The notes under the pieces were generated by a model. The model ran no database searches. It had not been told where the DNA came from and saw only the letters and a program-made list of their open reading frames with translations. Below are positions 1 to 64,000 of a DNA stretch of 64,000 nt, in pieces (the first letter of the stretch is position 1; each line of letters starts with the position of its first letter). Source of the stretch: Acidimicrobiaceae bacterium (GTDB lineage: Bacteria > Actinomycetota > Acidimicrobiia > Acidimicrobiales > RAAP-2); contig PMLJ01000034.1 in the NCBI GenBank assembly GCA_003158855.1, positions 62,001-126,000 of the forward strand. Direction: 5' to 3'. Both the position numbers and the translations under genes were made by a program.

Positions 1-2
1 AC

Positions 3-1067
3 CAACAGGGCTACAAGCTCTGGGCCGCTGACGTCAACGCCTCGGGTGGTCTGCTTGGTCACAAGGTCGTGTTGGACATTACGTCCGACGCGTCCAGCCC
101 GACCCAGGTCGTCACCAACTACCAGAAGTTGATTTCGGTCGACCACGACAATCTGACCTTCGGTCCGTTCTCGACGTTGCTGACACTTCCGGCGGCTCAG
201 ACTGTCAATCGCTACGGGTACGCAATGATCGAGGGCGCCGGTGGTGGGCCTTCGGTGTTCCAGGCCGGACTGAAGAACGTGTTCGACGTGACCCTGCCGG
301 TTGCCTACGACCTGAAGCCGTTCGCCACGTGGCTCACGTCGTTGCCCGCGAGCACTCGTCCAAAGACCATCTCGTACGTGACCTCGAACGACCCGTTCAC
401 CCAGCCCGTGGTCCAGGAAGCACAGAAGCTCATCGGCAAGTCGGTGAAGACGGTGTACAACAAGGTCTTCCCCGCGGAAGCGACTGACTACACCTCCATC
501 GCAGACGCGGTCGCCGCGGCGAAGGCGCAAGTCGTGGTGCTGGGCTCGGTAGACGTGCCAACGGTCTCTGCATTCATGCAGGCGTTCGAGCAGGCGCACT
601 ACACGCCCAAGGCGTTCATCGCGACCGCTGGTCCTGACCAGGGTGCGTCATTCATCAAGGCAGTTGGCGCAGGTAACGCCGACGGCATGATGGTTCCGAA
701 CTCGTGGTACGGCGGCTCGAAGAACGCGGCGAGCCGGAAGATGGTTGCCGAGTACGTGAAGAAGTACGGCGGCACGGCAGCCGGCGTCAACGCGGACATC
801 GCCGAGGCCTACTCGGTTGGTCAGGTCATGGCTCAGGCCGTCACCGCAACCAAGGGCTTCAGCAACACGGCCATCATCAAGTACCTGCACTCGGGCGCCA
901 CGCTCAGCAGTGTCCAGGGCTCGGTGAAGTTCGACGCGCTGGGTGAGAACACCGCCCAGACGGCGTACACCTTCCAGTGGCAGGGCGCGAAGTTCGTCGA
1001 GGTCAACCCGGTGAGCGACCCCGGCGCGGTCAAGGTGCTCTTCCCGAAGCCAGCTTGGGGGAAATAG
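3..1067 (+). CDS. Branched-chain amino acid-type ABC transporter substrate-binding protein (5' partial)
   Basis: Frame is open to the window edge (QQGYKLWAADVNASGGLLGHKVVLDI...), typical LivK-like text; followed by LivHMGF genes. Confidence 0.88.
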   Translation, partial: QQGYKLWAADVNASGGLLGHKVVLDITSDASSPTQVVTNYQKLISVDHDNLTFGPFSTLLTLPAAQTVNRYGYAMIEGAGGGPSVFQAGLKNVFDVTLPVAYDLKPFATWLTSLPASTRPKTISYVTSNDPFTQPVVQEAQKLIGKSVKTVYNKVFPAEATDYTSIADAVAAAKAQVVVLGSVDVPTVSAFMQAFEQAHYTPKAFIATAGPDQGASFIKAVGAGNADGMMVPNSWYGGSKNAASRKMVAEYVKKYGGTAAGVNADIAEAYSVGQVMAQAVTATKGFSNTAIIKYLHSGATLSSVQGSVKFDALGENTAQTAYTFQWQGAKFVEVNPVSDPGAVKVLFPKPAWGK

Positions 1068-1070
1068 CCC

Positions 1071-1955
1071 TTGAATAGTTCCGCTCTCATCCATGCCGTC
1101 ATTGATGGCGTACTGACCGGTTCGGTCTACGCCCTCATGGCAACGGGGTTGACTCTCATCTTCGGAGTGATGGACATCATCAACGTGGCCCAGGGGATCT
1201 TCGTCATCCTCGGTGCCTACTTGAGCTACGCCCTCTCCGTTCACTGGGGTATTGACCCCTTTGTTGGCTTGGTCATCACGATCCCCACGCTTTTTCTGGT
1301 GGGGATCGTGGTGGAGCGGGCGTTCATTGGAAGGCTGAAGGGACCGGAAAAGACCGCCATGTCGATTCTGGTCACGTACGCCATCTCACTGGTCATTGAG
1401 GGATCGTTGAACATGATCTTCTCGGTGAACTACGTCCAGATCTCGGCGTCGTACGTGAACAAGACCTTTCGAATCTTCGGCGTCTACTTCGCGTACATCT
1501 ACGTCTATGGATTCATCATGGCGGCCATTTTGCTGGTCGCGTTGTACGTGATGCTGTATCGAACACGGTTTGGCGCGAGCATTCGAGCATCGTTGGCCGA
1601 CCAAACCGCCGCCGCGCTCGTCGGCATTGACGTCAAGCGGGTCTCCACCATCTGCTTCGGTATCGGCATCGCCGTCACCGCCGCCGGCGGTATGGTCTTC
1701 GGCGCCACCAATGCCTTCAACGCGAGCACGAGCTACGACCTGATTTCGCGTCTCCTGGTCATCATCGTGCTGGGCGGAATGGGAAGTCTGGGTGGAGCGC
1801 TGCTCGCGGGAATCCTCATGGTGACGTTGGAGGACATCGTCGGTGTGGTTTGGTCGCCTGTGTGGTCGATCATCGCCTTCTACATCGTGCTGGTCATCGT
1901 GCTCTCGATCCGACCCCAGGGGCTCTTCGGCAAGCAGTCAGCGAGGGTTGCCTAG
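1071..1955 (+). CDS. livH: Branched-chain amino acid-type ABC transporter permease
   Basis: LivH-like membrane protein (GLTLIFGVMDIINVAQG..., LGGMGSLGGALLAG); operon position. Confidence 0.92.
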   Translation: MNSSALIHAVIDGVLTGSVYALMATGLTLIFGVMDIINVAQGIFVILGAYLSYALSVHWGIDPFVGLVITIPTLFLVGIVVERAFIGRLKGPEKTAMSILVTYAISLVIEGSLNMIFSVNYVQISASYVNKTFRIFGVYFAYIYVYGFIMAAILLVALYVMLYRTRFGASIRASLADQTAAALVGIDVKRVSTICFGIGIAVTAAGGMVFGATNAFNASTSYDLISRLLVIIVLGGMGSLGGALLAGILMVTLEDIVGVVWSPVWSIIAFYIVLVIVLSIRPQGLFGKQSARVA

Positions 1956-2956
1956 TGCTAAAGAAGAAAGTGAATCTGTTGTGGCTCGTCGCGCTCGCAA
2001 TCGCGCTCTTCGTGCCGAACATCATCACCAATCCGGCGTATCGCCAGATTGCCGTCATCACGCTCATCTTCACGGCGTGCGCGACATCGTGGAACATGTT
2101 CTCCGGCTATTCGGGCTACGTGGCGCTTGGTTCGGCGGCCTTCTACGGCACCGGGGCCTACACCATGGCCCTGCTGTCACTTCACCTGCACGTGCACGCC
2201 GGTGGCGACATGTTCTGGCTGGTGCCGGTAGGCGGTCTCGCAGCGATGCTCATGGCGATACCGATCGGCCTCATTGCATTGAGGGTCCGACGACACACCT
2301 TCGTGGTGATCACCATCGCGATCTTCTTCGTCTTCCAACTCGCCGCCATCAACTTCGGTTTCACCGGCGGCACCGGCGGCCTGACGCTGCCCTACATTCC
2401 CTGGATGATCCAGAGCTACCACGTGCCCTTCTATTACGTGGCGTTGACGATGCTGGTCTTCGCCATCGCGCTCTCGGCTTCGGTGCGTCGCTCGCGATTC
2501 GGACTCCAGCTCCTCGCCATCCGCGATGACGAGGATCGCGCGCTGGGGCTCGGCGTCAAGGTCTTCCCGGTCAAGCTCACGGGCTTCGCAATGTCGGCCT
2601 TCACCATTGGCATGGGTGGCGCCCTCTACGCGATGATGCAGGGCCAGATCTACCCGCAGTTCGTCTTCGACCCGATCTTCGACATCTCGATTGCGCTGAT
2701 GGCGTTCTTCGGAGGCTTCGGCACGCTGCTCGGGCCAATCCTGGGCGGCCTCGTGCTCGAATCCTCGCAGCAGTACCTGACGGTCACGTACTCGAACGGT
2801 TCGTTGTACCTCATCCTCTTCGGCGTGCTGTTCCTGCTGGTGGTCCTGTTCATGCCCCAGGGCATCGTGGTGTTCATCCGTGATTGGTGGGCCAAGCGCC
2901 AGGACCGGCTGGCCGCCGCGAATGAAGCGGTCGGCGCGCAGGGAGGCAACTCATGA
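1955..2956 (+). CDS. livM: Branched-chain amino acid-type ABC transporter permease
   Basis: LivM-like (SGYSGYVALGSAAFYGTGAYT, FGGFGTLLGPILGG); likely GTG start overlapping the livH stop (VLKKKVNLLW), not the 1850 ORF start. Confidence 0.9.
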   Translation: MLKKKVNLLWLVALAIALFVPNIITNPAYRQIAVITLIFTACATSWNMFSGYSGYVALGSAAFYGTGAYTMALLSLHLHVHAGGDMFWLVPVGGLAAMLMAIPIGLIALRVRRHTFVVITIAIFFVFQLAAINFGFTGGTGGLTLPYIPWMIQSYHVPFYYVALTMLVFAIALSASVRRSRFGLQLLAIRDDEDRALGLGVKVFPVKLTGFAMSAFTIGMGGALYAMMQGQIYPQFVFDPIFDISIALMAFFGGFGTLLGPILGGLVLESSQQYLTVTYSNGSLYLILFGVLFLLVVLFMPQGIVVFIRDWWAKRQDRLAAANEAVGAQGGNS

Positions 2957-3732
2957 CGACACTTCTCAGCGCCCAAGGGATCTCGAAGCACTTCGGCGGA
3001 GTCAACGCGCTCAATCTCTGTTCGCTCGACGTCGAGAAGGGGAGCATCACCGGACTCATTGGTCCGAACGGATCGGGAAAGACGACGCTCTTCAACGTCA
3101 TCACTGGCTACGTCAAGCCCGACACCGGAACGGTCACCTTCGACGGGCGCGACATCACCAATGCCCGACCCGACAAGGTCTTCGCCCTGGGCGTCGGACG
3201 CACGTTCCAGCTCACTCGAATCTTCGCTCGGATCACGGTCCTGGAGAACATGCTGGTCGCCACGCAACGCGAGGAGAGCTGGCTGCGGGGACTCACCCGA
3301 TCGATGTCATCCAAGTCCGAGCTGGACTCTGCCATGGAGTGGCTGGACTTCGTCGGGATCGCCCGCCTGGCCAAACTGCCCGCCGGTTCGCTCTCCTACG
3401 GGCAGCGGAAGCTGCTGGAGCTGGCCTACGTGCTCGTGGCGGACCCCGACGTGGTCCTGCTCGACGAACCGGCCGGCGGCGTCAACCTCACGCTCATCAA
3501 CGTGATCAGCGAGAAGATCCGCGCTCTCAACAAGGAAGGCAAGACCTTCTTGATCGTCGAGCACAACATGGAGTTCGTCATGAATCTCTGCGACGCGGTG
3601 ACCGTGATGCACCAGGGAACGAACCTCGTGTCGGGCTCACCCACAGAGGTCCGCAACAACCCGCTCGTGCTCGACGCCTACCTGGGCGGCGGCGAAGAAG
3701 AGGACGCCACCGAGGAGGTCGCCAATGGCTGA
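2953..3732 (+). CDS. livG: ABC transporter ATP-binding protein
   Basis: Walker A GPNGSGKTT, LSYGQRK signature, DEPAGG. Confidence 0.93.
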   Translation: MTTLLSAQGISKHFGGVNALNLCSLDVEKGSITGLIGPNGSGKTTLFNVITGYVKPDTGTVTFDGRDITNARPDKVFALGVGRTFQLTRIFARITVLENMLVATQREESWLRGLTRSMSSKSELDSAMEWLDFVGIARLAKLPAGSLSYGQRKLLELAYVLVADPDVVLLDEPAGGVNLTLINVISEKIRALNKEGKTFLIVEHNMEFVMNLCDAVTVMHQGTNLVSGSPTEVRNNPLVLDAYLGGGEEEDATEEVANG

Positions 3733-4465
3733 GTCCGAAGCTTTCGTGCGCTTTGATGGAGTCGTTGCCGGCTACGGCGGCGGCGACGTGTTGAAGGGCG
3801 TGACCTTCGACGTCCCCAAGGGCGGCGTGACGTGCATCGTGGGGCCCAACGGTTCTGGCAAGTCCACGCTGCTGAAGACGGTGAGCGGCCTGGTCCGTCC
3901 CCGCCTCGGGGAGATCTGGTTCAAGGGCCAGCAGCTCGTGGGGCTGAGCCCGAAGGAGATCCTGCGTCTCGGAGTCGTGCAGGTCCCCCAGAATCACAGC
4001 CTCTTTCGAGAGATGACGGTGCACGAGAACGTCGAGCTCGGAGCATTCCTCGTGAAGGACAAGAAGGTCATCGCCGAGCGGATGGACACGATCAGAGAGA
4101 TGTTCCCGATCGTCGCCGAACGAGCGAAGGACAAGGCGGGCAGTCTCTCGGGAGGCCAGCAACGCCTCGTTGAGTTTGCCCGGTGCCTGATGCTCGAGCC
4201 CGATCTCGTGGTGCTCGACGAACCCTCGATGGGCCTCGACCCGAAGACCCTGCGTTCAATGTTCGAGACGATCCGGATGATGAACAGCGTCGGTCGAACG
4301 GTGCTGCTCGTCGAGCAGAATGCCCGCCAGGCGCTGAAGATGAGCCACTTCGGCGTGGTGCTGGAGAACGGCCAGGTCCGTCTGTCGGGCACCGGCACTG
4401 AGGTCTTGAACAACCCCGAAATCGGTGCCCTGTATCTGGGCGGCACGATTGAGCACACGAAATAG
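3725..4465 (+). CDS. livF: ABC transporter ATP-binding protein
   Basis: Walker A GPNGSGKST, LSGGQQR signature, VVLDEPSMGL. Confidence 0.93.
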   Translation: MAESEAFVRFDGVVAGYGGGDVLKGVTFDVPKGGVTCIVGPNGSGKSTLLKTVSGLVRPRLGEIWFKGQQLVGLSPKEILRLGVVQVPQNHSLFREMTVHENVELGAFLVKDKKVIAERMDTIREMFPIVAERAKDKAGSLSGGQQRLVEFARCLMLEPDLVVLDEPSMGLDPKTLRSMFETIRMMNSVGRTVLLVEQNARQALKMSHFGVVLENGQVRLSGTGTEVLNNPEIGALYLGGTIEHTK

Positions 4466-4505
4466 ATGAGCAGCAGCACACCGAGCGCTGTGGAGAGGAC
4501 GAGCA

Positions 4506-5444
4506 ATGAGTGAGAACAGGATCCGAATCGGTTGGATTGGTTGCGGTCGCATGGGAACCGCGATGGCCAAGCGCCTGGTGGTCGCCGGCAACGACGTCAC
4601 CGTCACGAACCGCACCAGGTCGAAGGCCGAAGTGCTTGGCGAGCTGGGGGCCAAGGTCGTCGACAGCCCGCGCGATCTCGCAACCTGCGACATCGTGTTC
4701 ATCATGGTGTCGGCCAACGCGGACCTGGTGGAAGTAACGTCGGGCGCCCAGGGCGTGCTGTCGGATCCCGAGCACGCGCCCACGATCGTGGTGGACTGCT
4801 CGACCGTGTCCACCGAGACCTCGGCGAGCGTGCGCGAATCGTGCTCGTCGCGCGGGGCGGCATTCCTCGCTGCGCCCGTCAGCGGGAACCCCAAGGTCGT
4901 GAGTGCCGGCCAGCTGACGCTGGCGGTTTCGGGCACGCGCGACGCCTTTGACAGGGTTCGCCCGTACTTCGATCAGCTGGGCCAGGGGGTCACCTACGTC
5001 GGCGACGGCGAAGTGGCTCGGCTCGTGAAGATCTGCCACAACATGATGCTCGGCGTCGTCACCCAGGCCATGGCCGAGATCACCGTCCTCGCCGAGCGCG
5101 GTGGCATCAAGCGCAGCGACTGGCTGGAGTTCTTGAACAACTCGGTGATGGGCTCGACGTTCACGCGCTACAAGTCCCCGGCCTTCGTGAACCTCGACTT
5201 CAAGCCGACCTTCACGCCGACGCTGCTGCGCAAGGACTTCGATCTCGGAATGGCCGCCGCCTACCGGCTCGACGTGCCGATGCCCGTCTCGGCGCTCTGC
5301 ACCGAGATCGTAAAGAGCGCGATCGGCGCCGGGTACGTGGACGAAGACTTCGCGGTGCTGCTCCTCGAGGCGGCCCGCGGAGCGGGACTCAAGATGGAGC
5401 CGGAGAACATCGAAGTGGATGACGGACTGAGCGGGGTGAAGTAA
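4506..5444 (+). CDS. NAD(P)-dependent oxidoreductase, 3-hydroxyisobutyrate dehydrogenase family
   Basis: IGWIGCGRMGTAMAKRL nucleotide-binding N-terminus; VVDCSTVSTETS; HIBADH-like architecture. Confidence 0.85.
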   Translation: MSENRIRIGWIGCGRMGTAMAKRLVVAGNDVTVTNRTRSKAEVLGELGAKVVDSPRDLATCDIVFIMVSANADLVEVTSGAQGVLSDPEHAPTIVVDCSTVSTETSASVRESCSSRGAAFLAAPVSGNPKVVSAGQLTLAVSGTRDAFDRVRPYFDQLGQGVTYVGDGEVARLVKICHNMMLGVVTQAMAEITVLAERGGIKRSDWLEFLNNSVMGSTFTRYKSPAFVNLDFKPTFTPTLLRKDFDLGMAAAYRLDVPMPVSALCTEIVKSAIGAGYVDEDFAVLLLEAARGAGLKMEPENIEVDDGLSGVK

Positions 5445-6694
5445 TGCGCGACGGATTTGGACCAACGATGATGACGCCCGGACACATGGGCGTGGACTAC
5501 GAGACCCGCGTCGATTTCGATCGTCTGCGCGACTACCGCCTGGCTCGCGCTCGCGAGGCCCTGGAGGCCAGCGAGTTCGGCGCCTTGCTACTCTTTGACT
5601 TCTACAACATCCGTTACGTGTCTGGCACCTGGGTCGGTGGTGCGCTCGGCGACAAGATGACGAGGTACTGCCTGCTCACGCGCGGTGGCGAGCCAATGGT
5701 GTGGGACTTCGGATCGGCAGCCCGCCACCACAAGTTGTTCTCCCCCTGGCTCGAGCCAGACAACTGTCGCGCCGGCATGCTCGGCCTTCGCGGCGCGATC
5801 GCGCCGCGCGCGGGACTCTTCGAGTCCGCGGTGAAGGAACTGGTGGGGATCCTGGCGGACCAGGGAGTCCTCGGTCAGCCAATTGGGATCGACATCGTCG
5901 AGCTTCCTTTCCTCTTCGAGATGCAAAAGGCCGGCGTCGAGGTTCGAGACGCCCAGCAGACCATGCTCGACGCGCGCCAGATCAAGAACCAGGATGAGCT
6001 GATGCTCCTCTCCCAGGCGGCAGCGATGGTCGACGGCGTCTACCAGGACATCTTCGAGGCACTGAAGCCGGGGGTTCGTGAGAACGAAATCGTGGCGCTG
6101 GCGAACAAGCGTCTGTACGAGATGGGTTCGGACCAGGTCGAAGCGATCAACGCGATTTCGGGCGAGCGCTGCAACCCCCACCCGCACAACTTCACCGACC
6201 GCATCATCCGCCCCGGCGACCAGGCATTCTTCGACATCATCCACTCGTACAACGGCTACCGCACGTGCTACTACCGGACACTCGCGGTGGGCAGCTCCAC
6301 GGCGCCCCAGCGTGACGCGTACACCCAAGCCCGCGAATGGATGGATAAGGCCATCGACCTCGTGCGTCCCGGGATCGGCACCGACCAGATCGCCAAGGCC
6401 TGGCCCGCCGCGACGGAGTTCGGCTTCGACAACGAGATGGCCGCCTTCGGTCTGCAGTTCGGACACGGACTCGGACTCGGCCTGCACGAGCGACCCGTCA
6501 TCAGCCGCCTCAACTCGTTCATCGATCCGATCGAGCTGAAGGCCGGCATGGTCTTCGCCCTCGAGACGTACTGTCCGGCCACCGATGGAGTATCGGCCGC
6601 GCGTATCGAAGAAGAGATCGTCGTCACGAATGACGGTCCCGCCATCCTCACCAAGTTTCCCGCGCAGGAACTCATGATCGCCAACAAGTACTAG
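5444..6694 (+). CDS. M24 (creatinase/aminopeptidase P fold) family protein
   Basis: Creatinase-like N-terminal domain plus pita-bread motifs GHGLGLGLHERP, FALE, RIEEEIVVT; start overlaps the upstream stop. Confidence 0.85.
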   Translation: MRDGFGPTMMTPGHMGVDYETRVDFDRLRDYRLARAREALEASEFGALLLFDFYNIRYVSGTWVGGALGDKMTRYCLLTRGGEPMVWDFGSAARHHKLFSPWLEPDNCRAGMLGLRGAIAPRAGLFESAVKELVGILADQGVLGQPIGIDIVELPFLFEMQKAGVEVRDAQQTMLDARQIKNQDELMLLSQAAAMVDGVYQDIFEALKPGVRENEIVALANKRLYEMGSDQVEAINAISGERCNPHPHNFTDRIIRPGDQAFFDIIHSYNGYRTCYYRTLAVGSSTAPQRDAYTQAREWMDKAIDLVRPGIGTDQIAKAWPAATEFGFDNEMAAFGLQFGHGLGLGLHERPVISRLNSFIDPIELKAGMVFALETYCPATDGVSAARIEEEIVVTNDGPAILTKFPAQELMIANKY

Positions 6695-6703
6695 GAGAGA
6701 AGA

Positions 6704-7711
6704 ATGTCGACTACTACCACTGTCCCGAATCCCACCGACCTGGAGGGAAAGCTGAACTTGTACCGCAGCCAGCTGGCGCTGCGGCTGTTCGAGCAGCGTG
6801 CCTACGACCTCTTCCTAGAGAATCTGGTCAAGGGAACGAGCCACTTGTCACTCGGGCAAGAGGCCATCGCGGCGGGCTTCGCGGCCGCTATGCGCCCGAC
6901 TGACTGGACGTTCGCGACCTACCGCGGCCACGCCCACACGCTGGCCCGCGGGGTTCCGATGACCCCGGTGCTGGCGGAACTCTTAGGGCGCAGCAACGGC
7001 CTCATGGCCGGCAAGGGCGGCTCGATGCACCTCACCAGCGTCGAGCACGGGGTGATGGGCTCCTACGCCATCATCGGGGCCCACCTGCCCATCGCATGCG
7101 GCGCGGCGTGGAGCGCGCAGTACCGCGGCACCGACCAGGTCGCGGTCTGCTTCTTCGGCGACGGCTCGGTGAACATCGGGGCCTTCCACGAGGCACTCAA
7201 CTTCGCCGCAATCTGGAAGCTGCCGGTGGTCTTCGTGTGCGAGAACAACCTCTGGATGGAGTACACCCGGACGTCCGAGGTGACCGCCGTCGCGAACCCC
7301 GCCGCCGACCGCGCGAGCGCGTACGGGCTCGAGAGCATCATCGTCGACGGCAACGACGCCGACGCGGTCTACGAGATCGCCGCTGCCGCGATCGCCCGGG
7401 CCCGCGAGGGCGGCGGCCCGAGCCTGATCGAGGCCACGACCTACCGCCACGGCGGGCACTCGAGGGCCGACCCGGGCAAGTACCGCCCCGACGCCGAGGT
7501 CGCGGAGTGGTTGGCGAAGGATCCAATCCCTCGCTACCGGGCGCGACTGCTCGAAAAGGGCGCGACCGAGGAGCAGTTGCGCGAGATCGAAGAGTTGGTG
7601 GCGGCAGACGTGGATTTGGCGACCGAAGAAGCCAAGGCTGGCGGCGTTCCCGGCGAAGACCTATTAATGAAGGATGTCTGGGCAGACGGAGGCTCATCAT
7701 GGCGCAACTAA
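6704..7711 (+). CDS. Thiamine-PP-dependent dehydrogenase E1 component alpha subunit
   Basis: GKGGSMHL, GDGSVNIGAFHEALNFAAIWKLPVVFVCENN (TPP motif); RBS aggaga upstream. Confidence 0.9.
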   Translation: MSTTTTVPNPTDLEGKLNLYRSQLALRLFEQRAYDLFLENLVKGTSHLSLGQEAIAAGFAAAMRPTDWTFATYRGHAHTLARGVPMTPVLAELLGRSNGLMAGKGGSMHLTSVEHGVMGSYAIIGAHLPIACGAAWSAQYRGTDQVAVCFFGDGSVNIGAFHEALNFAAIWKLPVVFVCENNLWMEYTRTSEVTAVANPAADRASAYGLESIIVDGNDADAVYEIAAAAIARAREGGGPSLIEATTYRHGGHSRADPGKYRPDAEVAEWLAKDPIPRYRARLLEKGATEEQLREIEELVAADVDLATEEAKAGGVPGEDLLMKDVWADGGSSWRN

Positions 7712-8676
7712 CCTTTCGCGAGGCAATCGCACGCGGCATCGCACAAGAGATGCGCCGCGACGAGTCGATCGTCTTTCTGGGCGAGGACATAGGCGCGGCG
7801 GGCGGGGTCTTCAAGGGCACCGTAGGCCTGCTCGAGGAGTTCGGGGGAGTACGAGTGCGCGACACCCCCATCAGCGAGCAGGCGATCCTCGGAGCAGCGA
7901 TGGGTGCCGCGATGACCGGATTGAAGCCCATCGCGGAGATCATGTTCGCGGACTTCTTCGCCGTGTGCTGGGACATCGTCGTGAACGAGATCGCGAAGAG
8001 CCGTTACATGACCAACGGACAGATGACCTTCCCGCTGGTGATCCGTTCGGGCAACGGTGGCGGGCTGCGCTTCGGCGCCCAGCACTCCCAGAGCGTGGAG
8101 AACTGGGCAATGATGGTGCCGGGCTTGAAGGTCGTCGTGCCGTCGAATGCGCTTGACGTCATTGGCCTGATGGCGGCCGCGATCCGTGACCCCGACCCGG
8201 TGATCTTCCTCGAGGCCAAGGTTCTCTACTCGTCGAAGATGGACGTGCCCGACGGCGAGATCGTCGATACGCTCGGGTCCGCGAAGGTGCTTCGTCAAGG
8301 CTCCGACGCCACCCTCGTGGCGCTCGGCGCCATGGTGCCCAAGGCCATCGCCGCCGCCGACGAGCTGGCCGAAATGGGCATCGACTGCACGGTCGTCGAC
8401 GTCCGCTCGCTGGTGCCGCTCGACACCACGACGCTGTTGCGCGAGATCTCGGCGACGGGACGTTTGTTCACGGTCGAGGAGAATCCGCGGCTGTGCGGCT
8501 GGGGCGGGGAGCTTGCGTCAATCGTGAGCGAGGAGATCTTCTACGATCTCGACGGGCCGATAGTCCGCATCACGACCCCGCATATCCCGCTTCCGGCGGC
8601 CGATGCCCTCGAGGACATGGCGATTCCCTCAATCGAAAGAATCGTCACGACGGTCTCGAAGTCGATGAATTCGTAG
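7699..8676 (+). CDS. 2-oxo acid dehydrogenase-type E1 component beta subunit
   Basis: MAQLTFREAIARGIAQEMRRDESIVFLGEDIG; start within the supplied longer ORF 7096..8676. Confidence 0.9.
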   Translation: MAQLTFREAIARGIAQEMRRDESIVFLGEDIGAAGGVFKGTVGLLEEFGGVRVRDTPISEQAILGAAMGAAMTGLKPIAEIMFADFFAVCWDIVVNEIAKSRYMTNGQMTFPLVIRSGNGGGLRFGAQHSQSVENWAMMVPGLKVVVPSNALDVIGLMAAAIRDPDPVIFLEAKVLYSSKMDVPDGEIVDTLGSAKVLRQGSDATLVALGAMVPKAIAAADELAEMGIDCTVVDVRSLVPLDTTTLLREISATGRLFTVEENPRLCGWGGELASIVSEEIFYDLDGPIVRITTPHIPLPAADALEDMAIPSIERIVTTVSKSMNS

Positions 8677-8817
8677 TAGTCAGGTCCCCCCGGCGCTCGG
8701 GGCGTTCGATCTCGGTCGGGCGTCACGAGCGCCGGTTCTTTGGCTTCTCCGTCTGGAGCCCGTTGGCGCATCGATGGTTCCGGTGTGTTCTTCGAGAGAG
8801 GCCCGTAGGGTTGGGGC

Positions 8818-9291
8818 GTGGCTGATACCCGGGGTCTGCTGATATACGACGGCACCTGCGGCTCGTGCCGCTCGAGTGTTGGCTGGGTGCTGCGCCACCA
8901 ACGTAGTGACTCGCACTTCTCCGTGGTCAGTTCCCAAGAGTTGAGCGACCGCGAGCTGGCGCAACGGTCGTTGACGCGCGGTGACGTCGAAAGATTCGTC
9001 TGCTGGATCGAGGCTGGACGCGCGGAGCGAGGCTCGAGGGCCGTGGCGCGCGTGCTACTGCGCGTCAAAGGAGCGTGGCCGCTCCTCGGCTCGGCACTAC
9101 TCGTGCCTCCGCTCAGCTTGGTCGCCCCCGTGGTCTACCGAGTGGTCGCGCGATATCGTCACCGGATTCCTGGCGCGACGTCTCAATGCGGTCGCGCAGG
9201 TGCGGTTGGCCGGACCCAATTGTCCCACCAGAAGGAGACAACCCAATCAACCCTGGGCCGCGATGGCCACCGAGACGCGGGAGTTCTCTAG
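8818..9291 (+). CDS. DCC-family thiol-disulfide oxidoreductase-like protein (DUF393)
   Basis: LLIYDGTCGSCRSSVGW N-terminal motif; GTG start. Confidence 0.65.
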   Translation: MADTRGLLIYDGTCGSCRSSVGWVLRHQRSDSHFSVVSSQELSDRELAQRSLTRGDVERFVCWIEAGRAERGSRAVARVLLRVKGAWPLLGSALLVPPLSLVAPVVYRVVARYRHRIPGATSQCGRAGAVGRTQLSHQKETTQSTLGRDGHRDAGVL

Positions 9292-9498
9292 TGGAGGTGC
9301 CGCTCCGACTTCCGGCTGTCGTGCGATGACTGGTTTCGACCTTCTTCTGCAACACGGGAGAAAATCTGTCACTTTTCCAGGCGACGCGATGTGAATGCAA
9401 TGAAAAGTCATATTCTCACATTCGCTTGCCTACGGTGGCGTCAGTCGCTCACTGAACGGACAGAATCCACATCAGAGTAGAATTAGTTACCTTGAAGA

Positions 9499-10995
9499 AT
9501 GCCCATGACCTCGGTCGCTGATGTCCTTGGCGGTCGCTACCGCCTCGTCCGCTTGCTCGGCAGGGGCGGAATGTCTGACGTCTACCAAGCCTTCGACGAG
9601 ATCACTGGCAGCGATGTCGCGGTCAAGATCGTCCGCTCGAGTGATCCGGAGTTCGGGCGCAGGTTGGCTCAGGAAGCTCGCGCGCTGGAAAGCTTCGAGC
9701 ATCCAGGCCTCATCAGACTTCTTGACATCGGCGCGGTGGGAGACCAAGCCTACCTGGTCATGGAACTTATCGCGGGCCAAACGCTCGCCCAGACTCTTCG
9801 TGAAGGCTCACTCTCGTCGAGGGAAACGGCGGACCTCGGCGCGAGGCTTGCCGACGCACTGGCGTACGTGCACGAACGCGGCGTCGTCCACCGCGACGTG
9901 AAGCCTTCCAACATATTGCTGTCGGCGAACGGCGACGCATGGCTCGGCGACTTCGGAATTGCCAGCCTTCACGACGCGTCGGTACTGACGGCTACCGGCA
10001 CGACCATGGGGACCGTCTCGTACATGGCGCCCGAGCAGCTGGAGAATCACCAGGTAGGTCCGGCGGCCGACATCTGGTCGCTGGGAATCATCCTGCTCGA
10101 GTGCCTGACCGCCCGACGCGTGTACGAGGGAACGCCTAGCGAAGTGCTTGCGCGCCGCCTCGCCGGTCCCGTGGTGCTGCCTGGCGAACTTCCGGTGCCG
10201 TGGAAGTTGGTGCTCACCGGAATGCTCACCCAACGCGCCGACCAACGTCTTGAGGATTTCGAGGTGGCCGCGCTTCTCGCCACCCGTGCATACGACGCCC
10301 CTTGGTCGCCGCCGGACAGCGACGTCACCTCGCAACTTGGCGCAACAGAACATGGTGACAACACGGCGATGATGCCTGGTGTCGTCGGGGTTGGCATGAT
10401 GGGAGATGAGACGCGCGTCACCAAGACCACGCGACCGGTCGTTGGGGCCAAGAAGCCCCCCAAATGGAACTCGCGAGCCTCGGCGGCAGTAGCCGTGGTA
10501 GCGGCGTTGGGCATCGGACTCTTCTTCACCTTGGGGTCGAGTCCCGCAAAGCCTCATCCCACCACGACCACCAAGCCATCGGTGACGACAACGACGGTCC
10601 TCGCGGGTACCGCGGCGCTCAATGCGTTGGAGAGTCAGGTGCTCGCCGGCGAGACCGCGGGTAACGTTGACGCCGCGTCGGGACAGGCGATCACTCAGCA
10701 GGCGGGCTTCGCGCAGGCCGATTACGCATCAGGAAGGACGCGGCAGGCGGTCAGCGATCTTGAACTCGTCTCTAGCGCCATCTCCAATGGGATTCTCAAT
10801 CACACCATCGGTCCAATCGAAGGACAACTGCTGCAGAGCGACCTCGGACTCCTCGCGAGCTCGCTTAACTTGAGTTCGGCAGTTACGCCTCCAACTACCA
10901 CAACGACTACGACAACCACAACCACAACGTTTCTATCGTTTGGCAATGGCAATGGCAATGGCAATGGCAATGGCGGTGGCAATGGCAATGGCTAA
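9499..10995 (+). CDS. Membrane-anchored Ser/Thr protein kinase with Thr-rich and (Asn-Gly)n C-terminus
   Basis: Kinase motifs GRGGMSDVY, VAVK, HRDVKPSNILL, DFGIA, APEQ; TM segment AAVAVVAALGIGLFFTLG; low-complexity extracellular tail. Confidence 0.93.
   Translation: MPMTSVADVLGGRYRLVRLLGRGGMSDVYQAFDEITGSDVAVKIVRSSDPEFGRRLAQEARALESFEHPGLIRLLDIGAVGDQAYLVMELIAGQTLAQTLREGSLSSRETADLGARLADALAYVHERGVVHRDVKPSNILLSANGDAWLGDFGIASLHDASVLTATGTTMGTVSYMAPEQLENHQVGPAADIWSLGIILLECLTARRVYEGTPSEVLARRLAGPVVLPGELPVPWKLVLTGMLTQRADQRLEDFEVAALLATRAYDAPWSPPDSDVTSQLGATEHGDNTAMMPGVVGVGMMGDETRVTKTTRPVVGAKKPPKWNSRASAAVAVVAALGIGLFFTLGSSPAKPHPTTTTKPSVTTTTVLAGTAALNALESQVLAGETAGNVDAASGQAITQQAGFAQADYASGRTRQAVSDLELVSSAISNGILNHTIGPIEGQLLQSDLGLLASSLNLSSAVTPPTTTTTTTTTTTTFLSFGNGNGNGNGNGGGNGNG
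10895..10994 (+). repeat. Low-complexity coding repeats: ACN-rich triplets then AATGGC hexanucleotide tandem repeat
   Basis: actaccacaacgactacgacaaccacaaccacaacg followed by (ggcaat)n with one ggcggt variant. Confidence 0.9.
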
Positions 10996-11302
10996 TGGCA
11001 AACGAGCAGTGATTGTCAGGGTCTCACTGCGGCATAGGTCGTCGTTCACCGAGAACAGAGTTGTCTGAATCTCAGTGCGGTTTCACGTCTGCGATCAAGA
11101 CTCTCAAACGTGTAGAGAAACTGGTTGGCGCTTCATCGCAGGTTAGACGTCGAAAGCTAGATCACCATTGCCATGTTCCTTTCCTCCAGTCGTGGATATC
11201 GGGCCACCAGTTTGACGGACATGGGAGCATCGAGGGTCGCCCAAAGTCATCTCGGGCCAAAACTCGCGCCATGGCCGTACGCCGTCAGACTACGATTGGC
11301 AC

Positions 11303-11791
11303 GTGCCAGAATTGCAGCGACTGCGCGCCGACCACGCCCCGGCAGTCTTGGCCTTCGAACTGGCGAATCGCTCCTATTTTTCCTCCTTTGTCTCCGACCG
11401 CGGCGATGAGTTCTACCTGCACTTCTCCGAGCAGTACAACGCCCTGCTGGCCGGGCAAGAAACAGGAACCTACGTCTTCCACGTGCTCGTTGCCGAGGAT
11501 GGCACGGTGCTCGGCCGTTTCAATCTGGTCGATCTTCACGACGGCACGGCCGAGCTCGGGTACCGGGTCGCGCAGGACGTCGCGGGTCGCGGTGTGGCGA
11601 CCGCAACCGTGCAAGAACTGTGTCACCTCGCGGCCGCGCAGTACGGGCTGCGCACGCTCAGGGCAGCGACCACCTATGACAACGTCGCGTCCCAGAAGGT
11701 ACTGACTAAGGCTGGGTTCGTCCCCGTTGGCCCCGCTGAGCCCGGCGGCCGACCAGGCACCTGGTATCAGCGTGCCCTGACATCCGACTGA
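11303..11791 (+). CDS. GNAT family N-acetyltransferase
   Basis: ELGYRVAQDVAGRGVATATVQELCHLA... ATTYDNVASQKVLTKAGFVPVG motifs. Confidence 0.82.
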   Translation: MPELQRLRADHAPAVLAFELANRSYFSSFVSDRGDEFYLHFSEQYNALLAGQETGTYVFHVLVAEDGTVLGRFNLVDLHDGTAELGYRVAQDVAGRGVATATVQELCHLAAAQYGLRTLRAATTYDNVASQKVLTKAGFVPVGPAEPGGRPGTWYQRALTSD

Positions 11792-12312
11792 CTCCATATC
11801 CCTCGCTGACGACGCGCGCCAGCGTCAGGAGCAGTGGGAACCGGACAATGAAGGCACCGCTCTGAACCTTGCAAGATCGTGGACCCAGAGGAGGTCAGCA
11901 AGAAAACGCTCCGGACTCAACTCAGTCTGCTCCGATAACTCATTGAGAGCCGAGGAGCCGGAAGATTGGAAACCTCAGGCGCCCGACCAAAGGTTGATTC
12001 TCCAGTCGGATATTGTGCACGTCGGTCCTTCGAACTGAACCCCCCGCACCATCCAAATCTGGTGCAGAAAGATCCCATAGCGAGACCGATTGAGAAGCAG
12101 TGCTGCGCCATCTCGAGGTTGCGTCCAGACTCGCCTCAAGAGGAGCTGGCCCCGTACAAATCTGATCTCCGCTTCGATCAAACTTGCATGAGCGCTTTAC
12201 CGGCGTCACGTGGGCGTTAGCGGGCGCACAATACGGGACAATATTGGTACGCCGCGGATACCGCGGGCCAAGTGGAAACGCACTGAATCATTGGACAACG
12301 CCTCACGACGCT

Positions 12313-12386
<74 letters not shown>

Positions 12387-12440
12387 ACGTCTCCTTGGAG
12401 ACTCGAGCAAGTCTAGGGCAACAGCATCTAGCGTGGTGAC

Positions 12441-12815
12441 GTGGAAACATCCCTCTACGACCAGGTCGGCGGACAACCATTCTTCGACCGACTTGTGGAG
12501 GCCTTCTACGAAGCGGTAGAGAAGGACGAAATCCTTCGCCCGATGTACCCCGACGATCTCGAGGAATCCCGGCGACACCTGGTGATCTTTCTCGTGCAGT
12601 ACTGGGGAGGGCCGACGTTGTACATGGAGGAGCGCGGTCATCCGCGCCTTCGAATGCGCCACGCTCCTTTTCGGATAACCAAGAAGGCGCGTGACGCCTG
12701 GCTGTCGGCAATGAACTCGGCCCTTTCGAGCGTCCGAGACGAGCTCACGGAAGAGCAGTTCGTGGAGATGAACTCCTACTTCGACATGGCGGCGCACCAG
12801 CTCAGGAATGTCTGA
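12441..12815 (+). CDS. glbO: Truncated hemoglobin (group II-like)
   Basis: LYDQVGGQPFFDRLVEAFYEAVEKDEILRPMYP...QYWGGPTLYMEERGHPRLRMRHAPF. Confidence 0.9.
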   Translation: METSLYDQVGGQPFFDRLVEAFYEAVEKDEILRPMYPDDLEESRRHLVIFLVQYWGGPTLYMEERGHPRLRMRHAPFRITKKARDAWLSAMNSALSSVRDELTEEQFVEMNSYFDMAAHQLRNV

Positions 12816-13002
12816 CGACGAGCGGACCAGGGGTTGCCAATCAAGAGGTCGATGAGGTTCAGCCGTCAACCGCAGTCTCGCACCGCGCCTTGGATCCGAT
12901 CTGGCAGGTCACGCTCGGCGGAGCATCGACGTCCGAAGGCTCTTGGGTGACGAAGCGGCGACGGTGCTCGTTCATGAACCTCGAAGTCCTTAGCATTGGA
13001 GC

Positions 13003-13566
13003 ATGAGCAAGAAGACGGCGCTGCGCTACGGGGAGGAGCGGGTGATCTCGGTCACGCCGGTGGCCCGCGGACTCGTGCTCCCCGCGTTCGCGAGCGTCTT
13101 GGCGGCGGTGTTGATTCAGTTCGGGGCGGGACACGTACATCTTCTCCACTCAGTCCGTATGCCCCTGCTGCTGATCTTCGTCGTGCCCTGCCTCATCGTT
13201 GTGGGAACGCGAGTGTGGCGTTGGCGCTCGCACAAGGTGCACGTCACCAACCAGCGCATCATCGTCGAAGGCGGGGTCCTGCACCATCAGCGCAGTGAAA
13301 TCGATCTGCGCGACGTCATTGCGACCCACGTCGACCAGCGATTCCGCGAGCGATTGTCCCGGCGAGGTTTGGTGGTGCTGGAGAGTCGAGCGGGAACGAC
13401 AAATCTCGGAGTCGTCCACCATCCGGGAGCGTTGTGTCGCCTGATCGATCAGGAACGAGCGGTGTACAGGGAGGGCGGCGTGGCCTTTGACACGGTGTTC
13501 GATTTCGATCAGCCCCAGCCGCCCGACTACGAGATCCATCCCCGACGCCGCCGCGAGCGTTCATGA
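13003..13566 (+). CDS. PH-domain-containing membrane protein
   Basis: Two TM helices then HKVHVTNQRIIVEGGVLHHQRSEIDLRDV, bacterial PH-like. Confidence 0.7.
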   Translation: MSKKTALRYGEERVISVTPVARGLVLPAFASVLAAVLIQFGAGHVHLLHSVRMPLLLIFVVPCLIVVGTRVWRWRSHKVHVTNQRIIVEGGVLHHQRSEIDLRDVIATHVDQRFRERLSRRGLVVLESRAGTTNLGVVHHPGALCRLIDQERAVYREGGVAFDTVFDFDQPQPPDYEIHPRRRRERS

Positions 13567-13582
13567 ACTGAATGAGGGTTCG

Positions 13583-13816
13583 GTGCCATCCACTACCGTG
13601 ATTACCGTGACTACTCGATATCGCTGCACGGCCTGTGGGAATCTGACGCGCTTCGACGTGGTGGAGACGACCTCGGTTCGCTCCTTCCATCACTTCACCG
13701 TCGGCGGGGATCTCACCATCGAAGAGCCCGAGGTGATTTCCAAGACCATCGAATCCGTGACCTGTCGCTGGTGCGGGCACGGACGCAGTGTCGAGGTCAT
13801 CACCGAGACCGAATAA
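13583..13816 (+). CDS. Small zinc-ribbon-like conserved protein
   Basis: RYRCTACGNLTRFDV ... VTCRWCGHG, two CxxC pairs. Confidence 0.6.
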   Translation: MPSTTVITVTTRYRCTACGNLTRFDVVETTSVRSFHHFTVGGDLTIEEPEVISKTIESVTCRWCGHGRSVEVITETE

Positions 13817-14222
13817 GCGACACGTGCGGTCGTTCGACGCCTCCCGCGAGCGCCCGGCCCCGGCCTCGTTCATGGGAAAGACCCTCGCGGGTGAGCCGGT
13901 AACGCACCGGTTTGACCGGCTGACGCTGCTCGTCGCGGTGAAGAACATGTGTGACGGATGCCGCGACTTCGTGCAGTCGGATCTCCACGAGCTCGCCACG
14001 CTGCAGGTGGTGATCGTGAGTGCCACGGGTGACGAGACCGGTGAATGGGAGGGCGCTCCTCGCCAGGTGATCGTGGCGCCCGACGTTCTACGCGAACTCG
14101 ATATTCGATGGCCGCCGTTCTACGTGCTCATCGATCCGTCGCGGGCCGCCGTTGTCACTGAGGGCGTCGTGTTCGGCCCCTCCCAAGTCGCCGAGGAGAT
14201 TTCCACGTTCCTCGCGCGCTGA
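13788..14222 (+). CDS. Thioredoxin-fold-like hypothetical protein
   Basis: VAVKNMCDGCRDFVQSDL ... PPFYVLIDPSRAAVVTEGV resembles a Trx-like fold; inference. Confidence 0.45.
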   Translation: MSRSSPRPNKRHVRSFDASRERPAPASFMGKTLAGEPVTHRFDRLTLLVAVKNMCDGCRDFVQSDLHELATLQVVIVSATGDETGEWEGAPRQVIVAPDVLRELDIRWPPFYVLIDPSRAAVVTEGVVFGPSQVAEEISTFLAR

Positions 14223-14223
14223 G

Positions 14224-14481
14224 ATGTCACAGGCCCCCGTCAAGGTGGGGACAAGTGAAAGGCGTGCAATGTCAAGTGGAATAGAACTATCAATCAGCTG
14301 CAACGACTGTATTCGAAGGGGCACACCCGACTGCGCGGACTGCCTCGTCAGTTTCGTCATGGGCGAAGCGCCTGACGAATTGGTGATGACCAGCGCCGAA
14401 GCTGACGTGGTGCAGCTCTTCACGTCCCAGGGGATGATTCCACGCCTCAAGTTTCATCACCGTTCGGCACCGAGCCCCTGA
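14224..14481 (+). CDS. Small Cys-containing hypothetical protein
   Basis: SCNDCIRRGTPDCADCLVSFVMG; compact ORF in a co-directional gene string. Confidence 0.5.
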   Translation: MSQAPVKVGTSERRAMSSGIELSISCNDCIRRGTPDCADCLVSFVMGEAPDELVMTSAEADVVQLFTSQGMIPRLKFHHRSAPSP

Positions 14482-14517
14482 GGACGAAGGGGTGAGCCCG
14501 TTGACTAGCGTGGTTCT

Positions 14518-15678
14518 ATGGCGCGCCATCTACTGGTGACCAATGACTTCCCGCCAAAGACGGGTGGAATTCAGGTCTATCTCCACGAACTCTGGCGTCG
14601 CCTTGATGCGGGCCGAGCAGCGGTGCTCACGGCGTCATCGCATGAAGACGCCAAGAACTTCGATTCCGAGTCGGAGTTGGCGATCGAGCGGGTAGCGGCG
14701 TCGACGCTGTTCCTCCCAACGCCCAAGGTCCTCGCCGCCATCGAGGAGGCCATAGAGCGTCACCAACCCGACCTTGTGCTGCTTGATCCGGCGTGGCCAC
14801 TCGGGCTGCTGGGGCCGCGACTCTCTCGTCCCTACGGAGTCATCCTGCACGGGGCGGAAGTGACCGTCCCCGGGCGTCTTCCCCTGGTCGCGTCGTCGCT
14901 TCGCTACGTGCTGCGCCGAGCAAGCGTGGCGGTGTGTGCGGGGACCTATCCGGAGAATGAAGCCCGCCGGGTGGCTGCCGAATACATGCCACCGGTGATC
15001 CAGGTGCCACCGGGTGTGGATACCACCCGGTTCCGTCCGCTGGACGGCGAGCGACGCGACCGCGTGCGAAGCTCGATGGGGCTTCGCGAGGACGGACTGC
15101 TCGTGAGTTCGTACTCGCGCCTGGTTCCGCGAAAGGGCATGGACACTCTTCTTCGCGCTAGCGCGCGCCTAAGAGGCGAGTTCCCCTCACTGCACCTGGC
15201 CATTGGTGGAGCGGGACGCGACCGGGCCCGACTCGAGAAACTGGCCCGCAAGATCGGCGCCCCGGTGACGTTTCTCGGCCGGGTTCCCGACGATCAGTTG
15301 AGCGACTGGCTGGGCGCGAGCGACCTCATGGTCATGGACTGTCGAAGTCGCTGGCTCGGACTCGAGCAGGAGGGCTTCGGGATTGTCTTCGTGGAGGCGG
15401 CGGCTACGGGAGTGGCCCAGATTGCGGGTCGCTCAGGCGGAAGCCACGAGGCCGTGCTCGATGGCGTGACCGGTATCGTCGTCGAGCATTCGAGGAGCGT
15501 GCGTGAGTTGAGCGATGCCATCCGAGCGCTGCTGAGTGATCACGAACTTCGTCGCGAATACGGTCGAAACTCGCGCGAGCTCGCGGTCTCGCGCTTCGAG
15601 TGGGATACGCTCGCCCGACGACTCGGCGAGGGGCTGCAGCCTTTCGACCACTTCGAGGCCGAGAACCAACTGCTCTAA
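14518..15678 (+). CDS. GT4 glycosyltransferase, PimB-like mannosyltransferase
   Basis: LLVTNDFPPKTGGIQVYLHEL ... PPGVDTTRFRP ... RLVPRKGMDTLL ... EGFGIVFVEAAATG. Confidence 0.87.
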   Translation: MARHLLVTNDFPPKTGGIQVYLHELWRRLDAGRAAVLTASSHEDAKNFDSESELAIERVAASTLFLPTPKVLAAIEEAIERHQPDLVLLDPAWPLGLLGPRLSRPYGVILHGAEVTVPGRLPLVASSLRYVLRRASVAVCAGTYPENEARRVAAEYMPPVIQVPPGVDTTRFRPLDGERRDRVRSSMGLREDGLLVSSYSRLVPRKGMDTLLRASARLRGEFPSLHLAIGGAGRDRARLEKLARKIGAPVTFLGRVPDDQLSDWLGASDLMVMDCRSRWLGLEQEGFGIVFVEAAATGVAQIAGRSGGSHEAVLDGVTGIVVEHSRSVRELSDAIRALLSDHELRREYGRNSRELAVSRFEWDTLARRLGEGLQPFDHFEAENQLL

Positions 15679-15700
15679 GGTGTACATCGAGGGAGGTGCC

Positions 15701-16141
15701 GTGGCGCAACGAGCGACAGTATCTATGGTGGTCAATGCGGCTCCCGAGGCGGTCTACGGCGTGGTTACCGACTTCGCGAACTACGCCAACTGGGTCAGCG
15801 ACCTCAAGAAGATCGAGGTTCTCGAGCGAGACAGCGAGGGACGACCTCTCGAGATCGAGTTCCGCGCCGCCGCCTTCGGGCGTTCTACCACCTACACCCT
15901 GCGCTACGACTACAGCCGTGCGCCCGAACTCCTGAGTTGGTTTCAGACCCAAGGCGACATCACCGAGACCATGAAGGGCCAGTACCGCTTCGAAGCCGTG
16001 GATGGCGGGACCAAGGTCACCTACGACCTCGAGGTCGAGCTCTTGGTTCCGATTCCGGCCTTCATCAAGTCGCGCGCCGCCCACCGCATTCAGACTCAGG
16101 CTCTCGATGATTTGAAGGCCCAGGCCGAGCTGCTGGCATGA
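15701..16141 (+). CDS. SRPBCC/polyketide cyclase-like protein
   Basis: VNAAPEAVYGVVTDFANYANWVSDLKKIEVLERDSEGRPLEIEF. Confidence 0.78.
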   Translation: MAQRATVSMVVNAAPEAVYGVVTDFANYANWVSDLKKIEVLERDSEGRPLEIEFRAAAFGRSTTYTLRYDYSRAPELLSWFQTQGDITETMKGQYRFEAVDGGTKVTYDLEVELLVPIPAFIKSRAAHRIQTQALDDLKAQAELLA

Positions 16142-17109
16142 GTGACGTCGCGATCGGCATTGACGTCGGTGGAACCAAAGCGTTGGCCCTTATTGTCGCG
16201 CGCGACGGACGCGTGCTCGGAGAGGTGAAGGCGAAGACCCCCCACGACGCCGGCAACCGAGCGGGCGAGGCAACGGCCGCGGTCCTCACCGGGCAGATCA
16301 TCGAGCTGGCCTCGACCCACGGTCTCAACCCGAGCGAAGTGCCCGTCGGCATTGGACTTCCCGGCCTGATGCGTCGAGACGGCCACCTGGCCTTCGCCCC
16401 CAATCTCCAATCCGTCAACGGCTCAGACCTCGGAGCGCTGCTCGGCGCTTCGCTCGCGAGTTCGATCGTGTTCTGCGAGAACGATGCCAACTGCGCGGCG
16501 CTGGCCGAGCACGAGTGGGGCGCGGGCCGCGGGATCGAGGACTTCGTCATGGTGACCCTCGGCACCGGCATCGGAGGCGGCGTCATAGCTGACGGCCAGT
16601 TGGTGCGTGGGCGAAGCGGCTTCGCCGGCGAGATCGGCCACATGGTCGTCCAAGCTCACGGCGATCCCTGTCTCTGTGGGGGCCACGGCTGCTGGGAGCG
16701 CTACGCGTCCGGGGGAGCGCTCGGTCGACTGACCCGCGAAGCGGCGCACTCGGGAAAACTCGCCACCCTCGTCGCGAGGCTCGGAAGCGCCGAGGCCGTT
16801 CGAGCCGAGGACGTCACCGCCGCCGGCGCCGAGGGACTCGAGGAGGCGCTCGTTTTGTTGAAGGAGGTGGGGTGGTGGCTGGCTCTCGGACTATCCAATC
16901 TCGCCGCGATCCTCGACTGCGGTCATTTCGTCATTGGCGGAGGGCTCTCGAGCGCGTCCGATCTCGTGCTGCCCTACGCCCGCGAGTACCTGGTTGACCT
17001 CGTCGAGGGCTACGACGCCCGACCGACGATCACGGTCACCACGTCGATGTTCGGACCCCGCTCGGGAGCAATGGGGGCGGCGTTGGTCGCCTTCGAGCGC
17101 AATTCGTGA
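16138..17109 (+). CDS. ROK-family (glucokinase-like) sugar kinase
   Basis: IGIDVGGTKALALIV, GTGIGGG, CLCGGHGCWERYASG zinc motif. Confidence 0.9.
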   Translation: MSDVAIGIDVGGTKALALIVARDGRVLGEVKAKTPHDAGNRAGEATAAVLTGQIIELASTHGLNPSEVPVGIGLPGLMRRDGHLAFAPNLQSVNGSDLGALLGASLASSIVFCENDANCAALAEHEWGAGRGIEDFVMVTLGTGIGGGVIADGQLVRGRSGFAGEIGHMVVQAHGDPCLCGGHGCWERYASGGALGRLTREAAHSGKLATLVARLGSAEAVRAEDVTAAGAEGLEEALVLLKEVGWWLALGLSNLAAILDCGHFVIGGGLSSASDLVLPYAREYLVDLVEGYDARPTITVTTSMFGPRSGAMGAALVAFERNS

Positions 17110-17780
17110 AGATCGGCGTCCTGCTGCCGACGTTTCGAGAGGGTGCCGAGGATGCGTTCGCGTTCGCCCGTGAAGCCGCCGACGCCGGACTCGACGGCGT
17201 CTTCGCGTACGACCACCTGTGGCCCATGGGCACGCCCACCCGGCCGTCGATGGCGCCCTTCGCACTGCTCGCGGCGGTCGCTCGCCGTCACGAGAGCCTC
17301 GTGGTCGGGCCGCTGGTGGCGCGCGTGGGCATCGTCGGCACGGATCACCTCGTGCGCCAGTTCCGCACGTTGGAGTCCTTGGCTCACGGGCGAGTGATCG
17401 CGGCGCTCGGGACGGGCGACCGGCTGTCGATGGAGGAGAACGCCGCATACGACATCGCTTCGCTGAGTGCCGACGAGCGACGAGGTCTGCTGAGGGAGGC
17501 AGTCGTGGCGTTGGGCGGCTCGATGCCGGTGTGGATCGGGGGCGGAGGCGCGACGACGAACCAACTCGCCCGTTCGCTCGGCGCGGAGATAAACCTCTGG
17601 GATAGTTCACCCGAGCACCTGAAGCAGATGGGAGGGTTCGGACCCACCAATTGGGCTGGTCCAGTGCCGAAAGACCTGATGGAGAGCTTGAACGCGCTTC
17701 GTGACGCTGGTTCCACGTGGGCGGTGCTAGGTCCCCAGATCGAGATTGCCCGACTCAAAGAGTGGCGACGCGCCAACTAA
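17106..17780 (+). CDS. Short LLM-class flavin-dependent oxidoreductase
   Basis: FAREAADAGLDGVFAYDHLWPMG ... GRVIAALGTGD ... PVWIGGGG. Confidence 0.75.
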   Translation: MKIGVLLPTFREGAEDAFAFAREAADAGLDGVFAYDHLWPMGTPTRPSMAPFALLAAVARRHESLVVGPLVARVGIVGTDHLVRQFRTLESLAHGRVIAALGTGDRLSMEENAAYDIASLSADERRGLLREAVVALGGSMPVWIGGGGATTNQLARSLGAEINLWDSSPEHLKQMGGFGPTNWAGPVPKDLMESLNALRDAGSTWAVLGPQIEIARLKEWRRAN

Positions 17781-17796
17781 CTAGTAAGTTTCCCAA

Positions 17797-18996
17797 ATGG
17801 AATTCCGTCGAATCAATGGGCTGCCGCCGTACGTTTTTGCCACAATCAATGGCCTGAAGGCCGAAGCGCGCGCTGCCGGGCGCGACGTCGTGGACTTCGG
17901 CTTCGGCAATCCCGACCTGCCGAGCCCCAGTGTCGCGGTCGAGAAACTCGCCGAAGCCGCCCACAATCCGAAGAACCATCGCTACAGCGCCAGTCGGGGA
18001 ATTCCCAACCTTCGCCTCGCCATGGCGACCCGGTACAAGAAGCTGTTCGACGTCGACCTCGACCCCGACACCGAGATCGTGACGACCATCGGCGCCAAGG
18101 AAGGTCTGACGCACCTGATGTGGGTGCTGCTCGGACCGGGCGACACCGCGATCGTGCCGAGTCCCAGCTACCCGATCCACCTCGCCGGGCCGGGCTTCGC
18201 CGGGGCGACGGTCATCACCGTGCCGATTCACGACCCTGGCACGAGCGGCACCGACCCGGGCGACGACTTCTTCGAAGGGCTGGTGGCGGCGTGGGAGAGC
18301 GCCCCGGTGAAGCCGCGCGTCATCATCTGCTCGTTCCCTCACAACCCGACGAGCGCGTGCGTGGACTTGTCGTTCATGGAGCGCCTCGTGAACTTTGCGC
18401 TCGAGCACGACGTGGTCGTCTGCCACGACTTCGCGTACGCCGACCTGGGCTTCGACGGCTACAAGCCGCCCTCAATCCTTCAGGTGCCGCGCGCCAAGGA
18501 GTGCTGCGTCGAGCTCTACACGCTCACCAAGTCGTTCTCCATGGCGGGCTGGCGCGTGGGCTTCCTGGTCGGCAACGCCGAGATCGTGGCCGCCCTCACC
18601 AAGCTGAAGAGCTACCTCGACTACGGCACCTTCCAGCCCGTGCAGATCGCTGCCATCGTCGCGATGAATGAGGCGGCCGACTACCCCGACGAGTTGCGGA
18701 CCATCTACCAGACGCGCCGCGACCTGCTGATCGACGGGTTGCACCGGATCGGGTGGCCGGTGGCCCCACCCAAGGGATCGATGTTCGTGTGGGCGCCGAT
18801 CCCCGAGCCGTATCAGGAGATGGGCTCGCTCGAGTTCTCGAAGTACCTCATTGAAGAAGCCGACGTGGCAACGAGCCCCGGGGTGGGATTCGGCGACGGT
18901 GGCGACGGGCACGTCCGTTTCGCCCTGATCGAGAACGAGCTGCGAACGCATCAGGCGATCCGCAATCTGCGAAGGGCACTCACCAAACTGAACTGA
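17797..18996 (+). CDS. Pyridoxal-phosphate aminotransferase class I/II
   Basis: FGFGNPDLPSP, SYPIHLAG, TLTKSFSMAGWRVGFLVGN (PLP Lys motif). Confidence 0.88.
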   Translation: MEFRRINGLPPYVFATINGLKAEARAAGRDVVDFGFGNPDLPSPSVAVEKLAEAAHNPKNHRYSASRGIPNLRLAMATRYKKLFDVDLDPDTEIVTTIGAKEGLTHLMWVLLGPGDTAIVPSPSYPIHLAGPGFAGATVITVPIHDPGTSGTDPGDDFFEGLVAAWESAPVKPRVIICSFPHNPTSACVDLSFMERLVNFALEHDVVVCHDFAYADLGFDGYKPPSILQVPRAKECCVELYTLTKSFSMAGWRVGFLVGNAEIVAALTKLKSYLDYGTFQPVQIAAIVAMNEAADYPDELRTIYQTRRDLLIDGLHRIGWPVAPPKGSMFVWAPIPEPYQEMGSLEFSKYLIEEADVATSPGVGFGDGGDGHVRFALIENELRTHQAIRNLRRALTKLN

Positions 18997-19014
18997 CCGC
19001 TGGTTCGCTGCGAA

Positions 19015-19893
19015 CTAGGGCAGTCCCGCGCCCGGCGTCGTCACCTCGGCGACTTCAATCCTTCCGTCGGTGACGTCGGCGATCTTGAATCGGTCGCTCG
19101 AAGGCGCGGTCATGATGTACAAGGTGGTGCCGGCGTCACCGCCGAGCATGCACGCAAATGCCGTCTGCGTCGTCGTCACTTCGCCGGTGATCTCGCCGCC
19201 TTCCTTCACGCGCAGGCACGTGTGGGATATGGCGTTGGCGAGCCAAATCTGGCCGTCGGCGTCGAGGCACATACCGTCGGTGGCGACGAATTCGAACTGC
19301 GCCCAGACCCGCCGGTTGCGCAGCGTGCCGTCAGCGCCGATGTCAAAGGCGGTCAGGCGAAATGCCATGGTCTCTCCGACGATGAGGGTCTTGCCGTCGG
19401 GCGTGATGACCGATCCGTTGGGAAAGTCCATGTCCGGAATCGTCTGGATGACCTTGCCGCCGGGATCGAGGACGACGAGGTTAGTGGAAGGCGCCGCGAC
19501 CAGGCCCTCGACGCCATGCTCCATGAGCAACGTGTCCAGATCGAAACCGAAATTGCCCACGTACGAGTAGCCCGACGCCGAGACGACCATGTCGTTCGCC
19601 CAGAAGCTGCAGTACGCGCCGATGTCGGCGAACGTCGACTCCGCGCCTCCGCTGAAGCGCAGCACGCGCTGGTCGGTCGCCGACACGCAGAGCAGGTCGC
19701 CGTCGGGGAGCCATCCCAGCCCCGAGGGCTGGCCCGGCACCGAATGCTCGAGCCGCTCGTCGGATCCGTCGCCCGCGATCGAGAAGACGCCGCGGCGGTA
19801 GAAGTCGGCGAACCAGAGCCGTCCCTCGTGCCAGCGAGGTCCCTCGCCGAACGAGAGACCTTCTCTGATGACGTTGGAAGTGTAGGAATTCAT
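19015..19893 (-). CDS. SMP-30/gluconolactonase/LRE family protein
   Basis: EGLSFGEGPRWHEGRLWFADFYRRGVFSI...PNGSVITPDGKTLIVGE; start likely MNSYTSNVIREG. Confidence 0.85.
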   Translation of the reverse strand: MNSYTSNVIREGLSFGEGPRWHEGRLWFADFYRRGVFSIAGDGSDERLEHSVPGQPSGLGWLPDGDLLCVSATDQRVLRFSGGAESTFADIGAYCSFWANDMVVSASGYSYVGNFGFDLDTLLMEHGVEGLVAAPSTNLVVLDPGGKVIQTIPDMDFPNGSVITPDGKTLIVGETMAFRLTAFDIGADGTLRNRRVWAQFEFVATDGMCLDADGQIWLANAISHTCLRVKEGGEITGEVTTTQTAFACMLGGDAGTTLYIMTAPSSDRFKIADVTDGRIEVAEVTTPGAGLP

Positions 19894-19927
19894 CGCCCCC
19901 CCTTGGACCTCTCGCCAAACATAGTGT

Positions 19928-21403
19928 CTAGGCGCGCGCGCAAGCTCGAAGCCACGCGGCGTAGCCCGCGTCGACCTCCACGGGGTCGGTGGGGCTGAAC
20001 CGGTGGTCGTACTCCCACAGCTCGCCCAACTGCTCGAGCGAATGCCATACGCCGATCTCAAGCCCCGCCACGGTCGCCGCGCCGCGCGCGGTCGCCTCGA
20101 GGGACTTGCTCCGCAGAACCTCCAGCCGCGAGTTGGTGGCCTGGAGCTGCATCAACATGTCCATCGACGACGCACCTCCGTCGGCCCGCAGTTCGCGCAA
20201 CTCGATGCCCGCGTCGCGAAACGCGTCGGTCATGGCGCGCACCTGGTAGGCGAGCGCCTCGACGAGGGCTCGAGCGATCTGGGCGCGCCCGGCGCCTCTG
20301 GAGAGGCCCGTGATCGAACCGCGCGCCTCGCCTCGCCAGAAGGGCGAGCCGAGCCCGCTAAAGGCGGGAACGAACTGGACGCCGCCGCTGTCGAAGACGC
20401 TCGACGCGAGCTCTTCGAGCTCCCCCGACTCGCCGATGAAACCCATCTCGTCGCGCAGCCACTGCACGGCGGCTCCGGCGACGAAGGCCGAGCCTTCGAC
20501 GGCGTAGGCGGCGGGCCCGAACGCGCCGAGGTCCCACGCGACGCTCGTGATGAGGCCGGGAAAGACCCCCGGGGAGCTGTCACCGGCGTTGGCGAGGATG
20601 AACGAGCCGGTGCCGTAAGTGGCCTTCACGATTCCCGACGAGAAGCACGCCTGACCGAAGAGGGCCGCCTGTTGATCGCCGAGCACGCCGGTGATGGGAA
20701 CGCCGGCGAGCTCGGGCACGACCTCGGCACTGATCGAGGCGAAGTTGGTGGTCGAGGGTCGGATGTCCGCGAGCGTGTCGAGGGGGACGCCGAAGAGCGA
20801 GGTCATGGCGCTCGACCAGTCGAGCGTGTCGAGGTCCATGAGCATCGTCCTCGACGCGTTCGATGGCTCGGTCAGATACACCCCGCCGTCGCTGCCGCCG
20901 CTCAGCCACCACAGCAGCCAGGTATCGATCGTGGCGAGGCTCGGCGCCACGGCCTGGTCGAGCACGCCGTGGTCGAGGAGCCACTTCATCTTCGTCGCGG
21001 AGAAGTACGGGTCGAGCACGAGACCGGTGGTCGAGCGCACGAGTTGCGCGTGCCCGTTCGCTTCGAACTCTCGGCAGGTTGCGGCGGTCCGGCGATCCTG
21101 CCAGACGAGGGCGTGGTGGGCAAGATGTCCGGTCTCACGGTCGAAGGCGACCGTTGTCTCACGTTGGTTCGTGACGCCCACGGTGACGACATGGTGTCCC
21201 GCCTCGAGGGCCCGCGTGGCGACCTCGCGCAGGGTCGCCACCGCCAGATCAGCGATCTCGCTGGCGTCGTGCTCAACCCATCCGGGGCTGGGGAAGTGCT
21301 GGGTGAGCTCGCGATAGGAGCCGTCTACGAGCCTCGCCTGGTCGTCAAAGGCGGCGGTGCGCACTCCAGTGGTCCCGGCATCGAGGGCAAGAATGAGGTC
21401 CAC
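19928..21403 (-). CDS. glpK: Glycerol kinase (FGGY family)
   Basis: LALDAGTTGVRTAAFD ... GWVEHDASEI ... FGQACFSSGIVKATYGTGSFILAN ... ADGGASSMDMLMQLQA. Confidence 0.88.
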   Translation of the reverse strand: MDLILALDAGTTGVRTAAFDDQARLVDGSYRELTQHFPSPGWVEHDASEIADLAVATLREVATRALEAGHHVVTVGVTNQRETTVAFDRETGHLAHHALVWQDRRTAATCREFEANGHAQLVRSTTGLVLDPYFSATKMKWLLDHGVLDQAVAPSLATIDTWLLWWLSGGSDGGVYLTEPSNASRTMLMDLDTLDWSSAMTSLFGVPLDTLADIRPSTTNFASISAEVVPELAGVPITGVLGDQQAALFGQACFSSGIVKATYGTGSFILANAGDSSPGVFPGLITSVAWDLGAFGPAAYAVEGSAFVAGAAVQWLRDEMGFIGESGELEELASSVFDSGGVQFVPAFSGLGSPFWRGEARGSITGLSRGAGRAQIARALVEALAYQVRAMTDAFRDAGIELRELRADGGASSMDMLMQLQATNSRLEVLRSKSLEATARGAATVAGLEIGVWHSLEQLGELWEYDHRFSPTDPVEVDAGYAAWLRACARA

Positions 21404-21490
21404 GTGCCCGAGGCTAGTGAGGGTTTCGGGTCAGTTACTGGGCTTAACGTTTCTGAAAAGAGAATTGTTGACAAAAGGTGCTAAAAAGAG

Positions 21491-21519
21491 TTGACTTCGT
21501 GTAATTACAGTGCTGTAAT
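21491..21519 (+). promoter_or_regulatory. Candidate core promoter: TTGACT-N17-TGTAAT, overlapping palindrome ATTACAGTGCTGTAAT
   Basis: Direct reading; 7-bp perfect arms ATTACAG/CTGTAAT at 21504-21519. Confidence 0.5.
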
Positions 21520-21540
21520 AACACAGCATCTTGCGACGAG

Positions 21541-21567
21541 TAGTGGCTCAACCACTACATATAGTGG
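21541..21567 (+). promoter_or_regulatory. Candidate NrdR box(es): TAGTGGctcaaCCACTAcaTATAGTGG
   Basis: Palindrome CCACTAcATaTAGTGG resembles the NrdR-box consensus and lies upstream of nrdJ; an additional TAGTGG half-site is 21 bp away. Confidence 0.65.
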
Positions 21568-21663
21568 CTAGAGGGTCGAGAACCAGTAACCTCGTACCTC
21601 CGGCCCCAACGGCGCTTGAAGCATGTTCGAAGTGTCGGAATCGGGAAGAAAAGAGAAATTGAA

Positions 21664-24498
21664 ATGGCCATCGCACCTCAGCGCATAGGAATTGGACTCC
21701 GTCGCTTCTTTACCACCGACGATCGACACCCGTACGACGAGGTCGTCTGGGACCGTCGCGACGCGCGGATCTCCAACTTCCGCGACGGGTCGGTCGCCTT
21801 CGAGCAGTTGGACGTCGAGGTTCCCGCGTCGTGGTCGTTCAACGCCACCAACATCCTCGCTCAGAAGTACTTTCGCGGCACGCTCAACACCCCCGAGCGC
21901 GAGACCAGCCTGAAGCAGGTCGTCGACCGCATCGTCGACACGATCACCACCTGGGGCCTCGAGAGCGACTACTTCGCCGACGAGGAAGAGGCCGAGACCT
22001 TCACCGCGGAGCTCAAGCACCTGCTGATTACGCAGAAGGCCGCGTTCAACTCGCCGGTGTGGTTCAACATCGGCGTGAAGGGCGTGCCCCAGCAGGGCAG
22101 CGCCTGCTTCATCCTCGCCGTGCAGGACTCGATGCGTTCGATCCTCAACTGGTACACCGAAGAGGGGATCATCTTCAAGGGCGGCTCGGGCGCGGGCGTG
22201 AACCTGTCGAAGATCCGCTCCAGCGCCGAGGCGCTCGAGGGTGGCGGCACCGCGAGCGGCCCCGTGTCGTTCATGCGCGGTGCTGACGCGTCGGCGGGAA
22301 CCATCAAGTCCGGCGGCAAGACCCGTCGCGCCGCGAAGATGGTCATCCTGGACGTGGACCACCCAGACATCGAGGAGTTCGTGTGGTGCAAGGCCAACGA
22401 GGAGAAGAAGGCCCGCGTCCTTCGAGACGCCGGCTTCGACATGGACCTCGACGGCAAGGACATCCACTCCATCCAGTACCAGAACGCCAACAACTCGGTT
22501 CGCGTCTCGGACGACTTCATGCAGGCCGTCATTGGCGACGGGGACTGGAACCTGACCGCCCGCCACGGTGGGCGCACGGTGCAGACGGTGAAGGCCCGCG
22601 AGCTGTGGCGCCAGATTGCGCGCGCGGCGTGGGAGTGCGCGGACCCTGGCCTGCAGTTCGATACCACGATCAACCGCTGGCACACCTCGCTCAACACCGA
22701 CCGCATCAACGGCTCGAACCCGTGCTCCGAGTACATGCACATCGACAACTCGGCGTGCAACCTCGCGAGCCTCAACCTCATGAAGTTCCTTCGTTCCGAC
22801 GGTCGATTTGACGTCGACGCTTTCAAGGCGTCGATCGAGGTGCTCTTCACCGCCCAGGAGATCATCGTCGGCGCGGCGGACTATCCCACCGAGAAGATCG
22901 GTGAGAACTCGCGCAAGTTCCGCCAGCTCGGCCTCGGCTACGCGAACCTCGGCGCGCTCCTGATGGCGTCGGGCCTCGCTTACGACTCGGATGAAGGACG
23001 CGCCTGGGCCGCCGCGATCACCGCGCTGATGACCGGTCACGCCTACGCGACGAGCGCGCGCACCGCGGGGCGCATGGGCCCCCACGAGGGCTACGCGGAG
23101 AACGCTGAGCCGATGATCAACGTGCTTCGCATGCACCGCGACGCTTCGTATCAGATCGACCGATCGAAGGCGCCCGAGGAGATCCTCCAGGCGGCGCAGC
23201 GTTCGTGGGAGGAAGCAGTAGACCTCGGGACCCGACACGGCGTTCGAAACGCGCAAGCGTCGGTGCTCGCGCCAACGGGGACCATTGGCCTGTTGATGGA
23301 CTGCGACACGACCGGCATCGAGCCCGACCTCGGCCTCGTGAAGTTCAAGAAGCTGGTCGGCGGCGGCAACATGTCGATCGTGAACCAGACCGTGCCGCGC
23401 GCCCTTCGCGTACTCGGCTACTCAGAGGACGAGGTGTCGGCCATCGAGGCGTACATCGACGTGAACAAGTCGATCGTGGGCGCCCCGGCTCTTAAGCCCG
23501 AGCACCTGCCGGTGTTCGCCTGCTCCATGGGCGACAACACGATCCACTACCTGGGTCACGTGAAGATGATGGGTGCCGTGCAGCCGTTCATCTCCGGAGC
23601 GATCTCGAAGACGGTGAACATGCCAGAGGACGCGTCGATCGAAGACGTCGAGAACCTGCACATGGACGCGTGGCGTCTCGGGGTGAAGGCCGTTGCCATC
23701 TACCGCGACAACTGCAAGGTGGGCCAACCCCTCTCGACCGCGAAGAAGAGCGGCGAGGAGTCGACGTCGTCGGTCACCGCGACCGACTCGGTGGCGGCTG
23801 AGTTGTACACCAAGATCACCAAGTTGGAGGCGGCGCTTGAGCTCGCCAAGAGCGAGGGTTCGCACGTCGTCGTCGGCGCCGTGCGAGAGCGGCTGCCGCG
23901 CCGACGCGTGTCGTCGACGTTCGCGTTTCGCGTGGCGGACTGCGAAGGCTACGTCACCGTCGGCGAATACGAGGACGGTCGGCCCGGCGAGGCGTTCATC
24001 AAGGTATCGAAGCAGGGCTCGACGCTGGCGGGCATCATGGATGCTTTCTCGATCTCGATCAGTTTGGGACTCCAGCACGGCGTCCCGCTCGCAACCTACG
24101 TTCGCAAGTACGTGAACATGAAGTTCGAACCGTCGGGGATGACCGACGACACCGATCTGCGGATTGCCACGTCGCTGGTCGACTACATCTTCCGTCGCCT
24201 GGCGCTCGATTACTTGAGCCCGAGCGAGCGCGAAGAGCTGGGTGTGCTCTCGACGAGCGAGCGTATCCAACCGACATTGCCCGAGGTTGTCGAGCAGGCG
24301 ACCCCGAGCGTGGGCGTGAGCGTGCAGCCAACGCTCGTTGACGTCAACGAAAAGTTGCATCAGTCACAGCAGCCGAACTTGCTTAGCCGTTCAGAGCAGC
24401 GCGACGCGCCCATGTGCTATCAGTGCGGGAACGCCATGCAGCGGGCTGGATCGTGCTACGTCTGCTCGAGTTGTGGAGCCACAAGCGGCTGCAGTTGA
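21664..24498 (+). CDS. nrdJ: Vitamin B12-dependent (class II) ribonucleoside-diphosphate reductase
   Basis: FFTTDDRHPYDEVVW, NSPVWFNIG, GSNPCSEYMHIDNSACNLASLNL, C-terminal CYQCGNAMQRAGSCYVCSSCG Zn ribbon. Confidence 0.95.
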   Translation: MAIAPQRIGIGLRRFFTTDDRHPYDEVVWDRRDARISNFRDGSVAFEQLDVEVPASWSFNATNILAQKYFRGTLNTPERETSLKQVVDRIVDTITTWGLESDYFADEEEAETFTAELKHLLITQKAAFNSPVWFNIGVKGVPQQGSACFILAVQDSMRSILNWYTEEGIIFKGGSGAGVNLSKIRSSAEALEGGGTASGPVSFMRGADASAGTIKSGGKTRRAAKMVILDVDHPDIEEFVWCKANEEKKARVLRDAGFDMDLDGKDIHSIQYQNANNSVRVSDDFMQAVIGDGDWNLTARHGGRTVQTVKARELWRQIARAAWECADPGLQFDTTINRWHTSLNTDRINGSNPCSEYMHIDNSACNLASLNLMKFLRSDGRFDVDAFKASIEVLFTAQEIIVGAADYPTEKIGENSRKFRQLGLGYANLGALLMASGLAYDSDEGRAWAAAITALMTGHAYATSARTAGRMGPHEGYAENAEPMINVLRMHRDASYQIDRSKAPEEILQAAQRSWEEAVDLGTRHGVRNAQASVLAPTGTIGLLMDCDTTGIEPDLGLVKFKKLVGGGNMSIVNQTVPRALRVLGYSEDEVSAIEAYIDVNKSIVGAPALKPEHLPVFACSMGDNTIHYLGHVKMMGAVQPFISGAISKTVNMPEDASIEDVENLHMDAWRLGVKAVAIYRDNCKVGQPLSTAKKSGEESTSSVTATDSVAAELYTKITKLEAALELAKSEGSHVVVGAVRERLPRRRVSSTFAFRVADCEGYVTVGEYEDGRPGEAFIKVSKQGSTLAGIMDAFSISISLGLQHGVPLATYVRKYVNMKFEPSGMTDDTDLRIATSLVDYIFRRLALDYLSPSEREELGVLSTSERIQPTLPEVVEQATPSVGVSVQPTLVDVNEKLHQSQQPNLLSRSEQRDAPMCYQCGNAMQRAGSCYVCSSCGATSGCS

Positions 24499-24588
24499 TG
24501 TCAAGTAACTCCGAGATTTCAGTGAAAGTGACCCCTAGATTTCAGTGAAATGACATCGAGATTGCAGTCGGTGACATGAGGTTTCAGT
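24497..24588 (-). repeat. Four-unit array of ~20-23-bp repeats (consensus on - strand ACTGAAATCTCG-ATGTCACTT), IS-end-like
   Basis: cgagatttcagtgaaagtgac / ctagatttcagtgaaatgac / cgagattgcagtcggtgac / gaggtttcagt; unit ends at 24523, 24546, 24568, 24588. Confidence 0.7.
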
Positions 24589-24703
24589 AAGAGGATGAGC
24601 CGCTGGTGACCACCAAGGTGCCCGGCGGCGTAGTCCTTGCGTAAAAATGCTGCCGCATCTTCGGCGAACTGGGACTTAGCGCGGCGGAAAATCAGGTGCG
24701 GGT

Positions 24704-24727
24704 TCACGTCGGGCCTCCGACACCAAC
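24704..24727 (+). repeat. 69-bp repeat family, partial copy
   Basis: tcacgtcgggcctccgacaccaac, identical to part of the 25.9-kb copy. Confidence 0.75.
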
Positions 24728-24927
24728 AGTCCGAGTTCATGAAACTAGACCCAACACCCGTCTCGATTGTGAACTCTTGCGTACTTCAATGACGCGGTAA
24801 ACGAAATGCACTGGATTGCAATTGCTTCGTCGAGACGTCCTAGTTCCACCGAATCGACAGCCATTTTCTTCCGTCACCAGGGTTAGTATCGATTGACGCC
24901 ACGATGTGCTTCGCTGAAAGGGGCTAA

Positions 24928-25794
24928 GTGAAACTTCGGACGAAGTTGTCAGATTGGGCTGCGATTGTCGTGGCTTCGATGATGATTTCGGTCGTCGTAC
25001 TGGCGCCGCCTAGTTTCGCTTCGGCCCCCAAGAAGCCAATCTCGATGTTCTACGTGAGCCTCGGTGACTCCTATGCCGCAGGGGTCGAGGCGGGGCCTGG
25101 GACTGGGGGATACACCACGAGAGTTGTGACCGACGTCGCCCCGAAACACAAACTCATATTGCGTAATTTTGCGTGCGGTGGCGCGACGACGACGACGATG
25201 ATGAGCGTTATCGGTTGTTCGGGTGCTTTCGATTCGCATCATGGCTTGCCATACCCGAAAATGACACAACTGGCCGCCGCAATAAGCTTCATTGATGCCC
25301 ATCGCGGTCGTATTGGACTCATCACGGTCACGATCGGTGTCAACGACCTCGGCGGCACTGCGGACAACGTTCCGCCAATAGCGACCAACATTGCCCGCAT
25401 CTCGGCGCAGCTTCGCGCTGCGGCGGGTAGATCTGTTCCAATCATCGGTCTCACCTATCCCGACGCCGATCTTGCCGATTGGCTTAGTGGCCCGAGTGGC
25501 GTCACGATCGCCGAGGAGTCGGTCACCGCGTTCCAGCAAGTAGTCAATCCAGATTGGAAGGCGGCGTACGCCACAGCCAATGTCACGTTCGTTGATATCA
25601 CCGCGGCGTCCGGTGCTTATACCCCGCTTACTCAATTAGTGAGTTACTCGACGTACGGTGAGATTCCGTATGCGGTGGCCGAGGTTTGCATTCTCACGGG
25701 GATGTGCAGTGAGAGTAACATTCACCCATCCGACGCTGGCGAAACACTGATCGCCAATCGGATTGTCCACGCCTACCTCAGACTTCTAATCTGA
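24928..25794 (+). CDS. Secreted SGNH/GDSL hydrolase
   Basis: Signal peptide; GDSYAAG, GGATT, GVNDLGG, HPSDAG blocks. Confidence 0.85.
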   Translation: MKLRTKLSDWAAIVVASMMISVVVLAPPSFASAPKKPISMFYVSLGDSYAAGVEAGPGTGGYTTRVVTDVAPKHKLILRNFACGGATTTTMMSVIGCSGAFDSHHGLPYPKMTQLAAAISFIDAHRGRIGLITVTIGVNDLGGTADNVPPIATNIARISAQLRAAAGRSVPIIGLTYPDADLADWLSGPSGVTIAEESVTAFQQVVNPDWKAAYATANVTFVDITAASGAYTPLTQLVSYSTYGEIPYAVAEVCILTGMCSESNIHPSDAGETLIANRIVHAYLRLLI

Positions 25795-25906
25795 CTCGTC
25801 GGTTCCCTAGATGGTGAGTCCTTTCTCTATCAATTGGTCCGCCATCGACCGTGGTCCAATATTTGATGTTGTGGATCCGGTACTGTTCAAGATTCCTTGG
25901 GCCTTA

Positions 25907-26021
25907 GCCTCCAGTGCAAGGTTGCATTCCTGTCACGTCGGGCCTCCGACACCAACTAAATCTCATCTGGTTCGAGCCGACGGAGCGAGGGTGCACTTAT
26001 GTTCGATCGGTCCTCTGACAC
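25907..26021 (+). repeat. 69-bp repeat family, two units (second divergent)
   Basis: gcctccagtgcaaggttgcattcctgtcacgtcgggcctccgacaccaac, then gagggtgcacttatgttcgatcggtcctctgacac exactly 69 bp downstream. Confidence 0.8.
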
Positions 26022-26076
26022 GAAAGCTGGAGCCTGAACCTGCAAGAAAGGATGTGAGCGTCAGCCGGCGAACCGG

Positions 26077-26655
26077 TTAGTAATCCAGCGTGTGTGCAAC
26101 GAAGTCCCTGAGACTCAAACGGATGTCGCTGTGGCTCATGCCTTCTCCTTTGACCAGGTGGCCAAGGAGGTCGGCCCGAATGTTCGCTAGGAGTGAATGG
26201 GCGATCCAACTCGCTCGGCTCTTTCCGAATTTGCTTGCGACGAGGTCACGCAAGAGACCATGGACGGCTACGTAATCGGGTGACTTGTGGAGGCCATTCG
26301 TCGGTCCGCTGCCTTCTTCGAGGGCCAACATGAGATGGGCATTATCGAGTTTGACGACAGCGATTGCATCGATAATTGCTGAGACGCGTTCCCGGGGCGG
26401 GGTGTCAGGCCCGAGCGGCGGCGGCCCTGACTCGATCTGCTCTCGAAGTGGCGCCAGCCGAACGGCATAGACCTGTTGGATCAGGTTGCGCCGGTCACCG
26501 AAGCGCCGAAAAAGCGTGCCTTTGCCTACCCCCGCGGCGCGGGCAATGTCGTCCATGGACACCTCGCTAGGACTGTCCGAGGTCGCGAAGAGGTCATCGG
26601 CGGCCTCCAGGATCGCCTTGCGGTTCCGTGCTGCATCGGCTCGTTCTTCTTGCAT
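26077..26655 (-). CDS. TetR/AcrR-family transcriptional regulator
   Basis: MQEERADAARNRKAILEAADDLF...VSMDDIARAAGVGKGTLFRRFGDRRNLI HTH. Confidence 0.88.
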   Translation of the reverse strand: MQEERADAARNRKAILEAADDLFATSDSPSEVSMDDIARAAGVGKGTLFRRFGDRRNLIQQVYAVRLAPLREQIESGPPPLGPDTPPRERVSAIIDAIAVVKLDNAHLMLALEEGSGPTNGLHKSPDYVAVHGLLRDLVASKFGKSRASWIAHSLLANIRADLLGHLVKGEGMSHSDIRLSLRDFVAHTLDY

Positions 26656-26674
26656 GACGTGCCAGCGTCTCCTC

Positions 26675-26728
26675 TTGACAATCGGACCATCGGTCCGTAT
26701 TCTGAACACTAACCGGACCGCTGGTCCG
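26675..26728 (+). promoter_or_regulatory. Candidate divergent promoter with two TetR-type operators CGGACC-N3-GGTCCG
   Basis: Operators at 26683-26697 and 26714-26728, 31 bp apart; TTGACA (26675)-17 bp-TATTCT (26698) brackets the first operator. Confidence 0.75.
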
Positions 26729-26794
26729 AATACTATCGACAGTCTCAACTTGACGACAAGCTTCTTGTCATCACACTCGAAAGGTGACGGGCCC

Positions 26795-27211
26795 ATGACC
26801 GACGACGAAGGTATTCGACTTGAGACCCTCACCTTGATGCAGCAGTACCAAAGACTTCTGACCGAGGCGCGCTTCAGCGAGTGGATCGAACTGTGGGCTG
26901 ATGACGGAGTCTGCGAGTTTCCCTTTGCGAGTCTTGGACGCCCGAGACTTCTTCAGGGCAAAGAGCAAATACTCGCCTACATGACGGCCTATCCCTCTCG
27001 CATCTTCATTGAAGGGGTGGACAAACTACGCGTCCATCCCGCTCTTGACCCCAACGTCGTGGTCGTCGAGATGACAATCAAGGGACGGGCCGTCGAGACG
27101 GACAAGCCCTACAACCAGCAATACGTCATAGTGGCCGAGACGCGTGACGGCAAACTGACCCATTACCGGGAATATTGGAATCCGCTCGTGTTGGCCGAGG
27201 CCCTGTCGTGA
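26795..27211 (+). CDS. SnoaL/NTF2-like domain protein
   Basis: QQYQRLLTEARFSEWIELWADDGVCEFPF...THYREYWNPLV. Confidence 0.78.
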   Translation: MTDDEGIRLETLTLMQQYQRLLTEARFSEWIELWADDGVCEFPFASLGRPRLLQGKEQILAYMTAYPSRIFIEGVDKLRVHPALDPNVVVVEMTIKGRAVETDKPYNQQYVIVAETRDGKLTHYREYWNPLVLAEALS

Positions 27212-28044
27212 TGGGGAGGGTTCTGGTCACCGGGGCTACCGGCAAGACCGGGCGCCGGCTCCTGACGCTTCTTGATCAGCGCAGCGTTCCAGCTATGGCC
27301 GCTTCCCGTGAGCCGCCGAACGGTGGGATCCGTTTCGACTGGACGGATCGCACGACCTGGGACGCCGCGCTGGACGGAGTCAGTGCGATCTATCTGGTTG
27401 CGCCAATGGGGGCGGGCGATGCGGTGTCCCTCATGACCGAGTTCATCGAAATGGCGATCGACCGTGGCGTTGCTCGATTCGTGCTGCTCAGCGCATCGTC
27501 ACTCGATGCGGGTGGTCCAGCGATGGGCCAGGTCCACCAGTGGCTTCAGACTTCCGGCGTCGAGTGGGCGGTACTCCGGCCTTCGTGGTTCATGGAGAAC
27601 TTTTCCGAAGGGCCGCACTGTGCCACCATTCGCGACGAGCGCGCCATCTACTCCGCAACCGCACACGGACGAGTCCCCTTCATCAGTGCCCACGACATCG
27701 CTGCTGCTGCAGCAACCGCGCTGACCGCACCCGTTCCTCCTCACGCAGACTACGTGCTGACCGGGCCTGAGTTGCTCAGCTATGACGAGGTTGCCCAGCG
27801 CATCAGCGCCGTCATCGGTGAGACCATCACCCACTATTCGCTCACCTTCGACGAGCTCGTGGCTCGCCATGTCGCGAATGGGTTGAGTGAGCCACACGCT
27901 CAGACGCTTGCCTTCATGGATCTCATCATCGCCGATGGCGCCGAGGATCGAATAACAGACGGATTGGCGCAGCTCGTTGATGAACCACCCGTGACGTTCC
28001 TTCAGTTCGTGTCGCACAATGCGTCCGTCTGGAATCGACCATAA
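27211..28044 (+). CDS. NmrA-like/NAD(P)-binding SDR-type protein
   Basis: MGRVLVTGATGKTGRRLLTLL ... LLSASSLDAGGP; ATG overlaps the SnoaL stop. Confidence 0.85.
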   Translation: MGRVLVTGATGKTGRRLLTLLDQRSVPAMAASREPPNGGIRFDWTDRTTWDAALDGVSAIYLVAPMGAGDAVSLMTEFIEMAIDRGVARFVLLSASSLDAGGPAMGQVHQWLQTSGVEWAVLRPSWFMENFSEGPHCATIRDERAIYSATAHGRVPFISAHDIAAAAATALTAPVPPHADYVLTGPELLSYDEVAQRISAVIGETITHYSLTFDELVARHVANGLSEPHAQTLAFMDLIIADGAEDRITDGLAQLVDEPPVTFLQFVSHNASVWNRP

Positions 28045-28069
28045 TTCTTATCCGGGGGTGCGTGCTCAA

Positions 28070-28107
28070 GCCTCCAGTGCAAGGTTGCATTCCTGTTGCG
28101 TCGGGCC
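28070..28107 (+). repeat. 69-bp repeat family copy
   Basis: gcctccagtgcaaggttgcattcctgttgcgtcgggcc. Confidence 0.8.
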
Positions 28108-28156
28108 CGCAATTGTCGTATTTGCCGCTTCGGCGCTGCATCCGTATGGTTGGCCC

Positions 28157-28399
28157 ATGGAACAGACCAACACGGACTCGACGAATGAATCAGAAGAATG
28201 GACTTGTCTCCATTTCTCGGTCTCCAAAACAGAGGGAACGGTGCCTGATTTCCTGCGGCTGATCGCTTCGCGTCTGGATGAATTGGGTGACCCTGAGGTG
28301 ATGGACATCTCCTTTGCGCGTTACTGGACACGCGAATACGGCGAGCTAGAGCATGAGACGACGATCACCGTCTACTACTACAGGGAGGAGAAAGAGTAA
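28157..28399 (+). CDS. Small hypothetical protein
   Basis: MEQTNTDSTNESEEWTCLHFSVSKTEGTVPDFLRL...; compact ORF flanked by repeat copies. Confidence 0.5.
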   Translation: MEQTNTDSTNESEEWTCLHFSVSKTEGTVPDFLRLIASRLDELGDPEVMDISFARYWTREYGELEHETTITVYYYREEKE

Positions 28400-28453
28400 C
28401 TCCCCGTTGCCGCGATCAAGATTTCCACGCTTCCAACCTCTAGTCGGAATCGG

Positions 28454-28531
28454 CCCTCCGACACCAGTCAGGCCTAAACCAGGTCAAGACGCCAGTGCAA
28501 GGTTGCACACCTGTTGCGTCGGCCCCACGTC
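28454..28531 (+). repeat. 69-bp repeat family, ~78-bp copy
   Basis: ccctccgacaccagtcaggcctaaaccaggtcaagacgccagtgcaaggttgcacacctgttgcgtcggccccacgtc; ungapped alignment to 31701-31778. Confidence 0.82.
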
Positions 28532-28565
28532 CAACAAAGGGAAAATAGAAGGAATGCAGGTCCCA

Positions 28566-28880
28566 CTATTTCCAGAATCTCCTTGGACTCTTTGAACTGC
28601 GATTTGCCGCGACTTCTCGAACAAGAGCTTCTCCTCTGTCAAGGTCTCTTACCGCTTCATCCAATATTTCTCGCATAGCTGTTATATCTGAGCCGAGACG
28701 TCTTTCGTCGTTTTCCAACAACTGATTGAGTAAAGGAACGAGGTTCGGCTGACTCTCAACTTGCAACAATTGGGTGAGAGACCTCACCCTCTCTATCTCA
28801 CGAGATTGTCTTTCGTTGGATGCTGACTGAATCACTTGTGCCTTAGCAAGCATCGAATTGCTTTTTGGTAACAATTCCAT
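28566..28880 (-). CDS. Hypothetical helical protein
   Basis: ORF of 104 aa, apparently lower GC than surroundings, coiled-coil-like composition. Confidence 0.4.
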   Translation of the reverse strand: MELLPKSNSMLAKAQVIQSASNERQSREIERVRSLTQLLQVESQPNLVPLLNQLLENDERRLGSDITAMREILDEAVRDLDRGEALVREVAANRSSKSPRRFWK

Positions 28881-29177
28881 TGCACGGATCTGCTCCGGCG
28901 AATGTGGCCTACTCCTTTTCCATTCTGCATCAAGCTCTCGAGCACGGCGGGCAATATCAACAGTCAGAACTCTGAAGCGATAACAGCCTCATCAAGCAGG
29001 CATTCATTTTGGACATACTTGACTAGCGCGCCAACGACTTCGTCACTCATTGCACTCCAATTCCGCGAAGAACTCCAATTTGTTCGAGTCTAGAAAACAA
29101 AGGGTCGAGGAGGCTTCTATAGGGGATTTTCTTCAATGGTGGGAGTCACGGATGGAGTAATCCCACTCAAGCACCTA

Positions 29178-29293
29178 GCCTCCAGTGCAAGGTTGCAGAT
29201 CTGTCACGTCGGGCCCTCGACTATGACTTGGACTCGACATTCGGCAGTAGGTACAAGAGTACGTTCCTGTGACGTCTGGTCTCCAGAGCCAAC
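29178..29293 (+). repeat. 69-bp repeat family, two units (second divergent)
   Basis: gcctccagtgcaaggttgcagatctgtcacgtcgggcc, then acaagagtacgttcctgtgacgtctggtctccagagccaac ~66 bp downstream. Confidence 0.75.
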
Positions 29294-29425
29294 AGTCTCC
29301 GAACTCTGTTCCTTTAGGCGGATCGGTCGCTCCTAACCTCATTCGTCGCGGTCGTACTCGGTCCGCATGTGCAAGTGTTCCGTGCCTGACGTAAACGGCA
29401 CAACGCCTGACATGAGGGTGGTGGT

Positions 29426-30739
29426 TCAGCGGGCGGTTCGATTGAACACTTCTCGTAGACGAACCCGCGAGCCTGTGCGAAGAATTGCTCGTCGATAGAC
29501 AGTGGCCGCTACTCGAGCGATACCGATCGTGCACACCACGCTGATAATCGCCGAACTGAGAAACTCCCACCATGTCACGGCTCTGAAACCTACCAACACC
29601 GGCATGGCGAAAGGAGCCGTCGGAGGTAGATACGCGAGCACCTTCAGCAGAGCGCTGGGGCTTCCCGAACTGGCTCCCGTGAGGGCCATTATGTAGCCGA
29701 AGATCATCGGGAGGCTCAACGGGAGCACCAGGCTTTGCACCTGATCCTGGCGCTCGACCATGGAACCGGCGGCGGCGTAGACCCAACAGTAGAAGACGTA
29801 GCCCAGCACCAGCCAGACCAACGTGCTCACGACGACGAGTGGCGCGGAGCCGTGCAAGAGACTTGAACCCACCGCCTTGGACAAGATGAGGGCGAACGCC
29901 ACGATGAGCGATGCCTGGGCCAACGCCACCAGACCAATGCCCAGGACCTTGCCGGTCAAGAGTTGGATCGGGCGCACCGCGGACAGCAGCACCTCGATCA
30001 CCCGGCTGGACTTCTCCTCCATGACCCCCATCAGGATCCAGGTGTTGTACTGGTTGAGCATGACGAAGATGAGAATTATGCCGATCAGTGAGGTGGCCTC
30101 GCTCGCGTTTCCCCCGGCGGCATTCTTCTTGCCCGCCTCAACGCTCGTTATCGGTAGCGCCTTGGCTTCCTTTAGCGTCTCGGACTGTGCGGGTGAAAGT
30201 TTGGCTGCCTGGAACGCCTCGGCGATGCCAAGGTTCTCGGCCACCGAACGAACCAGTTGGGCGCCCGACGAGTTGTCGGCCGATGAAAGAGGGCTCTTCA
30301 CGAGCAACTCACGACCGTCCACGATCGCGACGTTGATTCGACCCGAACGGAGGTCGGACTTGGCCTTCTTGACACTGGATTCGGGCACGAAGTGCACGGT
30401 GACGTCCGCGCTCTTGGCGGAACTGGAAACGGTTGTGCGAAGGGAGGATGAGAGCGTCCCGACGATACCGACCTCCTGGGGCTTCGCCTTGCCGTTGTGC
30501 AGCACGGGGATGACGATTGCGGCAGCTACCACGATCAAGATGAACAGCGTCGTGACCTTCAAGACTCGTCCACGAAATCTCTCTCGCACTTCTCGAGCCA
30601 TGATCAAACCGACGTCACTGCTGAGTGAGCTCGACAATGAGCGGGCCGCACGCCGTTTGGTGGGACGGTGCCGTCGACGCCGGCCGACCTTCAGGGCCGC
30701 CGCCACGACCACGGCGAGCGCAATGACGACGAACTTCAT
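29426..30739 (-). CDS. ABC-2-type exporter permease (NatB-like)
   Basis: Cytoplasmic N-terminus, large extracellular loop, EEKSSRVIEVLLSAVRPIQLLTGKVLGIGLVAL. Confidence 0.85.
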   Translation of the reverse strand: MKFVVIALAVVVAAALKVGRRRRHRPTKRRAARSLSSSLSSDVGLIMAREVRERFRGRVLKVTTLFILIVVAAAIVIPVLHNGKAKPQEVGIVGTLSSSLRTTVSSSAKSADVTVHFVPESSVKKAKSDLRSGRINVAIVDGRELLVKSPLSSADNSSGAQLVRSVAENLGIAEAFQAAKLSPAQSETLKEAKALPITSVEAGKKNAAGGNASEATSLIGIILIFVMLNQYNTWILMGVMEEKSSRVIEVLLSAVRPIQLLTGKVLGIGLVALAQASLIVAFALILSKAVGSSLLHGSAPLVVVSTLVWLVLGYVFYCWVYAAAGSMVERQDQVQSLVLPLSLPMIFGYIMALTGASSGSPSALLKVLAYLPPTAPFAMPVLVGFRAVTWWEFLSSAIISVVCTIGIARVAATVYRRAILRTGSRVRLREVFNRTAR

Positions 30740-31683
30740 TTCACCGCTTCTCGGAAGAGCTCGGAGAGGCGGCGGCGTTCGAAGACGAATTTCGTCACCC
30801 GGCCGGCACCGCGGGCGAGCTCCAAGACAGCGTCGCTGTCGACGTTGGCGTCAAGCACGAGTCGAACTTCGCCCCCCGTGACTTCGGAGACCGTGACTCC
30901 GGCGACTCTATCGGCCCAGGAAGCGGAGCGGTCACCTTCGACCCGCACTACCAGTCGTCGCGGCCCACTGGAGGCCAAATCGTCCACTCGGCCGGCCACC
31001 ACCAAATGACCGTGGTCGATGATCACGACTGACTCGCAGAGGTCCTCGACCTGGTCGAGTTGATGACTGGAAAAGAGCACGCAGCAACCGGAGCGGGCCT
31101 GTTCGGCGAGCACCTCACCAATGACGTCGATCCCCGAGGGGTCCAGTCCGGCGAGCGGTTCGTCCAAGACCAGCAACTCGGGTCCGTGGAGCAATGCGGC
31201 TACCAGTTGCACGCGTTGTTGGTTCCCGTGAGAGAGGGCCTCCACCTTGCTACCGGCCCGATCGGCGATTCCCAGGCGATCTAACCAGGTGGCCGTCGCG
31301 CTCGAGGCGTCGATCGCGGTCATCCCGTGCAGTCTCCCGAGATACTGAAGTTGCTCGCCGACGAGCATGCCTGGATAGAGACCGCGCTCCTCGGGCATGT
31401 AGCCGAAGCGCCGTCTCTCAGCCTGACCCACGACGGAGCCCTTCCACGTGATCGTGCCGGCGTCCAGATCGGTGAGGCCGAAGATCGCCCTCATCGTGGT
31501 CGTCTTGCCCGCACCATTGGGTCCCAGAAAACCCACCACCTGGCCGGCGGGAACCTCGAAGGTGAGATGGTCGAGGGCGGTAAGTGCTTCGAATCGGCGG
31601 CAGAGATCTTCTATCTGGAGAACATGTGCCACGTGGCTCAGGATACTGACCATGAGGAGCTCGCGAGCTGCGATGGCATTCAC
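30736..31683 (-). CDS. ABC transporter ATP-binding protein (NatA-like)
   Basis: FLGPNGAGKTTTMRAIFGL, LSHGNQQRVQL, LVLDEPLAGLDPSG; overlaps the permease start. Confidence 0.9.
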   Translation of the reverse strand: MNAIAARELLMVSILSHVAHVLQIEDLCRRFEALTALDHLTFEVPAGQVVGFLGPNGAGKTTTMRAIFGLTDLDAGTITWKGSVVGQAERRRFGYMPEERGLYPGMLVGEQLQYLGRLHGMTAIDASSATATWLDRLGIADRAGSKVEALSHGNQQRVQLVAALLHGPELLVLDEPLAGLDPSGIDVIGEVLAEQARSGCCVLFSSHQLDQVEDLCESVVIIDHGHLVVAGRVDDLASSGPRRLVVRVEGDRSASWADRVAGVTVSEVTGGEVRLVLDANVDSDAVLELARGAGRVTKFVFERRRLSELFREAVK

Positions 31684-31700
31684 GGTGCACTCGAGACCGC

Positions 31701-31778
31701 CTCTCCGACACCAATTAGCTCACGTCCAGATCAAGTCGACAGTGCGAGGTTGCAATTCTGTTGCGTCGGGCCTACGTC
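31701..31778 (+). repeat. 69-bp repeat family, ~78-bp copy
   Basis: ctctccgacaccaattagctcacgtccagatcaagtcgacagtgcgaggttgcaattctgttgcgtcgggcctacgtc. Confidence 0.82.
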
Positions 31779-31959
31779 ACGATTCCGTACTTGGCTCGAC
31801 CACTTTGTGATTTCTGGGTGGCCCTCCTATTGCGACGAATGTTTGACAAGGAACCTAACGTTCCAATCCGAAGTACGCTGCGCAACCGCTCAGACCCGCC
31901 ACAGACACCGAGTCGCCCAAAGCACTCGCCTGCCATTGGGCACGAGTCAGCCGCAAGTG

Positions 31960-32180
31960 GCGAAGTTGGCACGGCCCGGACGGGGACTGGCTCGTACTGA
32001 CGCCGTTGTCGCGGTAACCGATTCGGCGCGACACGCCGAGAGACGCCGCATTGTCGAGTCGGGCGGAGGTAATCGCTTCCTGGGCACCAAGGTGGTCAAA
32101 TGCGAGTCCCAGAACTGCGGTTCTCATTGAGGTGCCTATTCCGATACCTCTGACGCTGGTTGCGAGCCATGAACCTGAGT
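31960..32180 (-). pseudogene. C-terminal fragment of a GNAT acetyltransferase
   Basis: GSWLATSVRGIGIGTSMRTAVLGLAFDHLGAQEAITSARLDNAASLGVSRRIGYRDNG matches the GNAT C-terminal half; in-frame stop just upstream. Confidence 0.6.
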
Positions 32181-32288
32181 CCACGGTCCGAAGCGTCGGA
32201 ATGGGTCACGAGGCGATCACCCACGTACGAGTTCCACGTGTCACGTCGGGTAGAAGCTGTAGCAGACCTGCAGCGTTAGGCTCTCGAA

Positions 32289-33815
32289 GTGACCCCAGCG
32301 GACCAGTCTCGTATCCATAACGCATCGATCGCGGGACGTGTGATGTCACCCGATGACGCGGCCCAGTTCATCCGGCCGGGCGACAACGTCGGGATGAGCG
32401 GATTCACCGGAGCGGGCTACCCCAAACAGGTGCCGGGAGCCCTGGTGCGACGCGTCGAGGAAGCGGCCGCGCGAGGCGACCGATTCGCTGTGAGCGTGTG
32501 GACGGGTGCGTCGACCGCCCCCGAGCTCGACGGAGCACTCGCGGCCGTCGACGCGATCGACCTGCGCATGCCGTATCAATCCGACCCGGTGAGCCGCGCC
32601 AAGATCAACGCCGGACTCGTCGACTACCTGGACCTGCACCTCTCGCACGTCGCGCAGATGGTCTGGGAGGGGGCCTTCGGTCACCTGGACGTCGCCGTCG
32701 TGGAAGTGACTGGCATCACGGCGGACGGCGAGCTCATCCCGTCGTCCTCGGTGGGCAACAACAAGACGTGGATCGACCGAGCCGACCGGGTCATCCTGGA
32801 GGTGAACTCGTGGCAGCCCGCCGCCTTCGAGGGGATGCACGACGTCTACTACGGCACCGCGCTGCCGCCATTGCGCAAGCCCATTCAAATCCTGAGTGTG
32901 TCGGACCGCATCGGCGTGCCCTATCTCCACTGCCCACCCGAGAAGATCGTTGCCGTCGTCGAGACGAATTCCCCCGATCGCAATACGGTGTTCAAGCCGG
33001 TCGATGACACCTCTCAGCAGATCGCCCAGCACCTCTTGGAGTTCCTATCGCAAGAAGTGAAGCGGGACCGCCTCCCCGCGGCGCTCCTGCCACTGCAGTC
33101 GGGTGTCGGCAACATCGCCAACGCCGTCCTGCGCGGTCTCGACGGTGGCCCGTTCCGTCCACTCACCGCGTACACCGAGGTCATCCAAGACGGCATGCTG
33201 GCGCTTCTGCGCTCGGGCACCATGGACTCCATATCGGCGACGGCCTTCTCGCTCAGCGACGAAGGTGCGGCCGACCTGCACGCCAACATCGCCGAATACC
33301 ACGACCGGATCGTGCTGCGGCCCCAAGAGATCAGCAACCACCCCGAGGTGATCCGTCGCCTCGGTTGCCTGGCCATGAACGGCGCGATCGAGGCCGACAT
33401 CTACGGCAACATCAACTCCACCCACGTCATGGGTTCGAGCATCATGAACGGTATCGGCGGCTCGGGCGACTTCGCCCGCAACGCGTACATCGCGATGTTC
33501 CTCACGCCGTCGACCGCCAAGGGCGGCGCGATCTCCTCCATCGTGCCGATGGTCAGCCACGTGGACCATACCGAGCACGACGTGCACGTCATCATCACCG
33601 AGCAAGGCGTCGCGGACCTGCGCGGACTCGCGCCACGCCGTCGCGCCCAGAAGATCATCGACCAGTGCGCGCACCCCGACTACCGGCCGATGCTCCAGGA
33701 CTACCTCGATCGCGCGAGTAAGACTGCCCCCGGCAAGCACACTCCGCACTTGATCGAGGAATCGTTGTCGTGGCACGCGCGCTACCTGCGCGATGGCACC
33801 ATGCAACCCGGGTGA
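32289..33815 (+). CDS. Acetyl-CoA hydrolase/transferase family (succinyl-CoA:acetate CoA-transferase-like)
   Basis: GFTGAGYPKQVPGAL ... GVGNIANAVLRGL ... IYGNINSTHVMGSSIMNGIGGSGDFARNA ... ITEQGVADLRGL. Confidence 0.9.
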   Translation: MTPADQSRIHNASIAGRVMSPDDAAQFIRPGDNVGMSGFTGAGYPKQVPGALVRRVEEAAARGDRFAVSVWTGASTAPELDGALAAVDAIDLRMPYQSDPVSRAKINAGLVDYLDLHLSHVAQMVWEGAFGHLDVAVVEVTGITADGELIPSSSVGNNKTWIDRADRVILEVNSWQPAAFEGMHDVYYGTALPPLRKPIQILSVSDRIGVPYLHCPPEKIVAVVETNSPDRNTVFKPVDDTSQQIAQHLLEFLSQEVKRDRLPAALLPLQSGVGNIANAVLRGLDGGPFRPLTAYTEVIQDGMLALLRSGTMDSISATAFSLSDEGAADLHANIAEYHDRIVLRPQEISNHPEVIRRLGCLAMNGAIEADIYGNINSTHVMGSSIMNGIGGSGDFARNAYIAMFLTPSTAKGGAISSIVPMVSHVDHTEHDVHVIITEQGVADLRGLAPRRRAQKIIDQCAHPDYRPMLQDYLDRASKTAPGKHTPHLIEESLSWHARYLRDGTMQPG

Positions 33816-34065
33816 GGGCCACGCGGTGTCGCTGGTGCCAGCCCCTGCGCCATCTGACGCCCACCATGTGACGACCGAGGGCTTTGGTTCGCTCATGGAA
33901 ATTACGTCAAGGGTTGACCTGACAGGATGACCTGCGCTGGGTCTTGTTACCTTTCCGTTTGGTGAAATTAGGCCCAGTGAAAGGCTCAATTCATGCCGGC
34001 GTCCTATTGGAGTTGCCACGGTTTGATGGACACGCCAAGAGCGGACGATATGCGATTCCTCCATT

Positions 34066-34121
34066 CGGACTGAAACTCGATGTCACTTGGACTGAATCTT
34101 GGATGTCACCTGACAGCTGAT
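34066..34121 (+). repeat. Two-unit IS-end-like repeat (same family as 24497-24588, opposite orientation)
   Basis: cggactgaaactcgatgtcactt / tggactgaatcttggatgtcacctgacagctgat. Confidence 0.7.
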
Positions 34122-34266
34122 GTCAAGAGTTGAACTCGAACTTCAGTGGAATCGCACGGGAGTGCAGTAGCGTCGCATCTCAAATTCACTAGCGTCGCAT
34201 CCTTGCTTCTGCTTGATGATCTCGATCGATCGAGTTTGCGAGGGTGCGGGGGTGCGGAGCAGTGGC

Positions 34267-35424
34267 CTAGCGCAACGGACTCGAGCCGGCGAGTCCAAGC
34301 AGGTCCCGTGAGACGAAGAGTGACGCGGGCTGACCGGCGGTCTTGCGCGAGACCGTCCCCTGTTCAGTGAGGATTCCGACACGGGCTAGACGGTGGAGGG
34401 TTGCCAAGGAGGCCTTGCGGGAGATCTCAAGTTCGTCGGCAAGTATTTGGGAGGTGAGGACGAGATGACGAGGAAGCAGATCGAGCGCTGCAAAGACCGC
34501 AGCGTCGCTGCGGGGCTTGCGATCACCGGCCACGAGCCGATCGCGCCACTGCTGCTTGATCTGTTCGACGTTTGAGATCAGTGCACGCTGGGCCCTGCCC
34601 CCACTGGCCACCGCGTCAGCGAACCACGTGATCCACCTGCGATGATCGCCTAGTCGGAAGAGCACCAGGCCCGAGGAGTAGCCAGCGACGTCGGCGGCGA
34701 TCGCCACGCTTACTGGCGGAGGCACGAGGAGCGCGAGCCGTCGGGTCAGCACCCAGGCTACGAGCACCCGGCCTATTCGGCCATTGCCATCACCGAAGGG
34801 ATGGATGATCTCGAACTGCGCGTGGCTGATCGCGGCTTGGGCGACCGGGTCGACGTCCACGCGGCTCACGTAGGCGATGAGGTCGTCGAGCAGCGCCGGG
34901 AGCGCACCGGGAGGAGGCGTCACGAGGTGCGCGTCGAGCGGACTCGTCCCCCCGATCCAGCCCTGCTCGTTCCTTATCGCCCCGACGTAGCGCTCGGGAG
35001 TCGGGCTTCGCGTCATGAGGGTGCGATGCCACTTGCACAGCGTCTCGATCGAGAGCGCTGCACCTCCTTCGGCGCTGGCTACAGCTTCGGAGACAGCCGC
35101 CAGGTTGCACGCCACCCATGCGGCGGCTCCTGCCCCTTGTCGGCCGAGTTGCTCCTCGGCGAGGACTACGTCGACAACAGGAGCGGTGACGCCCTCGATG
35201 TACGAAGAGGCGACACCCTCTGAGCGCAGCAGGAGCCGCGCGAGGGGTTCGTAGTCGCTGTCCAGCGCCTCTGCGGCGTGAGCGACTTCGGTGGCCGCCG
35301 CTGCGGACCTAGCGGCGGTGGGCGCGTCGAGCGTGAGTTCACGGTCTTTCAGGAGGGCCGGCACGAAGGCGAGGATCCTCCGTCCGTTCCAGACGACCTC
35401 AACTTCGGACCCAGACGATTCCAA
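34267..35424 (-). CDS. Fic/DOC family protein
   Basis: Fic motif HPFGDGNGRIGR; SSYIEG inhibitory-helix-like motif; C-terminal winged-helix-like region. Confidence 0.92.
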   Translation of the reverse strand: MESSGSEVEVVWNGRRILAFVPALLKDRELTLDAPTAARSAAAATEVAHAAEALDSDYEPLARLLLRSEGVASSYIEGVTAPVVDVVLAEEQLGRQGAGAAAWVACNLAAVSEAVASAEGGAALSIETLCKWHRTLMTRSPTPERYVGAIRNEQGWIGGTSPLDAHLVTPPPGALPALLDDLIAYVSRVDVDPVAQAAISHAQFEIIHPFGDGNGRIGRVLVAWVLTRRLALLVPPPVSVAIAADVAGYSSGLVLFRLGDHRRWITWFADAVASGGRAQRALISNVEQIKQQWRDRLVAGDRKPRSDAAVFAALDLLPRHLVLTSQILADELEISRKASLATLHRLARVGILTEQGTVSRKTAGQPASLFVSRDLLGLAGSSPLR

Positions 35425-35624
35425 GGTCTCTCCCTCAATAAGTTACCAATAACAGTGTACCGGTAATGTATTCGCACACAATCGGTATTTGCTGAGGATT
35501 CTGTGTTGCTGTGAGGGTTTCGCTGCGTGTTCCGAGGGATTCGGATCGACAGGCCTGCATGCATTGCTGCGGCCGCCAGTGCAGCGCTGGAGCGGATGAC
35601 TCGTGGACCAGCGCTCTGATGAGC

Positions 35625-35658
35625 AGGACTTGTCCTACTCAGAAACGCGCAGGCATGA
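35625..35658 (+). repeat. Left terminal inverted repeat of a 1.33-kb segment
   Basis: aggacttgtcctactcagaaacgcgcaggcatga; reverse complement matches 36913-36949. Confidence 0.75.
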
Positions 35659-35666
35659 CCCCCGGG

Positions 35667-36719
35667 TCAGCGAGCGGCGAAGTGATGTGCCACCGCGGCG
35701 AACGCCTCCTTGGGCTCCCAAGGCATGTCCGGATAGACCATCCCGTGGCGCCCGTCGGGCAAGGACTTCACGAGGGACATCGAGTCCATGTCGAGGTCGT
35801 AGCGAGGATCGCCGTCGGTATGGGCCCCGGGAGTCACGAAGGTCGACAGCAGGGCACCGGCCACTCCGGAGCGTTCGAGTTCGTCGAGGGTCTCGGCGAG
35901 CTTGCGGGCCTGCATGGCTTCGTCACGCTGAAATGTCCCCTTCAGGCGGAGCCGGAAGAAACGCCCGATCACCGGTCGCGTGTGAAGCCACAACCGGGTG
36001 GTGTCGGTGACCCCGAACCCCAGGGTGCCAGAGCTCTCGGCACCGCGGTAGGTGCGCATCCCGAACTCGGTGACGATCACCGGCTTTCCCGTTGACAGGA
36101 AGGGTTGGAGCATCTCGACGTAGCGGTCCTTGGTCCGGGCTTCGCGGTAGTGATCGACACCCACGTAGTCGAAGGGCCCCCAGTCCACCTGCTCGAAGAC
36201 GAGCGAGGCGTAGGTAAGCGGGCCGCCGAACACGGCGCGCAACCTGGGGATCAGGTCAGCCAGGTACTCATCGAGCTTCCCCTTTCCGAGCAGCGACGGA
36301 TCTCCTTTGAGGCGTTGTAGGCGCTCCGTCACGCTCTTGCCGGCGACCAGGCCCTGCATGAAGAGCGTGAGTTCGCTTCCGGCGACGAAGACGATACGCC
36401 CCGGGTGGGCCGTCGACAGCGGTGCTGCCGACTCGGCAGCTGCGACCATTCGGGACGTAGTCTCCTCCGGCGTGTACTCGAAGAAGGCCGGGGAGAACCA
36501 CACCTCGAGCCCGAGGCCGAGTGCGATCTCTGCGACAGCCGTGATCCGTCCCACGTCACTACCCACGACCCGCACGGCGTTGGCGTGCAGGTCGTCCCGG
36601 ATGATCTCGAGCTCTCGCCGCACGACCGACATGTCGAGTTCCGCCCGGCGCGTCGAGATGGCATACCCGGGGCCCCGGAAGATGGTCCCCGTGTCGTAGT
36701 GAACTCCCTGGTGCTGCAC
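35667..36719 (-). CDS. TIM-barrel glycoside-hydrolase-like protein
   Basis: WGPFDYVGVDHYREART...GKPVIVTEFGMRTY (clan A GH-like strand motifs). Confidence 0.65.
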   Translation of the reverse strand: MQHQGVHYDTGTIFRGPGYAISTRRAELDMSVVRRELEIIRDDLHANAVRVVGSDVGRITAVAEIALGLGLEVWFSPAFFEYTPEETTSRMVAAAESAAPLSTAHPGRIVFVAGSELTLFMQGLVAGKSVTERLQRLKGDPSLLGKGKLDEYLADLIPRLRAVFGGPLTYASLVFEQVDWGPFDYVGVDHYREARTKDRYVEMLQPFLSTGKPVIVTEFGMRTYRGAESSGTLGFGVTDTTRLWLHTRPVIGRFFRLRLKGTFQRDEAMQARKLAETLDELERSGVAGALLSTFVTPGAHTDGDPRYDLDMDSMSLVKSLPDGRHGMVYPDMPWEPKEAFAAVAHHFAAR

Positions 36720-36912
36720 GTCGCCTGGATCCTGGCGCCCTAAGACGTGCGGAACATGTCGCAGGGCCCCATCGGCATGGACTGATCGTGGAGGGCCCGG
36801 CCTCGTGCACAGCAGTCCGCGCTCGCCTTGTCTTCAAGTCTCGTCATGAATTCGACCATAGCGAAGTTGGTTATCGGCTCCAGTTGCTCGCCCGGGTCCG
36901 CCGCTCTGGGAT

Positions 36913-36949
36913 GTCATCCGGGCGCGTGTTTCTGAGCAGGACTTGTCCG
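36913..36949 (-). repeat. Right terminal inverted repeat of a 1.33-kb segment
   Basis: Reverse complement cggacaagtcctgctcagaaacacgcgcccggatgac aligns with the left TIR. Confidence 0.75.
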
Positions 36950-37012
36950 GCTGCGTGGATACCCCTCCAGGAAATCAGCTGGTCAGAGGGGTGAGAGCAT
37001 GAACACAACATC

Positions 37013-37384
37013 TTGTGGGTCGCGCGATTAAGGGGACAGCCCTTTGAATCCGCACCTTATTGCCCTCCACGAGCCACAGAGTCTGTCAACCACGGTTCTC
37101 ATTTTGGCGAGGTCCTCGCCAGCTACATCGGTCGATTTCGGACTCAATTGGTCAGTATCAACCAGAATCTCCACCAAACGCCGAACCTTCCTCTTACGAA
37201 GCGCGCACCACTCAGCTACAGCGGTGTCATGCCGGCTCGGACCACGATGTACCAGACGACGATCTGTCGTCACTGCACTAGTGAGGACGAAGCGATTGCC
37301 CAAATACGAAAGACCGTTGTTCACGAAGTCGGGCATCACTTCGCCATCGGCGATCCCCGGCTCCAGGAGTTGGGCTGGGCGTAG
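37013..37384 (+). pseudogene. Zincin-like (PF06262-type) metallopeptidase, possibly 5'-decayed
   Basis: C-terminal MYQTTICRHCTSEDEAIAQIRKTVVHEVGHHFAIGDPRLQELGWA is canonical; the N-terminal half is not recognisable. Confidence 0.5.
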
Positions 37385-37822
37385 GACGCTGTCGGGACCG
37401 GTCCTTGGGGGCCGATCTAGGACGATGCCCGACCTTGCACCGACCAGTCTTCGCTGAACGGCGTCCTGACCCACGCGAAGAGGTGCCGCGACGATCGCTG
37501 CGACCGTGACCCGTCAACTGATCAATCCGTGCGACCGGGGTCAAGCCGGTGACGAGCGGGCTTGACGGACGCTGCGACGAGCAGGGGGTCGACGTCGACC
37601 GACATCGTGAAACGAACTTCATATCCATCGAACGTCAATGACTGACGCCCTGCTCTTTCGTTCCGTTTTCAACAGTTGCGTGGTCATTTCGCCACCGCCC
37701 GGCGCCAGGGAGGACGAGAAGATTCCGCTGCTCTGGGTCTACTATTCATGCGGATACCCATTGGAGCGATCGCCAATTGGCGACGTTACCTTGAACGGCT
37801 CCCATGAGACGAGGGAAAGATT

Positions 37823-38278
37823 GTGAGTTTGCGCAGCCAGCTTCGGTTCTCAAGTGATCGTACCGAAGCAATCGAGGCGATTGAGTCGATCGCCTCGGGC
37901 CGAGGATGGTGCAACGTCGTTCCAGATGTCGTTGACGACGTGCCCGACCTCAAGGTGAACTTCTTCGGACTGTGGGCGAACCAGGGTGCCTCAATGGCAT
38001 CCTTCATCACATCGCCTCCCCGCCACGGCGAGCCGCAGCCCTCCTCGCTTGGTGTCTTGCACTCGCGGGGACGGCTCGGGATTGAACGGATCACCTCACT
38101 GCTGGGAGGCGCACCGTTCAAGGTTCAGCAGGATCACAGTCAGCGCGGTCTACTCCTCGAAGTTCCCGCCGGCACGCCAGCGGGACGAGTGCTCGACGTG
38201 ATGTGCACGATGACCGCGTCATTGTGCGACTACGAGATGACTGGGAACTGGCGACTGGACCTGTATGTGCGCCATTAG
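37823..38278 (+). CDS. Conserved-looking hypothetical protein
   Basis: 151-aa ORF with good start context and globular composition. Confidence 0.5.
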   Translation: MSLRSQLRFSSDRTEAIEAIESIASGRGWCNVVPDVVDDVPDLKVNFFGLWANQGASMASFITSPPRHGEPQPSSLGVLHSRGRLGIERITSLLGGAPFKVQQDHSQRGLLLEVPAGTPAGRVLDVMCTMTASLCDYEMTGNWRLDLYVRH

Positions 38279-38380
38279 CGATGACGAGAAGAATCCGAGG
38301 CGGGGCCTACTCCGCAGCCTCAAGCGCTGATCGCGGGCCGATGACCGAGCGGGCAACCCGAATCCTCATTCGGGTACTTT

Positions 38381-38414
38381 CGGACTGAATCTCGGATGTG
38401 ACTTGACAGTCGAT
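38381..38414 (+). repeat. Single IS-end-like repeat unit, same family as 34088-34121
   Basis: cggactgaatctcggatgtgacttgacagtcgat. Confidence 0.7.
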
Positions 38415-38535
38415 CACGGGAGCCGTCGCCGGGGGGATGTGCGAACTAGCGGCCAGACGTCGTTTCCGGCGTTCTTCGCTGGCTGAGGTGCGCGCTCGGC
38501 CATGGCAGCGGCGATCGGGTCGTAGCATGCGGTCT

Positions 38536-39117
38536 ATGAACATCATTGTCACGTCACTGAAGGGCGGCGTCGGGAAGTCGACGACGTCGATCTACCTCGC
38601 CGCCGCAGCCGTTGAGCGTGGTTACGACCCCGTCACACTTATCGACGCCGATCCTCAGGCGTCATCAGCCGAGTGGCTCGAGTTGTGGCCCCTCGATGGA
38701 ATCACTGTCGTGGAGGCCCCGTCCGAACGCACCGCGACGCGCGCCATAGGTCGAGTCGAGGGCTTGGTGGTCGTCGACACGCCTCCGGGAAACGAGCGGA
38801 TCACCCAGTCACTTGTCGCCGTGGGCGACGCAGTCGTGATACCGACGCGCGCCGGAGGCGTTGAGTATTCACGAGTGCTCGCCACGCTCGAGTTGATCCC
38901 CGCCACGACACCGAGGGGCGTCGTGATCTGCGCCGCGCGGCTCGGCACGAACGATCTCGAAGCTGCGATTGCCTGGTGGAAGGAGCAGAAGGTCGAGGTC
39001 TGGGGAGTAATCCCCGAGCGCGTCGGAATTGCCGCCGGGCCTGAAGCGCGACTGAGCCGCGAAGGCCTGGAGAACTACGACGGGGTCCTGCTTCGAGCAC
39101 TGCGAGGATGGCGCTGA
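38536..39117 (+). CDS. ParA-family P-loop ATPase
   Basis: MNIIVTSLKGGVGKSTTSIYLAAAAV ... DADPQASSAEWLEL ... VVVDTPPG. Confidence 0.9.
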   Translation: MNIIVTSLKGGVGKSTTSIYLAAAAVERGYDPVTLIDADPQASSAEWLELWPLDGITVVEAPSERTATRAIGRVEGLVVVDTPPGNERITQSLVAVGDAVVIPTRAGGVEYSRVLATLELIPATTPRGVVICAARLGTNDLEAAIAWWKEQKVEVWGVIPERVGIAAGPEARLSREGLENYDGVLLRALRGWR

Positions 39118-39630
39118 AGCGAGACTGGTCACCGGGGCGCTCGGTTCCTTTCTCACTCCTTGGTGGAGTTGTCTAGCTAGTCGGGTTGCCGTCGACGCTT
39201 CGGCACGCGAAGAGGCCTATTTCACGTCGGACGTGCGATCCGATGATGGTGTCCGCGAGCGGGTAGTCAGTCGACGGCCGAAGGCAACACGCACGTGATC
39301 CGGGGTTCCCCGGAGATTCGCGAGGGCGAAAGAGACGTCAATCCCCGTGTTCGCGAATGTCCGCAGGGATCACTCCGGCTGGAAGGCAGCGGCTGGTGAT
39401 GTCAGCACCGGCGTGAAGGAGTCCTCGGTGGGACTTTCTACCCTAGGAGTACGCACCCGCCCTCGTACTACCTTTGCCAGTAACTGTGGTTCATGCGAGA
39501 CGTGGGCCCCTTGAGGAGTGTGCACGGAGCCTTCTGAGCCATCGCGGCCCTCGAAGCTCCGCATCGCCTCGTTAGGAGCGAAAAATGACGAGTGACATCC
39601 CGCGCACCCTGCGAATGGCGGAGGTTCCAG

Positions 39631-40608
39631 ATGACCATGAGTAACCCCGAGCGGGCACGACGTGACGTGACCTTGTGGTGGGTCCGCGGGCTCTCGTTGG
39701 CGACGCTCGCCGCCACGTTCGGTCTCATCGTGCTGGGTAGCGCCGTTCGGGTGACCAATTCGGGGATGGGCTGCAAGGGCTGGCCGTTGTGCTCGGGCGA
39801 GGTTGGTCCGATCTCGAAGTTTCACCCTCTCATGGAGCAGTCTCACCGCTTTCTCGCGTCAGTCGTGACCGTGTTGATCCTCGTGCTCGTGGTCACGGTG
39901 CTGCGCGTCGGCCCTGCGGCGCGTCACGTGCGCGGCCCGGCGCTGGCATCGGCGGGAGTGATCGTGGTCCAGATTGTGCTGGGTGCGATCACGGTGCTGA
40001 CCAATAATGCGCCAGTCACCGTCGCGCTGCACCTCTTGGTCGCCACGCTGTTCCTCGGAGTCGTAACCGTGACCGCGGTGGCGTCATTCATTGCGCCAGA
40101 CCGTCCGTGGTCGCTGCTGCACCGACCGAGTCGACTCGGCTGGGCCGCCGTCGGGGCGCTCTACCTCGTCGTGATCTCGGGCTCGATCGTCGTCAATGCG
40201 GGAGCCCAGGCGGCGTGCAAGTCCTGGCCCGCGTGCTTATCGAGTCCGGCGGCGATGGGACTCGTGACGATCCAACTGGTGCACCGTTCGATGGTTCTTA
40301 CCGGCTCACTTCTCGTCGTGGCGTTCTTGATAACGCTGCTGCGCTCCAAAGATACCTACGGCGCCGAGCGCACTCTTTCGATCGGTGGGCTGGGGCTGCT
40401 TGCGGCGCAGATCGTCGTGGGCGCGCTGAGTGCCGTCGAGAGTTCACACACGGAGTTTGCTGACATTCACCTCGCCTTCGCCGCCGCCCTCTGGGGCGTC
40501 GTGGTCGCAGTCTTCGCCCTGTCGGCGAGAGGACACCAATCGCGATCGGATTCCTCCGAGGGCGAACGGCTGTCGGTCGAGCTGAACGCGAGCCGCCTCC
40601 CGATGTAG
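39631..40608 (+). CDS. ctaA: Heme A synthase (COX15/CtaA)
   Basis: GSAVRVTNSGMGCKGWPLCSG, EQSHRFLASVV, paired His motifs, second half IQLVHRSM. Confidence 0.9.
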   Translation: MTMSNPERARRDVTLWWVRGLSLATLAATFGLIVLGSAVRVTNSGMGCKGWPLCSGEVGPISKFHPLMEQSHRFLASVVTVLILVLVVTVLRVGPAARHVRGPALASAGVIVVQIVLGAITVLTNNAPVTVALHLLVATLFLGVVTVTAVASFIAPDRPWSLLHRPSRLGWAAVGALYLVVISGSIVVNAGAQAACKSWPACLSSPAAMGLVTIQLVHRSMVLTGSLLVVAFLITLLRSKDTYGAERTLSIGGLGLLAAQIVVGALSAVESSHTEFADIHLAFAAALWGVVVAVFALSARGHQSRSDSSEGERLSVELNASRLPM

Positions 40609-41071
40609 CTCGTTACTGCGCAGGCTTCGCACGCGCCGCGTTCCAATGTCGGCTTGTCGGGTGGACCCGCTGCGAGGAGTTTTGGTGGTGGGCGGTGCTC
40701 GGTTGCTTGAAGCTTGATTATCCGAGTGTTGGTGCGAGTCCAACTGCCGGCCAAACGAAACGTTCGCTCCCTCGACGTGCTGCCCAGTTGATCATACGAA
40801 TGGCCGGCGCGGAGGCGATGATGACTGGACGAATTGCGAGTGCCGTCACCTGCGCCCTTCTGCGCGATCCAGGGTCGCTCGAGCACTATCTTGCGCAACG
40901 TGATCGCCGAGCGCGTGCTCGGGCTTCCAAAGGCTGAAGGCTCGGGCCAGGGTCGATTTGCGTCGCCGCGAAGAAGGGCCGACGTCCTGCGACTTCGCGA
41001 GCTCTCGAGCCGGAGCAGCCGTCGGGCGCTGACGAACCGGCCGGAGCGGCGCCGACGTGCATCTCGAACTG

Positions 41072-42811
41072 CTAGCCGGCGCGGACGTTCGCCTGCGGAT
41101 GCTTGTCGAGGAAGCGGCGGAGTTTGGCCAGCGGCCAGGTGTTGACGACGTCCGCGGGTCCCGCCCAGCCTCGCTGGGCGGTGGCGACGCCGAAGCGCAT
41201 GTTGTCGAGGTGGGGCACGGCGTGGGCGTCGGTGGAGATCGCCAGGCGCACCCCGGTGCGCCGGGCCAGGCGGACGAGCTCGCCGTCGAGGTCGAGCCGG
41301 TCGGGGGACGAGTTGACCTCGAGGGCCGTGCCCGTGCGGGCCGCGGCACGAAAGATCGCATCCCAATCGGCATCGATGGGTGCTCGTCGGCCGATGCTGC
41401 GACCGCTGGGGTGGGCGATGACGTTCACGGCGGGATGCTCGACGGCGCGCAGGATCCTGGCGGTCATGACGTCTCGGGACTGGCGGAAGGCGGAGTGCAC
41501 GGAGGCGACCACGATGTCGAAGCCGGCGAGGAAGTCCTCGTCCCAGTCGAGGGAGCCGTCGGGCTGGATGTTGAGCTCGGTGCCGTGGAGCAGCGTGATG
41601 CCGGCGGAGCGTTCAAGCTCGCGGATGCGGTGACGTTGTTCGAGCGCCTTCTCGCCGGTCATGCGCTGCATGTAGAGCAGTGGTGCGTGGTCGGTGACCG
41701 CGTAGTAGGAGTAGCCGCGCGCCTTGGCGGCGCCGACCATGTCCTCCAGAGTGGCGATTCCGTCGGTGAGATCGGTGTGGGTGTGGAGGTCGCCGCGGAT
41801 GTCGCCCAGTTGGACGAGGTGGGGGAGCTTGCCCGAAAGCGCGGCTTCGATCTCGCCGGTGTCCTCGCGGATCGTCGGGGAGATCCAGGGCAGTCCCAAA
41901 TGCGCGTAGACCGTCTCTTCGGTCTCGGCCGCGATCAGGCGACCGGAGCCGGCGTCGAAGAGGCCGTACTCGGAGAGTTTCTCGCCCGCGCGCACGGCCA
42001 TCTCGCGAAGGTGGATGTTGTGGGCCTTGGAACCGGTGAAGTACAGCAGCGCCGAGCCCCACGCGGATGGCTCGACGACCCGTAGATCGACCTGGACACC
42101 CTTGGTCGTGAGGATCGAAGACTTGGTGCTGCCGCGGACCAGGACGCGAGAGACGAGCGGCGCCGTGCAGAAGGCCTCCATGACCGGCTCGGAACCGTCC
42201 GAGGCGACCAGAAGGTCGATGTCACCCACGGTCTCGCACATCCGGCGAAGCGACCCGGCGTAGGTGGCTCCTCGGACCTGGGGCAGCTCCGAGAGGACCG
42301 CAAGAATCTCCTCGGCGAGGCCGAGGGCGATCGCCAACTGGATGCGTGCGCCGCCGAGGTGAGCGTCACGGATGGCCTGAGCCAGGTTCTCCTCGCTGCG
42401 CTCACCCCAGCCGTGCAGGTGCTGGAGGCGGTGTTCGTGCAAGGCGTCGAGCAGTTCGGCCACCGAAGTGATGCCGAGCTCGCTGTACACCTGGTGGGCC
42501 CGCTTCGGTCCGAGGCCGGGTACGTCAAGCAGGCTGCGCAGTCCGGCGGGAACGCGGGCGCGCAGCTCGTCGAGTTCCTCCACAGAGCCGGTGCGCAGGA
42601 GGTCGACGATCTTGCGGGCCAGGTGCGTTCCAACACTCGGGATCGCGTCGAGTCCCTTCTCGTCAAGATTCGCGATGTCTCTCGGATAGCCGGCGACCGC
42701 ACTGGCCGCCTTCTCGTAGGCCCGCACCTTGAACTGATCGCCGCCGGAAATGGCAAGCAGGTCTGCGAACTCCTGGAGCATCTCCGCGGCTTCGTCGTTT
42801 GATCGGGGCAT
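41072..42811 (-). CDS. polX: DNA polymerase X family with PHP domain
   Basis: HhH GIPSVGTHLARKI-like and VPGLGPKRAHQVY; GSLRRMCETVGDIDLLVAS; PHP GDLHTHTDLTDG. Confidence 0.92.
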   Translation of the reverse strand: MPRSNDEAAEMLQEFADLLAISGGDQFKVRAYEKAASAVAGYPRDIANLDEKGLDAIPSVGTHLARKIVDLLRTGSVEELDELRARVPAGLRSLLDVPGLGPKRAHQVYSELGITSVAELLDALHEHRLQHLHGWGERSEENLAQAIRDAHLGGARIQLAIALGLAEEILAVLSELPQVRGATYAGSLRRMCETVGDIDLLVASDGSEPVMEAFCTAPLVSRVLVRGSTKSSILTTKGVQVDLRVVEPSAWGSALLYFTGSKAHNIHLREMAVRAGEKLSEYGLFDAGSGRLIAAETEETVYAHLGLPWISPTIREDTGEIEAALSGKLPHLVQLGDIRGDLHTHTDLTDGIATLEDMVGAAKARGYSYYAVTDHAPLLYMQRMTGEKALEQRHRIRELERSAGITLLHGTELNIQPDGSLDWDEDFLAGFDIVVASVHSAFRQSRDVMTARILRAVEHPAVNVIAHPSGRSIGRRAPIDADWDAIFRAAARTGTALEVNSSPDRLDLDGELVRLARRTGVRLAISTDAHAVPHLDNMRFGVATAQRGWAGPADVVNTWPLAKLRRFLDKHPQANVRAG

Positions 42812-43184
42812 CTGTCACTCACTCGCCGGCGGTCAGAGTCGTTGTGAATCGCCCGCAGCGCAGGGCCAGCGCACTGAACCCTTCGCGATCCGGGTGCGCG
42901 GCGACCAGAGAGTCGGTCGGCTTCCGACGCCGCAACTCCTCAACCCTCCTGCCTATCCCGATTAGACACCTCTGGCCCGAACTTGTCAAGCCGCGCGTAC
43001 GGGTGAGATCAATCGCCGCAGAACCGCGTGGCGAAGCCGCCCGAGAACGCCACGCGCGCAGCGGCCTCGTCGAAGACGTCGCCACCTGGTTCGTGGCTGG
43101 CTTCAGGTGGTGATCGAGGTTGGGACCAACGACCCTTGCGCGGTGGTCGCGGTCGCGAAAAGGTGGCAATGGGAGGAGGTCATC

Positions 43185-44525
43185 ATGACCTTTGTCAATC
43201 GTGTGGATGCGGGACGTCGTCTTGCCGCGAGGTTGCAGCACTTGCGAGGCGACCAGGTGGTGGTGCTGGGCCTGCCCCGCGGTGGCGTGCCGGTCGCCTA
43301 CGAGGTCGCGATGGCGCTCGATGCGCCTCTCGACGTCATCGTGGTTCGCAAGCTGGGCGTGCCCTTCCAGCCTGAACTGGGGATGGGCGCGATCGGCGAG
43401 GATGGTGTGCGCATCGTCAACGAGGAGATTGTTCGCCTCGCCGGCGTGTCTGACGGTGAACTGGCTCGCGTCGAGGTCCGCGAGCGCGCCGAACTCGAGC
43501 GACGTGCCCGGCGGTTCCGCGGCGACCGGCCGCGCACCGAACTGGAGGGTCGAACCGTGGTGGTGGTCGACGACGGTGTTGCGACCGGATCAACTGCCCG
43601 AGCCGCGTGTCAGGTGGCCCGCGCGCAGGGTGCGGCTCGCTTGGTGCTGGCAGTGCCCGTCGCACCGACTGACTGGCAAGACCGGTTTGGCACCGACGCG
43701 GACGAGTTCGTTTGTCTGGAAACGCCCGAGCCGTTCTACGCGATTGGGCAGTTCTACGCCAATTTTGATCAGACCTCGGACGAAGAGGTCATTGACTGCC
43801 TCGAGCGCGCCGCCCTCCGAGGGGCGCCCGCCGCCACGACGCGCGCGACGAACGATGATCCTCCCTTGCGAGACGAGGAGGTCGAAGTGACGGCTGGTGC
43901 GGTCCGACTCGGCGGGCATCTCACCCTGCCCGAGGACGCCACCGGGGTGGTCGTGTTCGCTCACGGTAGCGGTAGCAGCCGCCTCAGCCCACGCAATCGA
44001 TACGTCGCGACCGTGTTGAACGATGCGGGTCTGGGCACCTTGCTCTTCGACCTGCTCACCGTCGAAGAGGAACTCGACCGGTCCAACGTTTTCGACATCT
44101 CGCTGCTGGCTCGTCGCCTGGTTGGTGTGACCGGATGGTTGCGCACCCAGGCCGATCTCGCTGGCCTTCCAATCGGCTACTTCGGCGCCAGCACGGGCGC
44201 GGGCGCGGCCCTTTGGGCCGCGGCGGAACCGGATGCCGGCATAGCAGCGGTGGTCTCGCGGGGCGGCCGTCCGGACCTCGCCGGTCCCCGCCTCGGCGAC
44301 GTCGGCGCTGCGACATTGCTCATCGTGGGCGGCCTCGATGACGTGGTCATTGAACTCAACCGGCAAGCTCAGGCTCAGCTGCGCTGCGAGAACCGGCTCG
44401 TCATTATCGCGGGGGCCACCCATCTGTTCGAGGAGCCCGGCACACTGCAGGCCGCGGCTGAAGTGGCCCGTGACTGGTTCACCAGCCATCTGGCAGCCCC
44501 GCGAGACTCGGTGGACGGATCTTGA
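43185..44525 (+). CDS. Phosphoribosyltransferase fused to alpha/beta hydrolase
   Basis: PRTase VVVVDDGVATGST plus C-terminal VVFAHGSGSSRLSPRN ... GYFGASTGAGAAL. Confidence 0.88.
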   Translation: MTFVNRVDAGRRLAARLQHLRGDQVVVLGLPRGGVPVAYEVAMALDAPLDVIVVRKLGVPFQPELGMGAIGEDGVRIVNEEIVRLAGVSDGELARVEVRERAELERRARRFRGDRPRTELEGRTVVVVDDGVATGSTARAACQVARAQGAARLVLAVPVAPTDWQDRFGTDADEFVCLETPEPFYAIGQFYANFDQTSDEEVIDCLERAALRGAPAATTRATNDDPPLRDEEVEVTAGAVRLGGHLTLPEDATGVVVFAHGSGSSRLSPRNRYVATVLNDAGLGTLLFDLLTVEEELDRSNVFDISLLARRLVGVTGWLRTQADLAGLPIGYFGASTGAGAALWAAAEPDAGIAAVVSRGGRPDLAGPRLGDVGAATLLIVGGLDDVVIELNRQAQAQLRCENRLVIIAGATHLFEEPGTLQAAAEVARDWFTSHLAAPRDSVDGS

Positions 44526-45550
44526 AGCTCGCGCTCGCGGGTGACACGATGCTCGGTCGCAAGGTCGCCGAGCGGTTGGCGGTGGCACGCGCCGACGCGC
44601 TCTTCTCCGACGAGGTCGTCGCCGCAGTGCATGAGGCGGACCTGTTCGTCCTCAACCTCGAGTGCGCGATCTCGGACCGCGGGAGGCCCTGGCCCGACCC
44701 GAGTAAACCGTTCTTCTTCCGGGCTCCGCCCGTCGCCACCGAGGTTCTCCAGCTCCTTGGCGTGGACTGCGTCACTCTGGCCAACAACCACGCCCTTGAT
44801 TTCGGACCCGACGCGCTGCGCGACACGTTTCGACACCTTTCCGACGCCGGGATCGCCTGGGTTGGCGCCGGTGCCGACGAGGCCGCCGCCCGGGTTCCGG
44901 CCATTCTCGAATGCGGTGGTTGCCGAGTGGGCGTCATCGGGGTTACGGACCATCCCCGCGACTTCGCCGCCGCGCCCGATCGACCGGGAGTCGCCTTCGC
45001 GGACCTGCGCGAGGGGGTACCTCACTGGCTGGTGAGCCTCATCGAGGGACTCGACGCCGGAGTTGTCGTCGTGTCGCCCCACTGGGGGCCGAACATGGTC
45101 AGCGAGCCCGTCGCCCACGTGAGGAAGGCCGCAGTCGCGTTTCGCGACGCGGGGGCCACGCTCGTGGCGGGCCACTCCGCCCACGTGTTCCACGCGGTTG
45201 GCGACCGCGTCCTGTACGACCTCGGTGACTTCATCGACGACTACGCCACCGACACCGCACTTCGCAACGACCTTGGCCTGCTCTTCTTGGTCAGCTTCGA
45301 GAACGCCACCCCGACGCGACTCGAAGCCGTCCCCCTCGCCCTCGACTTCTGTCACACGCGCCTCGCCGATCGCGACGAGGCGGCTTGGATCGGCAGGCGC
45401 CTCCGGCGCGCATGCGTCGCCTTCGGAACTGACGTCGTTGAAACGGCGGGCCGCTTCGTCATTGAGTTCGCGCCGACTGGCGTCTCGGGGGGAGAAGCGG
45501 TAGGCACGCGCCAGTCGGCGGAAAGCGATTTCAGTCCGGACAACGAATGA
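44522..45550 (+). CDS. CapA-family (PGA synthesis/metallophosphatase-like) protein
   Basis: LALAGDTMLGRKVAERL, NLECAISDRG, ANNHALDFGPDAL, SPHWGPNM, GHSAHVFHAV. Confidence 0.9.
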   Translation: MKLALAGDTMLGRKVAERLAVARADALFSDEVVAAVHEADLFVLNLECAISDRGRPWPDPSKPFFFRAPPVATEVLQLLGVDCVTLANNHALDFGPDALRDTFRHLSDAGIAWVGAGADEAAARVPAILECGGCRVGVIGVTDHPRDFAAAPDRPGVAFADLREGVPHWLVSLIEGLDAGVVVVSPHWGPNMVSEPVAHVRKAAVAFRDAGATLVAGHSAHVFHAVGDRVLYDLGDFIDDYATDTALRNDLGLLFLVSFENATPTRLEAVPLALDFCHTRLADRDEAAWIGRRLRRACVAFGTDVVETAGRFVIEFAPTGVSGGEAVGTRQSAESDFSPDNE

Positions 45551-45605
45551 TTGACGGGGGCCGCAGCAGTGAGCCGCGGCCTGTCCCCAGCGTCGTTGAT
45601 CGCTC

Positions 45606-46088
45606 GCGCTCAACCGTTGGATCTACGAAGGGTGGAGTTGGAGTTTCGACAGCCGCGTGATCGTCACCGGCGAAGTGCTGGGTAGTCACGTGGAGCGAAC
45701 GATCGAGGACACCATGGCGGTGATGATCACTCACGGCGTCGTCGAAGGTCACCCCAAGTTGAAGGCCGTCGTCCTGGAACTCGGGTCGGGCCGGGTCCCC
45801 AACCTCTTTCGCCGGCTGGAGATCGCCTACGGCAAGGCACCGCAGAATTTCGGACGCGAGCCCATTCAGTCGTTCATCGACCGCGTCCACGTGATGCCGT
45901 TCTACGAGGACGACCTCACCAAGAACCTGCGGCATCTTCCCGTCGAAAATCTCATCTTCGGTTCGGACTGGCCGCATCCGGAGGGCTACGCGGGTCCGGG
46001 CGACGCGATCGCCGACCTGGGCGCGTTGACCCCGCATCAGCAGCGCCTCGTCCTGCGCGAGAACCTGCGGTCCTTGGTGTTCGCCTAG
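45606..46088 (+). pseudogene. Amidohydrolase-2 family remnant with internal deletion
   Basis: SLALNRWIYEGWSWSFDSRVIV joined to SHVERTIEDTMAVMITHGVVEGHPKLKAV...FGSDWPHPEG; catalytic N-terminus missing, in-frame stop upstream. Confidence 0.65.
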
Positions 46089-46167
46089 GGGTTCTTCCAG
46101 CCCGTTCGGGGTACCGACCACTCGGCGCGAGGGCTTCCTGCGCAGCCCTTTCGCCACCCGTCTCGGT

Positions 46168-47031
46168 CTAGGGGTTGATCGTCGGCAGGATGCGTTCTCG
46201 CAGGAATTCGATGACCGCCTCGGAGAATGCATCATTCTGGTCACCGGCGATCATGTGGGCGGCGCCGCTGACCTCGACGAGGGTGACGTTGGGCATCCGA
46301 GCGAGGATGTCGTCTACGCCTTCCTGCGTGACGACATCGCTCAGGAGTCCGCGAACAAGCATCGTGGGCACGTGGATGTTGCTCATCGCAACGTCGAGCA
46401 GACCCTCAAAACGGCTCGGTACCACTTCGGTCCGACCCTTGCTCATGAACTTCGGATCCCAGTGCCAGTACCAGCGGCCGTCGCGCTGGCGAAGCACCTT
46501 CTTCAGGCCCTCTGGGTTCGCCCGGCGGACCCGCTGCGGCGTGTAGGCGGCGATCGCCGCCGCCGCCTCCTCCAGTGAATCGAATCCGTTGATGCCCGAC
46601 TCCATGAAGTCCCTGATGCGCTCGACGCCCTCGAGGTTCGCCTTGGGCACGATGTCGACCAGTATCAGACCACACGAGACGGTCCGATCGCTGGTGCCTT
46701 CAGCGAGCATCGCCGACATCCCCCCGAGCGAGGCTCCCACCAACACTGGTGGTCGTTCCAACTGGTCGACAACCGCGATACAGTCTGCGCCGAACGCAGT
46801 GAACGAGTAGTCGCCGTTCGCCGCCCAGTCGCTTTCGCCGTGACCGCGAAGATCGAGTGAAATCGTCCGCCATCCCTGGGCGGCCACAACTTCGGCGGTC
46901 CTACCCCAGGCGTGTCGAGTCTGGCCCCCTCCATGGAGGAAGAGCACGGGCCATGCGTCGGACTCTCCGCGCACGTCGGCGATCAAATTGAGCCCCTCAA
47001 AGCCTTTGTAAGCAATCCGTTCAACGTCCAT
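46168..47031 (-). CDS. Alpha/beta hydrolase
   Basis: LFLHGGGQTRHAWGRT, DLRGHGESDW, VGASLGGMSA. Confidence 0.9.
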   Translation of the reverse strand: MDVERIAYKGFEGLNLIADVRGESDAWPVLFLHGGGQTRHAWGRTAEVVAAQGWRTISLDLRGHGESDWAANGDYSFTAFGADCIAVVDQLERPPVLVGASLGGMSAMLAEGTSDRTVSCGLILVDIVPKANLEGVERIRDFMESGINGFDSLEEAAAAIAAYTPQRVRRANPEGLKKVLRQRDGRWYWHWDPKFMSKGRTEVVPSRFEGLLDVAMSNIHVPTMLVRGLLSDVVTQEGVDDILARMPNVTLVEVSGAAHMIAGDQNDAFSEAVIEFLRERILPTINP

Positions 47032-47324
47032 GAGTGCAATGGTTGCATACGTGATCCATCAGTGACAATCCCGCAGTCTTGTCTCGGCGAAGTCGATCCT
47101 TGTGACCGGTGGTTCGTGGTCAGCGAGGCGTGCGACGAACAGCACCGATCGGCGTCGCGCATGCAGTCGAACCGGCGCGATCGAGCGAGCCTGAGACGTT
47201 TTGATCGAAGCCGGTCGCGCCGTGGACCAGATGGTTCATGCCGTTGCGACCGCACCGTGGATGCCCTATATCCTTCAAGTGTGAGGAATACACAAAAGTT
47301 GGAATATCCGTGTTTCGCTAGTTC

Positions 47325-48653
47325 GTGACGTCGCTCTCGAGGGAGCTGGCGCGCTGGGCCCGGGCGAGGTTCGACGAGCCGCTGCCCGGCGCCCTGGCGC
47401 GCAAGGTGCAGCTTCACATCCTCGACGCGACCAGTATCGCCATGGCCGCGCGCGTCGAGGATGTTGGCGAACAGATCCTGCGCACGGCCACGATCAGTGG
47501 CGGTCCCGGGCCAGCGAGGGTCCTCGGAGGCATTGGCGGCAAGCCAACCTCAGGTCTCGCGCCGTTAGCGGCCGCGTTCGCCAACGCGGCACTGATCCAC
47601 GCGCTCGACTTTGACGACATCCACGACAACGCCAGATTGCACCCGACGACGGTCATTCTGCCGGCAGTCCTGGCCATCAGCGACCTCGTGGATTCGCACG
47701 ACAACGAACGACTGTGCCGAGCGGTCGCTGTGGGCAACGAGGTGATGTGCCGGCTTGGCGAAGTGACCGAACCGGTCGGCGACGGTCCGGCCTCGGGTTG
47801 GTTCCTGACCCAGCTCTACGGCTACGTTGGTGCCTCGATCGCGGCTGGTCTAATGCTCTTTCTCAACGAGGAGGAGTTGGTATCGGCGATTGGACTTGCC
47901 ACGATGCAGGCTGCGGGCTCGAAGCAGGCGGGGCTCGGGACCGGCTCGACGGCGAGGTCGATCTATCCCGCTTTCGCCGCCGAGGGTGGCGTGCGCGCCG
48001 CGCTGCTCGCCCGTGAGGGCATCATCGGGCCCGAGGCGTCACTCGACGGCGAAGCCGGACTGTTCCCTCTCTACATGGGCCACGATCTCGCGGTTGACAA
48101 GGCGACTCGACTGCTCGACGACTCGGCCGCGTGGTCGTTTCTCTCGACCGACGTCAAGCGCTGGCCGTGCTGCAGACTGACGCACACGTACGTCGCCGCC
48201 GCCATTGGCATTCGGGAGCAACTCGGGGCGCTGCGCCCGGGTCGCGTCGTGATCGAGGTCAATCAATCGGCGCTTCGACTCTGCGAGCCCGCGGGTCAGC
48301 GACGCCGGCCGTCGACCCTCGGCGACGCCAAGTACTCCATTCCCTTCCTCGTCGCCTTCACGCTCGAGCGCGGTGCGCCAACGCTGGACAACCTGACCGT
48401 CGAAGTGCTGAAGGATCTGGAGATCCTCGCTCTCGCGGATCGGGTCGAGGTGCGAGAGACGAGCGGCGACAACACCGTCCGCCCGAAGGCGAGTATCACA
48501 GTCGAGGCTGGAGGAAGTCACCTCAGCAGCGAGGTGGATACCCTCTCGCCGATGTCGGAGAGTGCGATCCGCGACAAGATCGCCTTGTGCGTCGCTCGGG
48601 CCCTCGAGAATACCCGCGACCTCATTGAAAACGGACCAGTGCCGCTCACGTAG
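47325..48653 (+). CDS. MmgE/PrpD family protein
   Basis: HILDATSIAMAAR ... NAALIHALDFDDIHDNARLHPTTVILPAVLA. Confidence 0.88.
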   Translation: MTSLSRELARWARARFDEPLPGALARKVQLHILDATSIAMAARVEDVGEQILRTATISGGPGPARVLGGIGGKPTSGLAPLAAAFANAALIHALDFDDIHDNARLHPTTVILPAVLAISDLVDSHDNERLCRAVAVGNEVMCRLGEVTEPVGDGPASGWFLTQLYGYVGASIAAGLMLFLNEEELVSAIGLATMQAAGSKQAGLGTGSTARSIYPAFAAEGGVRAALLAREGIIGPEASLDGEAGLFPLYMGHDLAVDKATRLLDDSAAWSFLSTDVKRWPCCRLTHTYVAAAIGIREQLGALRPGRVVIEVNQSALRLCEPAGQRRRPSTLGDAKYSIPFLVAFTLERGAPTLDNLTVEVLKDLEILALADRVEVRETSGDNTVRPKASITVEAGGSHLSSEVDTLSPMSESAIRDKIALCVARALENTRDLIENGPVPLT

Positions 48654-48708
48654 CAGGAGCCTCTCGAAGGATCGGCGGCCATTGAGTGCCCGGGTCCGAT
48701 AACTTCGA

Positions 48709-49164
48709 ATGATGAGTCTGCGCGCGTCCCTGACCGATGTCGGATTCAAGGCATTGAATAGGTTCCATCGAGCGGTCGTGCACGCCAGCCGGGGCCGGGT
48801 CGGAAGCTCGGCCTTCGGCATGCCAATCGTCGAGTTGCTCACCGTCGGACGCCGGTCGGGTCTGATCCGCTCGACCATGCTGACGGTGCCGATCGTGGAA
48901 GGTGGTCGGTACGTGCTGGTGGCGTCCAAGGGAGGTGACGACCGGGATCCGGACTGGTACCGGAACATCCTCACCACCGCCGACGTCGAGCTGCTCGTCG
49001 CGGGGGAGCGTCGACCAATGCGGGCGCGCGTCGCGACTCAGGCGGAGACCATCGCCTTGTGGCCCCGGGTGGTGTCGGCGTATGCGCCCTACGACGGCTA
49101 CCGCCGGCGAGCCCGCCGTGACGTCCCGCTGGTCATCTGCGAGCCGCGTCGAACTGAGGCGTAA
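48709..49164 (+). CDS. Nitroreductase/deazaflavin-dependent (Ddn-like) oxidoreductase
   Basis: LLTVGRRSGLIRSTMLTVPIVEGGRYVLVASKGGDDRDPDWYRNI. Confidence 0.85.
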   Translation: MMSLRASLTDVGFKALNRFHRAVVHASRGRVGSSAFGMPIVELLTVGRRSGLIRSTMLTVPIVEGGRYVLVASKGGDDRDPDWYRNILTTADVELLVAGERRPMRARVATQAETIALWPRVVSAYAPYDGYRRRARRDVPLVICEPRRTEA

Positions 49165-49191
49165 CCGGTCCTTTGGCCGCGACGGGAACGA

Positions 49192-50484
49192 TCAGGCGAT
49201 GATGGCGATGGGATTCTCTATGAGGCGTGTGAGCGTCTGAAGGAAACGGGCGGCCAGCGCTCCGTCGATGATCCGGTGATCGGCCGAGAGGGTGTAGCGC
49301 ATGCGGTGGTGCAGCACCACCTCGTCGCCGACGGCCACGGGTTCGCGCGCAGTGCCGCCCACCGCCAGGATCGCCCCTTCGGGAGGGTTGATGATCGCGG
49401 TGAACTGCTCGACGCCGAACATGCCGAGGTTGCTGATGGTGAACGTTCCGCCGCTCATCTGTTCGATCGTGAGGCCCTTGCCGTGGGCGAGGGTCGCGAG
49501 TTGCTTGGCCTCCGCGCCGAGTTCGCTCAGCGACTTCTGGTCGGCGTCGACGATCACCGGAACGACGAGGCCATTGTCCGACGCGACGGCGACGCCGATG
49601 TTGATCCGCCGGTGCACGAGCATGGAGCGGCTTTCGTCATCAATGTATGAGGCGTTGACGAGCGGGTTCTCGCGCAACGCGAACGCGCACGCCCGGATCA
49701 GCAGGTCGTTGATGCTCACCTTTTCTCGCCCGATCGCGGCGAACTGCTCGTTCATCTGGGCGCGCAGTTGCACGAGCGCCTCGGCGTCCGCGACCGCGGT
49801 GACAAAGAAGTGGGGGATGCTGCGGGCACTGTCGCCGAGGCGGCGGGCGATAACGCGGCGGGCGTTGCTCAAGGGGACCGACTCGGTCCCGCGCCTTTCG
49901 TCAACCTGCTCGGCGCCGACTGCGACCAACTTGGTCATAGGCGGCGCGGCGGACGTCCTCGCGGGAGGCGATGCCGGCATTGTGCCCGGGGTGGTCAGCA
50001 GTTCCTCGATATCGGTGCGGATAATCCGTCCACCGGGACCGCTGCCGCGTACCCGGCTCAGGTCGAGATGATGCTCCCGGGCGAGCTTTCGCACCAGTGG
50101 CGAGGCGAACAGTCGATCTTCGTCGACACTTTCCGGGTGGGTCGGCAGTACTCGGTCGGGCTCGGGCTTCGTCGCGGATTCGGATGGCGCAGCAACGACG
50201 TCGGCGGCTGCGCTCGGCGCCTCGCTCGGTGCGGAGGGGCCAGCCGACTTACCGTCGTCGAGCAGGGCGATGGGCGTACCAATCGACACGGTCTCACCCT
50301 CGTTGACGAGGATCTGCGACAGCGTGCCCGCGTCGTACGCCTCGTACTCCATCGTGGCCTTGTCGGTTTCGATCTCGACGAGTATGTCGCCGACGCTGAC
50401 CTGGTCTCCCGGCTGCTTGTGCCAAGTGGCGATCGCGCCTTCCTCCATCGTGTCGGAGAGACGTGGCATGGTGATTTCGATCAT
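49192..50484 (-). CDS. Dihydrolipoamide acyltransferase (E2)
   Basis: Lipoyl domain VEIETDKATMEYEA; E3-binding domain ASPLVRKLAREHHLDLSRVRGSGPGGRI; catalytic ADHRIIDGALAARFL. Confidence 0.94.
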   Translation of the reverse strand: MIEITMPRLSDTMEEGAIATWHKQPGDQVSVGDILVEIETDKATMEYEAYDAGTLSQILVNEGETVSIGTPIALLDDGKSAGPSAPSEAPSAAADVVAAPSESATKPEPDRVLPTHPESVDEDRLFASPLVRKLAREHHLDLSRVRGSGPGGRIIRTDIEELLTTPGTMPASPPARTSAAPPMTKLVAVGAEQVDERRGTESVPLSNARRVIARRLGDSARSIPHFFVTAVADAEALVQLRAQMNEQFAAIGREKVSINDLLIRACAFALRENPLVNASYIDDESRSMLVHRRINIGVAVASDNGLVVPVIVDADQKSLSELGAEAKQLATLAHGKGLTIEQMSGGTFTISNLGMFGVEQFTAIINPPEGAILAVGGTAREPVAVGDEVVLHHRMRYTLSADHRIIDGALAARFLQTLTRLIENPIAIIA

Positions 50485-51497
50485 GATTCCTTGCCGATCC
50501 TCTCGCGACGATTGCCGACAGCGTCGAGGGTTTGGTAGACGGCCTGGATCACGTCGTCCACTGAGGGCAACGCGGCGCTCTCCAGCGATTTCGAATACGG
50601 CAGCGGCACTTCGGCCATGGCGACGCGTCGCACGGGCGCATCCAGGTAGTCGAAGGCGCCGTCGGAGATGGACGCGGCGACCTCGGCGCCGATGCCGTAG
50701 GTGAGCCAGTCGTCCTCGAGAACGACGGCGGCGTGCGTCTTCTTCACGGACGCGATAATCGTCTCACGGTCCAGCGGGCGCAGGCTGCGAAGGTCGACGA
50801 CCTCGATGTCGAGCCCGTCGGACTGCGCGAGCTGCTCGGCCACCTGGGACGCGACGTGCGCCATTCGCGAATAGCCGATCAGCGTGATGTCGCTTCCTTC
50901 GCGCGTGACCGCCGCCTTGCCGATCTCGCCGGGGGTGTCGTCGTCGGGCACCTCACCCTTGGTGTTGTAGAGCGCTAGGTTCTCGAGGAAGAGCACCGGG
51001 TCGTCATCCCTGATCGCCGCGAGCAAGAGCGCCTTGGCGTCGGCCGGCGTGCTGGGGGCGACGACCTTGAGTCCCGGCACGAACGCGTAGTACAGCTCGA
51101 TATTCTGCGAGTGGGTCGCACCGAGTTGCTGGCCACCGCCGCCGGGCGTGCGGATGACCAGGGGCACCGTGGCCTGGCCCCCGAACATGCCGTAGATCTT
51201 GGCGGCGTGGTTCACGATCTGGTCGAGCGCGAGCAGGGTGAAGTTGATCGTCATGATCTCGACGACGGGACGAAGTCCGAGCATGGCCGCGCCGATGGCC
51301 GCGCCGGTGAAGCCCTCCTCGGCGATCGGGGTGTCGCGCACCCGCTTCTCACCGAACTCCGCGAGCAGACCAGCCGTGATTTTGTAGGAGCCTTCGAAAA
51401 CGCCGATCTCTTCGCCCATCAGGAAGACGTTCTCGTCGCGTAGCATCTCGGCGCGAAGTGTGTCGTGCAGGGCCTGTCGAAAGGTCATCACGGTCAT
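50481..51497 (-). CDS. Pyruvate/2-oxo acid dehydrogenase E1 beta subunit
   Basis: RDENVFLMGEEIGVFEGSYKITAGLLAEFGEKRVRDTPIAEEGF. Confidence 0.93.
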   Translation of the reverse strand: MTVMTFRQALHDTLRAEMLRDENVFLMGEEIGVFEGSYKITAGLLAEFGEKRVRDTPIAEEGFTGAAIGAAMLGLRPVVEIMTINFTLLALDQIVNHAAKIYGMFGGQATVPLVIRTPGGGGQQLGATHSQNIELYYAFVPGLKVVAPSTPADAKALLLAAIRDDDPVLFLENLALYNTKGEVPDDDTPGEIGKAAVTREGSDITLIGYSRMAHVASQVAEQLAQSDGLDIEVVDLRSLRPLDRETIIASVKKTHAAVVLEDDWLTYGIGAEVAASISDGAFDYLDAPVRRVAMAEVPLPYSKSLESAALPSVDDVIQAVYQTLDAVGNRRERIGKES

Positions 51498-52621
51498 TCG
51501 CTCGCCTCCGACTCCGGCATCGGTGCTGGCTCGAACAACGGCTGGCCGGGAAGACGACGAGAGTCGTTCGGCACCGGCGTGGCGTAGGTGTAGTCGAACA
51601 ACGTCGACACGTCGGGGAACGCGCTGGCTTCGGCGAACGCTGCGGCTTCGTCGGAGCGAGCCGTCGCCTCCTCGTCGAGTTTCGCGAGCGCGTCAGCGTC
51701 GAGCAGTCCCTCGCTGAGCAGCCGCTCGGCCAACGTGTGAACGGGGTCATGAGCCTTGAGGCCGGCGACCTCTTCGGCTGAACGGTACTTCGCGGGGTCG
51801 ACAACTGAGTGACCGCGCAGCCGCTCGGTGACGACTTCGAGCAGGAAGGGCTTGCCGACCCGGGCGGAATCGACGGCGCGAGTCGCGGCGTCGGCGACGG
51901 CGAGCGGGTCGAGCCCGTTGACGCGCTCGGAGGCGATGCGGTAGGCGGACCCACGTTTGTAGAGCTCGGGCTCCGCGGACGACTTCTCCACGGTGGTGCC
52001 CATGCCCAATTGGTTGTTGATGATGACGTAGACGATCGGCAGGTTCCAGAGTGCCGCGATGTTGAGCGACTCGTGGAAGGCTCCCACGTTCGTCGTCCCG
52101 TCGCCCATGGTGCACATCACGATCTCGTCGCCGCCGCGGTAGTCGATGGCGAGCGCCGCTCCGGTGGCGAGGGGGATCTGTCCGCCGACGATGCCGTAGC
52201 CGCCGAGAAGTCGATGCGTGATGTCGAACATGTGCATCGAGCCGCCCCAACCCTTGGAGACACCGTCGACCCTTCCGTAGAGTTCGGCCATCACTCGATT
52301 CGCGTCGATGCCGCGAGTGATCGCGTAGCCGTGTTCGCGGTAGTTCGTGAAGAGGTAGTCGGTGGGACTCATAGCGGCCATCAGGCCAACGACCGCGGCC
52401 TCCTCACCGAGGTTCAGATGGCAGTATCCGCCGATCAGAGCTTGGGTGTAGCCCCTGGCGGCGCGCTCTTCGAACCGTCGGATGAAGATCATCTGTCGGT
52501 AGAAGTCGATCAACCGTTCGCCATCGTCGGTCGGCGTCTCAGGCGCACTCACCGATCTCGCGCGAGTGCCCGCTTCTGATCGCCCCGAGGTCTTTCGTGG
52601 CGTCCGAGTTTGATCGCTCAT
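51494..52621 (-). CDS. Pyruvate/2-oxo acid dehydrogenase E1 alpha subunit
   Basis: GWGGSMHMFD, GDGTTNVGAFHESLNIAALWNLPIVYVIINN; start likely MSDQ. Confidence 0.93.
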   Translation of the reverse strand: MSDQTRTPRKTSGRSEAGTRARSVSAPETPTDDGERLIDFYRQMIFIRRFEERAARGYTQALIGGYCHLNLGEEAAVVGLMAAMSPTDYLFTNYREHGYAITRGIDANRVMAELYGRVDGVSKGWGGSMHMFDITHRLLGGYGIVGGQIPLATGAALAIDYRGGDEIVMCTMGDGTTNVGAFHESLNIAALWNLPIVYVIINNQLGMGTTVEKSSAEPELYKRGSAYRIASERVNGLDPLAVADAATRAVDSARVGKPFLLEVVTERLRGHSVVDPAKYRSAEEVAGLKAHDPVHTLAERLLSEGLLDADALAKLDEEATARSDEAAAFAEASAFPDVSTLFDYTYATPVPNDSRRLPGQPLFEPAPMPESEASE

Positions 52622-53378
52622 CGTGGGATCCCCTTCGCCGACCCCACGAGGTCGGTTGTTGTCCATAAGTGATTGGCGGTAATAGTGATGGCAGAGATTC
52701 TATTTGGTTCAAACAGACCAGAATCACCGCCGCGTCGAGTTCACACTGCGGAACCAGTGGAGTGGCAGGCAGCGGGACTGAAGGGCGGTGTCGTCTCGAC
52801 TGCTACTCGGAAGTAACTTGCGAGCAGGGATTGACCGAGGACGCGGTGTGACGCCTAGCTGAGAGACGAAGTTTGGGCTGAGTCGGCTTCTCCGGCACGA
52901 GGTGGGATCCGGTGCAACATCGACTTGAACATCGCCCAACGCATGGCAGGCCAACCGCGAATCGCCGACCTCGACGGCACGCAGGGCGTGCAGCGCCAGT
53001 GGAAGGACGGCCGTCACGAACGCCGAACCGATTCGTTCCCGCGCACTTCATTCAAAGAGTTGGCCGACATTCGCCGTTGCTTCGCGTGCGATGGTCCCGG
53101 AGAAACCCGCCCTTCGTCACGTGCGCGCCCGTAAGTCGCGAGGGGCGGTGCCTCCAGCGCATCGCGCGTTCGCCGAGGCCCCACGTGGAGCGCTGGAGGG
53201 TGCGACGTCCCTCGCCCCCGATGATCCCGGATGAACGTCGCATTCGGTTCGAGGAATGCAGGCAAGCACCCATGCGGTTGGCGCCGGGTGCCGGTTCGCC
53301 CGCTCAATGGTCGATGCGACCGACTTCAGCCCCTTCCAGGTTGAGGGTCAACCGAGACGTTGATGTAGCCTCGGCCCA

Positions 53379-54386
53379 ATGTTGATTGACGGAGAGATCG
53401 CGTTTGGAACGGGCGACTTCGCCGAGCGGGCGTCCAAGTTCGAGGCCGACGGCTACGACGGGGTGTGGGCCGGCGAAGTCGGCCACGACCCGCTGCTGAT
53501 CCTGGCGGGGGCGGCGCCGGCGACGACGAAGATCGAACTCGGCACCGGGATCGTCGTCGCCTTCGGGCGCAGCCCGATGATCACCGCGATGATGGCGAAC
53601 GACGTGCAGGTGCTCTCGAAAGGGCGACTGCTCCTGGGCCTTGGATCACAGATCAAGCCGCACATCGAGAAGCGGTACTCTATGCCCTGGTCGCACCCGG
53701 CGGCCCGGATGCGCGAGTACGTTCTCGCGATGCGGGCGATCTGGTCGTGCTGGAACGAGGGGACCAAACTCGGTTTCCGCGGCGAATTCTACAAGCACAC
53801 GTTGATGACGCCGTTCTTCGATCCGGGGCCGAACCCGTACGGGCCCCCGAAGGTGTTCCTCGCGGCCGTCGGTGAGTTGATGACCGAAGTCGCCGGCGAA
53901 GTGGCCGACGGACTGCTGGTGCATCCCTTCACGACCGAGCGCTACCTCCGCGAAGTGACGCTGCCCGCCCTCGAGCGAGGCCTCGCCAAGGCCGAAAGGT
54001 CCCCCGAGACGTTCCAGATCTCCCTCTCGGGCCTCGTCGCCACCGGCCGCACGGACGAGGAGCTGGAGAGTTCAACGGACAAGGTCCGTGCCCAGATCGG
54101 CTTCTATGGTTCAACGCCGGCGTATCGGGGCGTCCTCGAACTGCAGGGCTGGGGCGAATTGCAGAGCGAGCTCAACTCACTCTCGCGGAACGGTGGCTGG
54201 GCGGAGATGGCCGGATTGATCGACGATGACGTGCTCAACGCGTTCGCGGTCGTTGCGACGCCAAAGCAGGTCGCGGGTCGGGTGTTGGACCGGTTCGGCG
54301 ACGTCGTGGATCGCTTCAGTCTCTATACGCCGTACACGCTGGATGTTGATTCGCGCAGTGAAATTGTTGCAGGGCTGAGGGCATGA
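53379..54386 (+). CDS. LLM-class (probably F420-dependent) oxidoreductase
   Basis: DGYDGVWAGEVGHDPLLILAGAAPATTKIELGTGIVVAFGRSP ... LLLGLGSQIKPHIEKRYSMPW. Confidence 0.87.
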   Translation: MLIDGEIAFGTGDFAERASKFEADGYDGVWAGEVGHDPLLILAGAAPATTKIELGTGIVVAFGRSPMITAMMANDVQVLSKGRLLLGLGSQIKPHIEKRYSMPWSHPAARMREYVLAMRAIWSCWNEGTKLGFRGEFYKHTLMTPFFDPGPNPYGPPKVFLAAVGELMTEVAGEVADGLLVHPFTTERYLREVTLPALERGLAKAERSPETFQISLSGLVATGRTDEELESSTDKVRAQIGFYGSTPAYRGVLELQGWGELQSELNSLSRNGGWAEMAGLIDDDVLNAFAVVATPKQVAGRVLDRFGDVVDRFSLYTPYTLDVDSRSEIVAGLRA

Positions 54387-54459
54387 GCTATCAGTGCTGC
54401 ACAGCACGGATCGATGAGAAGCCAGCAGAGGTGGCGTCGAAGGTGATGGGAAGATTCCT

Positions 54460-55107
54460 GTGAAGGCGACCGGAAAGCTTGAGGTCTTCGCCGACATTTG
54501 GTGCCCGTTCGCACACGTGGGGTTGAGGGCGGCGATGGCGGTTCGCACCGCCAACGGTATTGACGGCAGCCCATTCGTCATTCGCGCCTGGCCCCTTGAA
54601 CTGGTCAACGGTGCCCCAATGGACGTCCGGTCGACTTCGGCGCACATTCAGGATCTGAGAGAACAAGTCGCTCCGGACATGTTTCGAGGCTTCGACGAGG
54701 AGGATTTTCCCTCCACGTCGCTGCCAGCCCTCGCGCTGGCTCATCTCGCGTACGACCAGGCCCCGTCGACCGGCGAGGCCGTGAGCATGGCGTTGCGAGA
54801 TGCGCTCTTCGAAGAGGGCAGGAATATCGCCCGTCGCGAAGTGCTCGAAGAGATCGCCGATGACTACGGGATGGTCCTTGACGGGAGCCTTGGCGATGAA
54901 GGGGTTCTGGACGACTGGCGCAGAGGTCGTGAGAGGGGAGTGAAGGGTTCGCCGCACTTCTTTTGTCACGGCAGCGAGGCGTTTTGCCCCTCGCTTGACA
55001 TCGAATCGGACTCGCACGGACACCTTTCGCTCCGGCGCAACGCCGACCAGTTGAGCCAATTCCTGCTCGGCTGCTTCACGGATCAGACGAAGCCTTCGGA
55101 ACGCTAA
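54460..55107 (+). CDS. DsbA/FrnE-like thioredoxin-fold oxidoreductase
   Basis: VFADIWCPFAHVGLRAA ... VKGSPHFFCHG cis-Pro region. Confidence 0.78.
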   Translation: MKATGKLEVFADIWCPFAHVGLRAAMAVRTANGIDGSPFVIRAWPLELVNGAPMDVRSTSAHIQDLREQVAPDMFRGFDEEDFPSTSLPALALAHLAYDQAPSTGEAVSMALRDALFEEGRNIARREVLEEIADDYGMVLDGSLGDEGVLDDWRRGRERGVKGSPHFFCHGSEAFCPSLDIESDSHGHLSLRRNADQLSQFLLGCFTDQTKPSER

Positions 55108-55240
55108 GGAGTTCTCGTTCTGTTCAGCCAGGACCTGGCGATGGATTCCGCAGACGTTTGCTTCTTCGCCCCGCTCGTTGGCCCGCCGCATAAGGCTCGA
55201 TAACCCGCAAGCCCGCTTTCGCGACTCCGCTTGGTGACGA

Positions 55241-55256
55241 CAGTCAACGTTGACTG
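55241..55256. promoter_or_regulatory. Perfect 16-bp palindrome CAGTCAACGTTGACTG
   Basis: Direct reading; intergenic, upstream of the acyl-CoA dehydrogenase. Confidence 0.6.
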
Positions 55257-55292
55257 GTTGGGAATCGGTCGTGCCCCGTGATGATCTCGAAA

Positions 55293-55320
55293 CGGTTGAA
55301 AGTCGTCGCTCCTTCAACCG
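55293..55320. promoter_or_regulatory. Inverted repeat CGGTTGAA-N12-TTCAACCG
   Basis: Perfect 8-bp arms, 59 bp before the start at 55379. Confidence 0.55.
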
Positions 55321-55378
55321 CTGGCGTTGATTGCGGCCATAATCGGGGTAGTCACCTCGAATCGAGCAGGAGTTCGCA

Positions 55379-56647
55379 ATGCCCATCAACGTCACGCCAA
55401 TACCCGCACTCAGCGATGAGATCAACGACATCCGACGCCGCACGGCCAGTCTGATCAATGACGAGGTGCTGCCCCACGAGGAGGTGTTGTGGCGTTCGCG
55501 ACGCAACACGAGCCAGTCCGAGGACGAGCGCGAGGCGGGCCGGCGCGCGAGCATCGAGCTGCGCGAACAGATCAAGGCCAAGGTCTTCGAGGCGGGACTC
55601 TGGGCGCCGCATCTGCCAAAGGAGTACGGGGGCGCCGGACTCGATTTCCTGTCGCTCGCCTACATGTACGAGATCCTGGCCTACGCCGTCGGCGCGTCCT
55701 CGCTCTTCGGTATCGCCGCGCCAAATTCCGGCAACGCCAGCATCCTCGTCAAGTACGGCACCGAGGAGCAGAAGCGCAAGTGGCTGCTGCCGTTAATCGC
55801 GGGCGAGATGGAGTCGGGCTTCTCCATGACCGAGCCCGATAACGCCGGGTCCGACCCGCGCTCGATCCGGACCGAGGCGGTGCGCGACGGAGACCACTGG
55901 GTGATCAACGGCCACAAGTGGTTCACCTCGAACGGCATCAACGCCAACTTCTTCATCGTCATGTGCCGGGCGAACGACCCGACCGGCGAATTCGGGTCGA
56001 CCGGCCGGATGACTCAGATCATCGTCCCGAGCGACACCGCCGGTGTCAATATCGTCCGCAACATCGGCATTTTCGGCCACCCTCATTCCGACCACTGCGA
56101 GATCAAGTACGAGAACGTGCGGGTACCGCTCGAGAACACGCTGGGTCTCGTCGGCCAGGGCCATCAGGCCGCCCAGGACCGGCTCGGCGCCGGGCGCGTC
56201 TACCACTGCATGAACTCAATCGGACAGATGTGGCGCGCCTTCGACCTCATGGTCGAACGAACCCTCGTCCGCGAGGTTCACGGCGGGCTGTTGAAGGACA
56301 AGCAGTTCATCCAAGGGTTCATCGCTGAGAGCTACATGGACCTGCAGTCCGCTCGCCTCATGACGATCAATGCCGCGGAGAAGGTGGCCAATGGCGACCC
56401 CGATGCCCGGACCGCGATCTCGGCTATCAAGGTCTTCGTGCCCGCGGCGTACCATCGGGTGGTCGACCGCGCCATTCAGGTCTGGGGCGGAGCCGGCGTG
56501 AGCAACGATCTTCCGCTCGGCCAGATGTACCTCACGGCCCGGGTGCTGCGACTCGCGGACGGACCCGACGAGGTGCACAAGATCCTCATGGCGAAGAACA
56601 TCCTGCACCGCTATGAGAACGGCAGCGGCTGGAACTTCGGCGCCTGA
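55379..56647 (+). CDS. Acyl-CoA dehydrogenase
   Basis: SGFSMTEPDNAGSDPRSIRTEA, GHKWFTSNG, QVWGGAGVSNDLPL. Confidence 0.93.
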   Translation: MPINVTPIPALSDEINDIRRRTASLINDEVLPHEEVLWRSRRNTSQSEDEREAGRRASIELREQIKAKVFEAGLWAPHLPKEYGGAGLDFLSLAYMYEILAYAVGASSLFGIAAPNSGNASILVKYGTEEQKRKWLLPLIAGEMESGFSMTEPDNAGSDPRSIRTEAVRDGDHWVINGHKWFTSNGINANFFIVMCRANDPTGEFGSTGRMTQIIVPSDTAGVNIVRNIGIFGHPHSDHCEIKYENVRVPLENTLGLVGQGHQAAQDRLGAGRVYHCMNSIGQMWRAFDLMVERTLVREVHGGLLKDKQFIQGFIAESYMDLQSARLMTINAAEKVANGDPDARTAISAIKVFVPAAYHRVVDRAIQVWGGAGVSNDLPLGQMYLTARVLRLADGPDEVHKILMAKNILHRYENGSGWNFGA

Positions 56648-56687
56648 AGACCGAGCCGCGCTCTCGCGACTTCGACCAACGGGGCGA

Positions 56688-57917
56688 CTAGCGCGCGGCG
56701 AGCGCGTCCCACACCACGTTGCCGATATCGAAGCCCGGCTCCACCAGCCCGCGCCCGAAGCAACGCACGTCGGCCCGGCGAAGCATGAGCGAACGGTAGA
56801 CGCCCGCCGACCGGATGTCGCCGGCCAACTGCGCGCCGATGATCGTGCCGTCGCGTAGGTACACCGAACGCAGCGACTGGCCGGACGACCAGCGCAGCAC
56901 GTCGTCGGGACTGTCGATGGTGCCCATGGCCACGATGGGGATCCCGAGGTGCTTGAGGCTGTTCATCGCCTCGGCCCCCTCGTAGGTCAGCTTCGCGCCG
57001 AGGAGGTTGCTCGCCGCGACGCGCGCCTGGGTGACGGCGTTCGGGAAGATGGCGTGCACGAAACGTTCCCCGGTGAGCCAGTCGCGAGCCTCGGCGACGT
57101 CGCCCGCCGCGTAGATTCCGGGCACCGATGTCTGGAGATTGTCGTCCACGTGAACGCCCCACTCGGCGACAACCCCGGATCCGCCAAGGAATTCAATATG
57201 CGGCTTGACGCCGGTGGCGGCCACGATCAGGTCAGCTTCCAGCACCCGTCCGTCGTGCAGTCGCACGCCGGTCACGCTCGGCGTGCCGACGAAGGCCTCC
57301 GCCTCAACGCCGAGCAGGAGCTTCACGCCGCGATGGGCGAGCCCCTGCTCGGCGACGGCGGACGTGGAGGGATCGAGGACCCTAGGCATGATCCACGTGC
57401 GTCGGCCAATGATAGTGACGTCAACTCCGAGATCGGCGAGCAAGAGTGAGAGCTCCACGCCGATGAAACCGTTGCCCACGATGAGCGCGGTGCGCGCGTC
57501 ACCGCTCTTCACGCGCCCAATCAGTCCATTGGCCATCCGCATCGACTTGAAGTCGAGGACGCCGGCCAGATCAGCACCCTCGAGCGGCGCGTGGAGGCGA
57601 CTGCCCGACGCGATGATTAGTCCTTCGAAGGGGATTCGTTCGTCGTCGCCCAGGACTACCTCTCGGTTGTCGACGTCGATCGCACCCACGACCGCCTCGC
57701 GCCGCTCCTCGATGCCGAGGCGCTCGGCCACGTCGTCGCCCTTCCAGTACAACGTCTCGTCGCGCCCGGTAAGGAAGTGGTCGGCCATCGCGGCCGGAGA
57801 GTACGGCGGGTACGGCTCGGTCGAGAGGGCCACCACGGACCCCGAGGGATCCTGGGCCCGCAGGGTCTCGGCGGCGGTGATCCCCGCCGGACCGGTGCCG
57901 ATGACCACGGCGCGCAT
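56688..57917 (-). CDS. FAD-dependent NAD(P)-disulfide-type oxidoreductase (CODH-associated FNOR)
   Basis: VIGTGPAGITAAETLR, ALIVGNGFIGVELSLLLADLG, GIYAAGDVAEA; start overlaps the cooC stop. Confidence 0.88.
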   Translation of the reverse strand: MRAVVIGTGPAGITAAETLRAQDPSGSVVALSTEPYPPYSPAAMADHFLTGRDETLYWKGDDVAERLGIEERREAVVGAIDVDNREVVLGDDERIPFEGLIIASGSRLHAPLEGADLAGVLDFKSMRMANGLIGRVKSGDARTALIVGNGFIGVELSLLLADLGVDVTIIGRRTWIMPRVLDPSTSAVAEQGLAHRGVKLLLGVEAEAFVGTPSVTGVRLHDGRVLEADLIVAATGVKPHIEFLGGSGVVAEWGVHVDDNLQTSVPGIYAAGDVAEARDWLTGERFVHAIFPNAVTQARVAASNLLGAKLTYEGAEAMNSLKHLGIPIVAMGTIDSPDDVLRWSSGQSLRSVYLRDGTIIGAQLAGDIRSAGVYRSLMLRRADVRCFGRGLVEPGFDIGNVVWDALAAR

Positions 57918-58807
57918 CAGTGACCCACTGACAGGTAGTCGTCGCGACGAGCCTCGTCAATTGTCCGACTGAAGAGTTGGCGCGCGAGGGCTTGGATCGC
58001 CTTCGCCAGTGGAGTGTCGTCCAGCAGTTCGCCGATGGAGGGCTCACTCACGACGACGCGCTCGTCAAAAGGGAGCTCGGTGACCGAGCTGAACGCGAAG
58101 CCGCCGAGACGATCGAGGCACGACAGCGCCGTGTCGAGGTCACCCTCACGACGGCACTGATTCACGACCAGGTCGATTGTTCCGATGCCGAGATCGTCGG
58201 CGAGACGGGCGGTGTCGAGGCCGACCTGGACCGAGTTGAACGTCGGTTCCACGACGACGAGAGCCCGATCGAAGCCACGGGCCAGGGCCCTGCCGAAGTG
58301 CTCGACGCCGGCATGGGTATCCATGATCACGACCTCGCCCCGGCGAAGGCGCATATTGGCCATGGCGGCGGCGAGTATGGAGTTCTCGGGACAGAGGCAG
58401 CCTCCTCCGGCGCGCTTGACCCCGCCCATGGTCAACAGTCGCACGCCGTCGGGCGCTTCGACGGCGAGTCGATCGACGATATCGGACGTGTCGGGATTGA
58501 GTCGCAGCATCGCGCCAGAGCCGCCGCCGGGTTTGGCTCCCGTCTTTTCCTCCACGTACTCCACGCTCTGGGCCAACGGGACGATGTGCGCCAACGTGTC
58601 GAGGTTGATCCCGAGCGTCGCGCCGAGATTCCTCTGCTCGTCGGCGTCAACCGCGACGACTCGTGCGCCCCAGCGAGCCATCGAGCGCGCAAGCATCGCC
58701 GTGAGGGTGGACTTGCCGACGCCACCCTTGCCAACCACCACGACCCGGACCCCTTCGTCGGCGCTCTGCGCGTTCGACGCCTTCACTGAATCGCTGGTGT
58801 CGCGCAC
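57917..58807 (-). CDS. cooC: CODH nickel-insertion ATPase CooC
   Basis: VVGKGGVGKSTLTAMLARSMARWGARVVAVDADEQRNLGATLG; GGCLCPENSILAA (CxC); next to cooS. Confidence 0.93.
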   Translation of the reverse strand: MRDTSDSVKASNAQSADEGVRVVVVGKGGVGKSTLTAMLARSMARWGARVVAVDADEQRNLGATLGINLDTLAHIVPLAQSVEYVEEKTGAKPGGGSGAMLRLNPDTSDIVDRLAVEAPDGVRLLTMGGVKRAGGGCLCPENSILAAAMANMRLRRGEVVIMDTHAGVEHFGRALARGFDRALVVVEPTFNSVQVGLDTARLADDLGIGTIDLVVNQCRREGDLDTALSCLDRLGGFAFSSVTELPFDERVVVSEPSIGELLDDTPLAKAIQALARQLFSRTIDEARRDDYLSVGH

Positions 58808-58811
58808 GGTA

Positions 58812-60767
58812 TCAGCCCTGCGACGACGCGCCGGCGACCGCGGGCTCAGCGTCGCGGATGTCGGCTGGGGCGATGAACGTCAGACCGAGGCCCTGGCGCT
58901 TCGATTCGATGTGCCCGCGAATAAGCAGTGCCGCCTTGTAGGGATCGGGTTCGACCGCGAACTTGGCGCCGACCACGTCGTCGAGCCCTCCCGCCAACAG
59001 GCTGACGACGTTCGCACTGCCGAAGATCGGCGGTTGCACGCCGAGCACCGTGGTGATGCCCGATGCGACGACGTAGGCGCCGATCGCGACCGCCTTCTCC
59101 GAGTACCACTCGGGCGCGGCGCCCGCGAGCGGCAAGCTGTCGATGTCGACGCCGAGAGCGTTGGCGAGCGCGGCGGCGAGCTGCATGATGCGGCTGTTGT
59201 CCACGCACGAGCCCATGTGGAGGACTGGCGGAATCCCCAGCGACCTGCACACCGCACGCAGACCGGGGCCAGCCAGATCGGCGGAGTCGGGCATCATCTG
59301 GCCGGCTTTGCCGTTCGCCACCGCGGCGCATCCGGTGACCAGCACCAGGATGTCGTTTTCGATCAACTTGCGCGTTAACTCAATGTGCTCGAAGTCCTGG
59401 GCCAACTTGGGGTTGTTGCAGCCAACGACGGCCACGGCGCCGCGAATTGATCCCGCGACAATCGCGTCGATCAGCGGCTGGGGCGTGCCGCCGAGCGCGC
59501 CGAGAATCGCCTCCACGGAGAATCCACCCATCATCTTCACGGGCGCGACGGGAATACGCACGCGGTCGTGGTTGCGGTTGGGGTATGCCTCGACCGCAAT
59601 GCGCACGATCTCACGGGCGATCTCGGCGCCCCGGCGAGGGTCGAACGACACGTGCGTCGCGCCCGGGAATTTCGCCTTGTCCGACGTGGAAATCACTTGG
59701 GTGTGGTAGCACTTGGCGACGTCGACCACCGAAGGCATGATGCACTGGTAGTCGACGACCATCGCCTCGAGCGCCCCGGTTACGAGCACCAACTCCTGCA
59801 TGAGGTGGTTACCGGCCATGTGGACGCCTTTGCGCATGAGAAGCTCGTTGCCGGTGCAGCAGAGACCCACGATGTTGATGCCCGTCGCCCCGAAGGAGCG
59901 CGCGAGTTCGAGCAACTCGGGATCCTGCGCCGCAGCGAGGATGACGTCCGAGAGGAGCGGGTTATGCCCGTGCATCGCGATGTTCACCTGGTCGGTACTG
60001 AGCACCCCCAGATTAACTTCCGAGGTGACCGGACTCGGCGTGCCGAACATGATGTCCGACAACTCGGTGGCGATCATCGAGCCGCCCCATCCATCGGCGA
60101 GCGCGGTGCGCAGTCCGTGCAGCAGGAGGTTCACGTAGTCGTTGTCGACGCCCATGTGGGTTCGGTGCATCATCTCGACGTTCTCGCGGTCGATCCCGCG
60201 CGGTGTGATGCCGAGCCCCGCCCACTTCTCGCGGCGCAACTGCGGTAGCCGACCAACGAAGGAGAGCGAGCCCTTGGCACTGCCGTAGTTGGCCATTAGC
60301 TCGTCCGCCAGATCGATGGCGACATCCTTGGTGTCACGGCCTTCGGTAGCGACACCCACCTCGTCGGCGATCCGGCGAAGCTTGGCCTCGTCGGTCACTC
60401 GGTAGCTGCTCGTCTCACCTCGGGCCATCTCACCGAAGACTTCGAGGATGTCACGACCGTGGTCTGAGTGCGACGAGGCGCCGGCCGCGATGGTGCGTCC
60501 AAGGTTTCGCGCGACGATCACGTCCGCGTCGGCGCCGCAGACGCCCCGCTGGGGCCCTTCGCCGAACGGATCGACCCGACACGGTCCCATGGCGCAGTTG
60601 CGGCAACTCAGTCCGAGCTGGCAGTAACCGCACTGGGGCTCTTGGGCGTGCAGACGGTCCCACACCGTCTCGATGCCCTCCTCGCGCGCCCGATCGATCA
60701 TCTGCTGCGCGTCATCGTGAATGGTGAGTCGGCCCAGTTGCCGCCCGCCGTCGTAGGTCGTGCTCAT
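58812..60767 (-). CDS. cooS: Anaerobic Ni-containing carbon monoxide dehydrogenase catalytic subunit
   Basis: CRNCAMGPCRVDPFGEGPQRGVCG, AMHGHNPLLSD, GLCCTGNELLMRKGVHMAGN, VVDYQCIMPS, VVGCNNPK, VTGCAAVANGKAG, HMGSCVDNSRI. Confidence 0.97.
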   Translation of the reverse strand: MSTTYDGGRQLGRLTIHDDAQQMIDRAREEGIETVWDRLHAQEPQCGYCQLGLSCRNCAMGPCRVDPFGEGPQRGVCGADADVIVARNLGRTIAAGASSHSDHGRDILEVFGEMARGETSSYRVTDEAKLRRIADEVGVATEGRDTKDVAIDLADELMANYGSAKGSLSFVGRLPQLRREKWAGLGITPRGIDRENVEMMHRTHMGVDNDYVNLLLHGLRTALADGWGGSMIATELSDIMFGTPSPVTSEVNLGVLSTDQVNIAMHGHNPLLSDVILAAAQDPELLELARSFGATGINIVGLCCTGNELLMRKGVHMAGNHLMQELVLVTGALEAMVVDYQCIMPSVVDVAKCYHTQVISTSDKAKFPGATHVSFDPRRGAEIAREIVRIAVEAYPNRNHDRVRIPVAPVKMMGGFSVEAILGALGGTPQPLIDAIVAGSIRGAVAVVGCNNPKLAQDFEHIELTRKLIENDILVLVTGCAAVANGKAGQMMPDSADLAGPGLRAVCRSLGIPPVLHMGSCVDNSRIMQLAAALANALGVDIDSLPLAGAAPEWYSEKAVAIGAYVVASGITTVLGVQPPIFGSANVVSLLAGGLDDVVGAKFAVEPDPYKAALLIRGHIESKRQGLGLTFIAPADIRDAEPAVAGASSQG

Positions 60768-61504
60768 GAGGCACCTTCCTCTCTTGTTGCGCCATTGTTC
60801 TCTTTGGAGTCATTACCATTGCCCGGCTGAGCGCCGACGCGCGCCGCCTCGCGGCGGCGGCGGTTCCACACGTCTTGGGCGGCGTCGTCAACCGTCGCGC
60901 GGGCGATGCCGAATGCCCGCCAACCGGCGAGCGGATCCCCGCTGGGGCCCGCGGTGGCGCTGAAGCCGGCCGCCGAGAGGACCGCGTTGCTCTCGCGCAG
61001 CCGGCCCTTCGCGATCAACTCGTTGAGGTCACCGAACACCAGGGCGTCAACCTTGCAACTCTCGACGCACGCAGGCACTTCGCCTCGATCAAGGCGTTCC
61101 TTGCAGCCGTCGCACTTGACGGCCACCAGCGAGTCGGGTCCGAGCGCGCCCGCCAACGGATGGAAGGTCACGACGTCGAAAGGACAGACGACCGCGCACA
61201 TCGCGCAGCCAATGCATCGCGCCGGGTCGATCAGGACGAGGTCGCCACCCGCGTCGCGGCTGATGGCGCCGGTTGGACAGACACGCTGGCACGGAGCCGG
61301 ATCGCAGTGGCGGCACTTGTTCGGAAAGGACGTCGTCGCGACGGGGCCGGGTTCGACGTGCACTCTCTTTCTCGGGAGCGGCCTTTCGTGAAAGGCCTGC
61401 GCGAGATCTCGGCTGGTCGAATGCTCAACGGCGCAGGCTATTTCGCACTGAAGACAACCAATGCACCGTTCAGGGTTAATGAACACGGTTTGCATCGTCA
61501 CCAC
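60764..61504 (-). CDS. cooF: CooF-like polyferredoxin, CODH electron-transfer subunit
   Basis: Four Cys groups: CIGCLQCEIAC, CRHCDPAPCQRVCP, CIGCAMCAVVCP, CDGCKERLDRGEVPACVESC; overlaps cooS start. Confidence 0.9.
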   Translation of the reverse strand: MVTMQTVFINPERCIGCLQCEIACAVEHSTSRDLAQAFHERPLPRKRVHVEPGPVATTSFPNKCRHCDPAPCQRVCPTGAISRDAGGDLVLIDPARCIGCAMCAVVCPFDVVTFHPLAGALGPDSLVAVKCDGCKERLDRGEVPACVESCKVDALVFGDLNELIAKGRLRESNAVLSAAGFSATAGPSGDPLAGWRAFGIARATVDDAAQDVWNRRRREAARVGAQPGNGNDSKENNGATREEGAS

Positions 61505-61831
61505 CTCCGCTAGAGGCCCTCACGGGACATCGCAAGCGCACCAACGCCGAGATGCCCCCGAGGCAATTGCCTGAAGCATGACAGCCCCGTCGGTCGCAGG
61601 GCTAGAGCCATAAGTCCCATTGCGGGACTGCTCGCGATGCGCGCGAGCCGTTCGCGCGAGAGGGGCCCGCGGCCCTCGATCATTCGGTGACATTCTGCCC
61701 TATTGGCGGGTGATGATTGCGGGGCAGAATCTACTCGTAGGGGAATCCGTCGATCGGAGGAGGAGCCGTGTGACACGTGCCTTGGCTCGATGCTCGTCTC
61801 TTCTCGTCGGCCGGATGCGGGTGAGGACGTG

Positions 61832-63022
61832 ATGTCGCGGCCCGCTCAAACTCCTGACGGTCCCGGGGTGAAGGCGGCGGATCCGGTCGTCTTGGGTCTT
61901 GACGGGCTCGACGCTCTGATAACGAAGTTGTCCGAGAGCGGCTACGAGGTCAAGGGTCCGGTGTCTCGCGGCGGCGCGGTCGTGCCGGGCTCGATCAGCG
62001 GGGTCGACGATCTTCCCGCCGGCGTCCATGACGAACAGTCGCCGGGAGGCTACCGACTTGCCCAGGGCGATGACGGGCGACTCTTCGCGTGGGCCGTGGG
62101 GCCTGGCTCTTGGAAGGGCGAGTTCTTTCCTGCGCATCAAGAGGTGTGGCGGGCCCGCGCGAGCGACGAGGCTATTGAATTCACCGAGGCCGCGCGCGAA
62201 GCGGCGCCGCTCGCCATTGTCGGAGCGCGTCCGTGCGAGTTCCGAGCGCTGGAAGTCCTCGATCGAGTGCTCAAGGATGGGGCGTACCGCGATCCACGCT
62301 ACGCCGATCGGCGCGAGGCGGCCTTTGTCGCGGTGGTCGAATGCGCGAGCCCCGCGTCGACGTGCTTCTGCACGTCAATGGGGACCGGACCCGGCATTGA
62401 AGGGGGATTCGACCTGGCGCTCACCGAGATCGACGATGAAGGTGGCCACCGCTTCGTGGTGAGGGTCGGGTCCGAGGACGGTTCCGAGATGCTGGACAGC
62501 GTGCCGTCCACGAAGGCGGATGCCGGCGACCTTGAGGCTCGGGCGCGCGTGCTCGAGGGTGCTGCGGCGAACATGGGTCGTCACCTTCAGACGGAGGGCC
62601 TCGCGGGCCTGCTGGCTCGAAACATGGACCACCCCCGCTGGAGCGACGTTGGCGAACGGTGCCTCTCGTGCGGGAACTGCACGCTGGTGTGCCCGACGTG
62701 CTTCTGCAGCGACGTTCATGACACGACCGATATCTCGGGCGAGTCGAGCAGGGCGCGAGTGTGGTCGTCGTGCTTTGACCTCGATCACTCGTACCTGCAC
62801 GGAGGCGCCGTGAGGGCTTCATGCTCGTCGCGCTATCGCCAGTGGATGACGCACAAGCTCTCGACGTGGTGGGATCAGTTCGACACCTCTGGTTGCGTAG
62901 GCTGCGGCCGCTGCGTCACCTGGTGCCCGGTGGGAATCGACATCACCGAAGAGGCGGCGTTCATCGCCGCGTCGGACGGCGCGACGCGGGTGAGTCCGCC
63001 GTCGACAAGGGGCGGCTCGTGA
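61832..63022 (+). CDS. 4Fe-4S hydrogenase/sulfur reductase beta subunit (HyhB/HydB-like)
   Basis: VGARPCEFRALEVLDRV; CLSCGNCTLVCPTCFCSDV; SGCVGCGRCVTWCPVGIDIT. Confidence 0.88.
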   Translation: MSRPAQTPDGPGVKAADPVVLGLDGLDALITKLSESGYEVKGPVSRGGAVVPGSISGVDDLPAGVHDEQSPGGYRLAQGDDGRLFAWAVGPGSWKGEFFPAHQEVWRARASDEAIEFTEAAREAAPLAIVGARPCEFRALEVLDRVLKDGAYRDPRYADRREAAFVAVVECASPASTCFCTSMGTGPGIEGGFDLALTEIDDEGGHRFVVRVGSEDGSEMLDSVPSTKADAGDLEARARVLEGAAANMGRHLQTEGLAGLLARNMDHPRWSDVGERCLSCGNCTLVCPTCFCSDVHDTTDISGESSRARVWSSCFDLDHSYLHGGAVRASCSSRYRQWMTHKLSTWWDQFDTSGCVGCGRCVTWCPVGIDITEEAAFIAASDGATRVSPPSTRGGS

Positions 63023-63486
63023 AGACCATGGACGAACTCCTGTCGACGCACCCGTTCATGGCCGACTTGGATGCCGATGCGCTGGCGATCGTCGCCGGCT
63101 GCTCGCGCAACGTGGTCTTCGAGCCCGGTGAGTTGCTCTGCGTCGAGGGCGAGAGCGCCGACACCTTCTACTTGATACGGCGTGGTCATGTCTCCTTGGA
63201 CGTGCACGCTCCCGGACGGGGTCCGGTGGTCATCGAGACGGTGGGTCCCGGTGCCGTCGTGGGTTGGAGTTGGCTCATTCCCCCCTACCGTTGGACCTTC
63301 GACGCGCGGGCGAAGAGCCGCGTGGGGGCCGTGGCGATCGACGGAGCCTGCCTGCGGGGCAAGGCCGAAATGGATCCGGCCCTGGGCTTCGCCCTGCTGT
63401 CGAGGATCTCCAAGGAGTTGCTGTCTCGCCTGCAGGCCACCCGCTTGCGCCTGCTCGACCTCTACGGTGGGCGAGATGAGCGCTAG
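63019..63486 (+). CDS. Cyclic nucleotide-binding (Crp-like effector) domain protein
   Basis: NVVFEPGELLCVEGESADTFYLIRRGHVSLDV...GPGAVVGWSWLIPP; no HTH visible; GTG 63019 or ATG 63028. Confidence 0.85.
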   Translation: MKTMDELLSTHPFMADLDADALAIVAGCSRNVVFEPGELLCVEGESADTFYLIRRGHVSLDVHAPGRGPVVIETVGPGAVVGWSWLIPPYRWTFDARAKSRVGAVAIDGACLRGKAEMDPALGFALLSRISKELLSRLQATRLRLLDLYGGRDER

Positions 63487-64000
63487 AACCCTTCACGAAG
63501 ACGCCTCGACGGGGGTCTCCTCGCACCGAGGAGCGGGCAGTCTCACCCCCACCATGCACCGAGTCGTCGAACGGATCAGGGAGACCGGCGACGTCGTGAC
63601 CCTTTGCCTCGAACCGGTCTCGGGTGGCCGCCTTGACTTCCTGCCCGGACAGTTCAACATGCTGAGCGTCTTCGGGGTGGGCGAAGTTGCGATATCGGTG
63701 AGCGGCGCGCCGCGTGATCCGGGCCCCCTGCGCCACACCGTGCGCGACGTCGGTGCGGTTTCCCACGCGCTGTCTGAGAGCGCCGTGGGCGACCTCATCG
63801 GCGTGCGGGGCCCCTTCGGCAGCGACTGGCAGATAGTTCCCGTGAACGCCGGCGCGGCGGCGGACCCGCGCGACGTGGTCGTCGTCGCGGGCGGCATCGG
63901 GCTGGCGCCGTTGCGCGGGGCCGTGCACGAACTGGTGGCCGCGCACCGCGAAGGGGGAGGCCGGGTGTTTCTCCTCGTGGGCGCGCGCGAACCATCCCAG
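63476..64000 (+). CDS. FAD/NAD-binding hydrogenase gamma subunit (HyhG/HydG-like), 3' partial
   Basis: Frame open to window end: MSARTLHEDA...LDFLPGQFNMLSVFGVGEVAISVSG...GLIGVRGPFGSDW-like FNR motif, VVVVAGGIGLAPLRGAVHEL; absent from the ORF track because it has no stop in the window. Confidence 0.85.
   Translation, partial: MSARTLHEDASTGVSSHRGAGSLTPTMHRVVERIRETGDVVTLCLEPVSGGRLDFLPGQFNMLSVFGVGEVAISVSGAPRDPGPLRHTVRDVGAVSHALSESAVGDLIGVRGPFGSDWQIVPVNAGAAADPRDVVVVAGGIGLAPLRGAVHELVAAHREGGGRVFLLVGAREPSQ

Follow-up and report, generated by a model that had tools for sequence, protein, structure and literature searches.

A glycosidase-like gene between worn inverted repeats in an Acidimicrobiaceae genome: probable remains of a mobile insertion cassette

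Based upon the repeats and genes at one locus in a 64,000-nucleotide stretch of Acidimicrobiaceae DNA (the window), we propose, at a probability of about 0.55, that a segment between a Fic-family gene and a zincin-like metallopeptidase gene (Table 1) is a mobile insertion cassette (MIC) in a state of decay, its cargo gene being mobile. A passenger gene for a glycosidase-like protein would have arrived between the ends of a genus-wide repeat family, A* (GGGGTATCCA), in a cassette that could formerly have been moved by a transposase supplied in trans. Wear of the left end, together with insertion of a second element, B, and partial deletion at the right, would then have removed any target-site duplication, and the worn cassette is probably immobile now. 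Our confidence is limited because the duplication and the left outer end are both absent.

Table 1. Coordinates of the features at the locus (window positions) and of the T2 copies in other genomes (positions within each locus)
Feature	Position	Strand	Remarks
Fic-family gene	34267..35424	-	left neighbour of the site, conserved in G126; match there extends to 35622
Left arm	35622..35650	+	G126 homology ends exactly at 35622
Cargo gene	35667..36719	-	350 aa, relative of PDB 7y4h 'AcvX'
Right arm, full extent	36908..36965	-	reverse complement GGGGTATCCACG...TCCTGCTCAGAAACACGCG...CATCCC; encloses 36924-36952
Right end of transposon family B	37085..37189	+	outer end 37189; other end missing from window
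Zincin-like metallopeptidase gene, 5'-truncated	37190..37384	+	cut by B end; intact in G126, 137 aa
T2, L069	556-1894
T2, L135	~1740-2480
T2, L136	2314-3054
T2, L138	106-11058
T2, L070	end near 1345

The initial annotation had marked 35621-36950 as a segment with the size and layout of an insertion sequence, bounded by inverted repeats, and the repeats proved to be real. The two arms (the left one and 36924-36952) are 29 nt long and 83% complementary, with inner edges 1273 nt apart; local alignment of flank against flank scored 16.5, the best of 300 shuffles reaching 15.5, and a longer arm-versus-arm alignment scored 23.9, a value that 2000 shuffles approached to at most 19.1. Of the small palindromes reported in both arms, the left is near-perfect over 22 bp (TGAGCAGGACTTGTCCTACTCA), whereas in the right arm palindromy is confined to the inner part. 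The right boundary also required correction, since that arm reaches 36965, beyond 36950, and some ~12-16 bp at the outside of the left arm (the GGGGTATCCACG part) are missing. The segment contains no transposase, and neither edge shows a target-site duplication (35622 on the left, 36950 or 36965 on the right), so that IS-like size and layout alone do not define an element. A reading of the segment as an intact element is accordingly not supported: it has no duplication, its left outer part is absent, its right arm is itself element-like, and a B end lies just beyond. An intact insertion sequence was rejected because a transposase is absent between the repeats and there are no other copies in the genome. 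An integron cassette was rejected on the orientation of the arms, which are mutually inverted; inspection of the segment by eye revealed no attC-type boxes.

The stop codon of the cargo gene, said to abut the left repeat, is in fact separated from it by some 11-16 nt. This position, directly ahead of a 22-bp near-palindrome, would suit arms that serve the gene as palindromic operators or terminators and have nothing to do with mobility. However, a T-run is absent, folding does not clearly surpass that of shuffles, the orthologs of the gene lack arms of the window type, and the right arm has a transposed miniature element as its relative. Both the terminator and the operator reading were rejected on the folding and on the absence of arms from orthologs, and we regard this explanation as very unlikely; arms kept with the gene in vertical descendants were not seen.

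The closest relative at the locus, genome G126, matches the window at 87% through the Fic side up to 35622, and the match restarts at 37190 with 92%. The intervening 1.57 kb thus differs between the two genomes, and the site is a variable stretch between the Fic gene and the zincin gene. The left arm starts precisely where this synteny breaks, which speaks for a MIC. On the other side, the 5' part of the zincin gene is missing and the B end extends up to 37189, so the right flank of the segment is not ancestral. Across the genus B ends are met repeatedly, frequently in inverted pairs, and complete B copies with 8-bp duplications occur elsewhere, one of them (L076) in the own genome. Perhaps the gene is the cargo of a B-type transposon ending at 37189, of which the left B end has been deleted, the A-type repeats being incidental. 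Among the B copies that lack a transposase there are indeed some whose ends enclose one or two genes and which show perfect 8-bp duplications, as in L077 (1.34 kb); the span from 35622 to 37189 would be 1.57 kb. We nevertheless consider this improbable, as a left B end was not found, B elements showed no ortholog of the gene and the arms would go unexplained.

The B transposon of the own genome (L076 6203-15365, contig 11 about 169203-178365) measures 9.16 kb, has the 8-bp duplication TAATTGGA, and carries type III restriction-modification genes, a DEDDh exonuclease and a 530-aa transposase-like protein for which there was no Pfam or NCBIfam match. Among the B cassettes without a recognised transposase we found RhuM-Fic (PADLOC PDC-S23; L077 6012-7355), a DUF6036 nucleotidyltransferase with an HTH protein (L079 1956-3701) and an HTH-containing gene pair (L078 634-2348), cargo that is toxin-antitoxin-like or defence-like.

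All genomes compared are draft assemblies, that of the window (2.7 Mb in 50 contigs) being 96.5% complete and 2.5% contaminated. In this genome the repeat core occurs only at the two places in the window. An exact scan for the core returned one unrelated Bradyrhizobium match among GTDB representatives and zero matches in viral contigs; when 2 mismatches were allowed, 150 family genomes yielded scattered single matches, and pairs nowhere outside the window. The motif TCCTGNTCAGAAACNCGCG, with one mismatch allowed, is present in the window and twice in G126, and nowhere else among 99 genus genomes.

In G126 this motif sits inside an element of 88 bp, bounded by the inverted ends GGGGTATCCACGTCACCGCCAC...GATGGCAGTCAGATGGATGCCCC. 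The first copy is intact, has the orientation of the window's left arm, and lies 16 bp past the Fic flank at the site orthologous to that arm, where the cargo gene is absent. In the second (contig 20, L204) the ends are inverted and flanked by the perfect 8-bp duplication AATTTGAA. Read inward from 36965, the right arm is identical to the element in 12/12 bases of GGGGTATCCACG and keeps the internal motif; the alignment of the two scored 20.8, a value reached by 0/2000 shuffles (<=15.7). These alignments identify the right arm as a worn relative of the 88-bp element. The left arm alone matches it weakly, at a score reached by 28/2000 shuffles, and is probably what truncation has left of a miniature element, or of a cassette end, of the GGGGTATCCA type (A*).

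A search with the pattern GGGGYATCCAYSTSACYGCCAC, allowing up to two mismatches, gave 44 hits in 23/99 genomes (1 with the reversed control pattern), many of them inverted pairs 0.1-1.8 kb apart. Across the genus A* ends bound many transposase-free, mostly single-gene cassettes of 0.4-1.8 kb. Perfect 8-bp duplications, two bases off GGGG/CCCC, were located at L204 (the 88-bp element), L238, L242, L287, L288 and L291, the last being a 125-bp element which, like the 88-bp one, has inverted ends, an 8-bp duplication and no coding capacity. Cargo includes DUF402, SIMPL (twice) and DUF4143 AAA proteins, a membrane or secreted protein (twice), and GNAT in three copies, one confirmed by Pfam and two assigned by likeness. 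No transposase was recognised in these cassettes, the B/T2 transposase family having been tested for and others judged from the ORFs, and they fit the working definition of a MIC in PMC3913671: inverted repeats, no transposase and usually a target duplication. No autonomous A* element was found, and the B/T2 Zn-finger DDE-like transposase did not lie near the A* ends examined; we infer that a DDE transposase acting in trans would be the mobilising enzyme. The initial annotation had proposed a search for further copies of the repeats, especially near a transposase. Relatives do exist in the genus, but there are none in the own genome besides the window arms. The outcome that would have spoken against a cassette, namely repeats occurring nowhere else around a gene conserved in place, was not observed.

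These miniature elements raise the question of whether two independent MITE-like A* relics flank the gene in opposite orientation by chance or later insertion, the gene having arrived by a different route and the arms never having moved it. The right arm looks like a short element that is complete at both ends, and it may stand on its own as a miniature element instead of forming the end of a cassette; G126 has a gene-less 88-bp element at the left-arm site; and the DNA in common with a copy of the gene in another family (G502) covers 35661-36789, stopping inside the arms and omitting both. On the other hand, the orientation and spacing are exactly cassette-like, and elsewhere the gene is found in repeat-bounded cassettes. 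The absence of A* from the rest of the own genome cuts both ways: it weighs against a MIC, and it also makes two copies around one gene by chance unlikely. On balance we think a pair of unconnected relics, the main rival, less likely than the decayed cassette, and for the latter we infer that it was the two arms by which the present gene copy was moved.

The cargo ORF has a GTG start at the start position of its homologs and no internal stop. Its product resembles PDB 7y4h 'AcvX' in full-length homology (E 4e-67) and in keeping both putative catalytic glutamates, and differs from it in that identity is 44%. E116 (GxE) and E218 (TEFG) are invariant across five sequences, and their settings are those expected of a retaining GH-A glycosidase, a clan in which the acid/base and nucleophile glutamates follow strands 4 and 7 of a TIM barrel. 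The family profile produced only weak sequence matches to GH5-type glucanases; Pfam, NCBIfam and PADLOC returned nothing significant for the 350-aa protein, and structure prediction from the single sequence gave a pLDDT of 39. Our best guess from sequence comparison is that the protein is probably a glycosidase-like TIM barrel, and the earlier view of the single ORF as glycosidase-like and not a transposase is upheld. dN/dS was 0.11-0.30 in all comparisons, by which measure the gene is under purifying selection. The family is present in several actinobacteria, and a plasmid record names one actinobacterial relative 'abortive infection protein', a putative label only. No paper on AcvX was found among the literature searched, and the family appears uncharacterised. 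No relatives of the gene were found in viral contigs, for which reason a virus-borne gene was rejected.

The gene is present in a minority of the family genomes (10/150). In G128 its ortholog makes up the whole cargo of a 1339-bp element (L069) beside tmRNA, with CTAGTTCGGYTTTAAGRCAC ends and the perfect 9-bp duplication GAAGTGGAG. In G108 a segment of the G128 type is inverted beside tmRNA and is 90% identical, versus 73% for the flanks. The G101 ortholog is likewise the sole cargo of a 1529-bp element (L065), which has GGGGTGTGCACGTAAGT ends and a perfect 5-bp duplication, TTCGT, and is situated beside tRNA-Met. The suggestion of a non-autonomous mobile cassette with a passenger gene thus survives as regards the gene, which in the sister genomes G128 and G101 lies alone between inverted repeats with perfect duplications. 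The copy in G502 is 85% identical, and its dS to the window gene is 0.28, versus 0.79-1.00 for copies of the same genus; this lower dS to a genome of another family, taken with the dN/dS values, indicates horizontal transfer of the gene under selection. Around the G502, G091 and G145 copies no inverted repeats above shuffle level were detected.

T2, a repeat family whose ends are of the CYAGTTCGGCTTTAAGGCAC type, sits at most 4 bp away from the tmRNA 3' end in 5/5 genomes with a readable neighbour, shows 9-bp duplications in L069 and L136, and is apparently a tmRNA-targeting inverted-repeat transposon. Its 10.95-kb copy, L138, contains a Zn-finger DDE-like transposase, interrupted and akin to the one in the B element, and further exonuclease-, helicase- and nuclease-like genes. 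The ends of a family T3 (GGGGTRTGCACGTAAGT) are a few bases from the tRNA-Met 3' end in both genomes (L065 100-1628; L140 317-335).

MICs are known chiefly from Bacillus and from a small number of resistance plasmids. A genus with many short cassettes that have ends in common and differ in cargo, and in which one cargo recurs between end types by tmRNA and tRNA genes, would be a natural system for gene capture by transposase-free cassettes, and would let one ask which enzyme moves them. Because the cargo is mobile, it becomes a testable idea that it acts in defence or competition. As a tentative extension, the genus may keep a trans-mobilised pool of short transposase-free cassettes on several end types (A*, B, T2 and T3), with some cargo, this glycosidase-like gene for one, switching end type and the window containing one transfer product.

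Among known systems, the MICs, such as MIC231 of Bacillus cereus, which is known to be mobilised in trans (cited in PMC3913671), and mic-qnrD (PMC3913671), are alike in having inverted repeats around one or more passenger genes, no transposase, a length of 1-2 kb and, in intact relatives, duplications. They are unlike the present case in that the window copy has neither a duplication nor full ends and the same cargo is associated with different end types between genomes. Bacterial MITEs are comparable to the 88-bp (G126) and 125-bp (L291) A* elements, which are non-coding and have inverted ends and 8-bp duplications, and one of which the right arm resembles, whereas the larger A* members carry whole genes. 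As with integron gene cassettes, single and varied accessory genes move without a recombinase of their own; here, however, inverted repeats and target duplications replace attC, there is no integrase and the arms are inverted. The pool of trans-mobilised cassettes that we tentatively envisage would be a transposon counterpart of integron cassettes.
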